A DNA stretch of 64,000 nt. Origin: Brachyhypopomus gauderio (taxonomy: Eukaryota > Chordata > Actinopteri > Gymnotiformes > Hypopomidae). Every line of letters begins with the position of its first letter. The stretch's first letter is position 1. This document shows positions 1 through 64,000 of this stretch, in pieces. The notes beneath the pieces were generated by a model, which searched no databases, had not been told where the DNA came from, and worked only from the letters and a program-made list of their open reading frames with translations. The translations under genes and the position numbers were made by a program. The DNA lies in the NCBI RefSeq assembly GCF_052324685.1, contig NC_135212.1, positions 49,813,898 through 49,877,897 of the forward strand. Direction: 5' to 3'.

Positions 1-73
1 TGGGATTCGAACCCACGCATGCTATGCACAATGGATTAGCAGTCCATCGCCTTAACCTCTCGGCCACCTCGTT
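1..73 (-). tRNA. tRNA-Ser-GCT: tRNA-Ser(GCU), cut by the left window edge
   Basis: This is the 5' part of a tRNA-Ser(GCU); the last 9 nt of the gene (acceptor 3' strand and discriminator) lie outside the window. The first base of the gene is A instead of G (plus-strand t at 73), which would leave A1 facing C72 if the missing part resembles its near-identical relative at 4058-4139. Anticodon GCU and the B box are intact. It lacks the T-stem damage of its pentamer partner at 1062. Confidence 0.93.
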
Positions 74-127
74 GTTTGTGGTGGTGTGTCGATTGCGATT
101 TCAAAGATGCAAACACTTTCACAGCAC

Positions 128-131
128 AAAA
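128..131 (-). terminator. Distal T4, representative back-up terminator
   Basis: Plus-strand aaaa gives TTTT on the coding strand, 74 nt past the 3' end of the gene at 206-287. It recurs at s-78 to s-75 in nearly every unit. In units without a proximal T4 it is the first T4 that Pol III meets, so an unterminated transcript would carry a 3' trailer of about 75-78 nt. Confidence 0.7.
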
Positions 132-205
132 GGAGGCTTATCTGACTTGTGGGTCCTGCTCTTATATCAGGAGACACGATTGTCAGAAATTAAAGAAAGC
201 AACAC

Positions 206-287
206 CGACGAAGGTGGGATTCGAACCCACGCGTGCTATGCACAAGGGATTAGCAGTCCATCGCCTTAACCTCTCGGCCACCTCGTC
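206..287 (-). tRNA. tRNA-Ser-GCT: tRNA-Ser(GCU), one anticodon-stem mismatch
   Basis: The acceptor, D and T arms and the B box are intact and the anticodon is GCU. The plus strand reads caaggg instead of caatgg, so base 42 is C and the 28-42 pair of the anticodon stem is lost (U28 against C42). The same allele sits at 1276-1357 and 4272-4353. The 3' flank on the coding strand is TTTCTTT, with no T4 before 128-131. Confidence 0.95.
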
Positions 288-419
288 AATTACAGTTGTG
301 TGTCGATTGCGATTTCAAAGATGCAAACACTTTCACAGCACAAAAGGAGGCTTATCTGACTTGTGGGTCCTGCACTTACTTCAGGAGACACGGTTGTCAG
401 AAATTAAAGAAAACAACAC

Positions 420-501
420 CGACGAATGTGGTATTCAAACCCACGCGTGCAAAGCACAATGGATTAGCAGTCCATCGCCTTAACCTCTTGGCTACCTCGT
501 C
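420..501 (-). pseudogene. tRNA-Ser(GCU) pseudogene, class b: B box destroyed
   Basis: Compared with the consensus, C56 is T, C61 is A, C66 is A, G9 is A and G13 is A. C56 and C61 are core B-box bases. C56 also makes the G19-C56 tertiary pair, C61 closes the T stem with G53, and the C66 change breaks the G7-C66 acceptor pair. Anticodon GCU is kept, the variable loop is TTT, and the 3' flank has a T4 (GTTGTTTTC) that canonical neighbours lack. Seventeen members start at 420, 1490, 4486, 5984, 8338, 11976, 13902, 16256, 18182, 21016, 23370, 25296, 32193, 35189, 44177, 49099 and 52309. The six from 5984 to 18182 carry a further T-loop change (gtatac on the plus strand). Confidence 0.85.
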
Positions 502-619
502 GCTTGCGGTTTTGTGTCGATTGCGATTTCAAAGATGCAAACACTTTCACAGCACAAAAGCAGGCTTGTCTGACTTGTGGGTCCTGCACTTACATCAGGA
601 GACACGATTGTCAGAAATT

Positions 620-626
620 AAAAAAA
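620..626 (-). terminator. T7 Pol III terminator of the gene at 634-715
   Basis: Plus-strand A7 gives a T7 tract on the coding strand, starting seven bases after the tRNA 3' end. In most units the same place (s-14 to s-8) reads TTTCTTT, so a single C to T change at s-11 makes the strong terminator. By eye about 26 loci carry T7. About 25 others, mainly classes c and d, carry T6. Confidence 0.9.
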
Positions 627-644
627 GCAACACCGACGAAGGTG

Positions 645-655
645 GGATTCGAACC
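645..655 (-). promoter_or_regulatory. B box (internal Pol III promoter), representative
   Basis: On the coding strand this reads GGTTCGAATCC, a full match to the type 2 B-box consensus GGTTCGANTCC, bound by TFIIIC. In any gene starting at s it lies at s+11 to s+21; C56 is at s+17, the base hit in classes b and h. Confidence 0.93.
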
Positions 656-697
656 CACGCGTGCAAAGCACAATGGATTAGCAGTCCATCGCCTTAA

Positions 698-708
698 CCT
701 CTCGGCCA
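698..708 (-). promoter_or_regulatory. A box (internal Pol III promoter), representative
   Basis: On the coding strand this reads TGGCCGAGAGG, covering tRNA bases 8-19. In any gene starting at s it lies at s+64 to s+74. Base 16 is A, where I recall T in vertebrate tRNA-Ser(GCU); the rest fits the A-box pattern. Confidence 0.88.
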
Positions 709-847
709 CCTCGTCGTTTGTGGTTGTGTGTCGATAGCAATTTCAAAGAAGCAAGCACTTTCACAGCACAAAAGAAGGCCTTTCTGACTTGTGGGTCCTG
801 TAGTTACAGCAGGAGACACGATTGTCAGAAATTAAAGAAAGCAACAC

Positions 848-929
848 CGACGAAGGTGGGATTCGAACCCACGCGTGCTATGCACAATGGATTAGCAGTC
901 CATCGCCTTAACCTCTCGGCCACCTCGTC
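848..929 (-). tRNA. tRNA-Ser-GCT: tRNA-Ser(GCU), array consensus
   Basis: This is the most common body in the window: anticodon GCU at 894-896, variable loop ATA, all stems paired except the G6-U67 wobble, G73 discriminator, intact A and B boxes. The 3' flank is TTTCTTT rather than a T4 or longer run. Genes not named in any variant entry match this body or differ from it by a single mild change, such as the TTT variable loop or a G-U pair. Confidence 0.98.
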
Positions 930-1061
930 GTGTGTGGTTGTGTGTCGATAGCAATTTCAAAGAAGCAAACACTTTCACAGCACAAAAGAAGGCTTTTCTG
1001 ACTTGTGGGTCCTGTAGTTACAGCAGGAGACACGATTGTCAGAAATTAAAGAAAGCAACAC

Positions 1062-1143
1062 CGACGGAGGTGGGATTCGAACACACACGTGCTATGCATA
1101 ATGGATTAGCAGTCCATCGCCTTAACCTCTCGGCCACCTCGTT
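1062..1143 (-). pseudogene. tRNA-Ser(GCU) with damaged T stem and acceptor
   Basis: The plus strand carries cgaacacacacg, so base 52 is T and faces C62, and base 48 is T. The acceptor 3' strand has an extra mismatch (gacggag) and base 1 is A. The D arm and anticodon GCU are intact. A near-identical copy at 2132-2213 keeps G1, and 4914-4995 adds further D-arm and acceptor changes. These look like intermediates towards class a. Confidence 0.75.
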
Positions 1144-1275
1144 GTTTGTGGTGGTGTGTCGATTGCGATTTCAAAGATGCAAACACTTTCACAGCACAAA
1201 AGGAGGCTTATCTGACTTGTGGGTCCTGCTCTTATATCAGGAGACACGATTGTCAGAAATTAAAGAAAGCAACAC

Positions 1276-1357
1276 CGACGAAGGTGGGATTCGAACCCAC
1301 GCGTGCTATGCACAAGGGATTAGCAGTCCATCGCCTTAACCTCTCGGCCACCTCGTC
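1276..1357 (-). tRNA. tRNA-Ser-GCT: tRNA-Ser(GCU), pentamer copy of 206-287
   Basis: It has the same body and the same C42 allele as the gene 1,070 bp earlier, showing that the pentamer was duplicated as a block. Confidence 0.95.
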
Positions 1358-1489
1358 AATTACAGTTGTGTGTCGATTGCGATTTCAAAGATGCAAACAC
1401 TTTCACAGCACAAAAGGAGGCTTATCTGACTTGTGGGTCCTGCACTTACTTCAGGAGACACGGTTGTCAGAAATTAAAGAAAACAACAC

Positions 1490-1571
1490 CGACGAATGTG
1501 GTATTCAAACCCACGCGTGCAAAGCACAATGGATTAGCAGTCCATCGCCTTAACCTCTTGGCTACCTCGTC
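1490..1571 (-). pseudogene. tRNA-Ser pseudogene, class b
   Basis: Second class b copy (C56 to T, C61 to A), at the same place in the pentamer as 420-501. Confidence 0.85.
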
Positions 1572-1703
1572 GCTTGCGGTTTTGTGTCGATTGCGATTTC
1601 AAAGATGCAAACACTTTCACAGCACAAAAGCAGGCTTGTCTGACTTGTGGTTCCTGCACGTACATCAGGAGACACGATTGTCAGAAATTAAAAAAAGCAA
1701 CAC

Positions 1704-1785
1704 CGACGAAGGTGGGATTCGAACCCACGCGTGCAAAGCACAATGGATTAGCAGTCCATCGCCTTAACCTCTCGGCCACCTCGTC
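1704..1785 (-). tRNA. tRNA-Ser-GCT: tRNA-Ser(GCU), intact, T7 terminator
   Basis: Pentamer copy of 634-715. The spacer on its 3' side differs from the first copy by two substitutions (ggttcctgcacg at about 1649-1660). Confidence 0.97.
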
Positions 1786-1917
1786 GTTTGTGGTTGTGTG
1801 TCGATAGCAATTTCAAAGAAGCAAGCACTTTCACAGCACAAAAGAAGGCCTTTCTGACTTGTGGGTCCTGTAGTTACAGCAGGAGACACGATTGTCAGAA
1901 ATTAAAGAAAGCAACAC

Positions 1918-1999
1918 CGACGAAGGTGGGATTCGAACCCACGCGTGCTATGCACAATGGATTAGCAGTCCATCGCCTTAACCTCTCGGCCACCTCGTC
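1918..1999 (-). tRNA. tRNA-Ser-GCT: tRNA-Ser(GCU), consensus body
   Basis: Pentamer copy of 848-929; no damaging change seen. Confidence 0.97.
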
Positions 2000-2131
2000 G
2001 TGTGTGGTTGTGTGTCGATAGCAATTTCAAAGAAGCAAACACTTTCACAGCACAAAAGAAGGCTTTTCTGACTTGTGGGTCCTGTAGTTACAGCAGGAGA
2101 CACGATTGTCAGAAATTAAAGAAAGCAACAC

Positions 2132-2213
2132 CGACGGAGGTGGGATTCGAACACACACGTGCTATGCATAATGGATTAGCAGTCCATCGCCTTAACCTCT
2201 CGGCCACCTCGTC
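2132..2213 (-). pseudogene. tRNA-Ser(GCU) with damaged T stem
   Basis: Same T-stem and acceptor changes as 1062-1143, but base 1 is the normal G (plus-strand ctcgtc). That marks the end of the second pentamer copy. Confidence 0.75.
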
Positions 2214-2345
2214 GTTTGTGGTGGTGTGTCGATTGCGATTTCAAAGATGCAAACACTTTCACAGCACAAAAGGAGGCTTATCTGACTTGTGGGTCCTGCA
2301 CTTATATAAGGAGACACGATTGTCAGAAATTAAAGAAAGCAACAC

Positions 2346-2427
2346 CGACGAAGGTAGGATTCGAACCCACGCGTGCTATGCACAATGGATTAGCAGTCCA
2401 TCGCCTTAACCTCTCGGCCACCTCGTC
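2346..2427 (-). tRNA. tRNA-Ser-GCT: tRNA-Ser(GCU), one G-U pair in the T stem
   Basis: The only change from consensus is C63 to T, giving a G51-U63 wobble. It should still fold and be transcribed. The same allele occurs at 5128 and 10050 (starts). Confidence 0.95.
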
Positions 2428-2559
2428 GTTTGTGGTTGTGTGTCGATAGCAATTTCAAAGAAGCAAACACTTTCACAGCACAAAAGCAGCCGTATATGAC
2501 TTGTGGGTCCTGCACTTACAACAGGAGACACGATTGTCAGAAATTAAAGAAAGCCACAC

Positions 2560-2641
2560 CGACGAAGGTGGGATTCGAACCCATGCGTGCTATGCACAAT
2601 GGATTAGCAGTCCATCCCCATAACCTCTCGGCCACCACGTC
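2560..2641 (-). pseudogene. tRNA-Ser(GCU) with D-arm and acceptor damage
   Basis: C25 is G (10-25 pair lost), A22 is T, and base 5 is T facing U68. The anticodon and B box are intact. A relative lies at 10264-10345. Confidence 0.7.
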
Positions 2642-2773
2642 GTTTGTGGTTGTGTGTCGATTGCGATTTCAAAGATGCAAACACTTTCACAGCACAAAAG
2701 GAGGCTTATCTGACTTGTGGGTCCTGCACTTACATCAGGAGACACGATTGTCAGAAATTAAAGAAAGCAACAC

Positions 2774-2855
2774 CGACGAAGGTGGGATTCGAACCCACGC
2801 GTGCTATGCACAATGGATTAGCAGTCCATCGACTTAACCTCTCGGCCACCTCGTC
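2774..2855 (-). tRNA. tRNA-Ser-GCT: tRNA-Ser(GCU), one D-stem mismatch
   Basis: G24 is T, so the C11-G24 pair is lost from a D stem of only three pairs. Everything else is consensus. The same allele is at 10478-10559. Confidence 0.85.
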
Positions 2856-2987
2856 AATTACGGTTGTGTGTCGATTGCGATTTCAAAGATGCAAACACTT
2901 TCACAGCACAAAAGGAGGCTTGTCTGACTTGTGGGTCCTGCACTTACATCAGGAGACACGATTGTCAGAAATTTAAAAAAGCAACAC

Positions 2988-3069
2988 AGACGAAGGTGGG
3001 ATTCGAACCCACGCGAGCTATGCAAAATGGATAAGCAGTCCATCACCTTAACCTCTAGGCCACCTCGTC
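2988..3069 (-). pseudogene. tRNA-Ser(GCU), class c: base 37 is U, variable arm broken
   Basis: The anticodon stays GCU but base 37 is T instead of A (plus strand ggataagcag). G13 is T, C25 is T, and two of four variable-stem pairs are lost. Known tRNAs have a purine at 37, and t6A37 is expected in tRNAs reading ANN codons. The B box is intact and the 3' flank has T6. This member also has T as discriminator (plus-strand cacagacg). Eleven members start at 2988, 6412, 7054, 8766, 10692, 12404, 14330, 14972, 16684, 27222 and 54235. Confidence 0.8.
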
Positions 3070-3201
3070 GTTTGTGGTTGTGTGTCGATAGCAATTTCAA
3101 AGAAGCAAACACTTTCACAGCAAAAAAGAAGGCTTTTTTGACTTGTGGGTCCTGCACTTACATCAGGAGACACGATGGTCAGAAATTAAAGAAATCAACA
3201 C

Positions 3202-3283
3202 CGACGAAGGTGGGATTCGAACCCACGCGTGCTATGCACAATGGATTAGCAGTCCATCGCCTTAACCTCTCGGCCACCTCGTC
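3202..3283 (-). tRNA. tRNA-Ser-GCT: tRNA-Ser(GCU), consensus body
   Basis: Consensus body. The 3' trailer has one change next to the T tract (plus-strand gaaatcaac). Confidence 0.97.
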
Positions 3284-3415
3284 GTTTGTGGTTGTGTGTC
3301 GATAGCAATTTCAAAGAAGCAAACACTTTCACAGCACAAAAGAAGGCTTTTCTGACTTGTGGGTCCTGTAGTTACAGAAGGAGACACGATTGTCAGAAAT
3401 TAAAGAAAGCAACAC

Positions 3416-3497
3416 CGACGGAGGTGGGATTCGAACACACACGTGCTATGCATAATGGATTAGCAGTCCATCGCCTTAATCTATCCGCCACCTTGTC
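3416..3497 (-). pseudogene. tRNA-Ser(GCU) pseudogene, class a: D arm, T stem and acceptor degenerate
   Basis: Against consensus, C12 is G, G15 is T and G19 is A in the D arm; base 52 is T in the T stem; base 48 is T; and acceptor pairs 4-69 and 5-68 are lost. Loss of G19 and the altered A box make function unlikely, although GCU is kept. Twenty-one members start at 3416, 5556, 7910, 11548, 13474, 15828, 17754, 22086, 28075, 30429, 33263, 36473, 38185, 40539, 42251, 45461, 47173, 50383, 55088, 57442 and 60866. Those at 36473, 40539, 45461 and 50383 share one extra change (gatggagg). Confidence 0.88.
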
Positions 3498-3744
3498 GTT
3501 TGTGCTTGTGTGTCGATTGCGATTTCAAAGATGCAAACACTTTCACAGCACAAAAGCAGCCGTATCTGACTTGTGGGTACTGCACTTACACCAGGAGACA
3601 TGATTGTCAGAAATTAAAGAAAGCAACACCGACGAAGGTGGGATTCGAACCCACGCGTGCTATGCACAATGGATTAGCAGTCCATCGCCTTAACCTCTCG
3701 GCCACCTCGTCAATTACGGTTGTGTGTCGATTGCGATTTCAAAG

Positions 3745-3752
3745 ATGCAAAT
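3745..3752. promoter_or_regulatory. Octamer ATGCAAAT upstream of the tRNA at 3630-3711, representative
   Basis: This is an exact match to the POU/Oct-1 octamer, 34-41 bp upstream of the tRNA 5' end. Most spacers have ATGCAAAC here. By eye about 38 units carry the exact octamer, nearly all in one spacer subtype (flank aattacgg, mostly cgatggtcag on the far side). Known octamers act in upstream elements of snRNA-type Pol III genes; a role in this array is not shown. Confidence 0.35.
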
Positions 3753-6197
3753 ACTTTCACAGCACAAAAGGAGGCGTATCTGACTTGTGGGTCCTACACT
3801 TATATCAGGAGACACGATGGTCAGAAATTAAAGAAAGCAACACCGACGAAGGTGGGATTCGAACCCACGCGTGCTATGCACAATGGATTAGCAGTCCATC
3901 GCCTTAACCTCTCGGCCACCTCGTCGTTTGTGGTTGTGTGTCGATAGCAATTTCAAAGAAGCAAACACTTTCACAGCACAAAAGAAGGCTTTTCTGACTT
4001 GTGGGTCCTGTAGTTACAGCAGGAGACACGATTGTCAGAAATTAAAGAAAGCAACACCGACGGAGGTGGGATTCGAACCCACGCATGCTATGCACAATGG
4101 ATTAGCAGTCCATCGCCTTAACCTCTCGGCCACCTCGTTGTTTGTGGTGGTGTGTCGATTGCGATTTCAAAGATGCAAACACTTTCACAGCACAAAAGGA
4201 GGCTTATCTGACTTGTGGGTCCTGCTCTTATATCAGGAGACACGATTGTCAGAAATTAAAGAAAGCAACACCGACAAAGGTGGGATTCGAACCCACGCGT
4301 GCTATGCACAAGGGATTAGCAGTCCATCGCCTTAACCTCTCGGCCACCTCGTCAATTACAGTTGTGTGTCGATTGCGATTTCAAAGATGCAAACACTTTC
4401 ACAGCACAAAAGGAGGCTTATCTGACTTGTGGGTCCTGCACTTACTTCAGGAGACACGATTGTCAGAAATTAAAGAAAACAACACCGACGAATGTGGTAT
4501 TCAAACCCACGCGTGCAAAGCACAATGGATTAGCAGTCCATCGCCTTAACCTCTTGGCTACCTCGTCGCTTGCGGTTTTGTGTCGATTGCGATTTCAAAG
4601 ATGCAAACACTTTCACAGCACAAAAGCAGGCTTGTCTGACTTGTGGGTCCTGCACTTACATCAGGAGACACGATTGTCAGAAATTAAAAAAAGCAACACC
4701 GACGAAGGTGGGATTCGAACCCACGCGTGCAAAGCACAATGGATTAGCAGTCCATCGCCTTAACCTCTCGGCCACCTCGTCGTGTGTGGTTGTGTGTCGA
4801 TAGCAATTTCAAAGAAGCAAACACTTTCACAGCACAAAAGAAGGCTTTTCTGACTTGTGGGTCCTGTAGTTACAGCAGGAGACACGATTGTCAGAAATTA
4901 AAGAAAGCAACACCGACGGAGGTGGGATTCAAACACACACGTGCTATGCATAATGGATTAGCAGTCCATCGCCTTAACCTCTTGGCCACCTTGTCGTTTG
5001 TGGTGGTGTGTCGATTGCGATTTCAAAGATGCAAACACTTTCACAGCACAAAAGGAGGCTTATCTGACTTGTGGGTCCTGCACTTATATAAGGAGACACG
5101 ATTGTCAGAAATTAAAGAAAGCAACACCGACGAAGGTAGGATTCGAACCCACGCGTGCTATGCACAATGGATTAGCAGTCCATCGCCTTAACCTCTCGGC
5201 CACCTCGTCGTTTGTGGTTGTGTGTCGATAGCAATTTCAAAGAAGCAAACACTTTCACAGCACAAAAGCAGCCGTATATGACTTGTGGGTCCTGCACTTA
5301 GAACAGGAGACACGATTGTCAGAAATTAAAGAAAGCCACACCGACGAAGGTGGGATTCGAACCCACGCGTGCTATGCACAATGGATTAGCAGTCCATCGC
5401 CTTAACCTCTCGGCCACCTCGTCGTTTGTGGTTGTGTGTCGATAGCAATTTCAAAGAAGCAAACACTTTCACAGCACAAAAGAAGGCTTTTCTGACTTGT
5501 GGGTCCTGTAGTTACAGCAGGAGACACGATTGTCAGAAATTAAAGAAAGCAACACCGACGGAGGTGGGATTCGAACACACACGTGCTATGCATAATGGAT
5601 TAGCAGTCCATCGCCTTAATCTATCCGCCACCTTGTCGTTTGTGCTTGTGTGTCGATTGCGATTTCAAAGATGCAAACACTTTCACAGCACAAAAGCAGC
5701 CGTATCTGACTTGTGGGTACTGCACTTACACCAGGAGACATGATTGTCAGAAATTAAAGAAAGCAACACCGACGAAGGTGGGATTCGAACCCACGCGTGC
5801 TATGCACAATGGATTAGCAGTCCATCGCCTTAACCTCTCGGCCACCTCGTCAATTACAGTTGTGTGTCGATTGCGATTTCAAAGATGCAAACACTTTCAC
5901 AGCACAAAAGGAGGCTTATCTGACTTGTGGGTCCTGCACTTACTTCAGGAGACACGATTGTCAGAAATTAAAGAAAACAACACCGACGAATGTGGTATAC
6001 AAACCCACGCGTGCAAAGCACAATGGATTAGCAGTCCATCGCCTTAACCTCTTGGCTACCTCGTCGCTTGTGGTTTTGTGTCGATTGCGATTTCAAAGAT
6101 GCAAACACTTTCACAGCACAAAAGCAGCCGTATCTGACTTGTGGGTACTGCACTTACACCAGGAGACACGATTGTCAGAAATTAAAGAAAGCAACAC

Positions 6198-6279
6198 CGA
6201 CGAAGGTGGGATTCGAACCCACGCGTGCTATGCATAATGGATTAGCAGTCCATCTCCTTAACCTCTCGGCCACCTCGTC
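6198..6279 (-). tRNA. tRNA-Ser-GCT: tRNA-Ser(GCU), C25 to A
   Basis: C25 is A, so the 10-25 pair of the D stem is lost (plus strand catctcc). The rest is near consensus. Members start at 6198, 8552, 12190, 14116 and 16470; the last has an extra change in the variable region (acgcttgc). Confidence 0.8.
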
Positions 6280-6625
6280 AATCACGGTTGTGTGTCGATT
6301 GCGATTTCAAAGATGCAAACACTTTCACAGCACAAAAGGAGGCTTGTCTGACTTGTGGGTCCTGCACTTACATCAGGAGACACGATTGTCAGAAATTTAA
6401 AAAAGCAACACCGACGAAGGTGGGATTCGAACCCACGCGAGCTATGCAAAATGGATAAGCAGTCCATCACCTTAACCTCTAGGCCACCTCGTCGTTTGTG
6501 GTTGTGTGTCGATAGCAATTTCAAAGAAGCAAACACTTTCACAGCACAAAAGAAGGCTTTTTTGACTTGTGGGTCCTGCACTTACATCAGGAGACACGAT
6601 TGTCAGAAATTTAAAAAAGCAACAC

Positions 6626-6707
6626 CGACGAAGGTGGGATTCGAACCCACGCGTGCTATGCAAAATTGATTAGCAGTCCATCACCTTAACCTCTAGGCCA
6701 CCTCGTC
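6626..6707 (-). pseudogene. tRNA-Ser(GCU), class d: broken anticodon stem
   Basis: C41 is A, so the G29-C41 pair is lost; base 45 is T, G13 is T and C25 is T. Anticodon GCU, A37 and the B box are intact, and the 3' flank has T6. Class d always lies 214 bp to the right of a class c locus, so the pair moves as a dimer. Ten members start at 6626, 7268, 8980, 10906, 12618, 14544, 15186, 16898, 27436 and 54449. Confidence 0.8.
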
Positions 6708-6839
6708 GTTTGTGGTTGTTTGTCGATTGCGATTTCAAAGATGCAAACACTTTCACAGCACAAAAGAAGGCTTATCTGACTTGTGGGTCCTGCACTTACA
6801 CCAGGAGACACGATTGTCAGAAATTAAAGAAAGCAACAC

Positions 6840-6921
6840 CGACGAAGGTGGGATTCTAACCCACGCGTGCTATGCACAATGGATTAGCAGTCCATCGCCT
6901 TAACCTCTCGGCCACCTCGTC
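6840..6921 (-). pseudogene. tRNA-Ser(GCU), class h: C56 to A in the B box
   Basis: The plus strand reads gattctaacc, so the invariant C56 is A. This removes the G19-C56 tertiary pair and hits a B-box base that TFIIIC binding depends on. The first five members are otherwise close to consensus; the later ones mostly also carry C25 to G. Thirteen members start at 6840, 9194, 12832, 14758, 17112, 20322, 28503, 28931, 31499, 55516, 55944, 58512 and 61936. The mutation sits on at least two different spacer backgrounds. Confidence 0.82.
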
Positions 6922-9407
6922 AATTACGGTTGTGTGTCGATTGCGATTTCAAAGATGCAAACACTTTCACAGCACAAAAGGAAGCTTGTCTGACTTGTGG
7001 GTCCTGCACTTACATCAGGAGACACGATTGTCAGAAATTTAAAAAAGCAACACCGACGAAGGTGGGATTCGAACCCACGCGAGCTATGCAAAATGGATAA
7101 GCAGTCCATCACCTTAACCTCTAGGCCACCTCGTCGTTTGTGGTTGTGTGTCGATAGCAATTTCAAAGAAGCAAACACTTTCACAGCAAAAAAGAAGGCT
7201 TTTTTGACTTGTGGGTCCTGCACTTACATCAGGAGACACGATTGTCAGAAATTTAAAAAAGCAACACCGACGAAGGTGGGATTCGAACCCACGCGTGCTA
7301 TGCAAAATTGATTAGCAGTCCATCACCTTAACCTCTAGGCCACCTCGTCGTTTGTGGTTGTGTGTCGATTGCGATTTCAAAGATGCAAACACTTTCACAG
7401 CACAAAAGAAGGCTTATCTGACTTGTGGGTCCTGCACTTACACCAGGAGACACGATTGTCAGAAATTAAAGAAAGCAACACCGACGAAGGTGGGATTCGA
7501 ACCCACGCGTGCTATGCACAATGGATTAGCAGTCCATCGCCTTAACCTCTCGGCCACCTCGTCAATTACGGTTGTGTGTCGATTGCGATTTCAAAGATGC
7601 AAATACTTTCACAGCACAAAAGGAGGCGTATCTGACTTGTGGGTCCTGCACTTATATCAGGAGACACGATGGTCAGAAATTAAAGAAAGCAACACCGACG
7701 AAGGTGGGATTCGAACCCACGCGTGCTATGCACAATGGATTAGCAGTCCATCGCCTTAACCTCTCGGCCACCTCGTCGTTTGTGGTTGTGTGTCGATAGC
7801 AATTTCAAAGAAGCAAACACTTTCACAGCACAAAAGAAGGCTTTTCTGACTTGTGGGTCCTGTAGTTACAGCAGGAGACACGATTGTCAGAAATTAAAGA
7901 AAGCAACACCGACGGAGGTGGGATTCGAACACACACGTGCTATGCATAATGGATTAGCAGTCCATCGCCTTAATCTATCCGCCACCTTGTCGTTTGTGCT
8001 TGTGTGTCGATTGCGATTTCAAAGATGCAAACACTTTCACAGCACAAAAGCAGCCGTATCTGACTTGTGGGTACTGCACTTACACCAGGAGACATGATTG
8101 TCAGAAATTAAAGAAAGCAACACCGACGAAGGTGGGATTCGAACCCACGCGTGCTATGCACAATGGATTAGCAGTCCATCGCCTTAACCTCTCGGCCACC
8201 TCGTCAATTACAGTTGTGTGTCGATTGCGATTTCAAAGATGCAAACACTTTCACAGCACAAAAGGAGGCTTATCTGACTTGTGGGTCCTGCACTTACTTC
8301 AGGAGACACGATTGTCAGAAATTAAAGAAAACAACACCGACGAATGTGGTATACAAACCCACGCGTGCAAAGCACAATGGATTAGCAGTCCATCGCCTTA
8401 ACCTCTTGGCTACCTCGTCGCTTGTGGTTTTGTGTCGATTGCGATTTCAAAGATGCAAACACTTTCACAGCACAAAAGCAGCCGTATCTGACTTGTGGGT
8501 ACTGCACTTACACCAGGAGACACGATTGTCAGAAATTAAAGAAAGCAACACCGACGAAGGTGGGATTCGAACCCACGCGTGCTATGCATAATGGATTAGC
8601 AGTCCATCTCCTTAACCTCTCGGCCACCTCGTCAATCACGGTTGTGTGTCGATTGCGATTTCAAAGATGCAAACACTTTCACAGCACAAAAGGAGGCTTG
8701 TCTGACTTGTGGGTCCTGCACTTACATCAGGAGACACGATTGTCAGAAATTTAAAAAAGCAACACCGACGAAGGTGGGATTCGAACCCACGCGAGCTATG
8801 CAAAATGGATAAGCAGTCCATCACCTTAACCTCTAGGCCACCTCGTCGTTTGTGGTTGTGTGTCGATAGCAATTTCAAAGAAGCAAACACTTTCACAGCA
8901 CAAAAGAAGGCTTTTTTGACTTGTGGGTCCTGCACTTACATCAGGAGACACGATTGTCAGAAATTTAAAAAAGCAACACCGACGAAGGTGGGATTCGAAC
9001 CCACGCGTGCTATGCAAAATTGATTAGCAGTCCATCACCTTAACCTCTAGGCCACCTCGTCGTTTGTGGTTGTTTGTCGATTGCGATTTCAAAGATGCAA
9101 ACACTTTCACAGCACAAAAGAAGGCTTATCTGACTTGTGGGTCCTGCACTTACACCAGGAGACACGATTGTCAGAAATTAAAGAAAGCAACACCGACGAA
9201 GGTGGGATTCTAACCCACGCGTGCTATGCACAATGGATTAGCAGTCCATCGCCTTAACCTCTCGGCCACCTCGTCAATTACGGTTGTGTGTCGATTGCGA
9301 TTTCAAAGATGCAAATACTTTCACAGCACAAAAGGAGGCGTATCTGACTTGTGGGTCCTGCACTTATATCAGGAGACACGATGGTCAGAAATTAAAGAAA
9401 GCAACAC

Positions 9408-9489
9408 CAACGAAGGTGGGATTCGAACCCACGCGTGCTATGCACAATGGATTTGCAGTCCATTGCCTTAACCTCTCGGCCACCTCGTC
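9408..9489 (-). tRNA. tRNA-Ser body with anticodon GCA (cysteine anticodon)
   Basis: The plus strand reads ggatttgcag where all other copies have ggattagcag or a base-37 variant. T36 is therefore A and the anticodon at 9454-9456 becomes GCA, which reads the cysteine codons UGC/UGU. The body is still serine type: long variable arm GTGC/GCAC, G73, intact A and B boxes. Two further changes are mild: C72 to T (G1-U72 wobble) and G26 to A. SerRS recognises the variable arm and discriminator and not the anticodon, so by family knowledge this tRNA would be expected to carry serine to cysteine codons if expressed. The 3' flank is TTTCTTT, without a T4. The equivalent locus in the duplicated block (13046-13127) has GCU, so the change is recent or an error. 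Confidence 0.85.
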
Positions 9490-9835
9490 GTTTGTGGTTG
9501 TGTGTCGATAGCAATTTCAAAGAAGCAAACACTTTCACAGCACAAAAGAAGGCTTTTCTGACTTGTGGGTCCTGTAGTTACAGCAGGAGACACGATTGTC
9601 AGAAATTAAAGAAAGCAACACCGACGAAGGTGGGATTCGAACCCACGCGTGCAAAGCACAATGGATTAGCAGTCCATCACCTTAACCTCTCGGCCACCTC
9701 ATCGTTTGTGGTTGTGTGTCGATAGCAATTTCAAAGAAGCAAGCACTTTCACAGCACAAAAGAAGGCCTTTCTGACTTGTGGGTCCTGTAGTTACATCAG
9801 GAGACACGATTGTCAGAAATTAAAAAAAGCAACAC

Positions 9836-9917
9836 CGACGAAGGTGGGATTCGAACCCACGCATGCAAAGCACAATGGATTAGCAGTCCATCGCCTTAAC
9901 CTCTCGGCCACCTCGTC
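9836..9917 (-). tRNA. tRNA-Ser-GCT: tRNA-Ser(GCU), T7 terminator, one variable-stem G-U pair
   Basis: The body is intact with a TTT variable loop; acgcatgc on the plus strand turns one variable-stem pair into G-U. T7 lies seven bases downstream. The same allele is at 18610-18691. Confidence 0.95.
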
Positions 9918-12900
9918 AATTATGGTTGTGTGTCGATTGTGATTTCAAAGATGCAAACACTTTCACAGCACAAAAGCAGGCTTATCTGACTTGTGGGTCC
10001 TGCACTTATATAAGGAGACACGATTGTCAGAAATTAAAGAAAGCAACACCGACGAAGGTAGGATTCGAACCCACCCGTGCTATGCACAATGGATTAGCAG
10101 TCCATCGCCTTAACCTCTCGGCCACCTCGTCGTTTGTGGTTGTGTGTCGATAGCAATTTCAAAGAAGCAAACACTTTCACAGCACAAAAGCAGCCGTATA
10201 TGACTTGTGGGTCCTGCACTTACAACAGGAGACACGATTGTCAGAAATTAAAGAAAGCCACACCGACGAAGGTGGGATTCGAACCCACGCGTGCTATGCA
10301 CAATGGATTAGCAGTCCATCCCCATAACCTCTCGGCCACCACGTCGTTTGTGGTTGTGTGTCGATTGCGATTTCAAAGATGCAAACACTTTCACAGCACA
10401 AAAGGAGGCTTATCTGACTTGTGGGTCCTGCACTTACATCAGGAGACACGATTGTCAGAAATTAAAGAAAGCAACACCGACGAAGGTGGGATTCGAACCC
10501 ACGCGTGCTATGCACAATGGATTAGCAGTCCATCGACTTAACCTCTCGGCCACCTCGTCAATTACGGTTGTGTGTCGATTGCGATTTCAAAGATGCAAAC
10601 ACTTTCACAGCACAAAAGGAAGCTTGTCTGACTTGTGGGTCCTGCACTTACATCAGGAGACACGATTGTCAGAAATTTAAAAAAGCAACACCGACGAAGG
10701 TGGGATTCGAACCCACGCGAGCTATGCAAAATGGATAAGCAGTCCATCACCTTAACCTCTAGGCCACCTCGTCGTTTGTGGTTGTGTGTCGATAGCAATT
10801 TCAAAGAAGCAAACACTTTCACAGCAAAAAAGAAGGCTTTTTTGACTTGTGGGTCCTGCACTTACATCAGGAGACACGATTGTCAGAAATTTAAAAAAGC
10901 AACACCGACGAAGGTGGGATTCGAACCCACGCGTGCTATGCAAAATTGATTAGCAGTCCATCACCTTAACCTCTAGGCCACCTCGTCGTTTGTGGTTGTG
11001 TGTCGATTGCGATTTCAAAGATGCAAACACTTTCACAGCACAAAAGAAGGCTTATCTGACTTGTGGGTCCTGCACTTACACCAGGAGACACGATTGTCAG
11101 AAATTAAAGAAAGCAACACCGACGAAGGTGGGATTCGAACCCACGCGTGCTATGCACAATGGATTAGCAGTCCATCGCCTTAACCTCTCGGCCACCTCGT
11201 CAATTACGGTTGTGTGTCGATTGCGATTTCAAAGATGCAAATACTTTCACAGCACAAAAGGAGGCGTATCTGACTTGTGGGTCCTGCACTTATATCAGGA
11301 GACACGATGGTCAGAAATTAAAGAAAGCAACACCGACGAAGGTGGGATTCGAACCCACGCGTGCTATGCACAATGGATTAGCAGTCCATCGCCTTAACCT
11401 CTCGGCCACCTCGTCGTTTGTGGTTGTGTGTCGATAGCAATTTCAAAGAAGCAAACACTTTCACAGCACAAAAGAAGGCTTTTCTGACTTGTGGGTCCTG
11501 TAGTTACAGCAGGAGACACGATTGTCAGAAATTAAAGAAAGCAACACCGACGGAGGTGGGATTCGAACACACACGTGCTATGCATAATGGATTAGCAGTC
11601 CATCGCCTTAATCTATCCGCCACCTTGTCGTTTGTGCTTGTGTGTCGATTGCGATTTCAAAGATGCAAACACTTTCACAGCACAAAAGCAGCCGTATCTG
11701 ACTTGTGGGTACTGCACTTACACCAGGAGACATGATTGTCAGAAATTAAAGAAAGCAACACCGACGAAGGTGGGATTCGAACCCACGCGTGCTATGCACA
11801 ATGGATTAGCAGTCCATCGCCTTAACCTCTCGGCCACCTCGTCAATTACAGTTGTGTGTCGATTGCGATTTCAAAGATGCAAACACTTTCACAGCACAAA
11901 AGGAGGCTTATCTGACTTGTGGGTCCTGCACTTACTTCAGGAGACACGATTGTCAGAAATTAAAGAAAACAACACCGACGAATGTGGTATACAAACCCAC
12001 GCGTGCAAAGCACAATGGATTAGCAGTCCATCGCCTTAACCTCTTGGCTACCTCGTCGCTTGTGGTTTTGTGTCGATTGCGATTTCAAAGATGCAAACAC
12101 TTTCACAGCACAAAAGCAGCCGTATCTGACTTGTGGGTACTGCACTTACACCAGGAGACACGATTGTCAGAAATTAAAGAAAGCAACACCGACGAAGGTG
12201 GGATTCGAACCCACGCGTGCTATGCATAATGGATTAGCAGTCCATCTCCTTAACCTCTCGGCCACCTCGTCAATCACGGTTGTGTGTCGATTGCGATTTC
12301 AAAGATGCAAACACTTTCACAGCACAAAAGGAGGCTTGTCTGACTTGTGGGTCCTGCACTTACATCAGGAGACACGATTGTCAGAAATTTAAAAAAGCAA
12401 CACCGACGAAGGTGGGATTCGAACCCACGCGAGCTATGCAAAATGGATAAGCAGTCCATCACCTTAACCTCTAGGCCACCTCGTCGTTTGTGGTTGTGTG
12501 TCGATAGCAATTTCAAAGAAGCAAACACTTTCACAGCACAAAAGAAGGCTTTTTTGACTTGTGGGTCCTGCACTTACATCAGGAGACACGATTGTCAGAA
12601 ATTTAAAAAAGCAACACCGACGAAGGTGGGATTCGAACCCACGCGTGCTATGCAAAATTGATTAGCAGTCCATCACCTTAACCTCTAGGCCACCTCGTCG
12701 TTTGTGGTTGTTTGTCGATTGCGATTTCAAAGATGCAAACACTTTCACAGCACAAAAGAAGGCTTATCTGACTTGTGGGTCCTGCACATACACCAGGAGA
12801 CACGATTGTCAGAAATTAAAGAAAGCAACACCGACGAAGGTGGGATTCTAACCCACGCGTGCTATGCACAATGGATTAGCAGTCCATCGCCTTAACCTCT

Positions 12901-15900
12901 CGGCCACCTCGTCAATTACGGTTGTGTGTCGATTGCGATTTCAAAGATGCAAATACTTTCACAGCACAAAAGGAGGCGTATCTGACTTGTGGGTCCTGCA
13001 CTTATATCAGGAGACACGATGGTCAGAAATTAAAGAAAGCAACACCGACGAAGGTGGGATTCGAACCCACGCGTGCTATGCACAATGGATTAGCAGTCCA
13101 TCGCCTTAACCTCTCGGCCACCTCGTCGTTTGTGGTTGTGTGTCGATAGCAATTTCAAAGAAGCAAACACTTTCACAGCACAAAAGAAGGCTTTTCTGAC
13201 TTGTGGGTCCTGTAGTTACAGCAGGAGACACGATTGTCAGAAATTAAAGAAAGCAACACCGACGAAGGTGGGATTCGAACCCACGCGTGCAAAGCACAAT
13301 GGATTAGCAGTCCATCACCTTAACCTCTCGGCCACCTCATCGTTTGTGGTTGTGTGTCGATAGCAATTTCAAAGAAGCAAACACTTTCACAGCACAAAAG
13401 AAGGCTTTTCTGACTTGTGGGTCCTGTAGTTACAGCAGGAGACACGATTGTCAGAAATTAAAGAAAGCAACACCGACGGAGGTGGGATTCGAACACACAC
13501 GTGCTATGCATAATGGATTAGCAGTCCATCGCCTTAATCTATCCGCCAGCTTGTCGTTTGTGCTTGTGTGTCGATTGCGATTTCAAAGATGCAAACACTT
13601 TCACAGCACAAAAGCAGCCGTATCTGACTTGTGGGTACTGCACTTACACCAGGAGACATGATTGTCAGAAATTAAAGAAAGCAACACCGACGAAGGTGGG
13701 ATTCGAACCCACGCGTGCTATGCACAATGGATTAGCAGTCCATCGCCTTAACCTCTCGGCCACCTCGTCAATTACAGTTGTGTGTCGATTGCGATTTCAA
13801 AGATGCAAACACTTTCACAGCACAAAAGGAGGCTTATCTGACTTGTGGGTCCTGCACTTACTTCAGGAGACACGATTGTCAGAAATTAAAGAAAACAACA
13901 CCGACGAATGTGGTATACAAACCCACGCGTGCAAAGCACAATGGATTAGCAGTCCATCGCCTTAACCTCTTGGCTACCTCGTCGCTTGTGGTTTTGTGTC
14001 GATTGCGATTTCAAAGATGCAAACACTTTCACAGCACAAAAGCAGCCGTATCTGACTTGTGGGTACTGCACTTACACCAGGAGACACGATTGTCAGAAAT
14101 TAAAGAAAGCAACACCGACGAAGGTGGGATTCGAACCCACGCGTGCTATGCATAATGGATTAGCAGTCCATCTCCTTAACCTCTCGGCCACCTCGTCAAT
14201 CACGGTTGTGTGTCGATTGCGATTTCAAAGATGCAAACACTTTCACAGCACAAAAGGAGGCTTGTCTGACTTGTGGGTCCTGCACTTACATCAGGAGACA
14301 CGATTGTCAGAAATTTAAAAAAGCAACACCGACGAAGGTGGGATTCGAACCCACGCGAGCTATGCAAAATGGATAAGCAGTCCATCACCTTAACCTCTAG
14401 GCCACCTCGTCGTTTGTGGTTGTGTGTCGATAGCAATTTCAAAGAAGCAAACACTTTCACAGCACAAAAGAAGGCTTTTTTGACTTGTGGGTCCTGCACT
14501 TACATCAGGAGACACGATTGTCAGAAATTTAAAAAAGCAACACCGACGAAGGTGGGATTCGAACCCACGCGTGCTATGCAAAATTGATTAGCAGTCCATC
14601 ACCTTAACCTCTAGGCCACCTCGTCGTTTGTGGTTGTTTGTCGATTGCGATTTCAAAGATGCAAACACTTTCACAGCACAAAAGAAGGCTTATCTGACTT
14701 GTGGGTCCTGCACTTACACCAGGAGACACGATTGTCAGAAATTAAAGAAAGCAACACCGACGAAGGTGGGATTCTAACCCACGCGTGCTATGCACAATGG
14801 ATTAGCAGTCCATCGCCTTAACCTCTCGGCCACCTCGTCAATTACGGTTGTGTGTCGATTGCGATTTCAAAGATGCAAACACTTTCACAGCACAAAAGGA
14901 AGCTTGTCTGACTTGTGGGTCCTGCACTTACATCAGGAGACACGATTGTCAGAAATTTAAAAAAGCAACACCGACGAAGGTGGGATTCGAACCCACGCGA
15001 GCTATGCAAAATGGATAAGCAGTCCATCACCTTAACCTCTAGGCCACCTCGTCGTTTGTGGTTGTGTGTCGATAGCAATTTCAAAGAAGCAAACACTTTC
15101 ACAGCAAAAAAGAAGGCTTTTTTGACTTGTGGGTCCTGCACTTACATCAGGAGACACGATTGTCAGAAATTTAAAAAAGCAACACCGACGAAGGTGGGAT
15201 TCGAACCCACGCGTGCTATGCAAAATTGATTAGCAGTCCATCACCTTAACCTCTAGGCCACCTCGTCGTTTGTGGTTGTGTGTCGATTGCGATTTCAAAG
15301 ATGCAAACACTTTCACAGCACAAAAGAAGGCTTATCTGACTTGTGGGTCCTGCACTTACACCAGGAGACACGATTGTCAGAAATTAAAGAAAGCAACACC
15401 GACGAAGGTGGGATTCGAACCCACGCGTGCTATGCACAATGGATTAGCAGTCCATCGCCTTAACCTCTCGGCCACCTCGTCAATTACGGTTGTGTGTCGA
15501 TTGCGATTTCAAAGATGCAAATACTTTCACAGCACAAAAGGAGGCGTATCTGACTTGTGGGTCCTGCACTTATATCAGGAGACACGATGGTCAGAAATTA
15601 AAGAAAGCAACACCGACGAAGGTGGGATTCGAACCCACGCGTGCTATGCACAATGGATTAGCAGTCCATCGCCTTAACCTCTCGGCCACCTCGTCGTTTG
15701 TGGTTGTGTGTCGATAGCAATTTCAAAGAAGCAAACACTTTCACAGCACAAAAGAAGGCTTTTCTGACTTGTGGGTCCTGTAGTTACAGCAGGAGACACG
15801 ATTGTCAGAAATTAAAGAAAGCAACACCGACGGAGGTGGGATTCGAACACACACGTGCTATGCATAATGGATTAGCAGTCCATCGCCTTAATCTATCCGC

Positions 15901-16897
15901 CACCTTGTCGTTTGTGCTTGTGTGTCGATTGCGATTTCAAAGATGCAAACACTTTCACAGCACAAAAGCAGCCGTATCTGACTTGTGGGTACTGCACTTA
16001 CACCAGGAGACATGATTGTCAGAAATTAAAGAAAGCAACACCGACGAAGGTGGGATTCGAACCCACGCGTGCTATGCACAATGGATTAGCAGTCCATCGC
16101 CTTAACCTCTCGGCCACCTCGTCAATTACAGTTGTGTGTCGATTGCGATTTCAAAGATGCAAACACTTTCACAGCACAAAAGGAGGCTTATCTGACTTGT
16201 GGGTCCTGCACTTACTTCAGGAGACACGATTGTCAGAAATTAAAGAAAACAACACCGACGAATGTGGTATACAAACCCACGCGTGCAAAGCACAATGGAT
16301 TAGCAGTCCATCGCCTTAACCTCTTGGCTACCTCGTCGCTTGTGGTTTTGTGTCGATTGCGATTTCAAAGATGCAAACACTTTCACAGCACAAAAGCAGC
16401 CGTATCTGACTTGTGGGTACTGCACTTACACCAGGAGACACGATTGTCAGAAATTAAAGAAAGCAACACCGACGAAGGTGGGATTCGAACCCACGCTTGC
16501 TATGCATAATGGATTAGCAGTCCATCTCCTTAACCTCTCGGCCACCTCGTCAATCACGGTTGTGTGTCGATTGCGATTTCAAAGATGCAAACACTTTCAC
16601 AGCACAAAAGGAGGCTTGTCTGACTTGTGGGTCCTGCACTTACATCAGGAGACACGATTGTCAGAAATTTAAAAAAGCAACACCGACGAAGGTGGGATTC
16701 GAACCCACGCGAGCTATGCAAAATGGATAAGCAGTCCATCACCTTAACCTCTAGGCCACCTCGTCGTTTGTGGTTGTGTGTCGATAGCAATTTCAAAGAA
16801 GCAAACACTTTCACAGCACAAAAGAAGGCTTTTTTGACTTGTGGGTCCTGCACTTACATCAGGAGACACGATTGTCAGAAATTTAAAAAAGCAACAC

Positions 16898-16979
16898 CGA
16901 CGAAGGTGGGATTCGAACCCACGCGTGCTATGCAAAATTGGTTAGCAGTCCATCACCTTAACCTCTAGGCCACCTCGTC
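16898..16979 (-). pseudogene. Class d copy with a second anticodon-stem change
   Basis: Besides A41, base 39 is C (plus strand attggttag), so A31 faces C39 and two of five anticodon-stem pairs are lost. Only this member has the change. Confidence 0.8.
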
Positions 16980-18823
16980 GTTTGTGGTTGTTTGTCGATT
17001 GCGATTTCAAAGATGCAAACACTTTCACAGCACAAAAGAAGGCTTATCTGACTTGTGGGTCCTGCACTTACACCAGGAGACACGATTGTCAGAAATTAAA
17101 GAAAGCAACACCGACGAAGGTGGGATTCTAACCCACGCGTGCTATGCACAATGGATTAGCAGTCCATCGCCTTAACCTCTCGGCCACCTCGTCAATTACG
17201 GTTGTGTGTCGATTGCGATTTCAAAGATGCAAATACTTTCACAGCACAAAAGGAGGCGTGTCTGACTTGTGGGTCCTGCACTTATATCAGGAGACACGAT
17301 GGTCAGAAATTAAAGAAAGCAACACCGACGAAGGTGGGATTCGAACCCACGCATGCTATGCACAATGGATTAGCAGTCCATCGCCTTAACCTCTAGGCCA
17401 CCTCGTCGTTTGTGGTTGTGTGTCGATAGCAATTTCAAAGAAGCAAACACTTTCACAGCACAAAAGAAGGCTTTTCTGACTTGTGGGTCCTGTAGTTACA
17501 GCAGGAGACACGATTGTCAGAAATTAAAGAAAGCAACACCGACGAAGGTGGGATTCGAACCCACGCGTGCAAAGCACAATGGATTAGCAGTCCATCACCT
17601 TAACCTCTCGGCCACCTCATCGTTTGTGGTTGTGTGTCGATAGCAATTTCAAAGAAGCAAACACTTTCACAGCACAAAAGAAGGCTTTTCTGACTTGTGG
17701 GTCCTGTAGTTACAGCAGGAGACACGATTGTCAGAAATTAAAGAAAGCAACACCGACGGAGGTGGGATTCGAACACACACGTGCTATGCATAATGGATTA
17801 GCAGTCCATCGCCTTAATCTATCCGCCACCTTGTCGTTTGTGCTTGTGTGTCGATTGCGATTTCAAAGATGCAAACACTTTCACAGCACAAAAGCAGCCG
17901 TATCTGACTTGTGGGTACTGCACTTACACCAGGAGACATGATTGTCAGAAATTAAAGAAAGCAACACCGACGAAGGTGGGATTCGAACCCACGCGTGCTA
18001 TGCACAATGGATTAGCAGTCCATCGCCTTAACCTCTCGGCCACCTCGTCAATTACAGTTGTGTGTCGATTGCGATTTCAAAGATGCAAACACTTTCACAG
18101 CACAAAAGGAGGCTTATCTGACTTGTGGGTCCTGCACTTACTTCAGGAGACACGATTGTCAGAAATTAAAGAAAACAACACCGACGAATGTGGTATACAA
18201 ACCCACGCGTGCAAAGCACAATGGATTAGCAGTCCATCGCCTTAACCTCTTGGCTACCTCGTCGCTTGTGGTTTTGTGTCGATTGCGATTTCAAAGATGC
18301 AAACACTTTCACAGCACAAAAGCAGCCGTATCTGACTTGTGGGTACTGCACTTACACCAGGAGACACGATTGTCAGAAATTAAAGAAAGCAACACCGACG
18401 AAGGTGGGATTCGAACCCACGCGTGCAAAGCACAATGGATTAGCAGTCCATCACCTTAACCTCTCGGCCACCTCATCGTTTGTGGTTGTGTGTCGATAGC
18501 AATTTCAAAGAAGCAAGCACTTTCACAGCACAAAAGAAGGCCTTTCTGACTTGTGGGTCCTGTAGTTACATCAGGAGACACGATTGTCAGAAATTAAAAA
18601 AAGCAACACCGACGAAGGTGGGATTCGAACCCACGCATGCAAAGCACAATGGATTAGCAGTCCATCGCCTTAACCTCTCGGCCACCTCGTCAATTATGGT
18701 TGTGTGTCGATTGTGATTTCAAAGATGCAAACACTTTCACAGCACAAAAGCAGGCTTGTCTGACTTGTGGGTCCTGCACTTACATCAGGAGACACGATTG
18801 TCAGAAATTAAAAAAAGCAACAC

Positions 18824-18905
18824 CGACGAAGGTGGGATTCGAACCCACGCGTGCAAAGCACAATGGATTAGCAGTCCATCACCTTAACCTCTCGGCCACC
18901 TCATC
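18824..18905 (-). tRNA. tRNA-Ser-GCT: tRNA-Ser(GCU), T7 terminator, U3-G70 pair
   Basis: Plus-strand cctcatc makes base 3 T, a U3-G70 wobble in the acceptor stem, and catcacc makes base 25 T. T7 is present. The same 5' end (ctcatcg) is seen at 9622, 13260, 17540 and 18396 (starts), but those have TTTCTTT. Confidence 0.9.
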
Positions 18906-19037
18906 GTTTGTGGTTGTGTGTCGATAGCAATTTCAAAGAAGCAAGCACTTTCACAGCACAAAAGAAGGCCTTTCTGACTTGTGGGTCCTGTAGTTACAGC
19001 AGGAGACACGATTGTCAGAAATTAAAGAAAGCAACAC

Positions 19038-19119
19038 CGACGAAGGTGGGATTCGAACCCACGCGTGCTATGCACAATGGATTAGCAGTCCATCGCCTTA
19101 ACCTCACGCCCACCTCGTC
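19038..19119 (-). pseudogene. tRNA-Ser(GCU) with D-arm core lost
   Basis: The plus strand reads ctcacgccc, so C11 is G (11-24 pair lost) and the invariant A14, partner of U8, is T. Both changes also fall in the A box. This is a single copy in the window. Confidence 0.82.
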
Positions 19120-19893
19120 AATTACGGTTGTGTGTCGATTGCGATTTCAAAGATGCAAATACTTTCACAGCACAAAAGGAGGCTTATCTGACTTGTGGGT
19201 CCTGCACTTATATCAGGAGACACGATTGTCAGAAATTAAAGAAAGCAACACCGACGAAGGTGGGATTCGAACCCACGCGTGCTATGCACAATGGATTAGC
19301 AGTCCATTGCCTTAACCTCTCGGCCACCTCGTCGTTTGTGGTTGTGTGTCGATAGCAATTTCAAAGAAGCAAACACTTTCACAGCACAAAAGCAGCCGTA
19401 TATGACTTGTTGGTCCTGCACTTACAACAGGAGACACGATTGTCAGAAATTAAAGAAAGCAACACAGACGAAGGTGGGATTCGAACCCACGCGTGCTATG
19501 CACAATGGATTAGCAGTCCATCCCCTTAACCTCTTGGCCACCTCGTCGTTTGTGGTTGTGTGTCGATTGCGATTTCAAAGATGCAAACACTTTCACAGCA
19601 CAAAAGGAGGCTTATCTGACTTGTGGGTCCTGCACTTATATCAGGAGACACGATGGTCAGAAATTAAAGAAAGCAACACCGACGAAGGTGGGATTCGAAC
19701 CCACGCGTGCTATGCACAATGGATTAGCAGTCCATCGCCTTAACCTCTCGGCCACCTCGTCGTTTGTGGTTGTGTGTCGATAGCAATTTCAAAGAAGCAA
19801 ACACTTTCACAGCACAAAAGCAGCCGTATATGACTTGTTGGTCCTGCACTTACAACAGGAGACACGATTGTCAGAAATTAAAGAAAGCAACAC

Positions 19894-19975
19894 CGACGAA
19901 GGTGGGATTCGAACCCACGCGTGCTATGCACAATGGATTAGCAGTCCATCCCCTTAACCTCTTGGCCACCTCGTC
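19894..19975 (-). tRNA. tRNA-Ser(GCU), class f: C25 to G and G13 to A
   Basis: The 10-25 D-stem pair becomes G-G and G13 is A; the anticodon, B box and other stems are intact. Twenty-two members start at 19466, 19894, 22728, 24440, 29359, 31071, 33905, 34333, 37115, 38827, 39255, 41181, 42893, 43321, 46103, 47815, 48243, 51025, 51453, 56372, 58084 and 61508. Whether a two-pair D stem still works is uncertain. Confidence 0.75.
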
Positions 19976-20617
19976 GTTTGTGGTTGTGTGTCGATTGCGA
20001 TTTCAAAGATGCAAACACTTTCACAGCACAAAAGAAGGCTTATCTGACTTGTGGGTCCTGCACTTATATCAGGAGACACGATTGTCAGAAATTAAAGAAA
20101 GCAACACCGACGAAGGTGGGATTCGAACCCACGCGTGCTATGCACAATGGATTAGCAGTCCATCGCCTTAACCTCTCGGCCACCTCGTCAATTACAGTTG
20201 TGTGTCGATTGCGATTTCAAAGATGCAAACACTTTCACAGCACAAAAGGAGGCTTATCTGACTTGTGGGTCCTGCACTTACAACAGGAGACACGATTGTC
20301 AGAAATTAAAGAAAGCAACACCGACGAAGGTGGGATTCTAACCCACGCGTGCTATGCACAATGGATTAGCAGTCCATCCCCTTAACCTCTCGGCCACCTC
20401 GTCGTTTGTGGTTGTGTGTCGATTGCGATTTCAAAGAAGCAAACACTTTCACAGCACAAAAGCAGCCGTATATGACTTGTTGGTCCTGCACTTACAACAG
20501 GAGACACGATTGTCAGAAATTAAAGAAAGCAACACCGACGAAGGTGGGATTCGAACCCACGCGTGCTATGCACAATGGATTAGCAGTCCATCGCCTTAAC
20601 CTCTCGGCCACCTCGTC

Positions 20618-20801
20618 GTTTGTGGTTGTGTGTCGATAGCAATTTCAAAGAAGCAAACACTTTCACAGCACAAAAGCAGCCGTATATGACTTGTTGGTCC
20701 TGCACTTACAACTATCACAGCACAAAAGGAGGCTTATCTGACTTGTGGGTCCTGCACTTATATCAGGAGACACGATTGTCAGAAATTAAAGAAAGCAACA
20801 C
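20618..20801. other. Enlarged spacer, 184 bp, with partial internal duplication
   Basis: The spacer is 52 bp longer than usual. At about 20711 a sequence ending cttacaac joins tatcacagcac, which normally lies earlier in a spacer, so part of the spacer (including the distal aaaa) is present twice. The two source positions share only about two bases at the joint. The right-hand part matches the spacer variant with cactatcac found at, for example, 21567. Confidence 0.9.
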
Positions 20802-22941
20802 CGACGAAGGTGGGATTCGAACCCACGCGTGCTATGCACAATGGATTAGCAGTCCATCGCCTTAACCTCTCGGCCACCTCGTCAATTACAGTTGTGAGTC
20901 GATTGCGATTTCAAAGATGCAAACACTTTCACAACACAAAAGGAGGCTTATCTGACTTGTGGGTCCTGCACTTACTTCAGGAGACAAGATTGTCAGAAAT
21001 TAAAGAAAACAACACCGACGAATGTGGTATTCAAACCCACGCGTGCAAAGCACAATGGATTAGCAGTCCATCGCCTTAACCTCTTGGCTACCTCGTCGTT
21101 TGTGGTTGTGTGTCGATTGCGATTTCAAAGATGCAAACACTTTCACAGCACAAAAGAAGGCTTATCTGACTTGTGGGTCCTGCACTTATATCAGGAGACA
21201 CGATTGTCAGAAATTAAAGAAAGCAACACCGACGAAGGTGGGATTCGAACCCACGCGTGCTATGCACAATGGATTAGCAGTCCATCGCCTTAACCTCTCG
21301 GCCACCTCGTCAATTACAGTTGTGTGTCGATTGCGATTTCAAAGATGCAAACACTTTCACAGCACAAAAGGAGGCTTATCTGACTTGTGGGTCCTGCACT
21401 TATATCAGGAGACACGATTGTCAGAAATTAAAGAAAGCAACACCGACGAAGGTGGGATTCGAACCCACGCGTGCTATGCACAATGGATTAGCAGTCCATC
21501 GCCTTAACCTCTCGGCCACCTCGTCAATTACAGTTGTGTGTCGATTGCGATTTCAAAGATGCAAACACTATCACAGCACAAAAGGAGGCTTATCTGACTT
21601 GTGGGTCCTGCACTTATATCAGGAGACACGATTGTCAGAAATTAAAGAAAGCAACACCGACGAAGGTGGGATTCGAACCCACGCGTGCTATGCACAATGG
21701 ATTAGCAGTCCATCGCCTTAACCTCTCGGCCACCTCGTCAATTACGGTTGTGTGTCGATTGCGATTTCAAAGATGCAAATACTTTCACAGCACAAAAGGA
21801 GGCGTATCTGACTTGTGGGTCCTGCACTTATATCAGGAGACACGATGGTCAGAAATTAAAGAAAGCAACACCGACGAAGGTGGGATTCGAACCCACGCGT
21901 GCTATGCACAATGGATTAGCAGTCCATCGCCTTAACCTCTCGGCCACCTCGTCGTTTGTGGTTGTGTGTCGATAGCAATTTCAAAGAAGCAAACACTTTC
22001 ACAGCACAAAAGAAGGCTTTTCTGACTTGTGGGTCCTGTAGTTACAGCAGGAGACACGATTGTCAGAAATTAAAGAAAGCAACACCGACGGAGGTGGGAT
22101 TCGAACACACACGTGCTATGCATAATGGATTAGCAGTCCATCGCCTTAATCTATCCGCCACCTTGTCGTTTGTGCTTGTGTGTCGATTGCAATTTCAAAG
22201 ATGCAAACACTTTCACAGCACAAAAGCAGCCGTATCTGACTTGTGGGTACTGCACTTACACCAGGAGACATGATTGTCAGAAATTAAAGAAAGCAACACC
22301 GACGAAGGTGGGATTCGAACCCACGCGTGCTATGCACAATGGATTAGCAGTCCATCGCCTTAACCTCTCGGCCACCTCGTCAATTACGGTTGTGTGTCGA
22401 TTGCGATTTCAAAGATGCAAATACTTTCACAGCACAAAAGGAGGCGTATCTGACTTGTGGGTCCTGCACTTATATCAGGAGACACGATGGTCAGAAATTA
22501 AAGAAAGCAACACCGACGAAGGTGGGATTCGAACCCACGCGTGCTATGCACAATGGATTAGCAGTCCATCGCCTTAACCTCTCGGCCACCTCGTCGTTTG
22601 TGGTTGTGTGTCGATAGCAATTTCAAAGAAGCAAACACTTTCACAGCACAAAAGCAGCCGTATATGACTTGTTGGTCCTGCACTTACAACAGGAGACACG
22701 ATTGTCAGAAATTAAAGAAAGCAACACCGACGAAGGTGGGATTCGAACCCACGCGTGCTATGCACAATGGATTAGCAGTCCATCCCCTTAACCTCTTGGC
22801 CACCTCGTTGTTTGTGGTTGTGTGTCGATTGCGATTTCAAAGATGCAAACACTTTCACAGCACAAAAGAAGGCTTATCTGACTTGTGGGTCCTGCACTTA
22901 TATCAGGAGACACGATTGTCAGAAATTAAAGAAAGCAACAC

Positions 22942-23023
22942 CGACGAAGGTGGGATTCGAACCCACGCGTGCTATGCACAATGGATTAGCAGTGCATCGC
23001 CTTAACCTCTCGGCCACCTCGTC
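22942..23023 (-). tRNA. tRNA-Ser(GCU), G30 to C in the anticodon stem
   Basis: The plus strand reads agtgcatcg, so base 30 is C facing C40. This is the only copy with this change. The other arms are consensus. Confidence 0.82.
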
Positions 23024-24011
23024 AATTACAGTTGTGTGTCGATTGCGATTTCAAAGATGCAAACACTTTCACAGCACAAAAGGAGGCTTATCTGACTTGT
23101 GGGTCCTGCACTTACAACAGGAGACACGATTGTCAGAAATTAAAGAAAGCAACACCGACGAAGGTGGGATTCGAACCCACGCGTGCTATGCACAATGGAT
23201 TAGCAGTCCATCGCCTTAACCTCTCGGCCACCTCGTCAATTACAGTTGTGAGTCGATTGCGATTTCAAAGATGCAAACACTTTCACAGCACAAAAGGAGG
23301 CTTATCTGACTTGTGGGTCCTGCACTTACTTCAGGAGACAAGATTGTCAGAAATTAAAGAAAACAACACCGACGAATGTGGTATTCAAACCCACGCGTGC
23401 AAAGCACAATGGATTAGCAGTCCATCGCCTTAACCTCTTGGCTACCTCGTCGCTTGTGGTTTTGTGTCGATTGCGATTTCAAAGATGCAAACACTTTCAC
23501 AGCACAAAAGCAGCCGAATCTGACTTGTGGGTCCTGCACTTACACCAGGAGACACGATTGTCAGAAATTAAAAAAAGCAACACCGACGAAGGTGGGATTC
23601 GAACACACGCGTGCTATGCACAATGGATTAGCAGTCCATCGCCTTAACCTCTCGGCCACCTCGTCAATTATGGTTGTGTGTCGATTGCGATTTCAAAGAT
23701 GCAAACACTTTCACAACACAAAAGCAGGCTTGTCTGACTTGTGGGTCCTGCACTTACATCAGGAGACACGATTGTCAGAAATTAAAAAAAGCAACACCGA
23801 CAAAGGTGGGATTCGAACCCACGCGTGCAAAGCACAATGGATTAGCAGTCCATCGCCTTAACGTCTCGGCCACCTCGTCGTTTGTGGTTGTGTGTCGATA
23901 GCAATTTCAAAGAAGCAAGCACTTTCACAGCACAAAAGAAGGCCTTTCTGACTTGTGGGTCCTGTAGTTACAGCAGGAGACACGATTGTCAGAAATTAAA
24001 GATAGCAACAC

Positions 24012-24093
24012 CGACGAAGGTGGGATTCGAACCCACAAGTGCTATGCATAATGGATTAGCAGTCCATCGCCTTACCCTCTCGGCCACCTTGTC
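24012..24093 (-). tRNA. tRNA-Ser(GCU), T20 to G and acceptor change
   Basis: The D loop reads AGGGTAA instead of AGGTTAA, base 4 is A (plus-strand ccttgtc), and the variable region is altered (acaagtgc, gcataatgg). The B box and anticodon are intact. Close copies lie at 26152-26233 and 53165-53246. Confidence 0.75.
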
Positions 24094-24653
24094 GTTTGTG
24101 GTTGTGTGTCGATTGCGATTTCAAAGATGCAAACACTTTCACAGCACAAAAGAAGGCTTATCTGACTTGTGGGTCCTGCACTTACACCAGGAGACACGAT
24201 TGTCAGAAATTAAAGAAAGCAACACCGACGAAGGTGGGATTTGAACCCACGCGTGCTATGCACAATGGATTAGCAGTCCATCGCCTTAACCTCTCGGCCA
24301 CCTCGTCGTGTGTGGTTGTGTGTCGATAGCAATTTCAAAGAAGCAAACACTTTCACAGCACAAAAGAAGGCTTTTCTGACTTGTGGGTCCTGTAGTTACA
24401 GCAGGAGACACGATTGTCAGAAATTAAAGAAAGCAACACCGACGAAGGTGGGATTCGAACCCACGCGTGCTATGCACAATGGATTAGCAGTCCATCCCCT
24501 TAACCTCTTGGCCACCTCGTCGTTTGTGGTTGTGTGTCGATTGCGATTTCAAAGATGCAAACACTTTCACAGCACAAAAGGAGGCTTATCTGACTTGTGG
24601 GTCCTGCACTTATATCAGGAGACACGATTGTCAGAAATTAAAGAAAGCAACAC

Positions 24654-24735
24654 CGACGAAGGTGGGATTCGAACCCACGCGTGCTATGCACAATGTATTA
24701 GCAGTCCATCGCCTTAACCTCTCGGCCACCTCGTC
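24654..24735 (-). tRNA. tRNA-Ser(GCU), C40 to A in the anticodon stem
   Basis: The plus strand reads caatgtattag, so the G30-C40 pair is lost. The change is absent from the equivalent locus 51667-51748 in the other copy of the 7.2-kb segment. Confidence 0.82.
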
Positions 24736-25937
24736 AATTACAGTTGTGTGTCGATTGCGATTTCAAAGATGCAAACACTTTCACAGCACAAAAGGAGGCT
24801 TATCTGACTTGTGGGTCCTGCACTTATATCAGGAGACACGATTGTCAGAAATTAAAGAAAGCAACACCGACGAAGGTGGGATTCGAACCCACGCGTGCTA
24901 TGCACAATGGATTAGCAGTCCATCGCCTTAACCTCTCGGCCACCTCGTCAATTACAGTTGTGTGTCGATTGCGATTTCAAAGATGCAAACACTATCACAG
25001 CACAAAAGGAGGCTTATCTGACTTGTGGGTCCTGCACTTATATCAGGAGACACGATTGTCAGAAATTAAAGAAAGCAACACCGACGAAGGTGGGATTCGA
25101 ACCCACGCGTGCTATGCACAATGGATTAGCAGTCCATCGCCTTAACCTCTCGGCCACCTCGTCAATTACAGTTGTGAGTCGATTGCGATTTCAAAGATGC
25201 AAACACTTTCACAGCACAAAAGGAGGCTTATCTGACTTGTGGGTCCTGCACTTACTTCAGGAGACAAGATTGTCAGAAATTAAAGAAAACAACACCGACG
25301 AATGTGGTATTCAAACCCACGCGTGCAAAGCACAATGGATTAGCAGTCCATCGCCTTAACCTCTTGGCTACCTCGTCGCTTGTGGTTTTGTGTCGATTGC
25401 GATTTCAAAGATGCAAACACTTTCACAGCACAAAAGCAGCCGAATCTGACTTGTGGGTCCTGCACTTACACCAGGAGACACGATTGTCAGAAATTAAAAA
25501 AAGCAACACCGACGAAGGTGGGATTCGAACACACGCGTGCTATGCACAATGGATTAGCAGTCCATCGCCTTAACCTCTCGGCCACCTCGTCAATTATGGT
25601 TGTGTGTCGATTGCGATTTCAAAGATGCAAACACTTTCACAACACAAAAGCAGGCTTGTCTGACTTGTGGGTCCTGCACTTACATCAGGAGACACGATTG
25701 TCAGAAATTAAAAAAAGCAACACCAACGAAGGTGGGATTCGAACCCACGCGTGCAAAGCACAATGGATTAGCAGTCCATCGCCTTAACCTCTCGGCCACC
25801 TCGTCAATTGTGGTTGTGTGTCGATTGTGATTTCAAAGATGCAAACACTTTCACAGCACAAAAGCAGGCTTGTCTGACTTGTGGGTCCTGCACTTACATC
25901 AGGAGACACGATTGTCAGAAATTAAAAAAAGCAACAC

Positions 25938-26019
25938 CGACGAAGGTGGGATTCGAACCCACGCGTGCAAAGCACAATGGATTAGCAGTCCATCGCCTTA
26001 ACCTCTCGGCCACCTCGTC
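25938..26019 (-). tRNA. tRNA-Ser-GCT: tRNA-Ser(GCU), intact, T7 terminator
   Basis: Consensus cloverleaf with TTT variable loop and T7 seven bases downstream. It is the only clean T7 gene between 4.8 and 32.6 kb. Its duplicate is 52951-53032. Confidence 0.97.
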
Positions 26020-26579
26020 GTTTGTGGTTGTGTGTCGATAGCAATTTCAAAGAAGCAAGCACTTTCACAGCACAAAAGAAGGCCTTTCTGACTTGTGGGT
26101 CCTGTAGTTACAGCAGGAGACACGATTGTCAGAAATTAAAGAAAGCAACACCGACAAAGGTGGGATTCGAACCCACAAGTGCTATGCATAATGGATTAGC
26201 AGTCCATCGCCTTACCCTCTCGGCCACCTTGTCGTTTGTGGTTGTGTGTCGATTGCGATTTCAAAGATGCAAACACTTTCACAGCACAAAAGAAGGCTTA
26301 TCTGACTTGTGGGTCCTGCACTTACACCAGGAGACACGATTGTCAGAAATTAAAGAAAGCAACATCGACGAAGGTGGGATTCGAACCCACGCGTGCTATG
26401 CACAATGGATTAGCAGTCCATCGCCTTAACCTCTCGGCCACCTCGTCGTGTGCGGTTGTGTGTCGATAGCAATTTCAAAGAAGCAAACACTTTCACAGCA
26501 CAAAAGAAGGCTTTTCTGACTTGTGGGTCCTGTAGTTACAGCAGGAGACACGATTGTCAGAAATTAAAGAAAGCAACAC

Positions 26580-26661
26580 CGACGAAGGTGGGATTCGAAC
26601 ACACACGTGCTATGCATAATGGATTAGCAGTCCATCGCCTTAATCTATCGGCCACCTTGTC
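26580..26661 (-). pseudogene. Class a-prime: T stem and D loop altered, C12 kept
   Basis: Like class a it has T52, T48, T15 and A19, but C12 is normal and the acceptor 3' strand reads as consensus. Members start at 26580, 28717, 53593, 55730, 59582 and 63006. It probably shares ancestry with class a. Confidence 0.78.
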
Positions 26662-27517
26662 GTTTGTGGTTGTGTGTCGATTGCGATTTCAAAGATGCAA
26701 ACACTTTCACAGCACAAAAGCAGCCGTATATGACTTGTGGGTCCTGCACTTACAACAGGAGACACGATTGTCAGAAATTAAAGAAAGCAACACCGACGAA
26801 GGTGGGATTCGAACCCACGCGTGCTATGCACAATGGATTAGCAGTCCATCCCCTTAACCTCTCGGCCACCTCGTCGTTTGTGGTTGTGTGTCGATTGCGA
26901 TTTCAAAGATGCAAACACTTTCACAGCACAAAAGGAGGCTTATCTGACTTGTGGGTCCTGCACTTATATCAGGAGACACGATTGTCAGAAATTAAAGAAA
27001 GCAACACCGACGAAGGTAGGATTCGAACCCACGCGTGCTATGCACAATGGATTAGCAGTCCATCGCCTTAACCTCTCGGCCACCTCGTCGTTTGTGGTTG
27101 TGTGTCGATAGCAATTTCAAAGAAGCAAACACTTTCACAGCACAAAAGCAGCCGTATATGACTTGTGGGTCCTGCACTTACAACAGGAGACACGATTGTC
27201 AGAAATTTAAAAAAGCAACACCGACGAAGGTGGGATTCGAACCCACGCGAGCTATGCAAAATGGATAAGCAGTCCATCACCTTAACCTCTAGGCCACCTC
27301 GTCGTTTGTGGTTGTGTGTCGATAGCAATTTCAAAGAAGCAAACACTTTCACAGCAAAAAAGAAGGCTTTTTTGACTTGTGGGTCCTGCACTTACATCAG
27401 GAGACACGATTGTCAGAAATTTAAAAAAGCAACACCGACGAAGGTGGGATTCGAACCCACGCGTGCTATGCAAAATTGATTAGCAGTCCATCACCTTTAC
27501 CTCTAGGCCACCTCGTC

Positions 27518-27646
27518 GTTTGTGGTTGTGTGTCGATTGCGATTTCAAAGATGCAAACACTTTCACAGCACAAAAGGCTTATCTGACTTGTGGCTCCTCC
27601 ACTTACACCAGGAGACACGATTGTCAGAAATTAAAGAAAGCAACAC
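27518..27646. other. Spacer with a 3-bp deletion, 129 bp
   Basis: Three bases are missing at about 27575-27580 (cacaaaaggctta instead of cacaaaagaaggctta), together with two nearby substitutions (tggctcctcc). Confidence 0.9.
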
Positions 27647-30600
27647 CGACGAAGGTGGGATTCGAACCCACACGTGCTATGCACAATGGATTAGCAGTCC
27701 ATCGCCTTAACCTCTCGGCCACCTCGTCAATTACGGTTGTGTGTCGATTGCGATTTCAAAGATGCAAATACTTTCACAGCACAAAAGGAGGCGTATCTGA
27801 CTTGTGGGTCCTGCACTTATATCAGGAGACACGATGGTCAGAAATTAAAGAAAGCAACACCGACGAAGGTGGGATTCGAACCCACGCGTGCTATGCACAA
27901 TGGATTAGCAGTCCATCGCCTTAACCTCTCGGCCACCTCGTCGTTTGTGGTTGTGTGTCGATAGCAATTTCAAAGAAGCAAACACTTTCACAGCACAAAA
28001 GAAGGCTTTTCTGACTTGTGGGTCCTGTAGTTACAGCAGGAGACACGATTGTCAGAAATTAAAGAAAGCAACACCGACGGAGGTGGGATTCGAACACACA
28101 CGTGCTATGCATAATGGATTAGCAGTCCATCGCCTTAATCTATCCGCCACCTTGTCGTTTGTGCTTGTGTGTCGATTGCAATTTCAAAGATGCAAACACT
28201 TTCACAGCACAAAAGCAGCCGTATCTGACTTGTGGGTACTGCACTTACACCAGGAGACATGATTGTCAGAAATTAAAGAAAGCAACACCGACGAAGGTGG
28301 GATTCGAACCCACGCGTGCTATGCACAAATGATTAGCAGTCCATCGCCTTAACCTCTCGGCCACCTCGTCAATTACGGTTGTGTGTCGATTGCGATTTCA
28401 AAGATGCAAATACTTTCACAGCACAAAAGGAGGCGTATCTGACTTGTGGGTCCTGCACTTATATCAGGAGACACGATGGTCAGAAATTAAAGAAAGCAAC
28501 ACCGACGAAGGTGGGATTCTAACCCACGCGTGCTATGCACAATGGATTAGCAGTCCATCGCCTTAACCTCTCGGCCACCTCGTCGTTTGTGGTTGTGTGT
28601 CGATAGCAATTTCAAAGAAGCAAACACTTTCACAGCACAAAAGAAGGCTTTTCTGACTTGTGGGTCCTGTAGTTACAGCAGGAGACACGATTGTCAGAAA
28701 TTAAAGAAAGCAACACCGACGAAGGTGGGATTCGAACACACACGTGCTATGCATAATGGATTAGCAGTCCATCGCCTTAATCTATCGGCCACCTTGTCGT
28801 TTGTGCTTGTGTGTCGATTGCGATTTCAAAGATGCAAACACTTTCACAGCACAAAAGCAGCCGTATATGACTTGTGGGTCCTGCACTTACAACAGGAGAC
28901 ACGATTGTCAGAAATTAAAGAAAGCAACACCGACGAAGGTGGGATTCTAACCCATGCGTGCTATGCACAATGGATTAGCAGTCCATCCTCTTAACCTCTC
29001 GGCCACCTCGTCGTTTGTGGTTGTGTGTCGATTGCGATTTCAAAGATGCAAACACTTTCACAGCACAAAAGGAGGCTTATCTGACTTGTGGGTCCTGCAC
29101 TTATATCAGGAGACACGATTGTCAGAAATTAAAGAAAGCAACACCGACGAAGGTGGGATTCGAACCCACGCGTGCTATGCACAATGGATTAGCAGTCCAT
29201 CGCCTTAACCTCTCGGCCACCTCGTCGTTTGTGGTTGTGTGTCGATAGCAATTTCAAAGAAGCAAACACTTTCACAGCACAAAAGCAGCCGTATATGACT
29301 TGTTGGTCCTGCACTTACAACAGGAGACACGATTGTCAGAAATTAAAGAAAGCAACACCGACGAAGGTGGGATTCGAACCCACGCGTGCTATGCACAATG
29401 GATTAGCAGTCCATCCCCTTAACCTCTTGGCCACCTCGTCGTTTGTGGTTGTGTGTCGATTGCGATTTCAAAGATGCAAACACTTTCACAGCACAAAAGA
29501 AGGCTTATCTGACTTGTGGGTCCTGCACTTATATCAGGAGACACCATTGTCAGAAATTAAAGAAAGCAACACCGACGAAGGTGGGATTCGAACCCACGCG
29601 TGCTATGCACAATGGATTAGCAGTCCATCGCCTTAACCTCTCGGCCACCTCGTCAATTACAGTTGTGTGTCGATTGCGATTTCAAAGATGCAAACACTTT
29701 CACAGCACAAAAGGAGGCTTATCTGACTTGTGGGTCCTGCACTTATATCAGGAGACACGATTGTCAGAAATTAAAGAAAGCAACACCGACGAAGGTGGGA
29801 TTCGAACCCACGCGTGCTATGCACAATGGATTAGCAGTCCATCGCCTTAACCTCTCGGCCACCTCGTCAATTACAGTTGTGTGTCGATTGCGATTTCAAA
29901 GATGCAAACACTATCACAGCACAAAAGGAGGCTTATCTGACTTGTGGGTCCTGCACTTATATCAGGAGACACGATTGTCAGAAATTAAAGAAAGCAACAC
30001 CGACGAAGGTGGGATTCGAACCCACGCGTGCTATGCACAATGGATTAGCAGTCCATCGCCTTAACCTCTCGGCCACCTCGTCAATTACGGTTGTGTGTCG
30101 ATTGCGATTTCAAAGATGCAAATACTTTCACAGCACAAAAGGAGGCGTATCTGACTTGTGGGTCCTGCACTTATATCAGGAGACACGATGGTCAGAAATT
30201 AAAGAAAGCAACACCGACGAAGGTGGGATTCGAACCCACGCGTGCTATGCACAATGGATTAGCAGTCCATCGCCTTAACCTCTCGGCCACCTCGTCGTTT
30301 GTGGTTGTGTGTCGATAGCAATTTCAAAGAAGCAAACACTTTCACAGCACAAAAGAAGGCTTTTCTGACTTGTGGGTCCTGTAGTTACAGCAGGAGACAC
30401 GATTGTCAGAAATTAAAGAAAGCAACACCGACGGAGGTGGGATTCGAACACACACGTGCTATGCATAATGGATTAGCAGTCCATCGCCTTAATCTATCCG
30501 CCACCTTGTCGTTTGTGCTTGTGTGTCGATTGCAATTTCAAAGATGCAAACACTTTCACAGCACAAAAGCAGCCGTATCTGACTTGTGGGTACTGCACTT

Positions 30601-31794
30601 ACACCAGGAGACATGATTGTCAGAAATTAAAGAAAGCAACACCGACGAAGGTGGGATTCGAACCCACGCGTGCTATGCACAATGGATTAGCAGTCCATCG
30701 CCTTAACCTCTCGGCCACCTCGTCAATTACGGTTGTGTGTCGATTGCGATTTCAAAGATGCAAATACTTTCACAGCACAAAAGGAGGCGTATCTGACTTG
30801 TGGGTCCTGCACTTATATCAGGAGACACGATGGTCAGAAATTAAAGAAAGCAACACCGACGAAGGTGGGATTCGAACCCACGCGTGCTATGCACAATGGA
30901 TTAGCAGTCCATCGCCTTAACCTCTCGGCCACCTCGTCGTTTGTGGTTGTGTGTCGATAGCAATTTCAAAGAAGCAAACACTTTCACAGCACAAAAGCAG
31001 CCGTATATGACTTGTTGGTCCTGCACTTACAACAGGAGACACGATTGTCAGAAATTAAAGAAAGCAACACCGACGAAGGTGGGATTCGAACCCACGCGTG
31101 CTATGCACAATGGATTAGCAGTCCATCCCCTTAACCTCTTGGCCACCTCGTCGTTTGTGGTTGTGTGTCGATTGCGATTTCAAAGATGCAAACACTTTCA
31201 CAGCACAAAAGAAGGCTTATCTGACTTGTGGGTCCTGCACTTATATCAGGAGACACGATTGTCAGAAATTAAAGAAAGCAACACCGACGAAGGTGGGATT
31301 CGAACCCACGCGTGCTATGCACAATGGATTAGCAGTCCATCGCCTTAACCTCTCGGCCACCTCGTCAATTACAGTTGTGTGTCGATTGCGATTTCAAAGA
31401 TGCAAACACTTTCACAGCACAAAAGGAGGCTTATCTGACTTGTGGGTCCTGCACTTACAACAGGAGACACGATTGTCAGAAATTAAAGAAAGCAACACCG
31501 ACGAAGGTGGGATTCTAACCCACGCGTGCTATGCACAATGGATTAGCAGTCCATCCCCTTAACCTCTCGGCCACCTCGTCGTTTGTGGTTGTGTGTCGAT
31601 TGCGATTTCAAAGATGCAAACACTTTCACAGCACAAAAGGAGGCTTATCTGACTTGTGGGTCCTGCACTTATATCAGGAGACACGATTGTCAGAAATTAA
31701 AGAAAGCAACACCGACGAAGGTGGGATTCGAACCCACGCGTGCTATGCACAATGGATTAGCAGTCCATCGCCTTAACCTCTCGGCCACCTCGTC
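27647..31794 (-). repeat. Run of 20 tRNA-Ser loci in phase
   Basis: Gene k occupies 27647+214k to 27728+214k for k=0 to 19. It is bounded on the left by the 3-bp-deleted spacer and on the right by the second 52-bp spacer insertion. The run recurs almost entirely at 54660-58.7 kb. Confidence 0.97.
28289..28370 (-). pseudogene. tRNA-Ser(GCU) with two anticodon-stem pairs lost
   Basis: The plus strand reads gcacaaatgattag, so C41 is A and A42 is T and the 28-42 and 29-41 pairs are lost. The identical change at 55302-55383 marks the two copies of the 7.2-kb segment. Confidence 0.82.
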
Positions 31795-31978
31795 GTTTGT
31801 GGTTGTGTGTCGATAGCAATTTCAAAGAAGCAAACACTTTCACAGCACAAAAGCAGCCGTATATGACTTGTTGGTCCTGCACTTACAACTATCACAGCAC
31901 AAAAGGAGGCTTATCTGACTTGTGGGTCCTGCACTTATATCAGGAGACACGATTGTCAGAAATTAAAGAAAGCAACAC
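31795..31978. other. Second enlarged spacer with the identical joint
   Basis: It has the same 52-bp excess and the same joint (about 31888) as the spacer at 20618, 11,177 bp earlier. Flanking units also match, so this is a block duplication and not a second event. Confidence 0.92.
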
Positions 31979-33904
31979 CGACGAAGGTGGGATTCGAACC
32001 CACGCGTGCTATGCACAATGGATTAGCAGTCCATCGCCTTAACCTCTCGGCCACCTCGTCAATTACAGTTGTGAGTCGATTGCGATTTCAAAGATGCAAA
32101 CACTTTCACAACACAAAAGGAGGCTTATCTGACTTGTGGGTCCTGCACTTACTTCAGGAGACAAGATTGTCAGAAATTAAAGAAAACAACACCGACGAAT
32201 GTGGTATTCAAACCCACGCGTGCAAAGCACAATGGATTAGCAGTCCATCGCCTTAACCTCTTGGCTACCTCGTCGCTTGTGGTTTTGTGTCGATTGCGAT
32301 TTCAAAGATGCAAACACTTTCACAGCACAAAAGCAGCCGAATCTGACTTGTGGGTCCTGCACTTACACCAGGAGACACGATTGTCAGAAATTAAAAAAAG
32401 CAACACCGACGAAGGTGGGATTTGAACACACGCGTGCTATGCACAATGGATTAGCAGTCCATCGCCTTAACCTCTCGGCCACCTCGTCAATTATGGTTGT
32501 GTGTCGATTGCGATTTCAAAGATGCAAACACTTTCACAACACAAAAGCAGGCTTGTCTGACTTGTGGGTCCTGCACTTACATCAGGAGACACGATTGTCA
32601 GAAATTAAAAAAAGCAACACCGACGAAGGTGGGATTCGAACCCACGCGTGCAAAGCACAATGGATTAGCAGTCCATCGCCTTAACCTCTCGGCCACCTCG
32701 TCAATTACAGTTGTGTGTCGATTGCGATTTCAAAGATGCAAACACTATCACAGCACAAAAGGAGGCTTATCTGACTTGTGGGTCCTGCACTTATATCAGG
32801 AGACACGATTGTCAGAAATTAAAGAAAGCAACACCGACGAAGGTGGGATTCGAACCCACGCGTGCTATGCACAATGGATTAGCAGTCCATCGCCTTAACC
32901 TCTCGGCCACCTCGTCAATTACGGTTGTGTGTCGATTGCGATTTCAAAGATGCAAATACTTTCACAGCACAAAAGGAGGCGTATCTGACTTGTGGGTCCT
33001 GCACTTATATCAGGAGACACGATGGTCAGAAATTAAAGAAAGCAACACCGACGAAGGTGGGATTCGAACCCACGCGTGCTATGCACAATGGATTAGCAGT
33101 CCATCGCCTTAACCTCTCGGCCACCTCGTCGTTTGTGGTTGTGTGTCGATAGCAATTTCAAAGAAGCAAACACTTTCACAGCACAAAAGAAGGCTTTTCT
33201 GACTTGTGGGTCCTGTAGTTACAGCAGGAGACACGATTGTCAGAAATTAAAGAAAGCAACACCGACGGAGGTGGGATTCGAACACACACGTGCTATGCAT
33301 AATGGATTAGCAGTCCATCGCCTTAATCTATCCGCCACCTTGTCGTTTGTGCTTGTGTGTCGATTGCAATTTCAAAGATGCAAACACTTTCACAGCACAA
33401 AAGCAGCCGTATCTGACTTGTGGGTACTGCACTTACACCAGGAGACATGATTGTCAGAAATTAAAGAAAGCAACACCGACGAAGGTGGGATTCGAACCCA
33501 CGCGTGCTATGCACAATGGATTAGCAGTCCATCGCCTTAACCTCTCGGCCACCTCGTCAATTACGGTTGTGTGTCGATTGCGATTTCAAAGATGCAAATA
33601 CTTTCACAGCACAAAAGGAGGCGTATCTGACTTGTGGGTCCTGCACTTATATCAGGAGACACGATGGTCAGAAATTAAAGAAAGCAACACCGACGAAGGT
33701 GGGATTCGAACCCACGCGTGCTATGCACAATGGATTAGCAGTCCATCGCCTTAACCTCTCGGCCACCTCGTCGTTTGTGGTTGTGTGTCGATAGCAATTT
33801 CAAAGAAGCAAACACTTTCACAGCACAAAAGCAGCCGTATATGACTTGTTGGTCCTGCACTTACAACAGGAGACACGATTGTCAGAAATTAAAGAAAGCA
33901 ACAC

Positions 33905-33986
33905 AGACGAAGGTGGGATTCGAACCCACGCGTGCTATGCACAATGGATTAGCAGTCCATCCCCTTAACCTCTTGGCCACCTCGTC
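33905..33986 (-). tRNA. Class f copy with discriminator U73
   Basis: The plus strand reads acacagacg, so the discriminator is T instead of G. G73 is a known identity base for eukaryotic SerRS. Class f members sharing this change start at 19466, 33905, 37115, 38827, 41181, 42893, 46103, 47815 and 51025; it also occurs at 2988, 59582 and 63006 in other classes. Confidence 0.78.
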
Positions 33987-36900
33987 GTTTGTGGTTGTGT
34001 GTCGATTGCGATTTCAAAGATGCAAACACTTTCACAGCACAAAAGGAGGCTTATCTGACTTGTGGGTCCTGCACTTATATCAGGAGACACGATTGTCAGA
34101 AATTAAAGAAAGCAACACCGACGAAGGTGGGATTCGAACCCACGCGTGCTATGCACAATGGATTAGCAGTCCATCGCCTTAACCTCTCGGCCACCTCGTC
34201 GTTTGTGGTTGTGTGTCGATAGCAATTTCAAAGAAGCAAACACTTTCACAGCACAAAAGCAGCCGTATATGACTTGTTGGTCCTGCACTTACAACAGGAG
34301 ACACGATTGTCAGAAATTAAAGAAAGCAACACCGACGAAGGTGGGATTCGAACCCACGCGTGCTATGCACAATGGATTAGCAGTCCATCCCCTTAACCTC
34401 TTGGCCACCTCGTCGTTTGTGGTTGTGTGTCGATTGCGATTTCAAAGATGCAAACACTTTCACAGCACAAAAGGAGGCTTATCTGACTTGTGGGTCCTGC
34501 ACTTATATCAGGAGACACGATTGTCAGAAATTAAAGAAAGCAACACCGACGAAGGTGGGATTCGAACCCACGCGTGCTATGCACAATGGATTAGCAGTCC
34601 ATCGCCTTAACCTCTCGGCCACCTCGTCAATTACAGTTGTGTGTCGATTGCGATTTCAAAGATGCAAACACTTTCACAGCACAAAAGGAGGCTTATCTGA
34701 CTTGTGGGTCCTGCACTTATATCAGGAGACACGATTGTCAGAAATTAAAGAAAGCAACACCGACGAAGGTGGGATTCGAACCCACGCGTGCTATGCACAA
34801 TGGATTAGCAGTCCATCGCCTTAACCTCTCGGCCACCTCGTCAATTACAGTTGTGTGTCGATTGCGATTTCAAAGATGCAAACACTATCACAGCACAAAA
34901 GGAGGCTTATCTGACTTGTGGGTCCTGCACTTATATCAGGAGACACGATTGTCAGAAATTAAAGAAAGCAACACCGACGAAGGTGGGATTCGAACCCACG
35001 CGTGCTATGCACAATGGATTAGCAGTCCATCGCCTTAACCTCTCGGCCACCTCGTCAATTACAGTTGTGAGTCGATTGCGATTTCAAAGATGCAAACACT
35101 TTCACAGCACAAAAGGAGGCTTATCTGACTTGTGGGTCCTGCACTTACTTCAGGAGACAAGATTGTCAGAAATTAAAGAAAACAACACCGACGAATGTGG
35201 TATTCAAACCCACGCGTGCAAAGCACAATGGATTAGCAGTCCATCGCCTTAACCTCTTGGCTACCTCGTCGCTTGTGGTTTTGTGTCGATTGCGATTTCA
35301 AAGATGCAAACACTTTCACAGCACAAAAGCAGCCGAATCTGACTTGTGGGTCCTGCACTTACACCAGGAGACACGATTGTCAGAAATTTAAAAAAGCAAC
35401 ACCGACGAAGGTGGGATTCGAACACACGCGTGCTATGCACAATGGATTAGCAGTCCATCGCCTTAACCTCTCGGCCACCTCGTCAATTATGGTTGTGTGT
35501 CGATTGCGATTTCAAAGATGCAAACACTTTCACAACACAAAAGCAGGCTTGTCTGACTTGTGGGTCCTGCACTTACATCAGGAGACACGATTGTCAGAAA
35601 TTAAAAAAAGCAACACCAACGAAGGTGGGATTTGAACACACGCGTGCTATGCACAATGGATTAGCAGTCCATCGCCTTAACCTCTCGGCCACCTCGTCAA
35701 TTATGGTTGTGTGTCGATTGCGATTTCAAAGATGCAAACACTTTCACAACACAAAAGCAGGCTTGTCTGACTTGTGGGTCCTGCACTTACATCAGGAGAC
35801 ACGATTGTCAGAAATTAAAAAAAGCAACACCGACGAAGGTGGGATTCGAACCCACGCGTGCAAAGCACAATGGATTAGCAGTCCATCGCCTTAACCTCTC
35901 GGCCACCTCGTCAATTACAGTTGTGTGTCGATTGCGATTTCAAAGATGCAAACACTATCACAGCACAAAAGGAGGCTTATCTGACTTGTGGGTCCTGCAC
36001 TTATATCAGGAGACACGATTGTCAGAAATTAAAGAAAGCAACACCGACGAAGGTGGGATTCGAACCCACGCGTGCTATGCACAATGGATTAGCAGTCCAT
36101 CGCCTTAACCTCTCGGCCACCTCGTCAATTACGGTTGTGTGTCGATTGCGATTTCAAAGATGCAAATACTTTCACAGCACAAAAGGAGGCGTATCTGACT
36201 TGTGGGTCCTGCACTTATATCAGGAGACACGATGGTCAGAAATTAAAGAAAGCAACACCGACGAAGGTGGGATTCGAACCCACGCGTGCTATGCACAATG
36301 GATTAGCAGTCCATCGCCTTAACCTCTCGGCCACCTCGTCGTTTGTGGTTGTGTGTCGATAGCAATTTCAAAGAAGCAAACACTTTCACAGCACAAAAGA
36401 AGGCTTTTCTGACTTGTGGGTCCTGTAGTTACAGCAGGAGACACGATTGTCAGAAATTAAAGAAAGCAACACCGATGGAGGTGGGATTCGAACACACACG
36501 TGCTATGCATAATGGATTAGCAGTCCATCGCCTTAATCTATCCGCCACCTTGTCGTTTGTGCTTGTGTGTCGATTGCAATTTCAAAGATGCAAACACTTT
36601 CACAGCACAAAAGCAGCCGTATCTGACTTGTGGGTACTGCACTTACACCAGGAGACATGATTGTCAGAAATTAAAGAAAGCAACACCGACGAAGGTGGGA
36701 TTCGAACCCACGCGTGCTATGCACAATGGATTAGCAGTCCATCGCCTTAACCTCTCGGCCACCTCGTCAATTACGGTTGTGTGTCGATTGCGATTTCAAA
36801 GATGCAAATACTTTCACAGCACAAAAGGAGGCGTATCTGACTTGTGGGTCCTGCACTTATATCAGGAGACACGATGGTCAGAAATTAAAGAAAGCAACAC

Positions 36901-37253
36901 CGACGAAGGTGGGATTCGAACCCACGCGTGCTATGCACAATGGATTAGCAGTCCATCGCCTTAACCTCTCGGCCACCTCGTCGTTTGTGGTTGTGTGTCG
37001 ATAGCAATTTCAAAGAAGCAAACACTTTCACAGCACAAAAGCAGCCGTATATGACTTGTTGGTCCTGCACTTACAACAGGAGACACGATTGTCAGAAATT
37101 AAAGAAAGCAACACAGACGAAGGTGGGATTCGAACCCACGCGTGCTATGCACAATGGATTAGCAGTCCATCCCCTTAACCTCTTGGCCACCTCGTCGTTT
37201 GTGGTTGTGTGTCGATTGCGATTTCAAAGATGCAAACACTTTCACAGCACAAA

Positions 37254-37254
37254 T
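37254..37254 (-). other. Loss of the distal T4 terminator
   Basis: Plus-strand aaaatgg-type context reads caaatggagg instead of caaaaggagg, so the T4 downstream of the gene at 37329-37410 becomes ATTT. The same change lies downstream of the genes starting at 41395, 46317 and 51239. No other T4 separates these genes from the next tRNA on their 3' side. Confidence 0.8.
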
Positions 37255-40200
37255 GGAGGCTTATCTGACTTGTGGGTCCTGCACTTATATCAGGAGACAC
37301 GATTGTCAGAAATTAAAGAAAGCAACACCGACGAAGGTGGGATTCGAACCCACGCGTGCTATGCACAATGGATTAGCAGTCCATCGCCTTAACCTCTCGG
37401 CCACCTCGTCAATTATGGTTGTGTGTCGATTGCGATTTCAAAGATGCAAACACTTTCACAACACAAAAGCAGGCTTGTCTGACTTGTGGGTCCTGCACTT
37501 ACATCAGGAGACACGATTGTCAGAAATTAAAAAAAGCAACACCGACGAAGGTGGGATTCGAACCCACGCGTGCAAAGCACAATGGATTAGCAGTCCATCG
37601 CCTTAACCTCTCGGCCACCTCGTCAATTACAGTTGTGTGTCGATTGCGATTTCAAAGATGCAAACACTATCACAGCACAAAAGGAGGCTTATCTGACTTG
37701 TGGGTCCTGCACTTATATCAGGAGACACGATTGTCAGAAATTAAAGAAAGCAACACCGACGAAGGTGGGATTCGAACCCACGCGTGCTATGCACAATGGA
37801 TTAGCAGTCCATCGCCTTAACCTCTCGGCCACCTCGTCAATTACGGTTGTGTGTCGATTGCGATTTCAAAGATGCAAATACTTTCACAGCACAAAAGGAG
37901 GCGTATCTGACTTGTGGGTCCTGCACTTATATCAGGAGACACGATGGTCAGAAATTAAAGAAAGCAACACCGACGAAGGTGGGATTCGAACCCACGCGTG
38001 CTATGCACAATGGATTAGCAGTCCATCGCCTTAACCTCTCGGCCACCTCGTCGTTTGTGGTTGTGTGTCGATAGCAATTTCAAAGAAGCAAACACTTTCA
38101 CAGCACAAAAGAAGGCTTTTCTGACTTGTGGGTCCTGTAGTTACAGCAGGAGACACGATTGTCAGAAATTAAAGAAAGCAACACCGACGGAGGTGGGATT
38201 CGAACACACACGTGCTATGCATAATGGATTAGCAGTCCATCGCCTTAATCTATCCGCCACCTTGTCGTTTGTGCTTGTGTGTCGATTGCAATTTCAAAGA
38301 TGCAAACACTTTCACAGCACAAAAGCAGCCGTATCTGACTTGTGGGTACTGCACTTACACCAGGAGACATGATTGTCAGAAATTAAAGAAAGCAACACCG
38401 ACGAAGGTGGGATTCGAACCCACGCGTGCTATGCACAATGGATTAGCAGTCCATCGCCTTAACCTCTCGGCCACCTCGTCAATTACGGTTGTGTGTCGAT
38501 TGCGATTTCAAAGATGCAAATACTTTCACAGCACAAAAGGAGGCGTATCTGACTTGTGGGTCCTGCACTTATATCAGGAGACACGATGGTCAGAAATTAA
38601 AGAAAGCAACACCGACGAAGGTGGGATTCGAACCCACGCGTGCTATGCACAATGGATTAGCAGTCCATCGCCTTAACCTCTCGGCCACCTCGTCGTTTGT
38701 GGTTGTGTGTCGATAGCAATTTCAAAGAAGCAAACACTTTCACAGCACAAAAGCAGCCGTATATGACTTGTTGGTCCTGCACTTACAACAGGAGACACGA
38801 TTGTCAGAAATTAAAGAAAGCAACACAGACGAAGGTGGGATTCGAACCCACGCGTGCTATGCACAATGGATTAGCAGTCCATCCCCTTAACCTCTTGGCC
38901 ACCTCGTCGTTTGTGGTTGTGTGTCGATTGCGATTTCAAAGATGCAAACACTTTCACAGCACAAAAGGAGGCTTATCTGACTTGTGGGTCCTGCACTTAT
39001 ATCAGGAGACACGATTGTCAGAAATTAAAGAAAGCAACACCGACGAAGGTGGGATTCGAACCCACGCGTGCTATGCACAATGGATTAGCAGTCCATCGCC
39101 TTAACCTCTCGGCCACCTCGTCGTTTGTGGTTGTGTGTCGATAGCAATTTCAAAGAAGCAAACACTTTCACAGCACAAAAGCAGCCGTATATGACTTGTT
39201 GGTCCTGCACTTACAACAGGAGACACGATTGTCAGAAATTAAAGAAAGCAACACCGACGAAGGTGGGATTCGAACCCACGCGTGCTATGCACAATGGATT
39301 AGCAGTCCATCCCCTTAACCTCTTGGCCACCTCGTCGTTTGTGGTTGTGTGTCGATTGCGATTTCAAAGATGCAAACACTTTCACAGCACAAAAGGAGGC
39401 TTATCTGACTTGTGGGTCCTGCACTTATATCAGGAGACACGATTGTCAGAAATTAAAGAAAGCAACACCGACGAAGGTGGGATTCGAACCCACGCGTGCT
39501 ATGCACAATGGATTAGCAGTCCATCGCCTTAACCTCTCGGCCACCTCGTCAATTACAGTTGTGTGTCGATTGCGATTTCAAAGATGCAAACACTTTCACA
39601 ACACAAAAGCAGGCTTGTCTGACTTGTGGGTCCTGCACTTACATCAGGAGACACGATTGTCAGAAATTAAAAAAAGCAACACCAACGAAGGTGGGATTTG
39701 AACACACGCGTGCTATGCACAATGGATTAGCAGTCCATCGCCTTAACCTCTCGGCCACCTCGTCAATTATGGTTGTGTGTCGATTGCGATTTCAAAGATG
39801 CAAACACTTTCACAACACAAAAGCAGGCTTGTCTGACTTGTGGGTCCTGCACTTACATCAGGAGACACGATTGTCAGAAATTAAAAAAAGCAACACCGAC
39901 GAAGGTGGGATTCGAACCCACGCGTGCAAAGCACAATGGATTAGCAGTCCATCGCCTTAACCTCTCGGCCACCTCGTCAATTACAGTTGTGTGTCGATTG
40001 CGATTTCAAAGATGCAAACACTATCACAGCACAAAAGGAGGCTTATCTGACTTGTGGGTCCTGCACTTATATCAGGAGACACGATTGTCAGAAATTAAAG
40101 AAAGCAACACCGACGAAGGTGGGATTCGAACCCACGCGTGCTATGCACAATGGATTAGCAGTCCATCGCCTTAACCTCTCGGCCACCTCGTCAATTACGG

Positions 40201-43200
40201 TTGTGTGTCGATTGCGATTTCAAAGATGCAAATACTTTCACAGCACAAAAGGAGGCGTATCTGACTTGTGGGTCCTGCACTTATATCAGGAGACACGATG
40301 GTCAGAAATTAAAGAAAGCAACACCGACGAAGGTGGGATTCGAACCCACGCGTGCTATGCACAATGGATTAGCAGTCCATCGCCTTAACCTCTCGGCCAC
40401 CTCGTCGTTTGTGGTTGTGTGTCGATAGCAATTTCAAAGAAGCAAACACTTTCACAGCACAAAAGAAGGCTTTTCTGACTTGTGGGTCCTGTAGTTACAG
40501 CAGGAGACACGATTGTCAGAAATTAAAGAAAGCAACACCGATGGAGGTGGGATTCGAACACACACGTGCTATGCATAATGGATTAGCAGTCCATCGCCTT
40601 AATCTATCCGCCACCTTGTCGTTTGTGCTTGTGTGTCGATTGCAATTTCAAAGATGCAAACACTTTCACAGCACAAAAGCAGCCGTATCTGACTTGTGGG
40701 TACTGCACTTACACCAGGAGACATGATTGTCAGAAATTAAAGAAAGCAACACCGACGAAGGTGGGATTCGAACCCACGCGTGCTATGCACAATGGATTAG
40801 CAGTCCATCGCCTTAACCTCTCGGCCACCTCGTCAATTACGGTTGTGTGTCGATTGCGATTTCAAAGATGCAAATACTTTCACAGCACAAAAGGAGGCGT
40901 ATCTGACTTGTGGGTCCTGCACTTATATCAGGAGACACGATGGTCAGAAATTAAAGAAAGCAACACCGACGAAGGTGGGATTCGAACCCACGCGTGCTAT
41001 GCACAATGGATTAGCAGTCCATCGCCTTAACCTCTCGGCCACCTCGTCGTTTGTGGTTGTGTGTCGATAGCAATTTCAAAGAAGCAAACACTTTCACAGC
41101 ACAAAAGCAGCCGTATATGACTTGTTGGTCCTGCACTTACAACAGGAGACACGATTGTCAGAAATTAAAGAAAGCAACACAGACGAAGGTGGGATTCGAA
41201 CCCACGCGTGCTATGCACAATGGATTAGCAGTCCATCCCCTTAACCTCTTGGCCACCTCGTCGTTTGTGGTTGTGTGTCGATTGCGATTTCAAAGATGCA
41301 AACACTTTCACAGCACAAATGGAGGCTTATCTGACTTGTGGGTCCTGCACTTATATCAGGAGACACGATTGTCAGAAATTAAAGAAAGCAACACCGACGA
41401 AGGTGGGATTCGAACCCACGCGTGCTATGCACAATGGATTAGCAGTCCATCGCCTTAACCTCTCGGCCACCTCGTCAATTATGGTTGTGTGTCGATTGCG
41501 ATTTCAAAGATGCAAACACTTTCACAACACAAAAGCAGGCTTGTCTGACTTGTGGGTCCTGCACTTACATCAGGAGACACGATTGTCAGAAATTAAAAAA
41601 AGCAACACCGACGAAGGTGGGATTCGAACCCACGCGTGCAAAGCACAATGGATTAGCAGTCCATCGCCTTAACCTCTCGGCCACCTCGTCAATTACAGTT
41701 GTGTGTCGATTGCGATTTCAAAGATGCAAACACTATCACAGCACAAAAGGAGGCTTATCTGACTTGTGGGTCCTGCACTTATATCAGGAGACACGATTGT
41801 CAGAAATTAAAGAAAGCAACACCGACGAAGGTGGGATTCGAACCCACGCGTGCTATGCACAATGGATTAGCAGTCCATCGCCTTAACCTCTCGGCCACCT
41901 CGTCAATTACGGTTGTGTGTCGATTGCGATTTCAAAGATGCAAATACTTTCACAGCACAAAAGGAGGCGTATCTGACTTGTGGGTCCTGCACTTATATCA
42001 GGAGACACGATGGTCAGAAATTAAAGAAAGCAACACCGACGAAGGTGGGATTCGAACCCACGCGTGCTATGCACAATGGATTAGCAGTCCATCGCCTTAA
42101 CCTCTCGGCCACCTCGTCGTTTGTGGTTGTGTGTCGATAGCAATTTCAAAGAAGCAAACACTTTCACAGCACAAAAGAAGGCTTTTCTGACTTGTGGGTC
42201 CTGTAGTTACAGCAGGAGACACGATTGTCAGAAATTAAAGAAAGCAACACCGACGGAGGTGGGATTCGAACACACACGTGCTATGCATAATGGATTAGCA
42301 GTCCATCGCCTTAATCTATCCGCCACCTTGTCGTTTGTGCTTGTGTGTCGATTGCAATTTCAAAGATGCAAACACTTTCACAGCACAAAAGCAGCCGTAT
42401 CTGACTTGTGGGTACTGCACTTACACCAGGAGACATGATTGTCAGAAATTAAAGAAAGCAACACCGACGAAGGTGGGATTCGAACCCACGCGTGCTATGC
42501 ACAATGGATTAGCAGTCCATCGCCTTAACCTCTCGGCCACCTCGTCAATTACGGTTGTGTGTCGATTGCGATTTCAAAGATGCAAATACTTTCACAGCAC
42601 AAAAGGAGGCGTATCTGACTTGTGGGTCCTGCACTTATATCAGGAGACACGATGGTCAGAAATTAAAGAAAGCAACACCGACGAAGGTGGGATTCGAACC
42701 CACGCGTGCTATGCACAATGGATTAGCAGTCCATCGCCTTAACCTCTCGGCCACCTCGTCGTTTGTGGTTGTGTGTCGATAGCAATTTCAAAGAAGCAAA
42801 CACTTTCACAGCACAAAAGCAGCCGTATATGACTTGTTGGTCCTGCACTTACAACAGGAGACACGATTGTCAGAAATTAAAGAAAGCAACACAGACGAAG
42901 GTGGGATTCGAACCCACGCGTGCTATGCACAATGGATTAGCAGTCCATCCCCTTAACCTCTTGGCCACCTCGTCGTTTGTGGTTGTGTGTCGATTGCGAT
43001 TTCAAAGATGCAAACACTTTCACAGCACAAAAGGAGGCTTATCTGACTTGTGGGTCCTGCACTTATATCAGGAGACACGATTGTCAGAAATTAAAGAAAG
43101 CAACACCGACGAAGGTGGGATTCGAACCCACGCGTGCTATGCACAATGGATTAGCAGTCCATCGCCTTAACCTCTCGGCCACCTCGTCGTTTGTGGTTGT

Positions 43201-46200
43201 GTGTCGATAGCAATTTCAAAGAAGCAAACACTTTCACAGCACAAAAGCAGCCGTATATGACTTGTTGGTCCTGCACTTACAACAGGAGACACGATTGTCA
43301 GAAATTAAAGAAAGCAACACCGACGAAGGTGGGATTCGAACCCACGCGTGCTATGCACAATGGATTAGCAGTCCATCCCCTTAACCTCTTGGCCACCTCG
43401 TCGTTTGTGGTTGTGTGTCGATTGCGATTTCAAAGATGCAAACACTTTCACAGCACAAAAGGAGGCTTATCTGACTTGTGGGTCCTGCACTTATATCAGG
43501 AGACACGATTGTCAGAAATTAAAGAAAGCAACACCGACGAAGGTGGGATTCGAACCCACGCGTGCTATGCACAATGGATTAGCAGTCCATCGCCTTAACC
43601 TCTCGGCCACCTCGTCAATTACAGTTGTGTGTCGATTGCGATTTCAAAGATGCAAACACTTTCACAGCACAAAAGGAGGCTTATCTGACTTGTGGGTCCT
43701 GCACTTATATCAGGAGACACGATTGTCAGAAATTAAAGAAAGCAACACCGACGAAGGTGGGATTCGAACCCACGCGTGCTATGCACAATGGATTAGCAGT
43801 CCATCGCCTTAACCTCTCGGCCACCTCGTCAATTACAGTTGTGTGTCGATTGCGATTTCAAAGATGCAAACACTATCACAGCACAAAAGGAGGCTTATCT
43901 GACTTGTGGGTCCTGCACTTATATCAGGAGACACGATTGTCAGAAATTAAAGAAAGCAACACCGACGAAGGTGGGATTCGAACCCACGCGTGCTATGCAC
44001 AATGGATTAGCAGTCCATCGCCTTAACCTCTCGGCCACCTCGTCAATTACAGTTGTGAGTCGATTGCGATTTCAAAGATGCAAACACTTTCACAGCACAA
44101 AAGGAGGCTTATCTGACTTGTGGGTCCTGCACTTACTTCAGGAGACAAGATTGTCAGAAATTAAAGAAAACAACACCGACGAATGTGGTATTCAAACCCA
44201 CGCGTGCAAAGCACAATGGATTAGCAGTCCATCGCCTTAACCTCTTGGCTACCTCGTCGCTTGTGGTTTTGTGTCGATTGCGATTTCAAAGATGCAAACA
44301 CTTTCACAGCACAAAAGCAGCCGAATCTGACTTGTGGGTCCTGCACTTACACCAGGAGACACGATTGTCAGAAATTTAAAAAAGCAACACCGACGAAGGT
44401 GGGATTCGAACACACGCGTGCTATGCACAATGGATTAGCAGTCCATCGCCTTAACCTCTCGGCCACCTCGTCAATTATGGTTGTGTGTCGATTGCGATTT
44501 CAAAGATGCAAACACTTTCACAACACAAAAGCAGGCTTGTCTGACTTGTGGGTCCTGCACTTACATCAGGAGACACGATTGTCAGAAATTAAAAAAAGCA
44601 ACACCAACGAAGGTGGGATTTGAACACACGCGTGCTATGCACAATGGATTAGCAGTCCATCGCCTTAACCTCTCGGCCACCTCGTCAATTATGGTTGTGT
44701 GTCGATTGCGATTTCAAAGATGCAAACACTTTCACAACACAAAAGCAGGCTTGTCTGACTTGTGGGTCCTGCACTTACATCAGGAGACACGATTGTCAGA
44801 AATTAAAAAAAGCAACACCGACGAAGGTGGGATTCGAACCCACGCGTGCAAAGCACAATGGATTAGCAGTCCATCGCCTTAACCTCTCGGCCACCTCGTC
44901 AATTACAGTTGTGTGTCGATTGCGATTTCAAAGATGCAAACACTATCACAGCACAAAAGGAGGCTTATCTGACTTGTGGGTCCTGCACTTATATCAGGAG
45001 ACACGATTGTCAGAAATTAAAGAAAGCAACACCGACGAAGGTGGGATTCGAACCCACGCGTGCTATGCACAATGGATTAGCAGTCCATCGCCTTAACCTC
45101 TCGGCCACCTCGTCAATTACGGTTGTGTGTCGATTGCGATTTCAAAGATGCAAATACTTTCACAGCACAAAAGGAGGCGTATCTGACTTGTGGGTCCTGC
45201 ACTTATATCAGGAGACACGATGGTCAGAAATTAAAGAAAGCAACACCGACGAAGGTGGGATTCGAACCCACGCGTGCTATGCACAATGGATTAGCAGTCC
45301 ATCGCCTTAACCTCTCGGCCACCTCGTCGTTTGTGGTTGTGTGTCGATAGCAATTTCAAAGAAGCAAACACTTTCACAGCACAAAAGAAGGCTTTTCTGA
45401 CTTGTGGGTCCTGTAGTTACAGCAGGAGACACGATTGTCAGAAATTAAAGAAAGCAACACCGATGGAGGTGGGATTCGAACACACACGTGCTATGCATAA
45501 TGGATTAGCAGTCCATCGCCTTAATCTATCCGCCACCTTGTCGTTTGTGCTTGTGTGTCGATTGCAATTTCAAAGATGCAAACACTTTCACAGCACAAAA
45601 GCAGCCGTATCTGACTTGTGGGTACTGCACTTACACCAGGAGACATGATTGTCAGAAATTAAAGAAAGCAACACCGACGAAGGTGGGATTCGAACCCACG
45701 CGTGCTATGCACAATGGATTAGCAGTCCATCGCCTTAACCTCTCGGCCACCTCGTCAATTACGGTTGTGTGTCGATTGCGATTTCAAAGATGCAAATACT
45801 TTCACAGCACAAAAGGAGGCGTATCTGACTTGTGGGTCCTGCACTTATATCAGGAGACACGATGGTCAGAAATTAAAGAAAGCAACACCGACGAAGGTGG
45901 GATTCGAACCCACGCGTGCTATGCACAATGGATTAGCAGTCCATCGCCTTAACCTCTCGGCCACCTCGTCGTTTGTGGTTGTGTGTCGATAGCAATTTCA
46001 AAGAAGCAAACACTTTCACAGCACAAAAGCAGCCGTATATGACTTGTTGGTCCTGCACTTACAACAGGAGACACGATTGTCAGAAATTAAAGAAAGCAAC
46101 ACAGACGAAGGTGGGATTCGAACCCACGCGTGCTATGCACAATGGATTAGCAGTCCATCCCCTTAACCTCTTGGCCACCTCGTCGTTTGTGGTTGTGTGT

Positions 46201-49200
46201 CGATTGCGATTTCAAAGATGCAAACACTTTCACAGCACAAATGGAGGCTTATCTGACTTGTGGGTCCTGCACTTATATCAGGAGACACGATTGTCAGAAA
46301 TTAAAGAAAGCAACACCGACGAAGGTGGGATTCGAACCCACGCGTGCTATGCACAATGGATTAGCAGTCCATCGCCTTAACCTCTCGGCCACCTCGTCAA
46401 TTATGGTTGTGTGTCGATTGCGATTTCAAAGATGCAAACACTTTCACAACACAAAAGCAGGCTTGTCTGACTTGTGGGTCCTGCACTTACATCAGGAGAC
46501 ACGATTGTCAGAAATTAAAAAAAGCAACACCGACGAAGGTGGGATTCGAACCCACGCGTGCAAAGCACAATGGATTAGCAGTCCATCGCCTTAACCTCTC
46601 GGCCACCTCGTCAATTACAGTTGTGTGTCGATTGCGATTTCAAAGATGCAAACACTATCACAGCACAAAAGGAGGCTTATCTGACTTGTGGGTCCTGCAC
46701 TTATATCAGGAGACACGATTGTCAGAAATTAAAGAAAGCAACACCGACGAAGGTGGGATTCGAACCCACGCGTGCTATGCACAATGGATTAGCAGTCCAT
46801 CGCCTTAACCTCTCGGCCACCTCGTCAATTACGGTTGTGTGTCGATTGCGATTTCAAAGATGCAAATACTTTCACAGCACAAAAGGAGGCGTATCTGACT
46901 TGTGGGTCCTGCACTTATATCAGGAGACACGATGGTCAGAAATTAAAGAAAGCAACACCGACGAAGGTGGGATTCGAACCCACGCGTGCTATGCACAATG
47001 GATTAGCAGTCCATCGCCTTAACCTCTCGGCCACCTCGTCGTTTGTGGTTGTGTGTCGATAGCAATTTCAAAGAAGCAAACACTTTCACAGCACAAAAGA
47101 AGGCTTTTCTGACTTGTGGGTCCTGTAGTTACAGCAGGAGACACGATTGTCAGAAATTAAAGAAAGCAACACCGACGGAGGTGGGATTCGAACACACACG
47201 TGCTATGCATAATGGATTAGCAGTCCATCGCCTTAATCTATCCGCCACCTTGTCGTTTGTGCTTGTGTGTCGATTGCAATTTCAAAGATGCAAACACTTT
47301 CACAGCACAAAAGCAGCCGTATCTGACTTGTGGGTACTGCACTTACACCAGGAGACATGATTGTCAGAAATTAAAGAAAGCAACACCGACGAAGGTGGGA
47401 TTCGAACCCACGCGTGCTATGCACAATGGATTAGCAGTCCATCGCCTTAACCTCTCGGCCACCTCGTCAATTACGGTTGTGTGTCGATTGCGATTTCAAA
47501 GATGCAAATACTTTCACAGCACAAAAGGAGGCGTATCTGACTTGTGGGTCCTGCACTTATATCAGGAGACACGATGGTCAGAAATTAAAGAAAGCAACAC
47601 CGACGAAGGTGGGATTCGAACCCACGCGTGCTATGCACAATGGATTAGCAGTCCATCGCCTTAACCTCTCGGCCACCTCGTCATTTGTGGTTGTGTGTCG
47701 ATAGCAATTTCAAAGAAGCAAACACTTTCACAGCACAAAAGCAGCCGTATATGACTTGTTGGTCCTGCACTTACAACAGGAGACACGATTGTCAGAAATT
47801 AAAGAAAGCAACACAGACGAAGGTGGGATTCGAACCCACGCGTGCTATGCACAATGGATTAGCAGTCCATCCCCTTAACCTCTTGGCCACCTCGTCGTTT
47901 GTGGTTGTGTGTCGATTGCGATTTCAAAGATGCAAACACTTTCACAGCACAAAAGGAGGCTTATCTGACTTGTGGGTCCTGCACTTATATCAGGAGACAC
48001 GATTGTCAGAAATTAAAGAAAGCAACACCGACGAAGGTGGGATTCGAACCCACGCGTGCTATGCACAATGGATTAGCAGTCCATCGCCTTAACCTCTCGG
48101 CCACCTCGTCGTTTGTGGTTGTGTGTCGATAGCAATTTCAAAGAAGCAAACACTTTCACAGCACAAAAGCAGCCGTATATGACTTGTTGGTCCTGCACTT
48201 ACAACAGGAGACACGATTGTCAGAAATTAAAGAAAGCAACACCGACGAAGGTGGGATTCGAACCCACGCGTGCTATGCACAATGGATTAGCAGTCCATCC
48301 CCTTAACCTCTTGGCCACCTCGTCGTTTGTGGTTGTGTGTCGATTGCGATTTCAAAGATGCAAACACTTTCACAGCACAAAAGGAGGCTTATCTGACTTG
48401 TGGGTCCTGCACTTATATCAGGAGACACGATTGTCAGAAATTAAAGAAAGCAACACCGACGAAGGTGGGATTCGAACCCACGCGTGCTATGCACAATGGA
48501 TTAGCAGTCCATCGCCTTAACCTCTCGGCCACCTCGTCAATTACAGTTGTGTGTCGATTGCGATTTCAAAGATGCAAACACTTTCACAGCACAAAAGGAG
48601 GCTTATCTGACTTGTGGGTCCTGCACTTATATCAGGAGACACGATTGTCAGAAATTAAAGAAAGCAACACCGACGAAGGTGGGATTCGAACCCACGCGTG
48701 CTATGCACAATGGATTAGCAGTCCATCGCCTTAACCTCTCGGCCACCTCGTCAATTACAGTTGTGTGTCGATTGCGATTTCAAAGATGCAAACACTATCA
48801 CAGCACAAAAGGAGGCTTATCTGACTTGTGGGTCCTGCACTTATATCAGGAGACACGATTGTCAGAAATTAAAGAAAGCAACACCGACGAAGGTGGGATT
48901 CGAACCCACGCGTGCTATGCACAATGGATTAGCAGTCCATCGCCTTAACCTCTCGGCCACCTCGTCAATTACAGTTGTGAGTCGATTGCGATTTCAAAGA
49001 TGCAAACACTTTCACAGCACAAAAGGAGGCTTATCTGACTTGTGGGTCCTGCACTTACTTCAGGAGACAAGATTGTCAGAAATTAAAGAAAACAACACCG
49101 ACGAATGTGGTATTCAAACCCACGCGTGCAAAGCACAATGGATTAGCAGTCCATCGCCTTAACCTCTTGGCTACCTCGTCGCTTGTGGTTTTGTGTCGAT

Positions 49201-51499
49201 TGCGATTTCAAAGATGCAAACACTTTCACAGCACAAAAGCAGCCGAATCTGACTTGTGGGTCCTGCACTTACACCAGGAGACACGATTGTCAGAAATTTA
49301 AAAAAGCAACACCGACGAAGGTGGGATTCGAACACACGCGTGCTATGCACAATGGATTAGCAGTCCATCGCCTTAACCTCTCGGCCACCTCGTCAATTAT
49401 GGTTGTGTGTCGATTGCGATTTCAAAGATGCAAACACTTTCACAACACAAAAGCAGGCTTGTCTGACTTGTGGGTCCTGCACTTACATCAGGAGACACGA
49501 TTGTCAGAAATTAAAAAAAGCAACACCAACGAAGGTGGGATTTGAACACACGCGTGCTATGCACAATGGATTAGCAGTCCATCGCCTTAACCTCTCGGCC
49601 ACCTCGTCAATTATGGTTGTGTGTCGATTGCGATTTCAAAGATGCAAACACTTTCACAACACAAAAGCAGGCTTGTCTGACTTGTGGGTCCTGCACTTAC
49701 ATCAGGAGACACGATTGTCAGAAATTAAAAAAAGCAACACCGACGAAGGTGGGATTCGAACCCACGCGTGCAAAGCACAATGGATTAGCAGTCCATCGCC
49801 TTAACCTCTCGGCCACCTCGTCAATTACAGTTGTGTGTCGATTGCGATTTCAAAGATGCAAACACTATCACAGCACAAAAGGAGGCTTATCTGACTTGTG
49901 GGTCCTGCACTTATATCAGGAGACACGATTGTCAGAAATTAAAGAAAGCAACACCGACGAAGGTGGGATTCGAACCCACGCGTGCTATGCACAATGGATT
50001 AGCAGTCCATCGCCTTAACCTCTCGGCCACCTCGTCAATTACGGTTGTGTGTCGATTGCGATTTCAAAGATGCAAATACTTTCACAGCACAAAAGGAGGC
50101 GTATCTGACTTGTGGGTCCTGCACTTATATCAGGAGACACGATGGTCAGAAATTAAAGAAAGCAACACCGACGAAGGTGGGATTCGAACCCACGCGTGCT
50201 ATGCACAATGGATTAGCAGTCCATCGCCTTAACCTCTCGGCCACCTCGTCGTTTGTGGTTGTGTGTCGATAGCAATTTCAAAGAAGCAAACACTTTCACA
50301 GCACAAAAGAAGGCTTTTCTGACTTGTGGGTCCTGTAGTTACAGCAGGAGACACGATTGTCAGAAATTAAAGAAAGCAACACCGATGGAGGTGGGATTCG
50401 AACACACACGTGCTATGCATAATGGATTAGCAGTCCATCGCCTTAATCTATCCGCCACCTTGTCGTTTGTGCTTGTGTGTCGATTGCAATTTCAAAGATG
50501 CAAACACTTTCACAGCACAAAAGCAGCCGTATCTGACTTGTGGGTACTGCACTTACACCAGGAGACATGATTGTCAGAAATTAAAGAAAGCAACACCGAC
50601 GAAGGTGGGATTCGAACCCACGCGTGCTATGCACAATGGATTAGCAGTCCATCGCCTTAACCTCTCGGCCACCTCGTCAATTACGGTTGTGTGTCGATTG
50701 CGATTTCAAAGATGCAAATACTTTCACAGCACAAAAGGAGGCGTATCTGACTTGTGGGTCCTGCACTTATATCAGGAGACACGATGGTCAGAAATTAAAG
50801 AAAGCAACACCGACGAAGGTGGGATTCGAACCCACGCGTGCTATGCACAATGGATTAGCAGTCCATCGCCTTAACCTCTCGGCCACCTCGTCGTTTGTGG
50901 TTGTGTGTCGATAGCAATTTCAAAGAAGCAAACACTTTCACAGCACAAAAGCAGCCGTATATGACTTGTTGGTCCTGCACTTACAACAGGAGACACGATT
51001 GTCAGAAATTAAAGAAAGCAACACAGACGAAGGTGGGATTCGAACCCACGCGTGCTATGCACAATGGATTAGCAGTCCATCCCCTTAACCTCTTGGCCAC
51101 CTCGTCGTTTGTGGTTGTGTGTCGATTGCGATTTCAAAGATGCAAACACTTTCACAGCACAAATGGAGGCTTATCTGACTTGTGGGTCCTGCACTTATAT
51201 CAGGAGACACGATTGTCAGAAATTAAAGAAAGCAACACCGACGAAGGTGGGATTCGAACCCACGCGTGCTATGCACAATGGATTAGCAGTCCATCGCCTT
51301 AACCTCTCGGCCACCTCGTCGTTTGTGGTTGTGTGTCGATAGCAATTTCAAAGAAGCAAACACTTTCACAGCACAAAAGCAGCCGTATATGACTTGTTGG
51401 TCCTGCACTTACAACAGGAGACACGATTGTCAGAAATTAAAGAAAGCAACACCGACGAAGGTGGGATTCGAACCCACGCGTGCTATGCACAATGGATTA

Positions 51500-54400
51500 G
51501 CAGTCCATCCCCTTAACCTCTTGGCCACCTCGTCGTTTGTGGTTGTGTGTCGATTGCGATTTCAAAGATGCAAACACTTTCACAGCACAAAAGGAGGCTT
51601 ATCTGACTTGTGGGTCCTGCACTTATATCAGGAGACACGATTGTCAGAAATTAAAGAAAGCAACACCGACGAAGGTGGGATTCGAACCCACGCGTGCTAT
51701 GCACAATGGATTAGCAGTCCATCGCCTTAACCTCTCGGCCACCTCGTCAATTACAGTTGTGTGTCGATTGCGATTTCAAAGATGCAAACACTTTCACAGC
51801 ACAAAAGGAGGCTTATCTGACTTGTGGGTCCTGCACTTATATCAGGAGACACGATTGTCAGAAATTAAAGAAAGCAACACCGACGAAGGTGGGATTCGAA
51901 CCCACGCGTGCTATGCACAATGGATTAGCAGTCCATCGCCTTAACCTCTCGGCCACCTCGTCAATTACAGTTGTGTGTCGATTGCGATTTCAAAGATGCA
52001 AACACTATCACAGCACAAAAGGAGGCTTATCTGACTTGTGGGTCCTGCACTTATATCAGGAGACACGATTGTCAGAAATTAAAGAAAGCAACACCGACGA
52101 AGGTGGGATTCGAACCCACGCGTGCTATGCACAATGGATTAGCAGTCCATCGCCTTAACCTCTCGGCCACCTCGTCAATTACAGTTGTGAGTCGATTGCG
52201 ATTTCAAAGATGCAAACACTTTCACAGCACAAAAGGAGGCTTATCTGACTTGTGGGTCCTGCACTTACTTCAGGAGACAAGATTGTCAGAAATTAAAGAA
52301 AACAACACCGACGAATGTGGTATTCAAACCCACGCGTGCAAAGCACAATGGATTAGCAGTCCATCGCCTTAACCTCTTGGCTACCTCGTCGCTTGTGGTT
52401 TTGTGTCGATTGCGATTTCAAAGATGCAAACACTTTCACAGCACAAAAGCAGCCGAATCTGACTTGTGGGTCCTGCACTTACACCAGGAGACACGATTGT
52501 CAGAAATTTAAAAAAGCAACACCGACGAAGGTGGGATTCGAACACACGCGTGCTATGCACAATGGATTAGCAGTCCATCGCCTTAACCTCTCGGCCACCT
52601 CGTCAATTATGGTTGTGTGTCGATTGCGATTTCAAAGATGCAAACACTTTCACAACACAAAAGCAGGCTTGTCTGACTTGTGGGTCCTGCACTTACATCA
52701 GGAGACACGATTGTCAGAAATTAAAAAAAGCAACACCAACGAAGGTGGGATTCGAACCCACGCGTGCAAAGCACAATGGATTAGCAGTCCATCGCCTTAA
52801 CCTCTCGGCCACCTCGTCAATTGTGGTTGTGTGTCGATTGTGATTTCAAAGATGCAAACACTTTCACAGCACAAAAGCAGGCTTGTCTGACTTGTGGGTC
52901 CTGCACTTACATCAGGAGACACGATTGTCAGAAATTAAAAAAAGCAACACCGACGAAGGTGGGATTCGAACCCACGCGTGCAAAGCACAATGGATTAGCA
53001 GTCCATCGCCTTAACCTCTCGGCCACCTCGTCGTTTGTGGTTGTGTGTCGATAGCAATTTCAAAGAAGCAAGCACTTTCACAGCACAAAAGAAGGCCTTT
53101 CTGACTTGTGGGTCCTGTAGTTACAGCAGGAGACACGATTGTCAGAAATTAAAGAAAGCAACACCGACAAAGGTGGGATTCGAACCCACAAGTGCTATGC
53201 ATAATGGATTAGCAGTCCATCGCCTTACCCTCTCGGCCACCTTGTCGTTTGTGGTTGTGTGTCGATTGCGATTTCAAAGATGCAAACACTTTCACAGCAC
53301 AAAAGAAGGCTTATCTGACTTGTGGGTCCTGCACTTACACCAGGAGACACGATTGTCAGAAATTAAAGAAAGCAACATCGACGAAGGTGGGATTCGAACC
53401 CACGCGTGCTATGCACAATGGATTAGCAGTCCATCGCCTTAACCTCTCGGCCACCTCGTCGTGTGCGGTTGTGTGTCGATAGCAATTTCAAAGAAGCAAA
53501 CACTTTCACAGCACAAAAGAAGGCTTTTCTGACTTGTGGGTCCTGTAGTTACAGCAGGAGACACGATTGTCAGAAATTAAAGAAAGCAACACCGACGAAG
53601 GTGGGATTCGAACACACACGTGCTATGCATAATGGATTAGCAGTCCATCGCCTTAATCTATCGGCCACATTGTCGTTTGTGGTTGTGTGTCGATTGCGAT
53701 TTCAAAGATGCAAACACTTTCACAGCACAAAAGCAGCCGTATATGACTTGTGGGTCCTGCACTTACAACAGGAGACACGATTGTCAGAAATTAAAGAAAG
53801 CAACACCGACGAAGGTGGGATTCGAACCCACGCGTGCTATGCACAATGGATTAGCAGTCCATCCCCTTAACCTCTCGGCCACCTCGTCGTTTGTGGTTGT
53901 GTGTCGATTGCGATTTCAAAGATGCAAACACTTTCACAGCACAAAAGGAGGCTTATCTGACTTGTGGGTCCTGCACTTATATCAGGAGACACGATTGTCA
54001 GAAATTAAAGAAAGCAACACCGACGAAGGTAGGATTCGAACCCACGCGTGCTATGCACAATGGATTAGCAGTCCATCGCCTTAACCTCTCGGCCACCTCG
54101 TCGTTTGTGGTTGTGTGTCGATAGCAATTTCAAAGAAGCAAACACTTTCACAGCACAAAAGCAGCCGTATATGACTTGTGGGTCCTGCACTTACAACAGG
54201 AGACACGATTGTCAGAAATTTAAAAAAGCAACACCGACGAAGGTGGGATTCGAACCCACGCGAGCTATGCAAAATGGATAAGCAGTCCATCACCTTAACC
54301 TCTAGGCCACCTCGTCGTTTGTGGTTGTGTGTCGATAGCAATTTCAAAGAAGCAAACACTTTCACAGCAAAAAAGAAGGCTTTTTTGACTTGTGGGTCCT

Positions 54401-57400
54401 GCACTTACATCAGGAGACACGATTGTCAGAAATTTAAAAAAGCAACACCGACGAAGGTGGGATTCGAACCCACGCGTGCTATGCAAAATTGATTAGCAGT
54501 CCATCACCTTTACCTCTAGGCCACCTCGTCGTTTGTGGTTGTGTGTCGATTGCGATTTCAAAGATGCAAACACTTTCACAGCACAAAAGGCTTATCTGAC
54601 TTGTGGCTCCTCCACTTACACCAGGAGACACGATTGTCAGAAATTAAAGAAAGCAACACCGACGAAGGTGGGATTCGAACCCACACGTGCTATGCACAAT
54701 GGATTAGCAGTCCATCGCCTTAACCTCTCGGCCACCTCGTCAATTACGGTTGTGTGTCGATTGCGATTTCAAAGATGCAAATACTTTCACAGCACAAAAG
54801 GAGGCGTATCTGACTTGTGGGTCCTGCACTTATATCAGGAGACACGATGGTCAGAAATTAAAGAAAGCAACACCGACGAAGGTGGGATTCGAACCCACGC
54901 GTGCTATGCACAATGGATTAGCAGTCCATCGCCTTAACCTCTCGGCCACCTCGTCGTTTGTGGTTGTGTGTCGATAGCAATTTCAAAGAAGCAAACACTT
55001 TCACAGCACAAAAGAAGGCTTTTCTGACTTGTGGGTCCTGTAGTTACAGCAGGAGACACGATTGTCAGAAATTAAAGAAAGCAACACCGACGGAGGTGGG
55101 ATTCGAACACACACGTGCTATGCATAATGGATTAGCAGTCCATCGCCTTAATCTATCCGCCACCTTGTCGTTTGTGCTTGTGTGTCGATTGCAATTTCAA
55201 AGATGCAAACACTTTCACAGCACAAAAGCAGCCGTATCTGACTTGTGGGTACTGCACTTACACCAGGAGACATGATTGTCAGAAATTAAAGAAAGCAACA
55301 CCGACGAAGGTGGGATTCGAACCCACGCGTGCTATGCACAAATGATTAGCAGTCCATCGCCTTAACCTCTCGGCCACCTCGTCAATTACGGTTGTGTGTC
55401 GATTGCGATTTCAAAGATGCAAATACTTTCACAGCACAAAAGGAGGCGTATCTGACTTGTGGGTCCTGCACTTATATCAGGAGACACGATGGTCAGAAAT
55501 TAAAGAAAGCAACACCGACGAAGGTGGGATTCTAACCCACGCGTGCTATGCACAATGGATTAGCAGTCCATCGCCTTAACCTCTCGGCCACCTCGTCGTT
55601 TGTGGTTGTGTGTCGATAGCAATTTCAAAGAAGCAAACACTTTCACAGCACAAAAGAAGGCTTTTCTGACTTGTGGGTCCTGTAGTTACAGCAGGAGAGA
55701 CGATTGTCAGAAATTAAAGAAAGCAACACCGACGAAGGTGGGATTCGAACACACACGTGCTATGCATAATGGATTAGCAGTCCATCGCCTTAATCTATCG
55801 GCCACCTTGTCGTTTGTGCTTGTGTGTCGATTGCGATTTCAAAGATGCAAACACTTTCACAGCACAAAAGCAGCCGTATATGACTTGTGGGTCCTGCACT
55901 TACAACAGGAGACACGATTGTCAGAAATTAAAGAAAGCAACACCGACGAAGGTGGGATTCTAACCCACGCGTGCTATGCACAATGGATTAGCAGTCCATC
56001 CCCTTAACCTCTCGGCCACCTCGTCGTTTGTGGTTGTGTGTCGATTGCGATTTCAAAGATGCAAACACTTTCACAGCACAAAAGGAGGCTTATCTGACTT
56101 GTGGGTCCTGCACTTATATCAGGAGACACGATTGTCAGAAATTAAAGAAAGCAACACCGACGAAGGTGGGATTCGAACCCACGCGTGCTATGCACAATGG
56201 ATTAGCAGTCCATCGCCTTAACCTCTCGGCCACCTCGTCGTTTGTGGTTGTGTGTCGATAGCAATTTCAAAGAAGCAAACACTTTCACAGCACAAAAGCA
56301 GCCGTATATGACTTGTTGGTCCTGCACTTACAACAGGAGACACGATTGTCAGAAATTAAAGAAAGCAACACCGACGAAGGTGGGATTCGAACCCACGCGT
56401 GCTATGCACAATGGATTAGCAGTCCATCCCCTTAACCTCTTGGCCACCTCGTCGTTTGTGGTTGTGTGTCGATTGCGATTTCAAAGATGCAAACACTTTC
56501 ACAGCACAAAAGAAGGCTTATCTGACTTGTGGGTCCTGCACTTATATCAGGAGACACGATTGTCAGAAATTAAAGAAAGCAACACCGACGAAGGTGGGAT
56601 TCGAACCCACGCGTGCTATGCACAATGGATTAGCAGTCCATCGCCTTAACCTCTCGGCCACCTCGTCAATTACAGTTGTGTGTCGATTGCGATTTCAAAG
56701 ATGCAAACACTTTCACAGCACAAAAGGAGGCTTATCTGACTTGTGGGTCCTGCACTTATATCAGGAGACACGATTGTCAGAAATTAAAGAAAGCAACACC
56801 GACGAAGGTGGGATTCGAACCCACGCGTGCTATGCACAATGGATTAGCAGTCCATCGCCTTAACCTCTCGGCCACCTCGTCAATTACAGTTGTGTGTCGA
56901 TTGCGATTTCAAAGATGCAAACACTATCACAGCACAAAAGGAGGCATATCTGACTTGTGGGTCCTGCACTTATATCAGGAGACACGATTGTCAGAAATTA
57001 AAGAAAGCAACACCGACGAAGGTGGGATTCGAACCCACGCGTGCTATGCACAATGGATTAGCAGTCCATCGCCTTAACCTCTCGGCCACCTCGTCAATTA
57101 CGGTTGTGTGTCGATTGCGATTTCAAAGATGCAAATACTTTCACAGCACAAAAGGAGGCGTATCTGACTTGTGGGTCCTGCACTTATATCAGGAGACACG
57201 ATGGTCAGAAATTAAAGAAAGCAACACCGACGAAGGTGGGATTCGAACCCACGCGTGCTATGCACAATGGATTAGCAGTCCATCGCCTTAACCTCTCGGC
57301 CACCTCGTCGTTTGTGGTTGTGTGTCGATAGCAATTTCAAAGAAGCAAACACTTTCACAGCACAAAAGAAGGCTTTTCTGACTTGTGGGTCCTGTAGTTA

Positions 57401-58750
57401 CAGCAGGAGACACGATTGTCAGAAATTAAAGAAAGCAACACCGACGGAGGTGGGATTCGAACACACACGTGCTATGCATAATGGATTAGCAGTCCATCGC
57501 CTTAATCTATCCGCCACCTTGTCGTTTGTGCTTGTGTGTCGATTGCAATTTCAAAGATGCAAACACTTTCACAGCACAAAAGCAGCCGTATCTGACTTGT
57601 GGGTACTGCACTTACACCAGGAGACATGATTGTCAGAAATTAAAGAAAGCAACACCGACGAAGGTGGGATTCGAACCCACGCGTGCTATGCACAATGGAT
57701 TAGCAGTCCATCGCCTTAACCTCTCGGCCACCTCGTCAATTACGGTTGTGTGTCGATTGCGATTTCAAAGATGCAAATACTTTCACAGCACAAAAGGAGG
57801 CGTATCTGACTTGTGGGTCCTGCACTTATATCAGGAGACACGATGGTCAGAAATTAAAGAAAGCAACACCGACGAAGGTGGGATTCGAACCCACGCGTGC
57901 TATGCACAATGGATTAGCAGTCCATCGCCTTAACCTCTCGGCCACCTCGTCGTTTGTGGTTGTGTGTCGATAGCAATTTCAAAGAAGCAAACACTTTCAC
58001 AGCACAAAAGCAGCCGTATATGACTTGTTGGTCCTGCACTTACAACAGGAGACACGATTGTCAGAAATTAAAGAAAGCAACACCGACGAAGGTGGGATTC
58101 GAACCCACGCGTGCTATGCACAATGGATTAGCAGTCCATCCCCTTAACCTCTTGGCCACCTCGTCGTTTGTGGTTGTGTGTCGATTGCGATTTCAAAGAT
58201 GCAAACACTTTCACAGCACAAAAGAAGGCTTATCTGACTTGTGGGTCCTGCACTTATATCAGGAGACACGATTGTCAGAAATTAAAGAAAGCAACACCGA
58301 CGAAGGTGGGATTCGAACCCACGCGTGCTATGCACAATGGATTAGCAGTCCATCGCCTTAACCTCTCGGCCACCTCGTCAATTACAGTTGTGTGTCGATT
58401 GCGATTTCAAAGATGCAAACACTTTCACAGCACAAAAGGAGGCTTATCTGACTTGTGGGTCCTGCACTTACAACAGGAGACACGATTGTCAGAAATTAAA
58501 GAAAGCAACACCGACGAAGGTGGGATTCTAACCCACGCGTGCTATGCACAATGGATTAGCAGTCCATCCCCTTAACCTCTCGGCCACCTCGTCGTTTGTG
58601 GTTGTGTGTCGATTGCGATTTCAAAGATGCAAACACTTTCACAGCACAAAAGGAGGCTTATCTGACTTGTGGGTCCTGCACTTATATCAGGAGAGACGAT
58701 TGTCAGAAATTAAAGAAAGCAACACCGACGAAGGTGGGATTCGAACCCAC
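51500..58750. repeat. 7.2-kb segment, copy 2
   Basis: This is the second copy of the segment at 24.5-31.75 kb; the intervening 4.9-kb repeats have expanded between the two. Confidence 0.88.
54531..54659. other. Second spacer with the same 3-bp deletion
   Basis: Identical to the spacer at 27518-27646, offset 27,013 bp. It anchors the two copies of the 7.2-kb segment. Confidence 0.92.
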
Positions 58751-59153
58751 GCGTGCTATGCACAATGGATTAGCAGTCCATCGCCTTAACCTCTCGGCCA
58801 CCTCGTCAATTACAGTTGTGTGTCGATTGCGATTTCAAAGATGCAAACACTTTCACAGCTCAAAAGAAGGCTTTTCTGACTTGTGGGTCCTGCACTTACA
58901 ACAGGAGACACGATTGTCAGAAATTAAAGAAAGCAACACCGACGAAGGTGGGATTCAAACCCACGCGTGCTATGCACAATGGATTAGCAGTCCATCGCCT
59001 TAACCTCTCGGCCACCTCGTCAATTACTGTTGTGTGTCGATTGCGATTTCAAAGATGCAAACACTTTCACAGCACAAAAGGAGGCTTATCTGACTTGTGG
59101 GTCCTGCACTTATATCAGGAGACACGATTGTCAGAAATTAAAGAAAGCAACAC

Positions 59154-59235
59154 CGACGAAGGTGGGATTCGAACCCACGCGTGCTATGCTCAATGGATCA
59201 GCAGTCCATCGCCTTAACCTCTCGGCCACCTCGTC
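59154..59235 (-). tRNA. tRNA-Ser(GCU) with G37
   Basis: The plus strand reads ggatcagcag: the anticodon is still GCU but A37 is G. A second change (gctcaatgg) puts A opposite A in the variable stem. Purine 37 is kept, but t6A could not form. Confidence 0.82.
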
Positions 59236-62200
59236 AATTACGGCTGTGTGTCGATTGCGATTTCAAAGATGCAAATACTTTCACAGCACAAAAGGAGGCG
59301 TATCTGACTTGTGGGTCCTGCACTTATATCAGGAGACACGATTGTCAGAAATTAAAGAAAGCAACACCGACGAAGGTGGGATTCGAACCCACACGTGCTA
59401 TGCACAATGGATTAGCAGTCCATAGCCTTAACCTCTCGGCCACCTCGTCGTTTGTGGTTGTGTGTCGATAGCAATTTCAAAGAAGCAAACACTTTCACAG
59501 CTCAAAAGAAGGCTTTTCTGACTTGTGGGTCCTGTAGTTACAGCAGGAGACACGATTGTCAGAAATTAAAGAAAGCAACACAGACGAAGGTGGGATTCGA
59601 ACACACACGTGCTATGCATAATGGATTAGCAGTCCATCGCCTTAATCTATCGGCCACCTTGTCGTTTGTGCTTGTGTGTCGATTGCGATTTCAAAGATGC
59701 AAACACTTTCACAGCACAAAAGGAGGCTTATCTGACTTGTGGGTCCTGCACTTACAACAGGAGACACGATTGTCAGAAATTAAAGAAAGCAACACCGACA
59801 AAGGTGGGATTCGAACCCACGCGTGCTATGCACAATGGATTAGCAGTCCATCCCCTTAACCTCTCGGCCACCTCGTCGTTTGTGGTTGTGTGTCGATTGC
59901 GATTTCAAAGATGCAAACACTTTCACAGCACAAAAGGAGGCTTATCTGACTTGTGGGTCCTGCACTTATATCAGGAGACACGATTGTCAGAAATTAAAGA
60001 AAGCAACACCGACGAAGGTGGGATTCGAACCCACGCGTGCTATGCACAATGGATTAGCAGTCCATCGCCTTAACCTCTCGGCCACCTCGTCAATTACTGT
60101 TGTGTGTCGATTGCGATTTCAAAGATGCAAACACTTTCACAGCACAAAAGGAGGCTTATCTGACTTGTGGGTCCTGCACTTACAACAGGAGACACGATTG
60201 TCAGAAATTAAAGAAAGCAACACCGACGAAGGTGGGATTCGAACCCACGCATGCTATGCACAATGGATTAGCAGTCCATCCCCTTAACCTCTCGGCCACC
60301 TCGTCGTTTGTGGTTGTGTGTCGATTGCGATTTCAAAGATGCAAACACTTTCACAGCACAAAAGGAGGCTTATCTGACTTGTGGGTCCTGCACTTATATC
60401 AGGAGACACGATTGTCAGAAATTAAAGAAAGCAACACCGACGAAGGTGGGATTCGAACCCACGCGTGCTATGCACAATGGATTAGCAGTCCATCGCCTTA
60501 ACCTCTCGGCCACCTCGTCAATTACTGTTGTGTGTCGATTGCGATTTCAAAGATGCAAATACTTTCACAGCACAAAAGGAGGCGTATCTGACTTGTGGGT
60601 CCTGCACTTATATCAGGAGACACGATGGTCAGAAATTAAAGAAAGCAACACCGACGAAGGTGGGATTCGAACCCACGCGTGCTATGCACAATGGATTAGC
60701 AGTCCATCGCCTTAACCTCTCGGCCACCTCGTCGTTTGTGGTTGTGTGTCGATAGCAATTTCAAAGAAGCAAACACTTTCACAGCACAAAAGAAGGCTTT
60801 TCTGACTTGTGGGTCCTGTAGTTACAGCAGGAGACACGATTGTCAGAAATTAAAGAAAGCAACACCGACGGAGGTGGGATTCGAACACACACGTGCTATG
60901 CATAATGGATTAGCAGTCCATCGCCTTAATCTATCCGCCACCTTGTCGTTTGTGCTTGTGTGTCGATTGCAATTTCAAAGATGCAAACACTTTCACAGCA
61001 CAAAAGCAGCCGTATCTGACTTGTGGGTACTGCACTTACACCAGGAGACATGATTGTCAGAAATTAAAGAAAGCAACACCGACGAAGGTGGGATTCGAAC
61101 CCACGCGTGCTATGCACAATGGATTAGCAGTCCATCGCCTTAACCTCTCGGCCACCTCGTCAATTACGGTTGTGTGTCGATTGCGATTTCAAAGATGCAA
61201 ATACTTTCACAGCACAAAAGGAGGCGTATCTGACTTGTGGGTCCTGCACTTATATCAGGAGACACGATGGTCAGAAATTAAAGAAAGCAACACCGACGAA
61301 GGTGGGATTCGAACCCACGCGTGCTATGCACAATGGATTAGCAGTCCATCGCCTTAACCTCTCGGCCACCTCGTCGTTTGTGGTTGTGTGTCGATAGCAA
61401 TTTCAAAGAAGCAAACACTTTCACAGCACAAAAGCAGCCGTATATGACTTGTTGGTCCTGCACTTACAACAGGAGACACGATTGTCAGAAATTAAAGAAA
61501 GCAACACCGACGAAGGTGGGATTCGAACCCACGCGTGCTATGCACAATGGATTAGCAGTCCATCCCCTTAACCTCTTGGCCACCTCGTCGTTTGTGGTTG
61601 TGTGTCGATTGCGATTTCAAAGATGCAAACACTTTCACAGCACAAAAGAAGGCTTATCTGACTTGTGGGTCCTGCACTTATATCAGGAGACACGATTGTC
61701 AGAAATTAAAGAAAGCAACACCGACGAAGGTGGGATTCGAACCCACGCGTGCTATGCACAATGGATTAGCAGTCCATCGCCTTAACCTCTCGGCCACCTC
61801 GTCAATTACAGTTGTGTGTCGATTGCGATTTCAAAGATGCAAACACTTTCACAGCACAAAAGGAGGCTTATCTGACTTGTGGGTCCTGCACTTACAACAG
61901 GAGACACGATTGTCAGAAATTAAAGAAAGCAACACCGACGAAGGTGGGATTCTAACCCACGCGTGCTATGCACAATGGATTAGCAGTCCATCCCCTTAAC
62001 CTCTCGGCCACCTCGTCGTTTGTGGTTGTGTGTCGATTGCGATTTCAAAGATGCAAACACTTTCACAGCACAAAAGGAGGCTTATCTGACTTGTGGGTCC
62101 TGCACTTATATCAGGAGAGACGATTGTCAGAAATTAAAGAAAGCAACACCGACGAAGGTGGGATTCGAACCCACGCGTGCTATGCACAATGGATTAGCAG

Positions 62201-62577
62201 TCCATCGCCTTAACCTCTCGGCCACCTCGTCAATTACAGTTGTGTGTCGATTGCGATTTCAAAGATGCAAACACTTTCACAGCTCAAAAGAAGGCTTTTC
62301 TGACTTGTGGGTCCTGCACTTACAACAGGAGACACGATTGTCAGAAATTAAAGAAAGCAACACCGACGAAGGTGGGATTCAAACCCACGCGTGCTATGCA
62401 CAATGGATTAGCAGTCCATCGCCTTAACCTCTCGGCCACCTCGTCAATTACTGTTGTGTGTCGATTGCGATTTCAAAGATGCAAACACTTTCACAGCACA
62501 AAAGGAGGCTTATCTGACTTGTGGGTCCTGCACTTATATCAGGAGACACGATTGTCAGAAATTAAAGAAAGCAACAC

Positions 62578-62659
62578 CGACGAAGGTGGGATTCGAACCC
62601 ACGCGTGCTATGCTCAATGGATCAGCAGTCCATCGCCTTAACCTCTCGGCCACCTCGTC
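62578..62659 (-). tRNA. tRNA-Ser(GCU) with G37, second copy
   Basis: Same two changes as 59154-59235, exactly 3,424 bp later, as expected of the terminal higher-order repeat. Confidence 0.82.
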
Positions 62660-63861
62660 AATTACGGCTGTGTGTCGATTGCGATTTCAAAGATGCAAAT
62701 ACTTTCACAGCACAAAAGGAGGCGTATCTGACTTGTGGGTCCTGCACTTATATCAGGAGACACGATTGTCAGAAATTAAAGAAAGCAACACCGACGAAGG
62801 TGGGATTCGAACCCACACGTGCTATGCACAATGGATTAGCAGTCCATAGCCTTAACCTCTCGGCCACCTCGTCGTTTGTGGTTGTGTGTCGATAGCAATT
62901 TCAAAGAAGCAAACACTTTCACAGCTCAAAAGAAGGCTTTTCTGACTTGTGGGTCCTGTAGTTACAGCAGGAGACACGATTGTCAGAAATTAAAGAAAGC
63001 AACACAGACGAAGGTGGGATTCGAACACACACGTGCTATGCATAATGGATTAGCAGTCCATCGCCTTAATCTATCGGCCACCTTGTCGTTTGTGCTTGTG
63101 TGTCGATTGCGATTTCAAAGATGCAAACACTTTCACAGCACAAAAGGAGGCTTATCTGACTTGTGGGTCCTGCACTTACAACAGGAGACACGATTGTCAG
63201 AAATTAAAGAAAGCAACACCGACAAAGGTGGGATTCGAACCCACGCGTGCTATGCACAATGGATTAGCAGTCCATCCACTTAACCTCTCGGCCACCTCGT
63301 CGTTTGTGGTTGTGTGTCGATTGCGATTTCAAAGATGCAAACACTTTCACAGCACAAAAGGAGGCTTATCTGACTTGTGGGTCCTGCACTTATATCAGGA
63401 GACACGATTGTCAGAAATTAAAGAAAGCAACACCGACGAAGGTGGGATTCGAACCCACGCGTGCTATGCACAATGGATTAGCAGTCCATCGCCTTAACCT
63501 CTCGGCCACCTCGTCAATTACTGTTGTGTGTCGATTGCGATTTCAAAGATGCAAACACTTTCACAGCACAAAAGGAGGCTTATCTGACTTGTGGGTCCTG
63601 CACTTACAACAGGAGACACGATTGTCAGAAATTAAAGAAAGCAACACCGACGAAGGTGGGATTCGAACCCACGCATGCTATGCACAATGGATTAGCAGTC
63701 CATCCCCTTAACCTCTCGGCCACCTCGTCGTTTGTGGTTGTGTGTCGATTGCGATTTCAAAGATGCAAACACTTTCACAGCACAAAAGGAGGCTTATCTG
63801 ACTTGTGGGTCCTGCACTTATATCAGGAGACACGATTGTCAGAAATTAAAGAAAGCAACAC

Positions 63862-63943
63862 CGACGAAGGTGGGATTCGAACCCACGCGTGCTATGCACA
63901 ATGGATTAGCAGTCCATCGCCTTAACCTCTCGGCCACCTCGTC
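63862..63943 (-). tRNA. tRNA-Ser-GCT: tRNA-Ser(GCU), last complete gene, consensus body
   Basis: Consensus body and anticodon; TTTCTTT at the 3' flank. Bases 63944-64000 are the start of the next spacer; the next tRNA would begin at 64076. Confidence 0.97.
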
Positions 63944-64000
63944 AATTACTGTTGTGTGTCGATTGCGATTTCAAAGATGCAAACACTTTCACAGCACAAA

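Follow-up and report, generated by a model that had tools for sequence, protein, structure and literature searches.

The window analysed here, i.e. the whole stretch of 64,000 nucleotides (C2:49,813,898-49,877,897 of a 796.5-Mb genome assembled in 840 contigs), is occupied from end to end (positions 1 to 64000, minus strand) by a tandem array of 214-bp tRNA-Ser(GCU) units, recognized with BLAST and Tandem Repeats Finder, which extends past both window ends. Tandem Repeats Finder reported the 214-bp period in three long stretches jointly covering the window, ARAGORN placed 294 tRNAs in it, every one on the minus strand, and Rfam gave 294 matches, all of them tRNA among the 150 matches listed. 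BLAST searches with one tRNA body produced 299 hits, from which 297 full units with 102 distinct sequences were delimited, 293 of them exactly 214 bp long. With so many head-to-tail copies of one unit, the locus is a giant tandem tRNA gene array. It also contains internally duplicated blocks, the longest of which comprises 33 units and differs from its partner by one change. A few steps between units are irregular, each type occurring twice: 266 bp (owing to a 52-bp duplication within the spacer) at 20536 and 31713, and 211 bp at 27436 and 54449.

One copy (9408 to 9489, minus strand) departs from the rest in its anticodon. ARAGORN labels it (as 9407-9490) 'Cys(gca)', the sole call other than Ser(gct) among the 294 tRNAs of the window, and the Rfam tRNA model matches it with 61.7 bits. 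The original prediction of a serine tRNA body with the anticodon GCA was correct according to ARAGORN, Rfam and tests of stems and invariant bases, and the anticodon does lie at 9454-9456, where 296 of the 297 window units read GCU; the altered base, U36A, is position 9454. The 13-mer GGACTGCAAATCC, covering the anticodon region, occurs once in the window compared with a mean of 0.01 in shuffled sequences. Both serine identity elements expected of this copy are present, namely the discriminator G73 (9408) and the long variable arm (9433-9446), in which the four tested stem pairs are intact, and among all stem pairs and invariant bases tested none is broken or altered. With regard to promoter usability, the A box TGGCCGAGAGG (9472-9482) and the B box GGTTCGAATCC (9419-9429) match their motifs, so that the earlier description of both as intact is upheld, and there is no nearby TTTT: the sequence just past the tRNA, TTTCTTT (9394-9400), lacks a four-T run, and the first TTTT of the downstream spacer begins at spacer base 75 (9330-9333). 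RNA folding gave -28.5 kcal/mol for this copy and -30.8 kcal/mol for the copy at 13046, with an identical minimum-energy shape; in the free fold of the GCA copy the variable arm has only 2 pairs. The U36A change creates A36-A37-A38, a motif for the modification i6A37, which suits codons starting with U. In terms of class, the copy has the tRNA-Ser body (long arm, G73) but not the anticodon GCU, and it shares with tRNA-Cys the anticodon GCA but neither U73 nor the short variable loop. A serine body joined to a non-serine anticodon is one mark of a mistranslating tRNASer variant, and this is the combination found here.

The change had been described as affecting one base (T36 to A), which is true of the anticodon but not of the gene. 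The whole downstream spacer of the GCA copy is found in 32 window units, of which 29 have the consensus tRNA, 2 are otherwise changed and 1 is the GCA copy itself. Compared with the 29 consensus units, taken as the parent class, the GCA copy carries three differences, all within the tRNA: T36A, G26A (position 9464) and C81T in unit numbering, which corresponds to C72U (position 9409) and turns the G1-C72 pair into G1.U72. Among the GCU copies of the window, G26A is present in 1 (19252-19333) and C72U in 6. The equivalents of the GCA copy in duplicated blocks keep GCU, as had been claimed: the one at 13046-13127 (lag of 17 units) has the consensus tRNA and belongs to the parent class, and the one at 17326-17407 (lag of 37 units) carries G13T and C55T in its tRNA.

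Variation is common throughout the window array. All tested pairs and invariant bases are kept by 148 of 293 copies, 218 of 293 have matching A and B boxes, the consensus body is found in 117 of the 296 GCU units, and TTTT is absent before spacer base 75 in 221 of 293 units, the GCA copy included. Since U replaces G73 in 12 of 293 units and C56 is lost in 33 of 293, many window copies look degenerate. At 79 non-anticodon tRNA sites 58 minor alleles were counted (0.73 per site), which gives an expectation of 2.2 minor alleles over the three anticodon sites and a probability of 0.89 for at least one; in an array so variable and so large, some anticodon change is thus expected by chance. Single copies give no sign of selection on their tRNA bodies: alleles found in at most 2 of the 293 units of 214 bp number 22 at the 82 tRNA sites and 13 at the 132 spacer sites, so that these rare alleles have the higher density in the tRNA (Fisher P = 0.002). 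Of the alleles seen once among these 293 units, 18 of 21 are transversions. Transcription-linked mutation was considered as a cause of the tRNA-dense rare alleles and is not claimed, as 10 of 17 recent block changes fall in the tRNA (P = 0.13) and 3 of those 10 are the GCA unit's own.

The GCA anticodon had also been called a private change. This is accurate within the window, where only one copy has it, but not in the genome, where the exact 17-base GCA anticodon arm occurs at 22 places, 4 on contig C2 and 18 on contig C40 (C40:423,410-479,301), compared with 3,162 GCU arms found with the exact pattern. A 200-kb stretch of C2, whose near end lies 140 kb left of the window, contains 837 further copies (833 GCU, 3 GCA and 1 GCG), and in four 10-kb pieces flanking the window, two per side, all 185 ARAGORN calls are gct. 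On C2 and C40 the census, which requires an exact anticodon stem and is thus escaped by copies with an altered one, yielded GCG in 2, ACA in 2, ACU in 8 and GUU in 1 copy against the 3,162 with GCU; matches with other triplets on other contigs numbered 11, plus one, plus one GUU on contig C41. Further sequence collections (viral contigs and genome contigs) gave 0 matches.

Contig C40 (2.26 Mb) bears another Ser(GCU) array, whose units belong to the same 214-bp family, with pattern matches from 149325 to 479301. Its segment C40:422001-442000 contains 93 copies, of which 8 are GCA (one with a deletion) and 2 ACA, and the consensus body is present in 6 of 82 GCU copies there. The eight ACU copies, whose anticodon still reads serine codons, lie at C40:292780-381954. 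The two GCG copies, serine bodies with an anticodon for arginine codons, are located in related units at C2:49580075 and C2:49905441, the first of which differs from three GCU units by that base only. The C2 array is also interrupted by insertions, at 49484024, 49508939, 49566168 and 49581145: a transposase element (PF13843, DDE_Tnp_1_7), present twice with a 1-base difference, a reverse-transcriptase element (PF00078) and one insertion without a long reading frame. The transposase is presumably of the piggyBac type.

The copies with changed anticodons were grouped by the other changes in their tRNA bodies. The window copy (G26A, C72U) constitutes lineage I, and lineage II consists of three identical C2 units (C3U, C25U). 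Lineage III comprises three C40 units (C12U, C69U), two of them with a T-stem mismatch and one of these two also with G73U, and lineage IV fifteen C40 copies (G45C, C56U), two with a deletion and one cut by foreign sequence. Lineage V is formed by two C40 copies with the anticodon ACA (G10C). Outside these lineages are the two GCG copies on related C2 units and the one GUU copy on C40. The tested pairs and invariant bases are all unbroken in five GCA copies: that of the window, the three of lineage II and one on C40, which is the sole intact member of lineage III. Judged from the unit sequences, the change to GCA is found on at least four unit backgrounds and at 22 places, several of them reached via block duplication. 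A tree of 205 unit haplotypes, calculated with the anticodon columns omitted and after dropping C2 GCU haplotypes seen once, units with indels and very divergent units, requires four changes to A36, and four are also forced by its well-supported branches; its inner branches are mostly weak, and recombination within units weakens any such array tree. Some C40 units entered the tree twice, which inflates its C40 copy numbers but does not bear on the number of changes. Some of the four gains could represent short gene conversion instead of new mutation.

Lineages I and II may be one allele that survived block duplication, because they have a common spacer and five neighbouring units in common on one side, four of them identical and one with a single change. 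The three C2 GCA copies follow units identical to those at 9194, 8980, 8766 and 8338, as the copy at 9408 does. The same three flanking units occur at 8 places in the left 200 kb of C2 (3 GCA, 5 GCU) and at 3 places in the window (1 GCA, 2 GCU); with a context this common, a single origin of the two lineages is likely rather than established. At four C2 places with those flanking units the consensus GCU tRNA is found, as would be the case if GCU had been restored there by homogenisation or was the older state. A private burst of mutation in the GCA unit was also considered. Colinear duplicated blocks show 17 changes over 226 units, 3 of them in the GCA unit (P about 0.013 by simulation), and adding the three changes of unit 17326, which differs by six and falls outside the block rule, gives P of about 1e-4 for two such units. 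The burst was not retained, as GCA copies occur in the same local context elsewhere on C2 and can be explained at least equally well by an allele that is older and shared, the copy at 13046 having been homogenised to the common class.

Charging by SerRS, which had been predicted for the GCA copy, agrees with published identity rules and with the behaviour of anticodon-swapped yeast tRNASer. The identity elements of eukaryotic serine tRNA are described as G73 and the large variable region, with none in the anticodon, and those of cysteine tRNA as U73 and GCA (PMC9976931), and yeast tRNASer molecules with engineered swapped anticodons mistranslate (PMC6827378). By analogy, the GCA copy would be expected to accept serine.

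The dose of such a tRNA relative to ordinary cysteine tRNA was estimated from gene counts. Ordinary tRNA-Cys arms number 616 genome-wide by pattern, one match of which, when retrieved, was identified as tRNA-Cys(gca) by ARAGORN. Ordinary tRNA-Cys genes also occur in tandem arrays, at C6:173-41846 and C6:3554331-3594399 with a period near 728 bp, among the matches listed. Both promoter boxes are kept by 7 of the 22 GCA copies (1 of lineage I, 3 of II and 3 of III), the box test having been made on 21 copies and the 22nd, a deletion copy, showing C56U. At equal expression, the window copy would represent 0.16% and the seven box-intact copies 1.1% of Cys-reading genes, both values being gene-share estimates; with 616 ordinary tRNA-Cys arms, any effect of the window copy should be small.

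Exact GCU arms on the forward strand number two, and one of them, on contig C14, is a broken fragment. This canonical-looking Ser(GCU) sequence (C14:6449997) stops after the variable arm, has a foreign acceptor stem and is not recognized as a gene by ARAGORN. Two looser Ser(GCU) patterns led to C2 and C40 places (partly presumed array), to the C14 fragment, and to single places on C3 and C18, in which ARAGORN recognizes no tRNA. With the patterns used, which other arm sequences and unassembled genes escape, no intact Ser(GCU) gene was found outside C2 and C40. In sequence terms, the arrays look like the main tRNA-Ser(GCU) source of the genome, so intact copies are probably expressed, and if the array is expressed, the window GCA copy probably is too, although, like most window units, it has no TTTT before spacer base 75. 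The most frequent form of the GCA copies (15 of 22) lacks C56 of the B box, and many GCA copies may therefore be silent.

The explanation that we favour, with middling confidence, is that 9408-9489 is a real tRNA-Ser copy whose anticodon drifted from GCU to GCA in a giant, fast-turnover array, and that it would act at most as a weak and diluted Cys-to-Ser mistranslator. The GCA copies are most likely a tolerated by-product of copy-by-copy drift and not a change of the genetic code. The window copy would be transcribed by Pol III alongside intact copies, would receive serine from SerRS, an enzyme that recognizes the long arm and G73, and would then read UGC and UGU codons. Its output would be diluted, one gene standing against 616 tRNA-Cys arms, and G26A and the G1.U72 wobble probably reduce it further. 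If expression, charging and decoding are taken as equal, Cys-to-Ser misincorporation of no more than about 0.2% would be expected from this copy, and of about 1% from the seven box-intact GCA copies; at so low a level the allele could persist without a change of the code.

A substantial, if less favoured, possibility is silent drift, in which the GCA copies are pseudogene-like, yield no usable tRNA and carry an anticodon without effect. Several features of the array fit this reading: no more than 148 of 293 window copies are free of broken pairs and altered invariant bases among those tested, both boxes match in 218 of 293, most units have no nearby TTTT, and C56 is lost in lineage IV, i.e. 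in 15 of the 22 GCA copies. Yet five GCA copies, those of lineages I and II and one on C40, are structurally unbroken, and some array copies are probably needed, as no intact Ser(GCU) gene was found outside C2 and C40 with the patterns used.

It is rather improbable, in our judgement, that the array holds tolerated Cys-to-Ser decoders kept by a filter that lets an anticodon mutant persist only if its body is weakened. The 22 substitutions selected in yeast that dampen mistranslating tRNASer to a tolerable activity include G26A and C12U, and 6 of them convert a Watson-Crick pair into G:U (PMC6827378). The simplest copies of lineages I, II and III carry only attenuator-type changes, and each of these lineages is intact in at least one copy despite two such changes, a state rare among GCU copies, of which 441 of 1,205 are structurally intact but just 91 of 1,205 are intact with at least two changes. 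GCU copies with G26A, possible intermediates, exist as well (11 listed from the left 200 kb of C2). On the other hand, at least two body changes are usual among GCU copies (750 of 1,205, 62%), so the extra changes of the GCA copies are not special; G26A (1 copy) and C72U (6 copies) are also seen in window GCU copies, and lineage III is intact in only 1 of its 3 copies. By a post hoc count, attenuator-type changes characterize 3 of 8 changed lineages, the other five (IV, V, the two GCG copies and the GUU copy) having broken pairs or bases, and the pattern, noticed afterwards, is a lead only. The broader proposal that giant tRNA-Ser arrays are a nursery of tolerated mistranslators, in which GCA alleles recur and persist mainly on attenuated bodies (G26A, C12U, G:U wobbles), diluted among thousands of copies, is likewise doubtful. 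If it were true, it would imply a steady low Cys-to-Ser ambiguity and a possible starting point for codon reassignment.

A sequencing or assembly error at one base is very unlikely: long arrays are hard to assemble, but this arm is found at 21 further places, three of them C2 sites with identical units and matching neighbours, and the consensus is unlikely to be noisy when 293 of 297 units share the length of 214 bp. A switch of function, with CysRS charging the copy as a cysteine tRNA, is scarcely credible, as GCA is one cysteine determinant but the copy has G73 rather than U73 and a long variable arm, and 616 ordinary tRNA-Cys arms are present by pattern, the one retrieved being confirmed as tRNA-Cys by ARAGORN.

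Read as a drifted serine tRNA, the GCA copy has several known relatives. Natural human tRNASer anticodon variants, e.g. G35A reading Phe codons (PMC6779403, PMC11415595), likewise combine a serine body, a non-serine anticodon and predicted serylation, and many gene copies have been proposed there as a buffer; the present case differs in its Cys anticodon, its tandem arrays and its spread over at least four backgrounds and 22 copies in one assembly. Engineered yeast tRNASer has also joined a foreign anticodon with G26A (PMC6827378, PMC8473984), whereas the copy described here is natural and has a Cys anticodon and an additional G1.U72. A bacterial tRNASec with the Cys anticodon GCA, that of Aeromonas salmonicida (as told in PMC11415595), is similarly a long-armed tRNA of another amino acid with a Cys anticodon, but there it is a bacterial selenocysteine tRNA and here an ordinary serine body in a eukaryote. 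As in the CUG-Ser yeasts (PMC5951914), a serine tRNA would read a codon of another amino acid, but here there is no reassignment, and 616 normal tRNA-Cys arms persist.

Large clusters or tandem arrays of tRNA genes are described for Phytophthora infestans (PMC9584435), which also has large single-gene arrays, Entamoeba (PMC2652664), and teleosts and Nematostella (PMC2888827); the arrays reported here differ from them in forming a single-gene Ser(GCU) family whose 214-bp unit is repeated thousands of times, with blocks duplicated internally. An oomycete origin of the sequence, considered in view of the P. infestans arrays, was dropped given the genome size of 796.5 Mb and the transposase and reverse transcriptase in the array; an animal source, perhaps a fish, would be a guess. 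Natural tRNASer anticodon variants and giant tRNA arrays are thus both already known. In the literature searched, which left most subscription papers outside it, neither a natural tRNASer with the anticodon GCA nor the combination of a Cys anticodon with several tRNASer backgrounds in one genome was found.

The window GCA copy alone is of little importance. The significance lies in the assembly, in which GCU copies by the thousand stand beside several GCA backgrounds, one of them broken and amplified and some intact but low in copy number, and beside rarer GCG, ACA and GUU copies; in this natural series, dose buffering and attenuator filtering become countable and testable within one genome. 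Tolerance of anticodon mutants where the synthetase ignores the anticodon bears on the drift of the genetic code.
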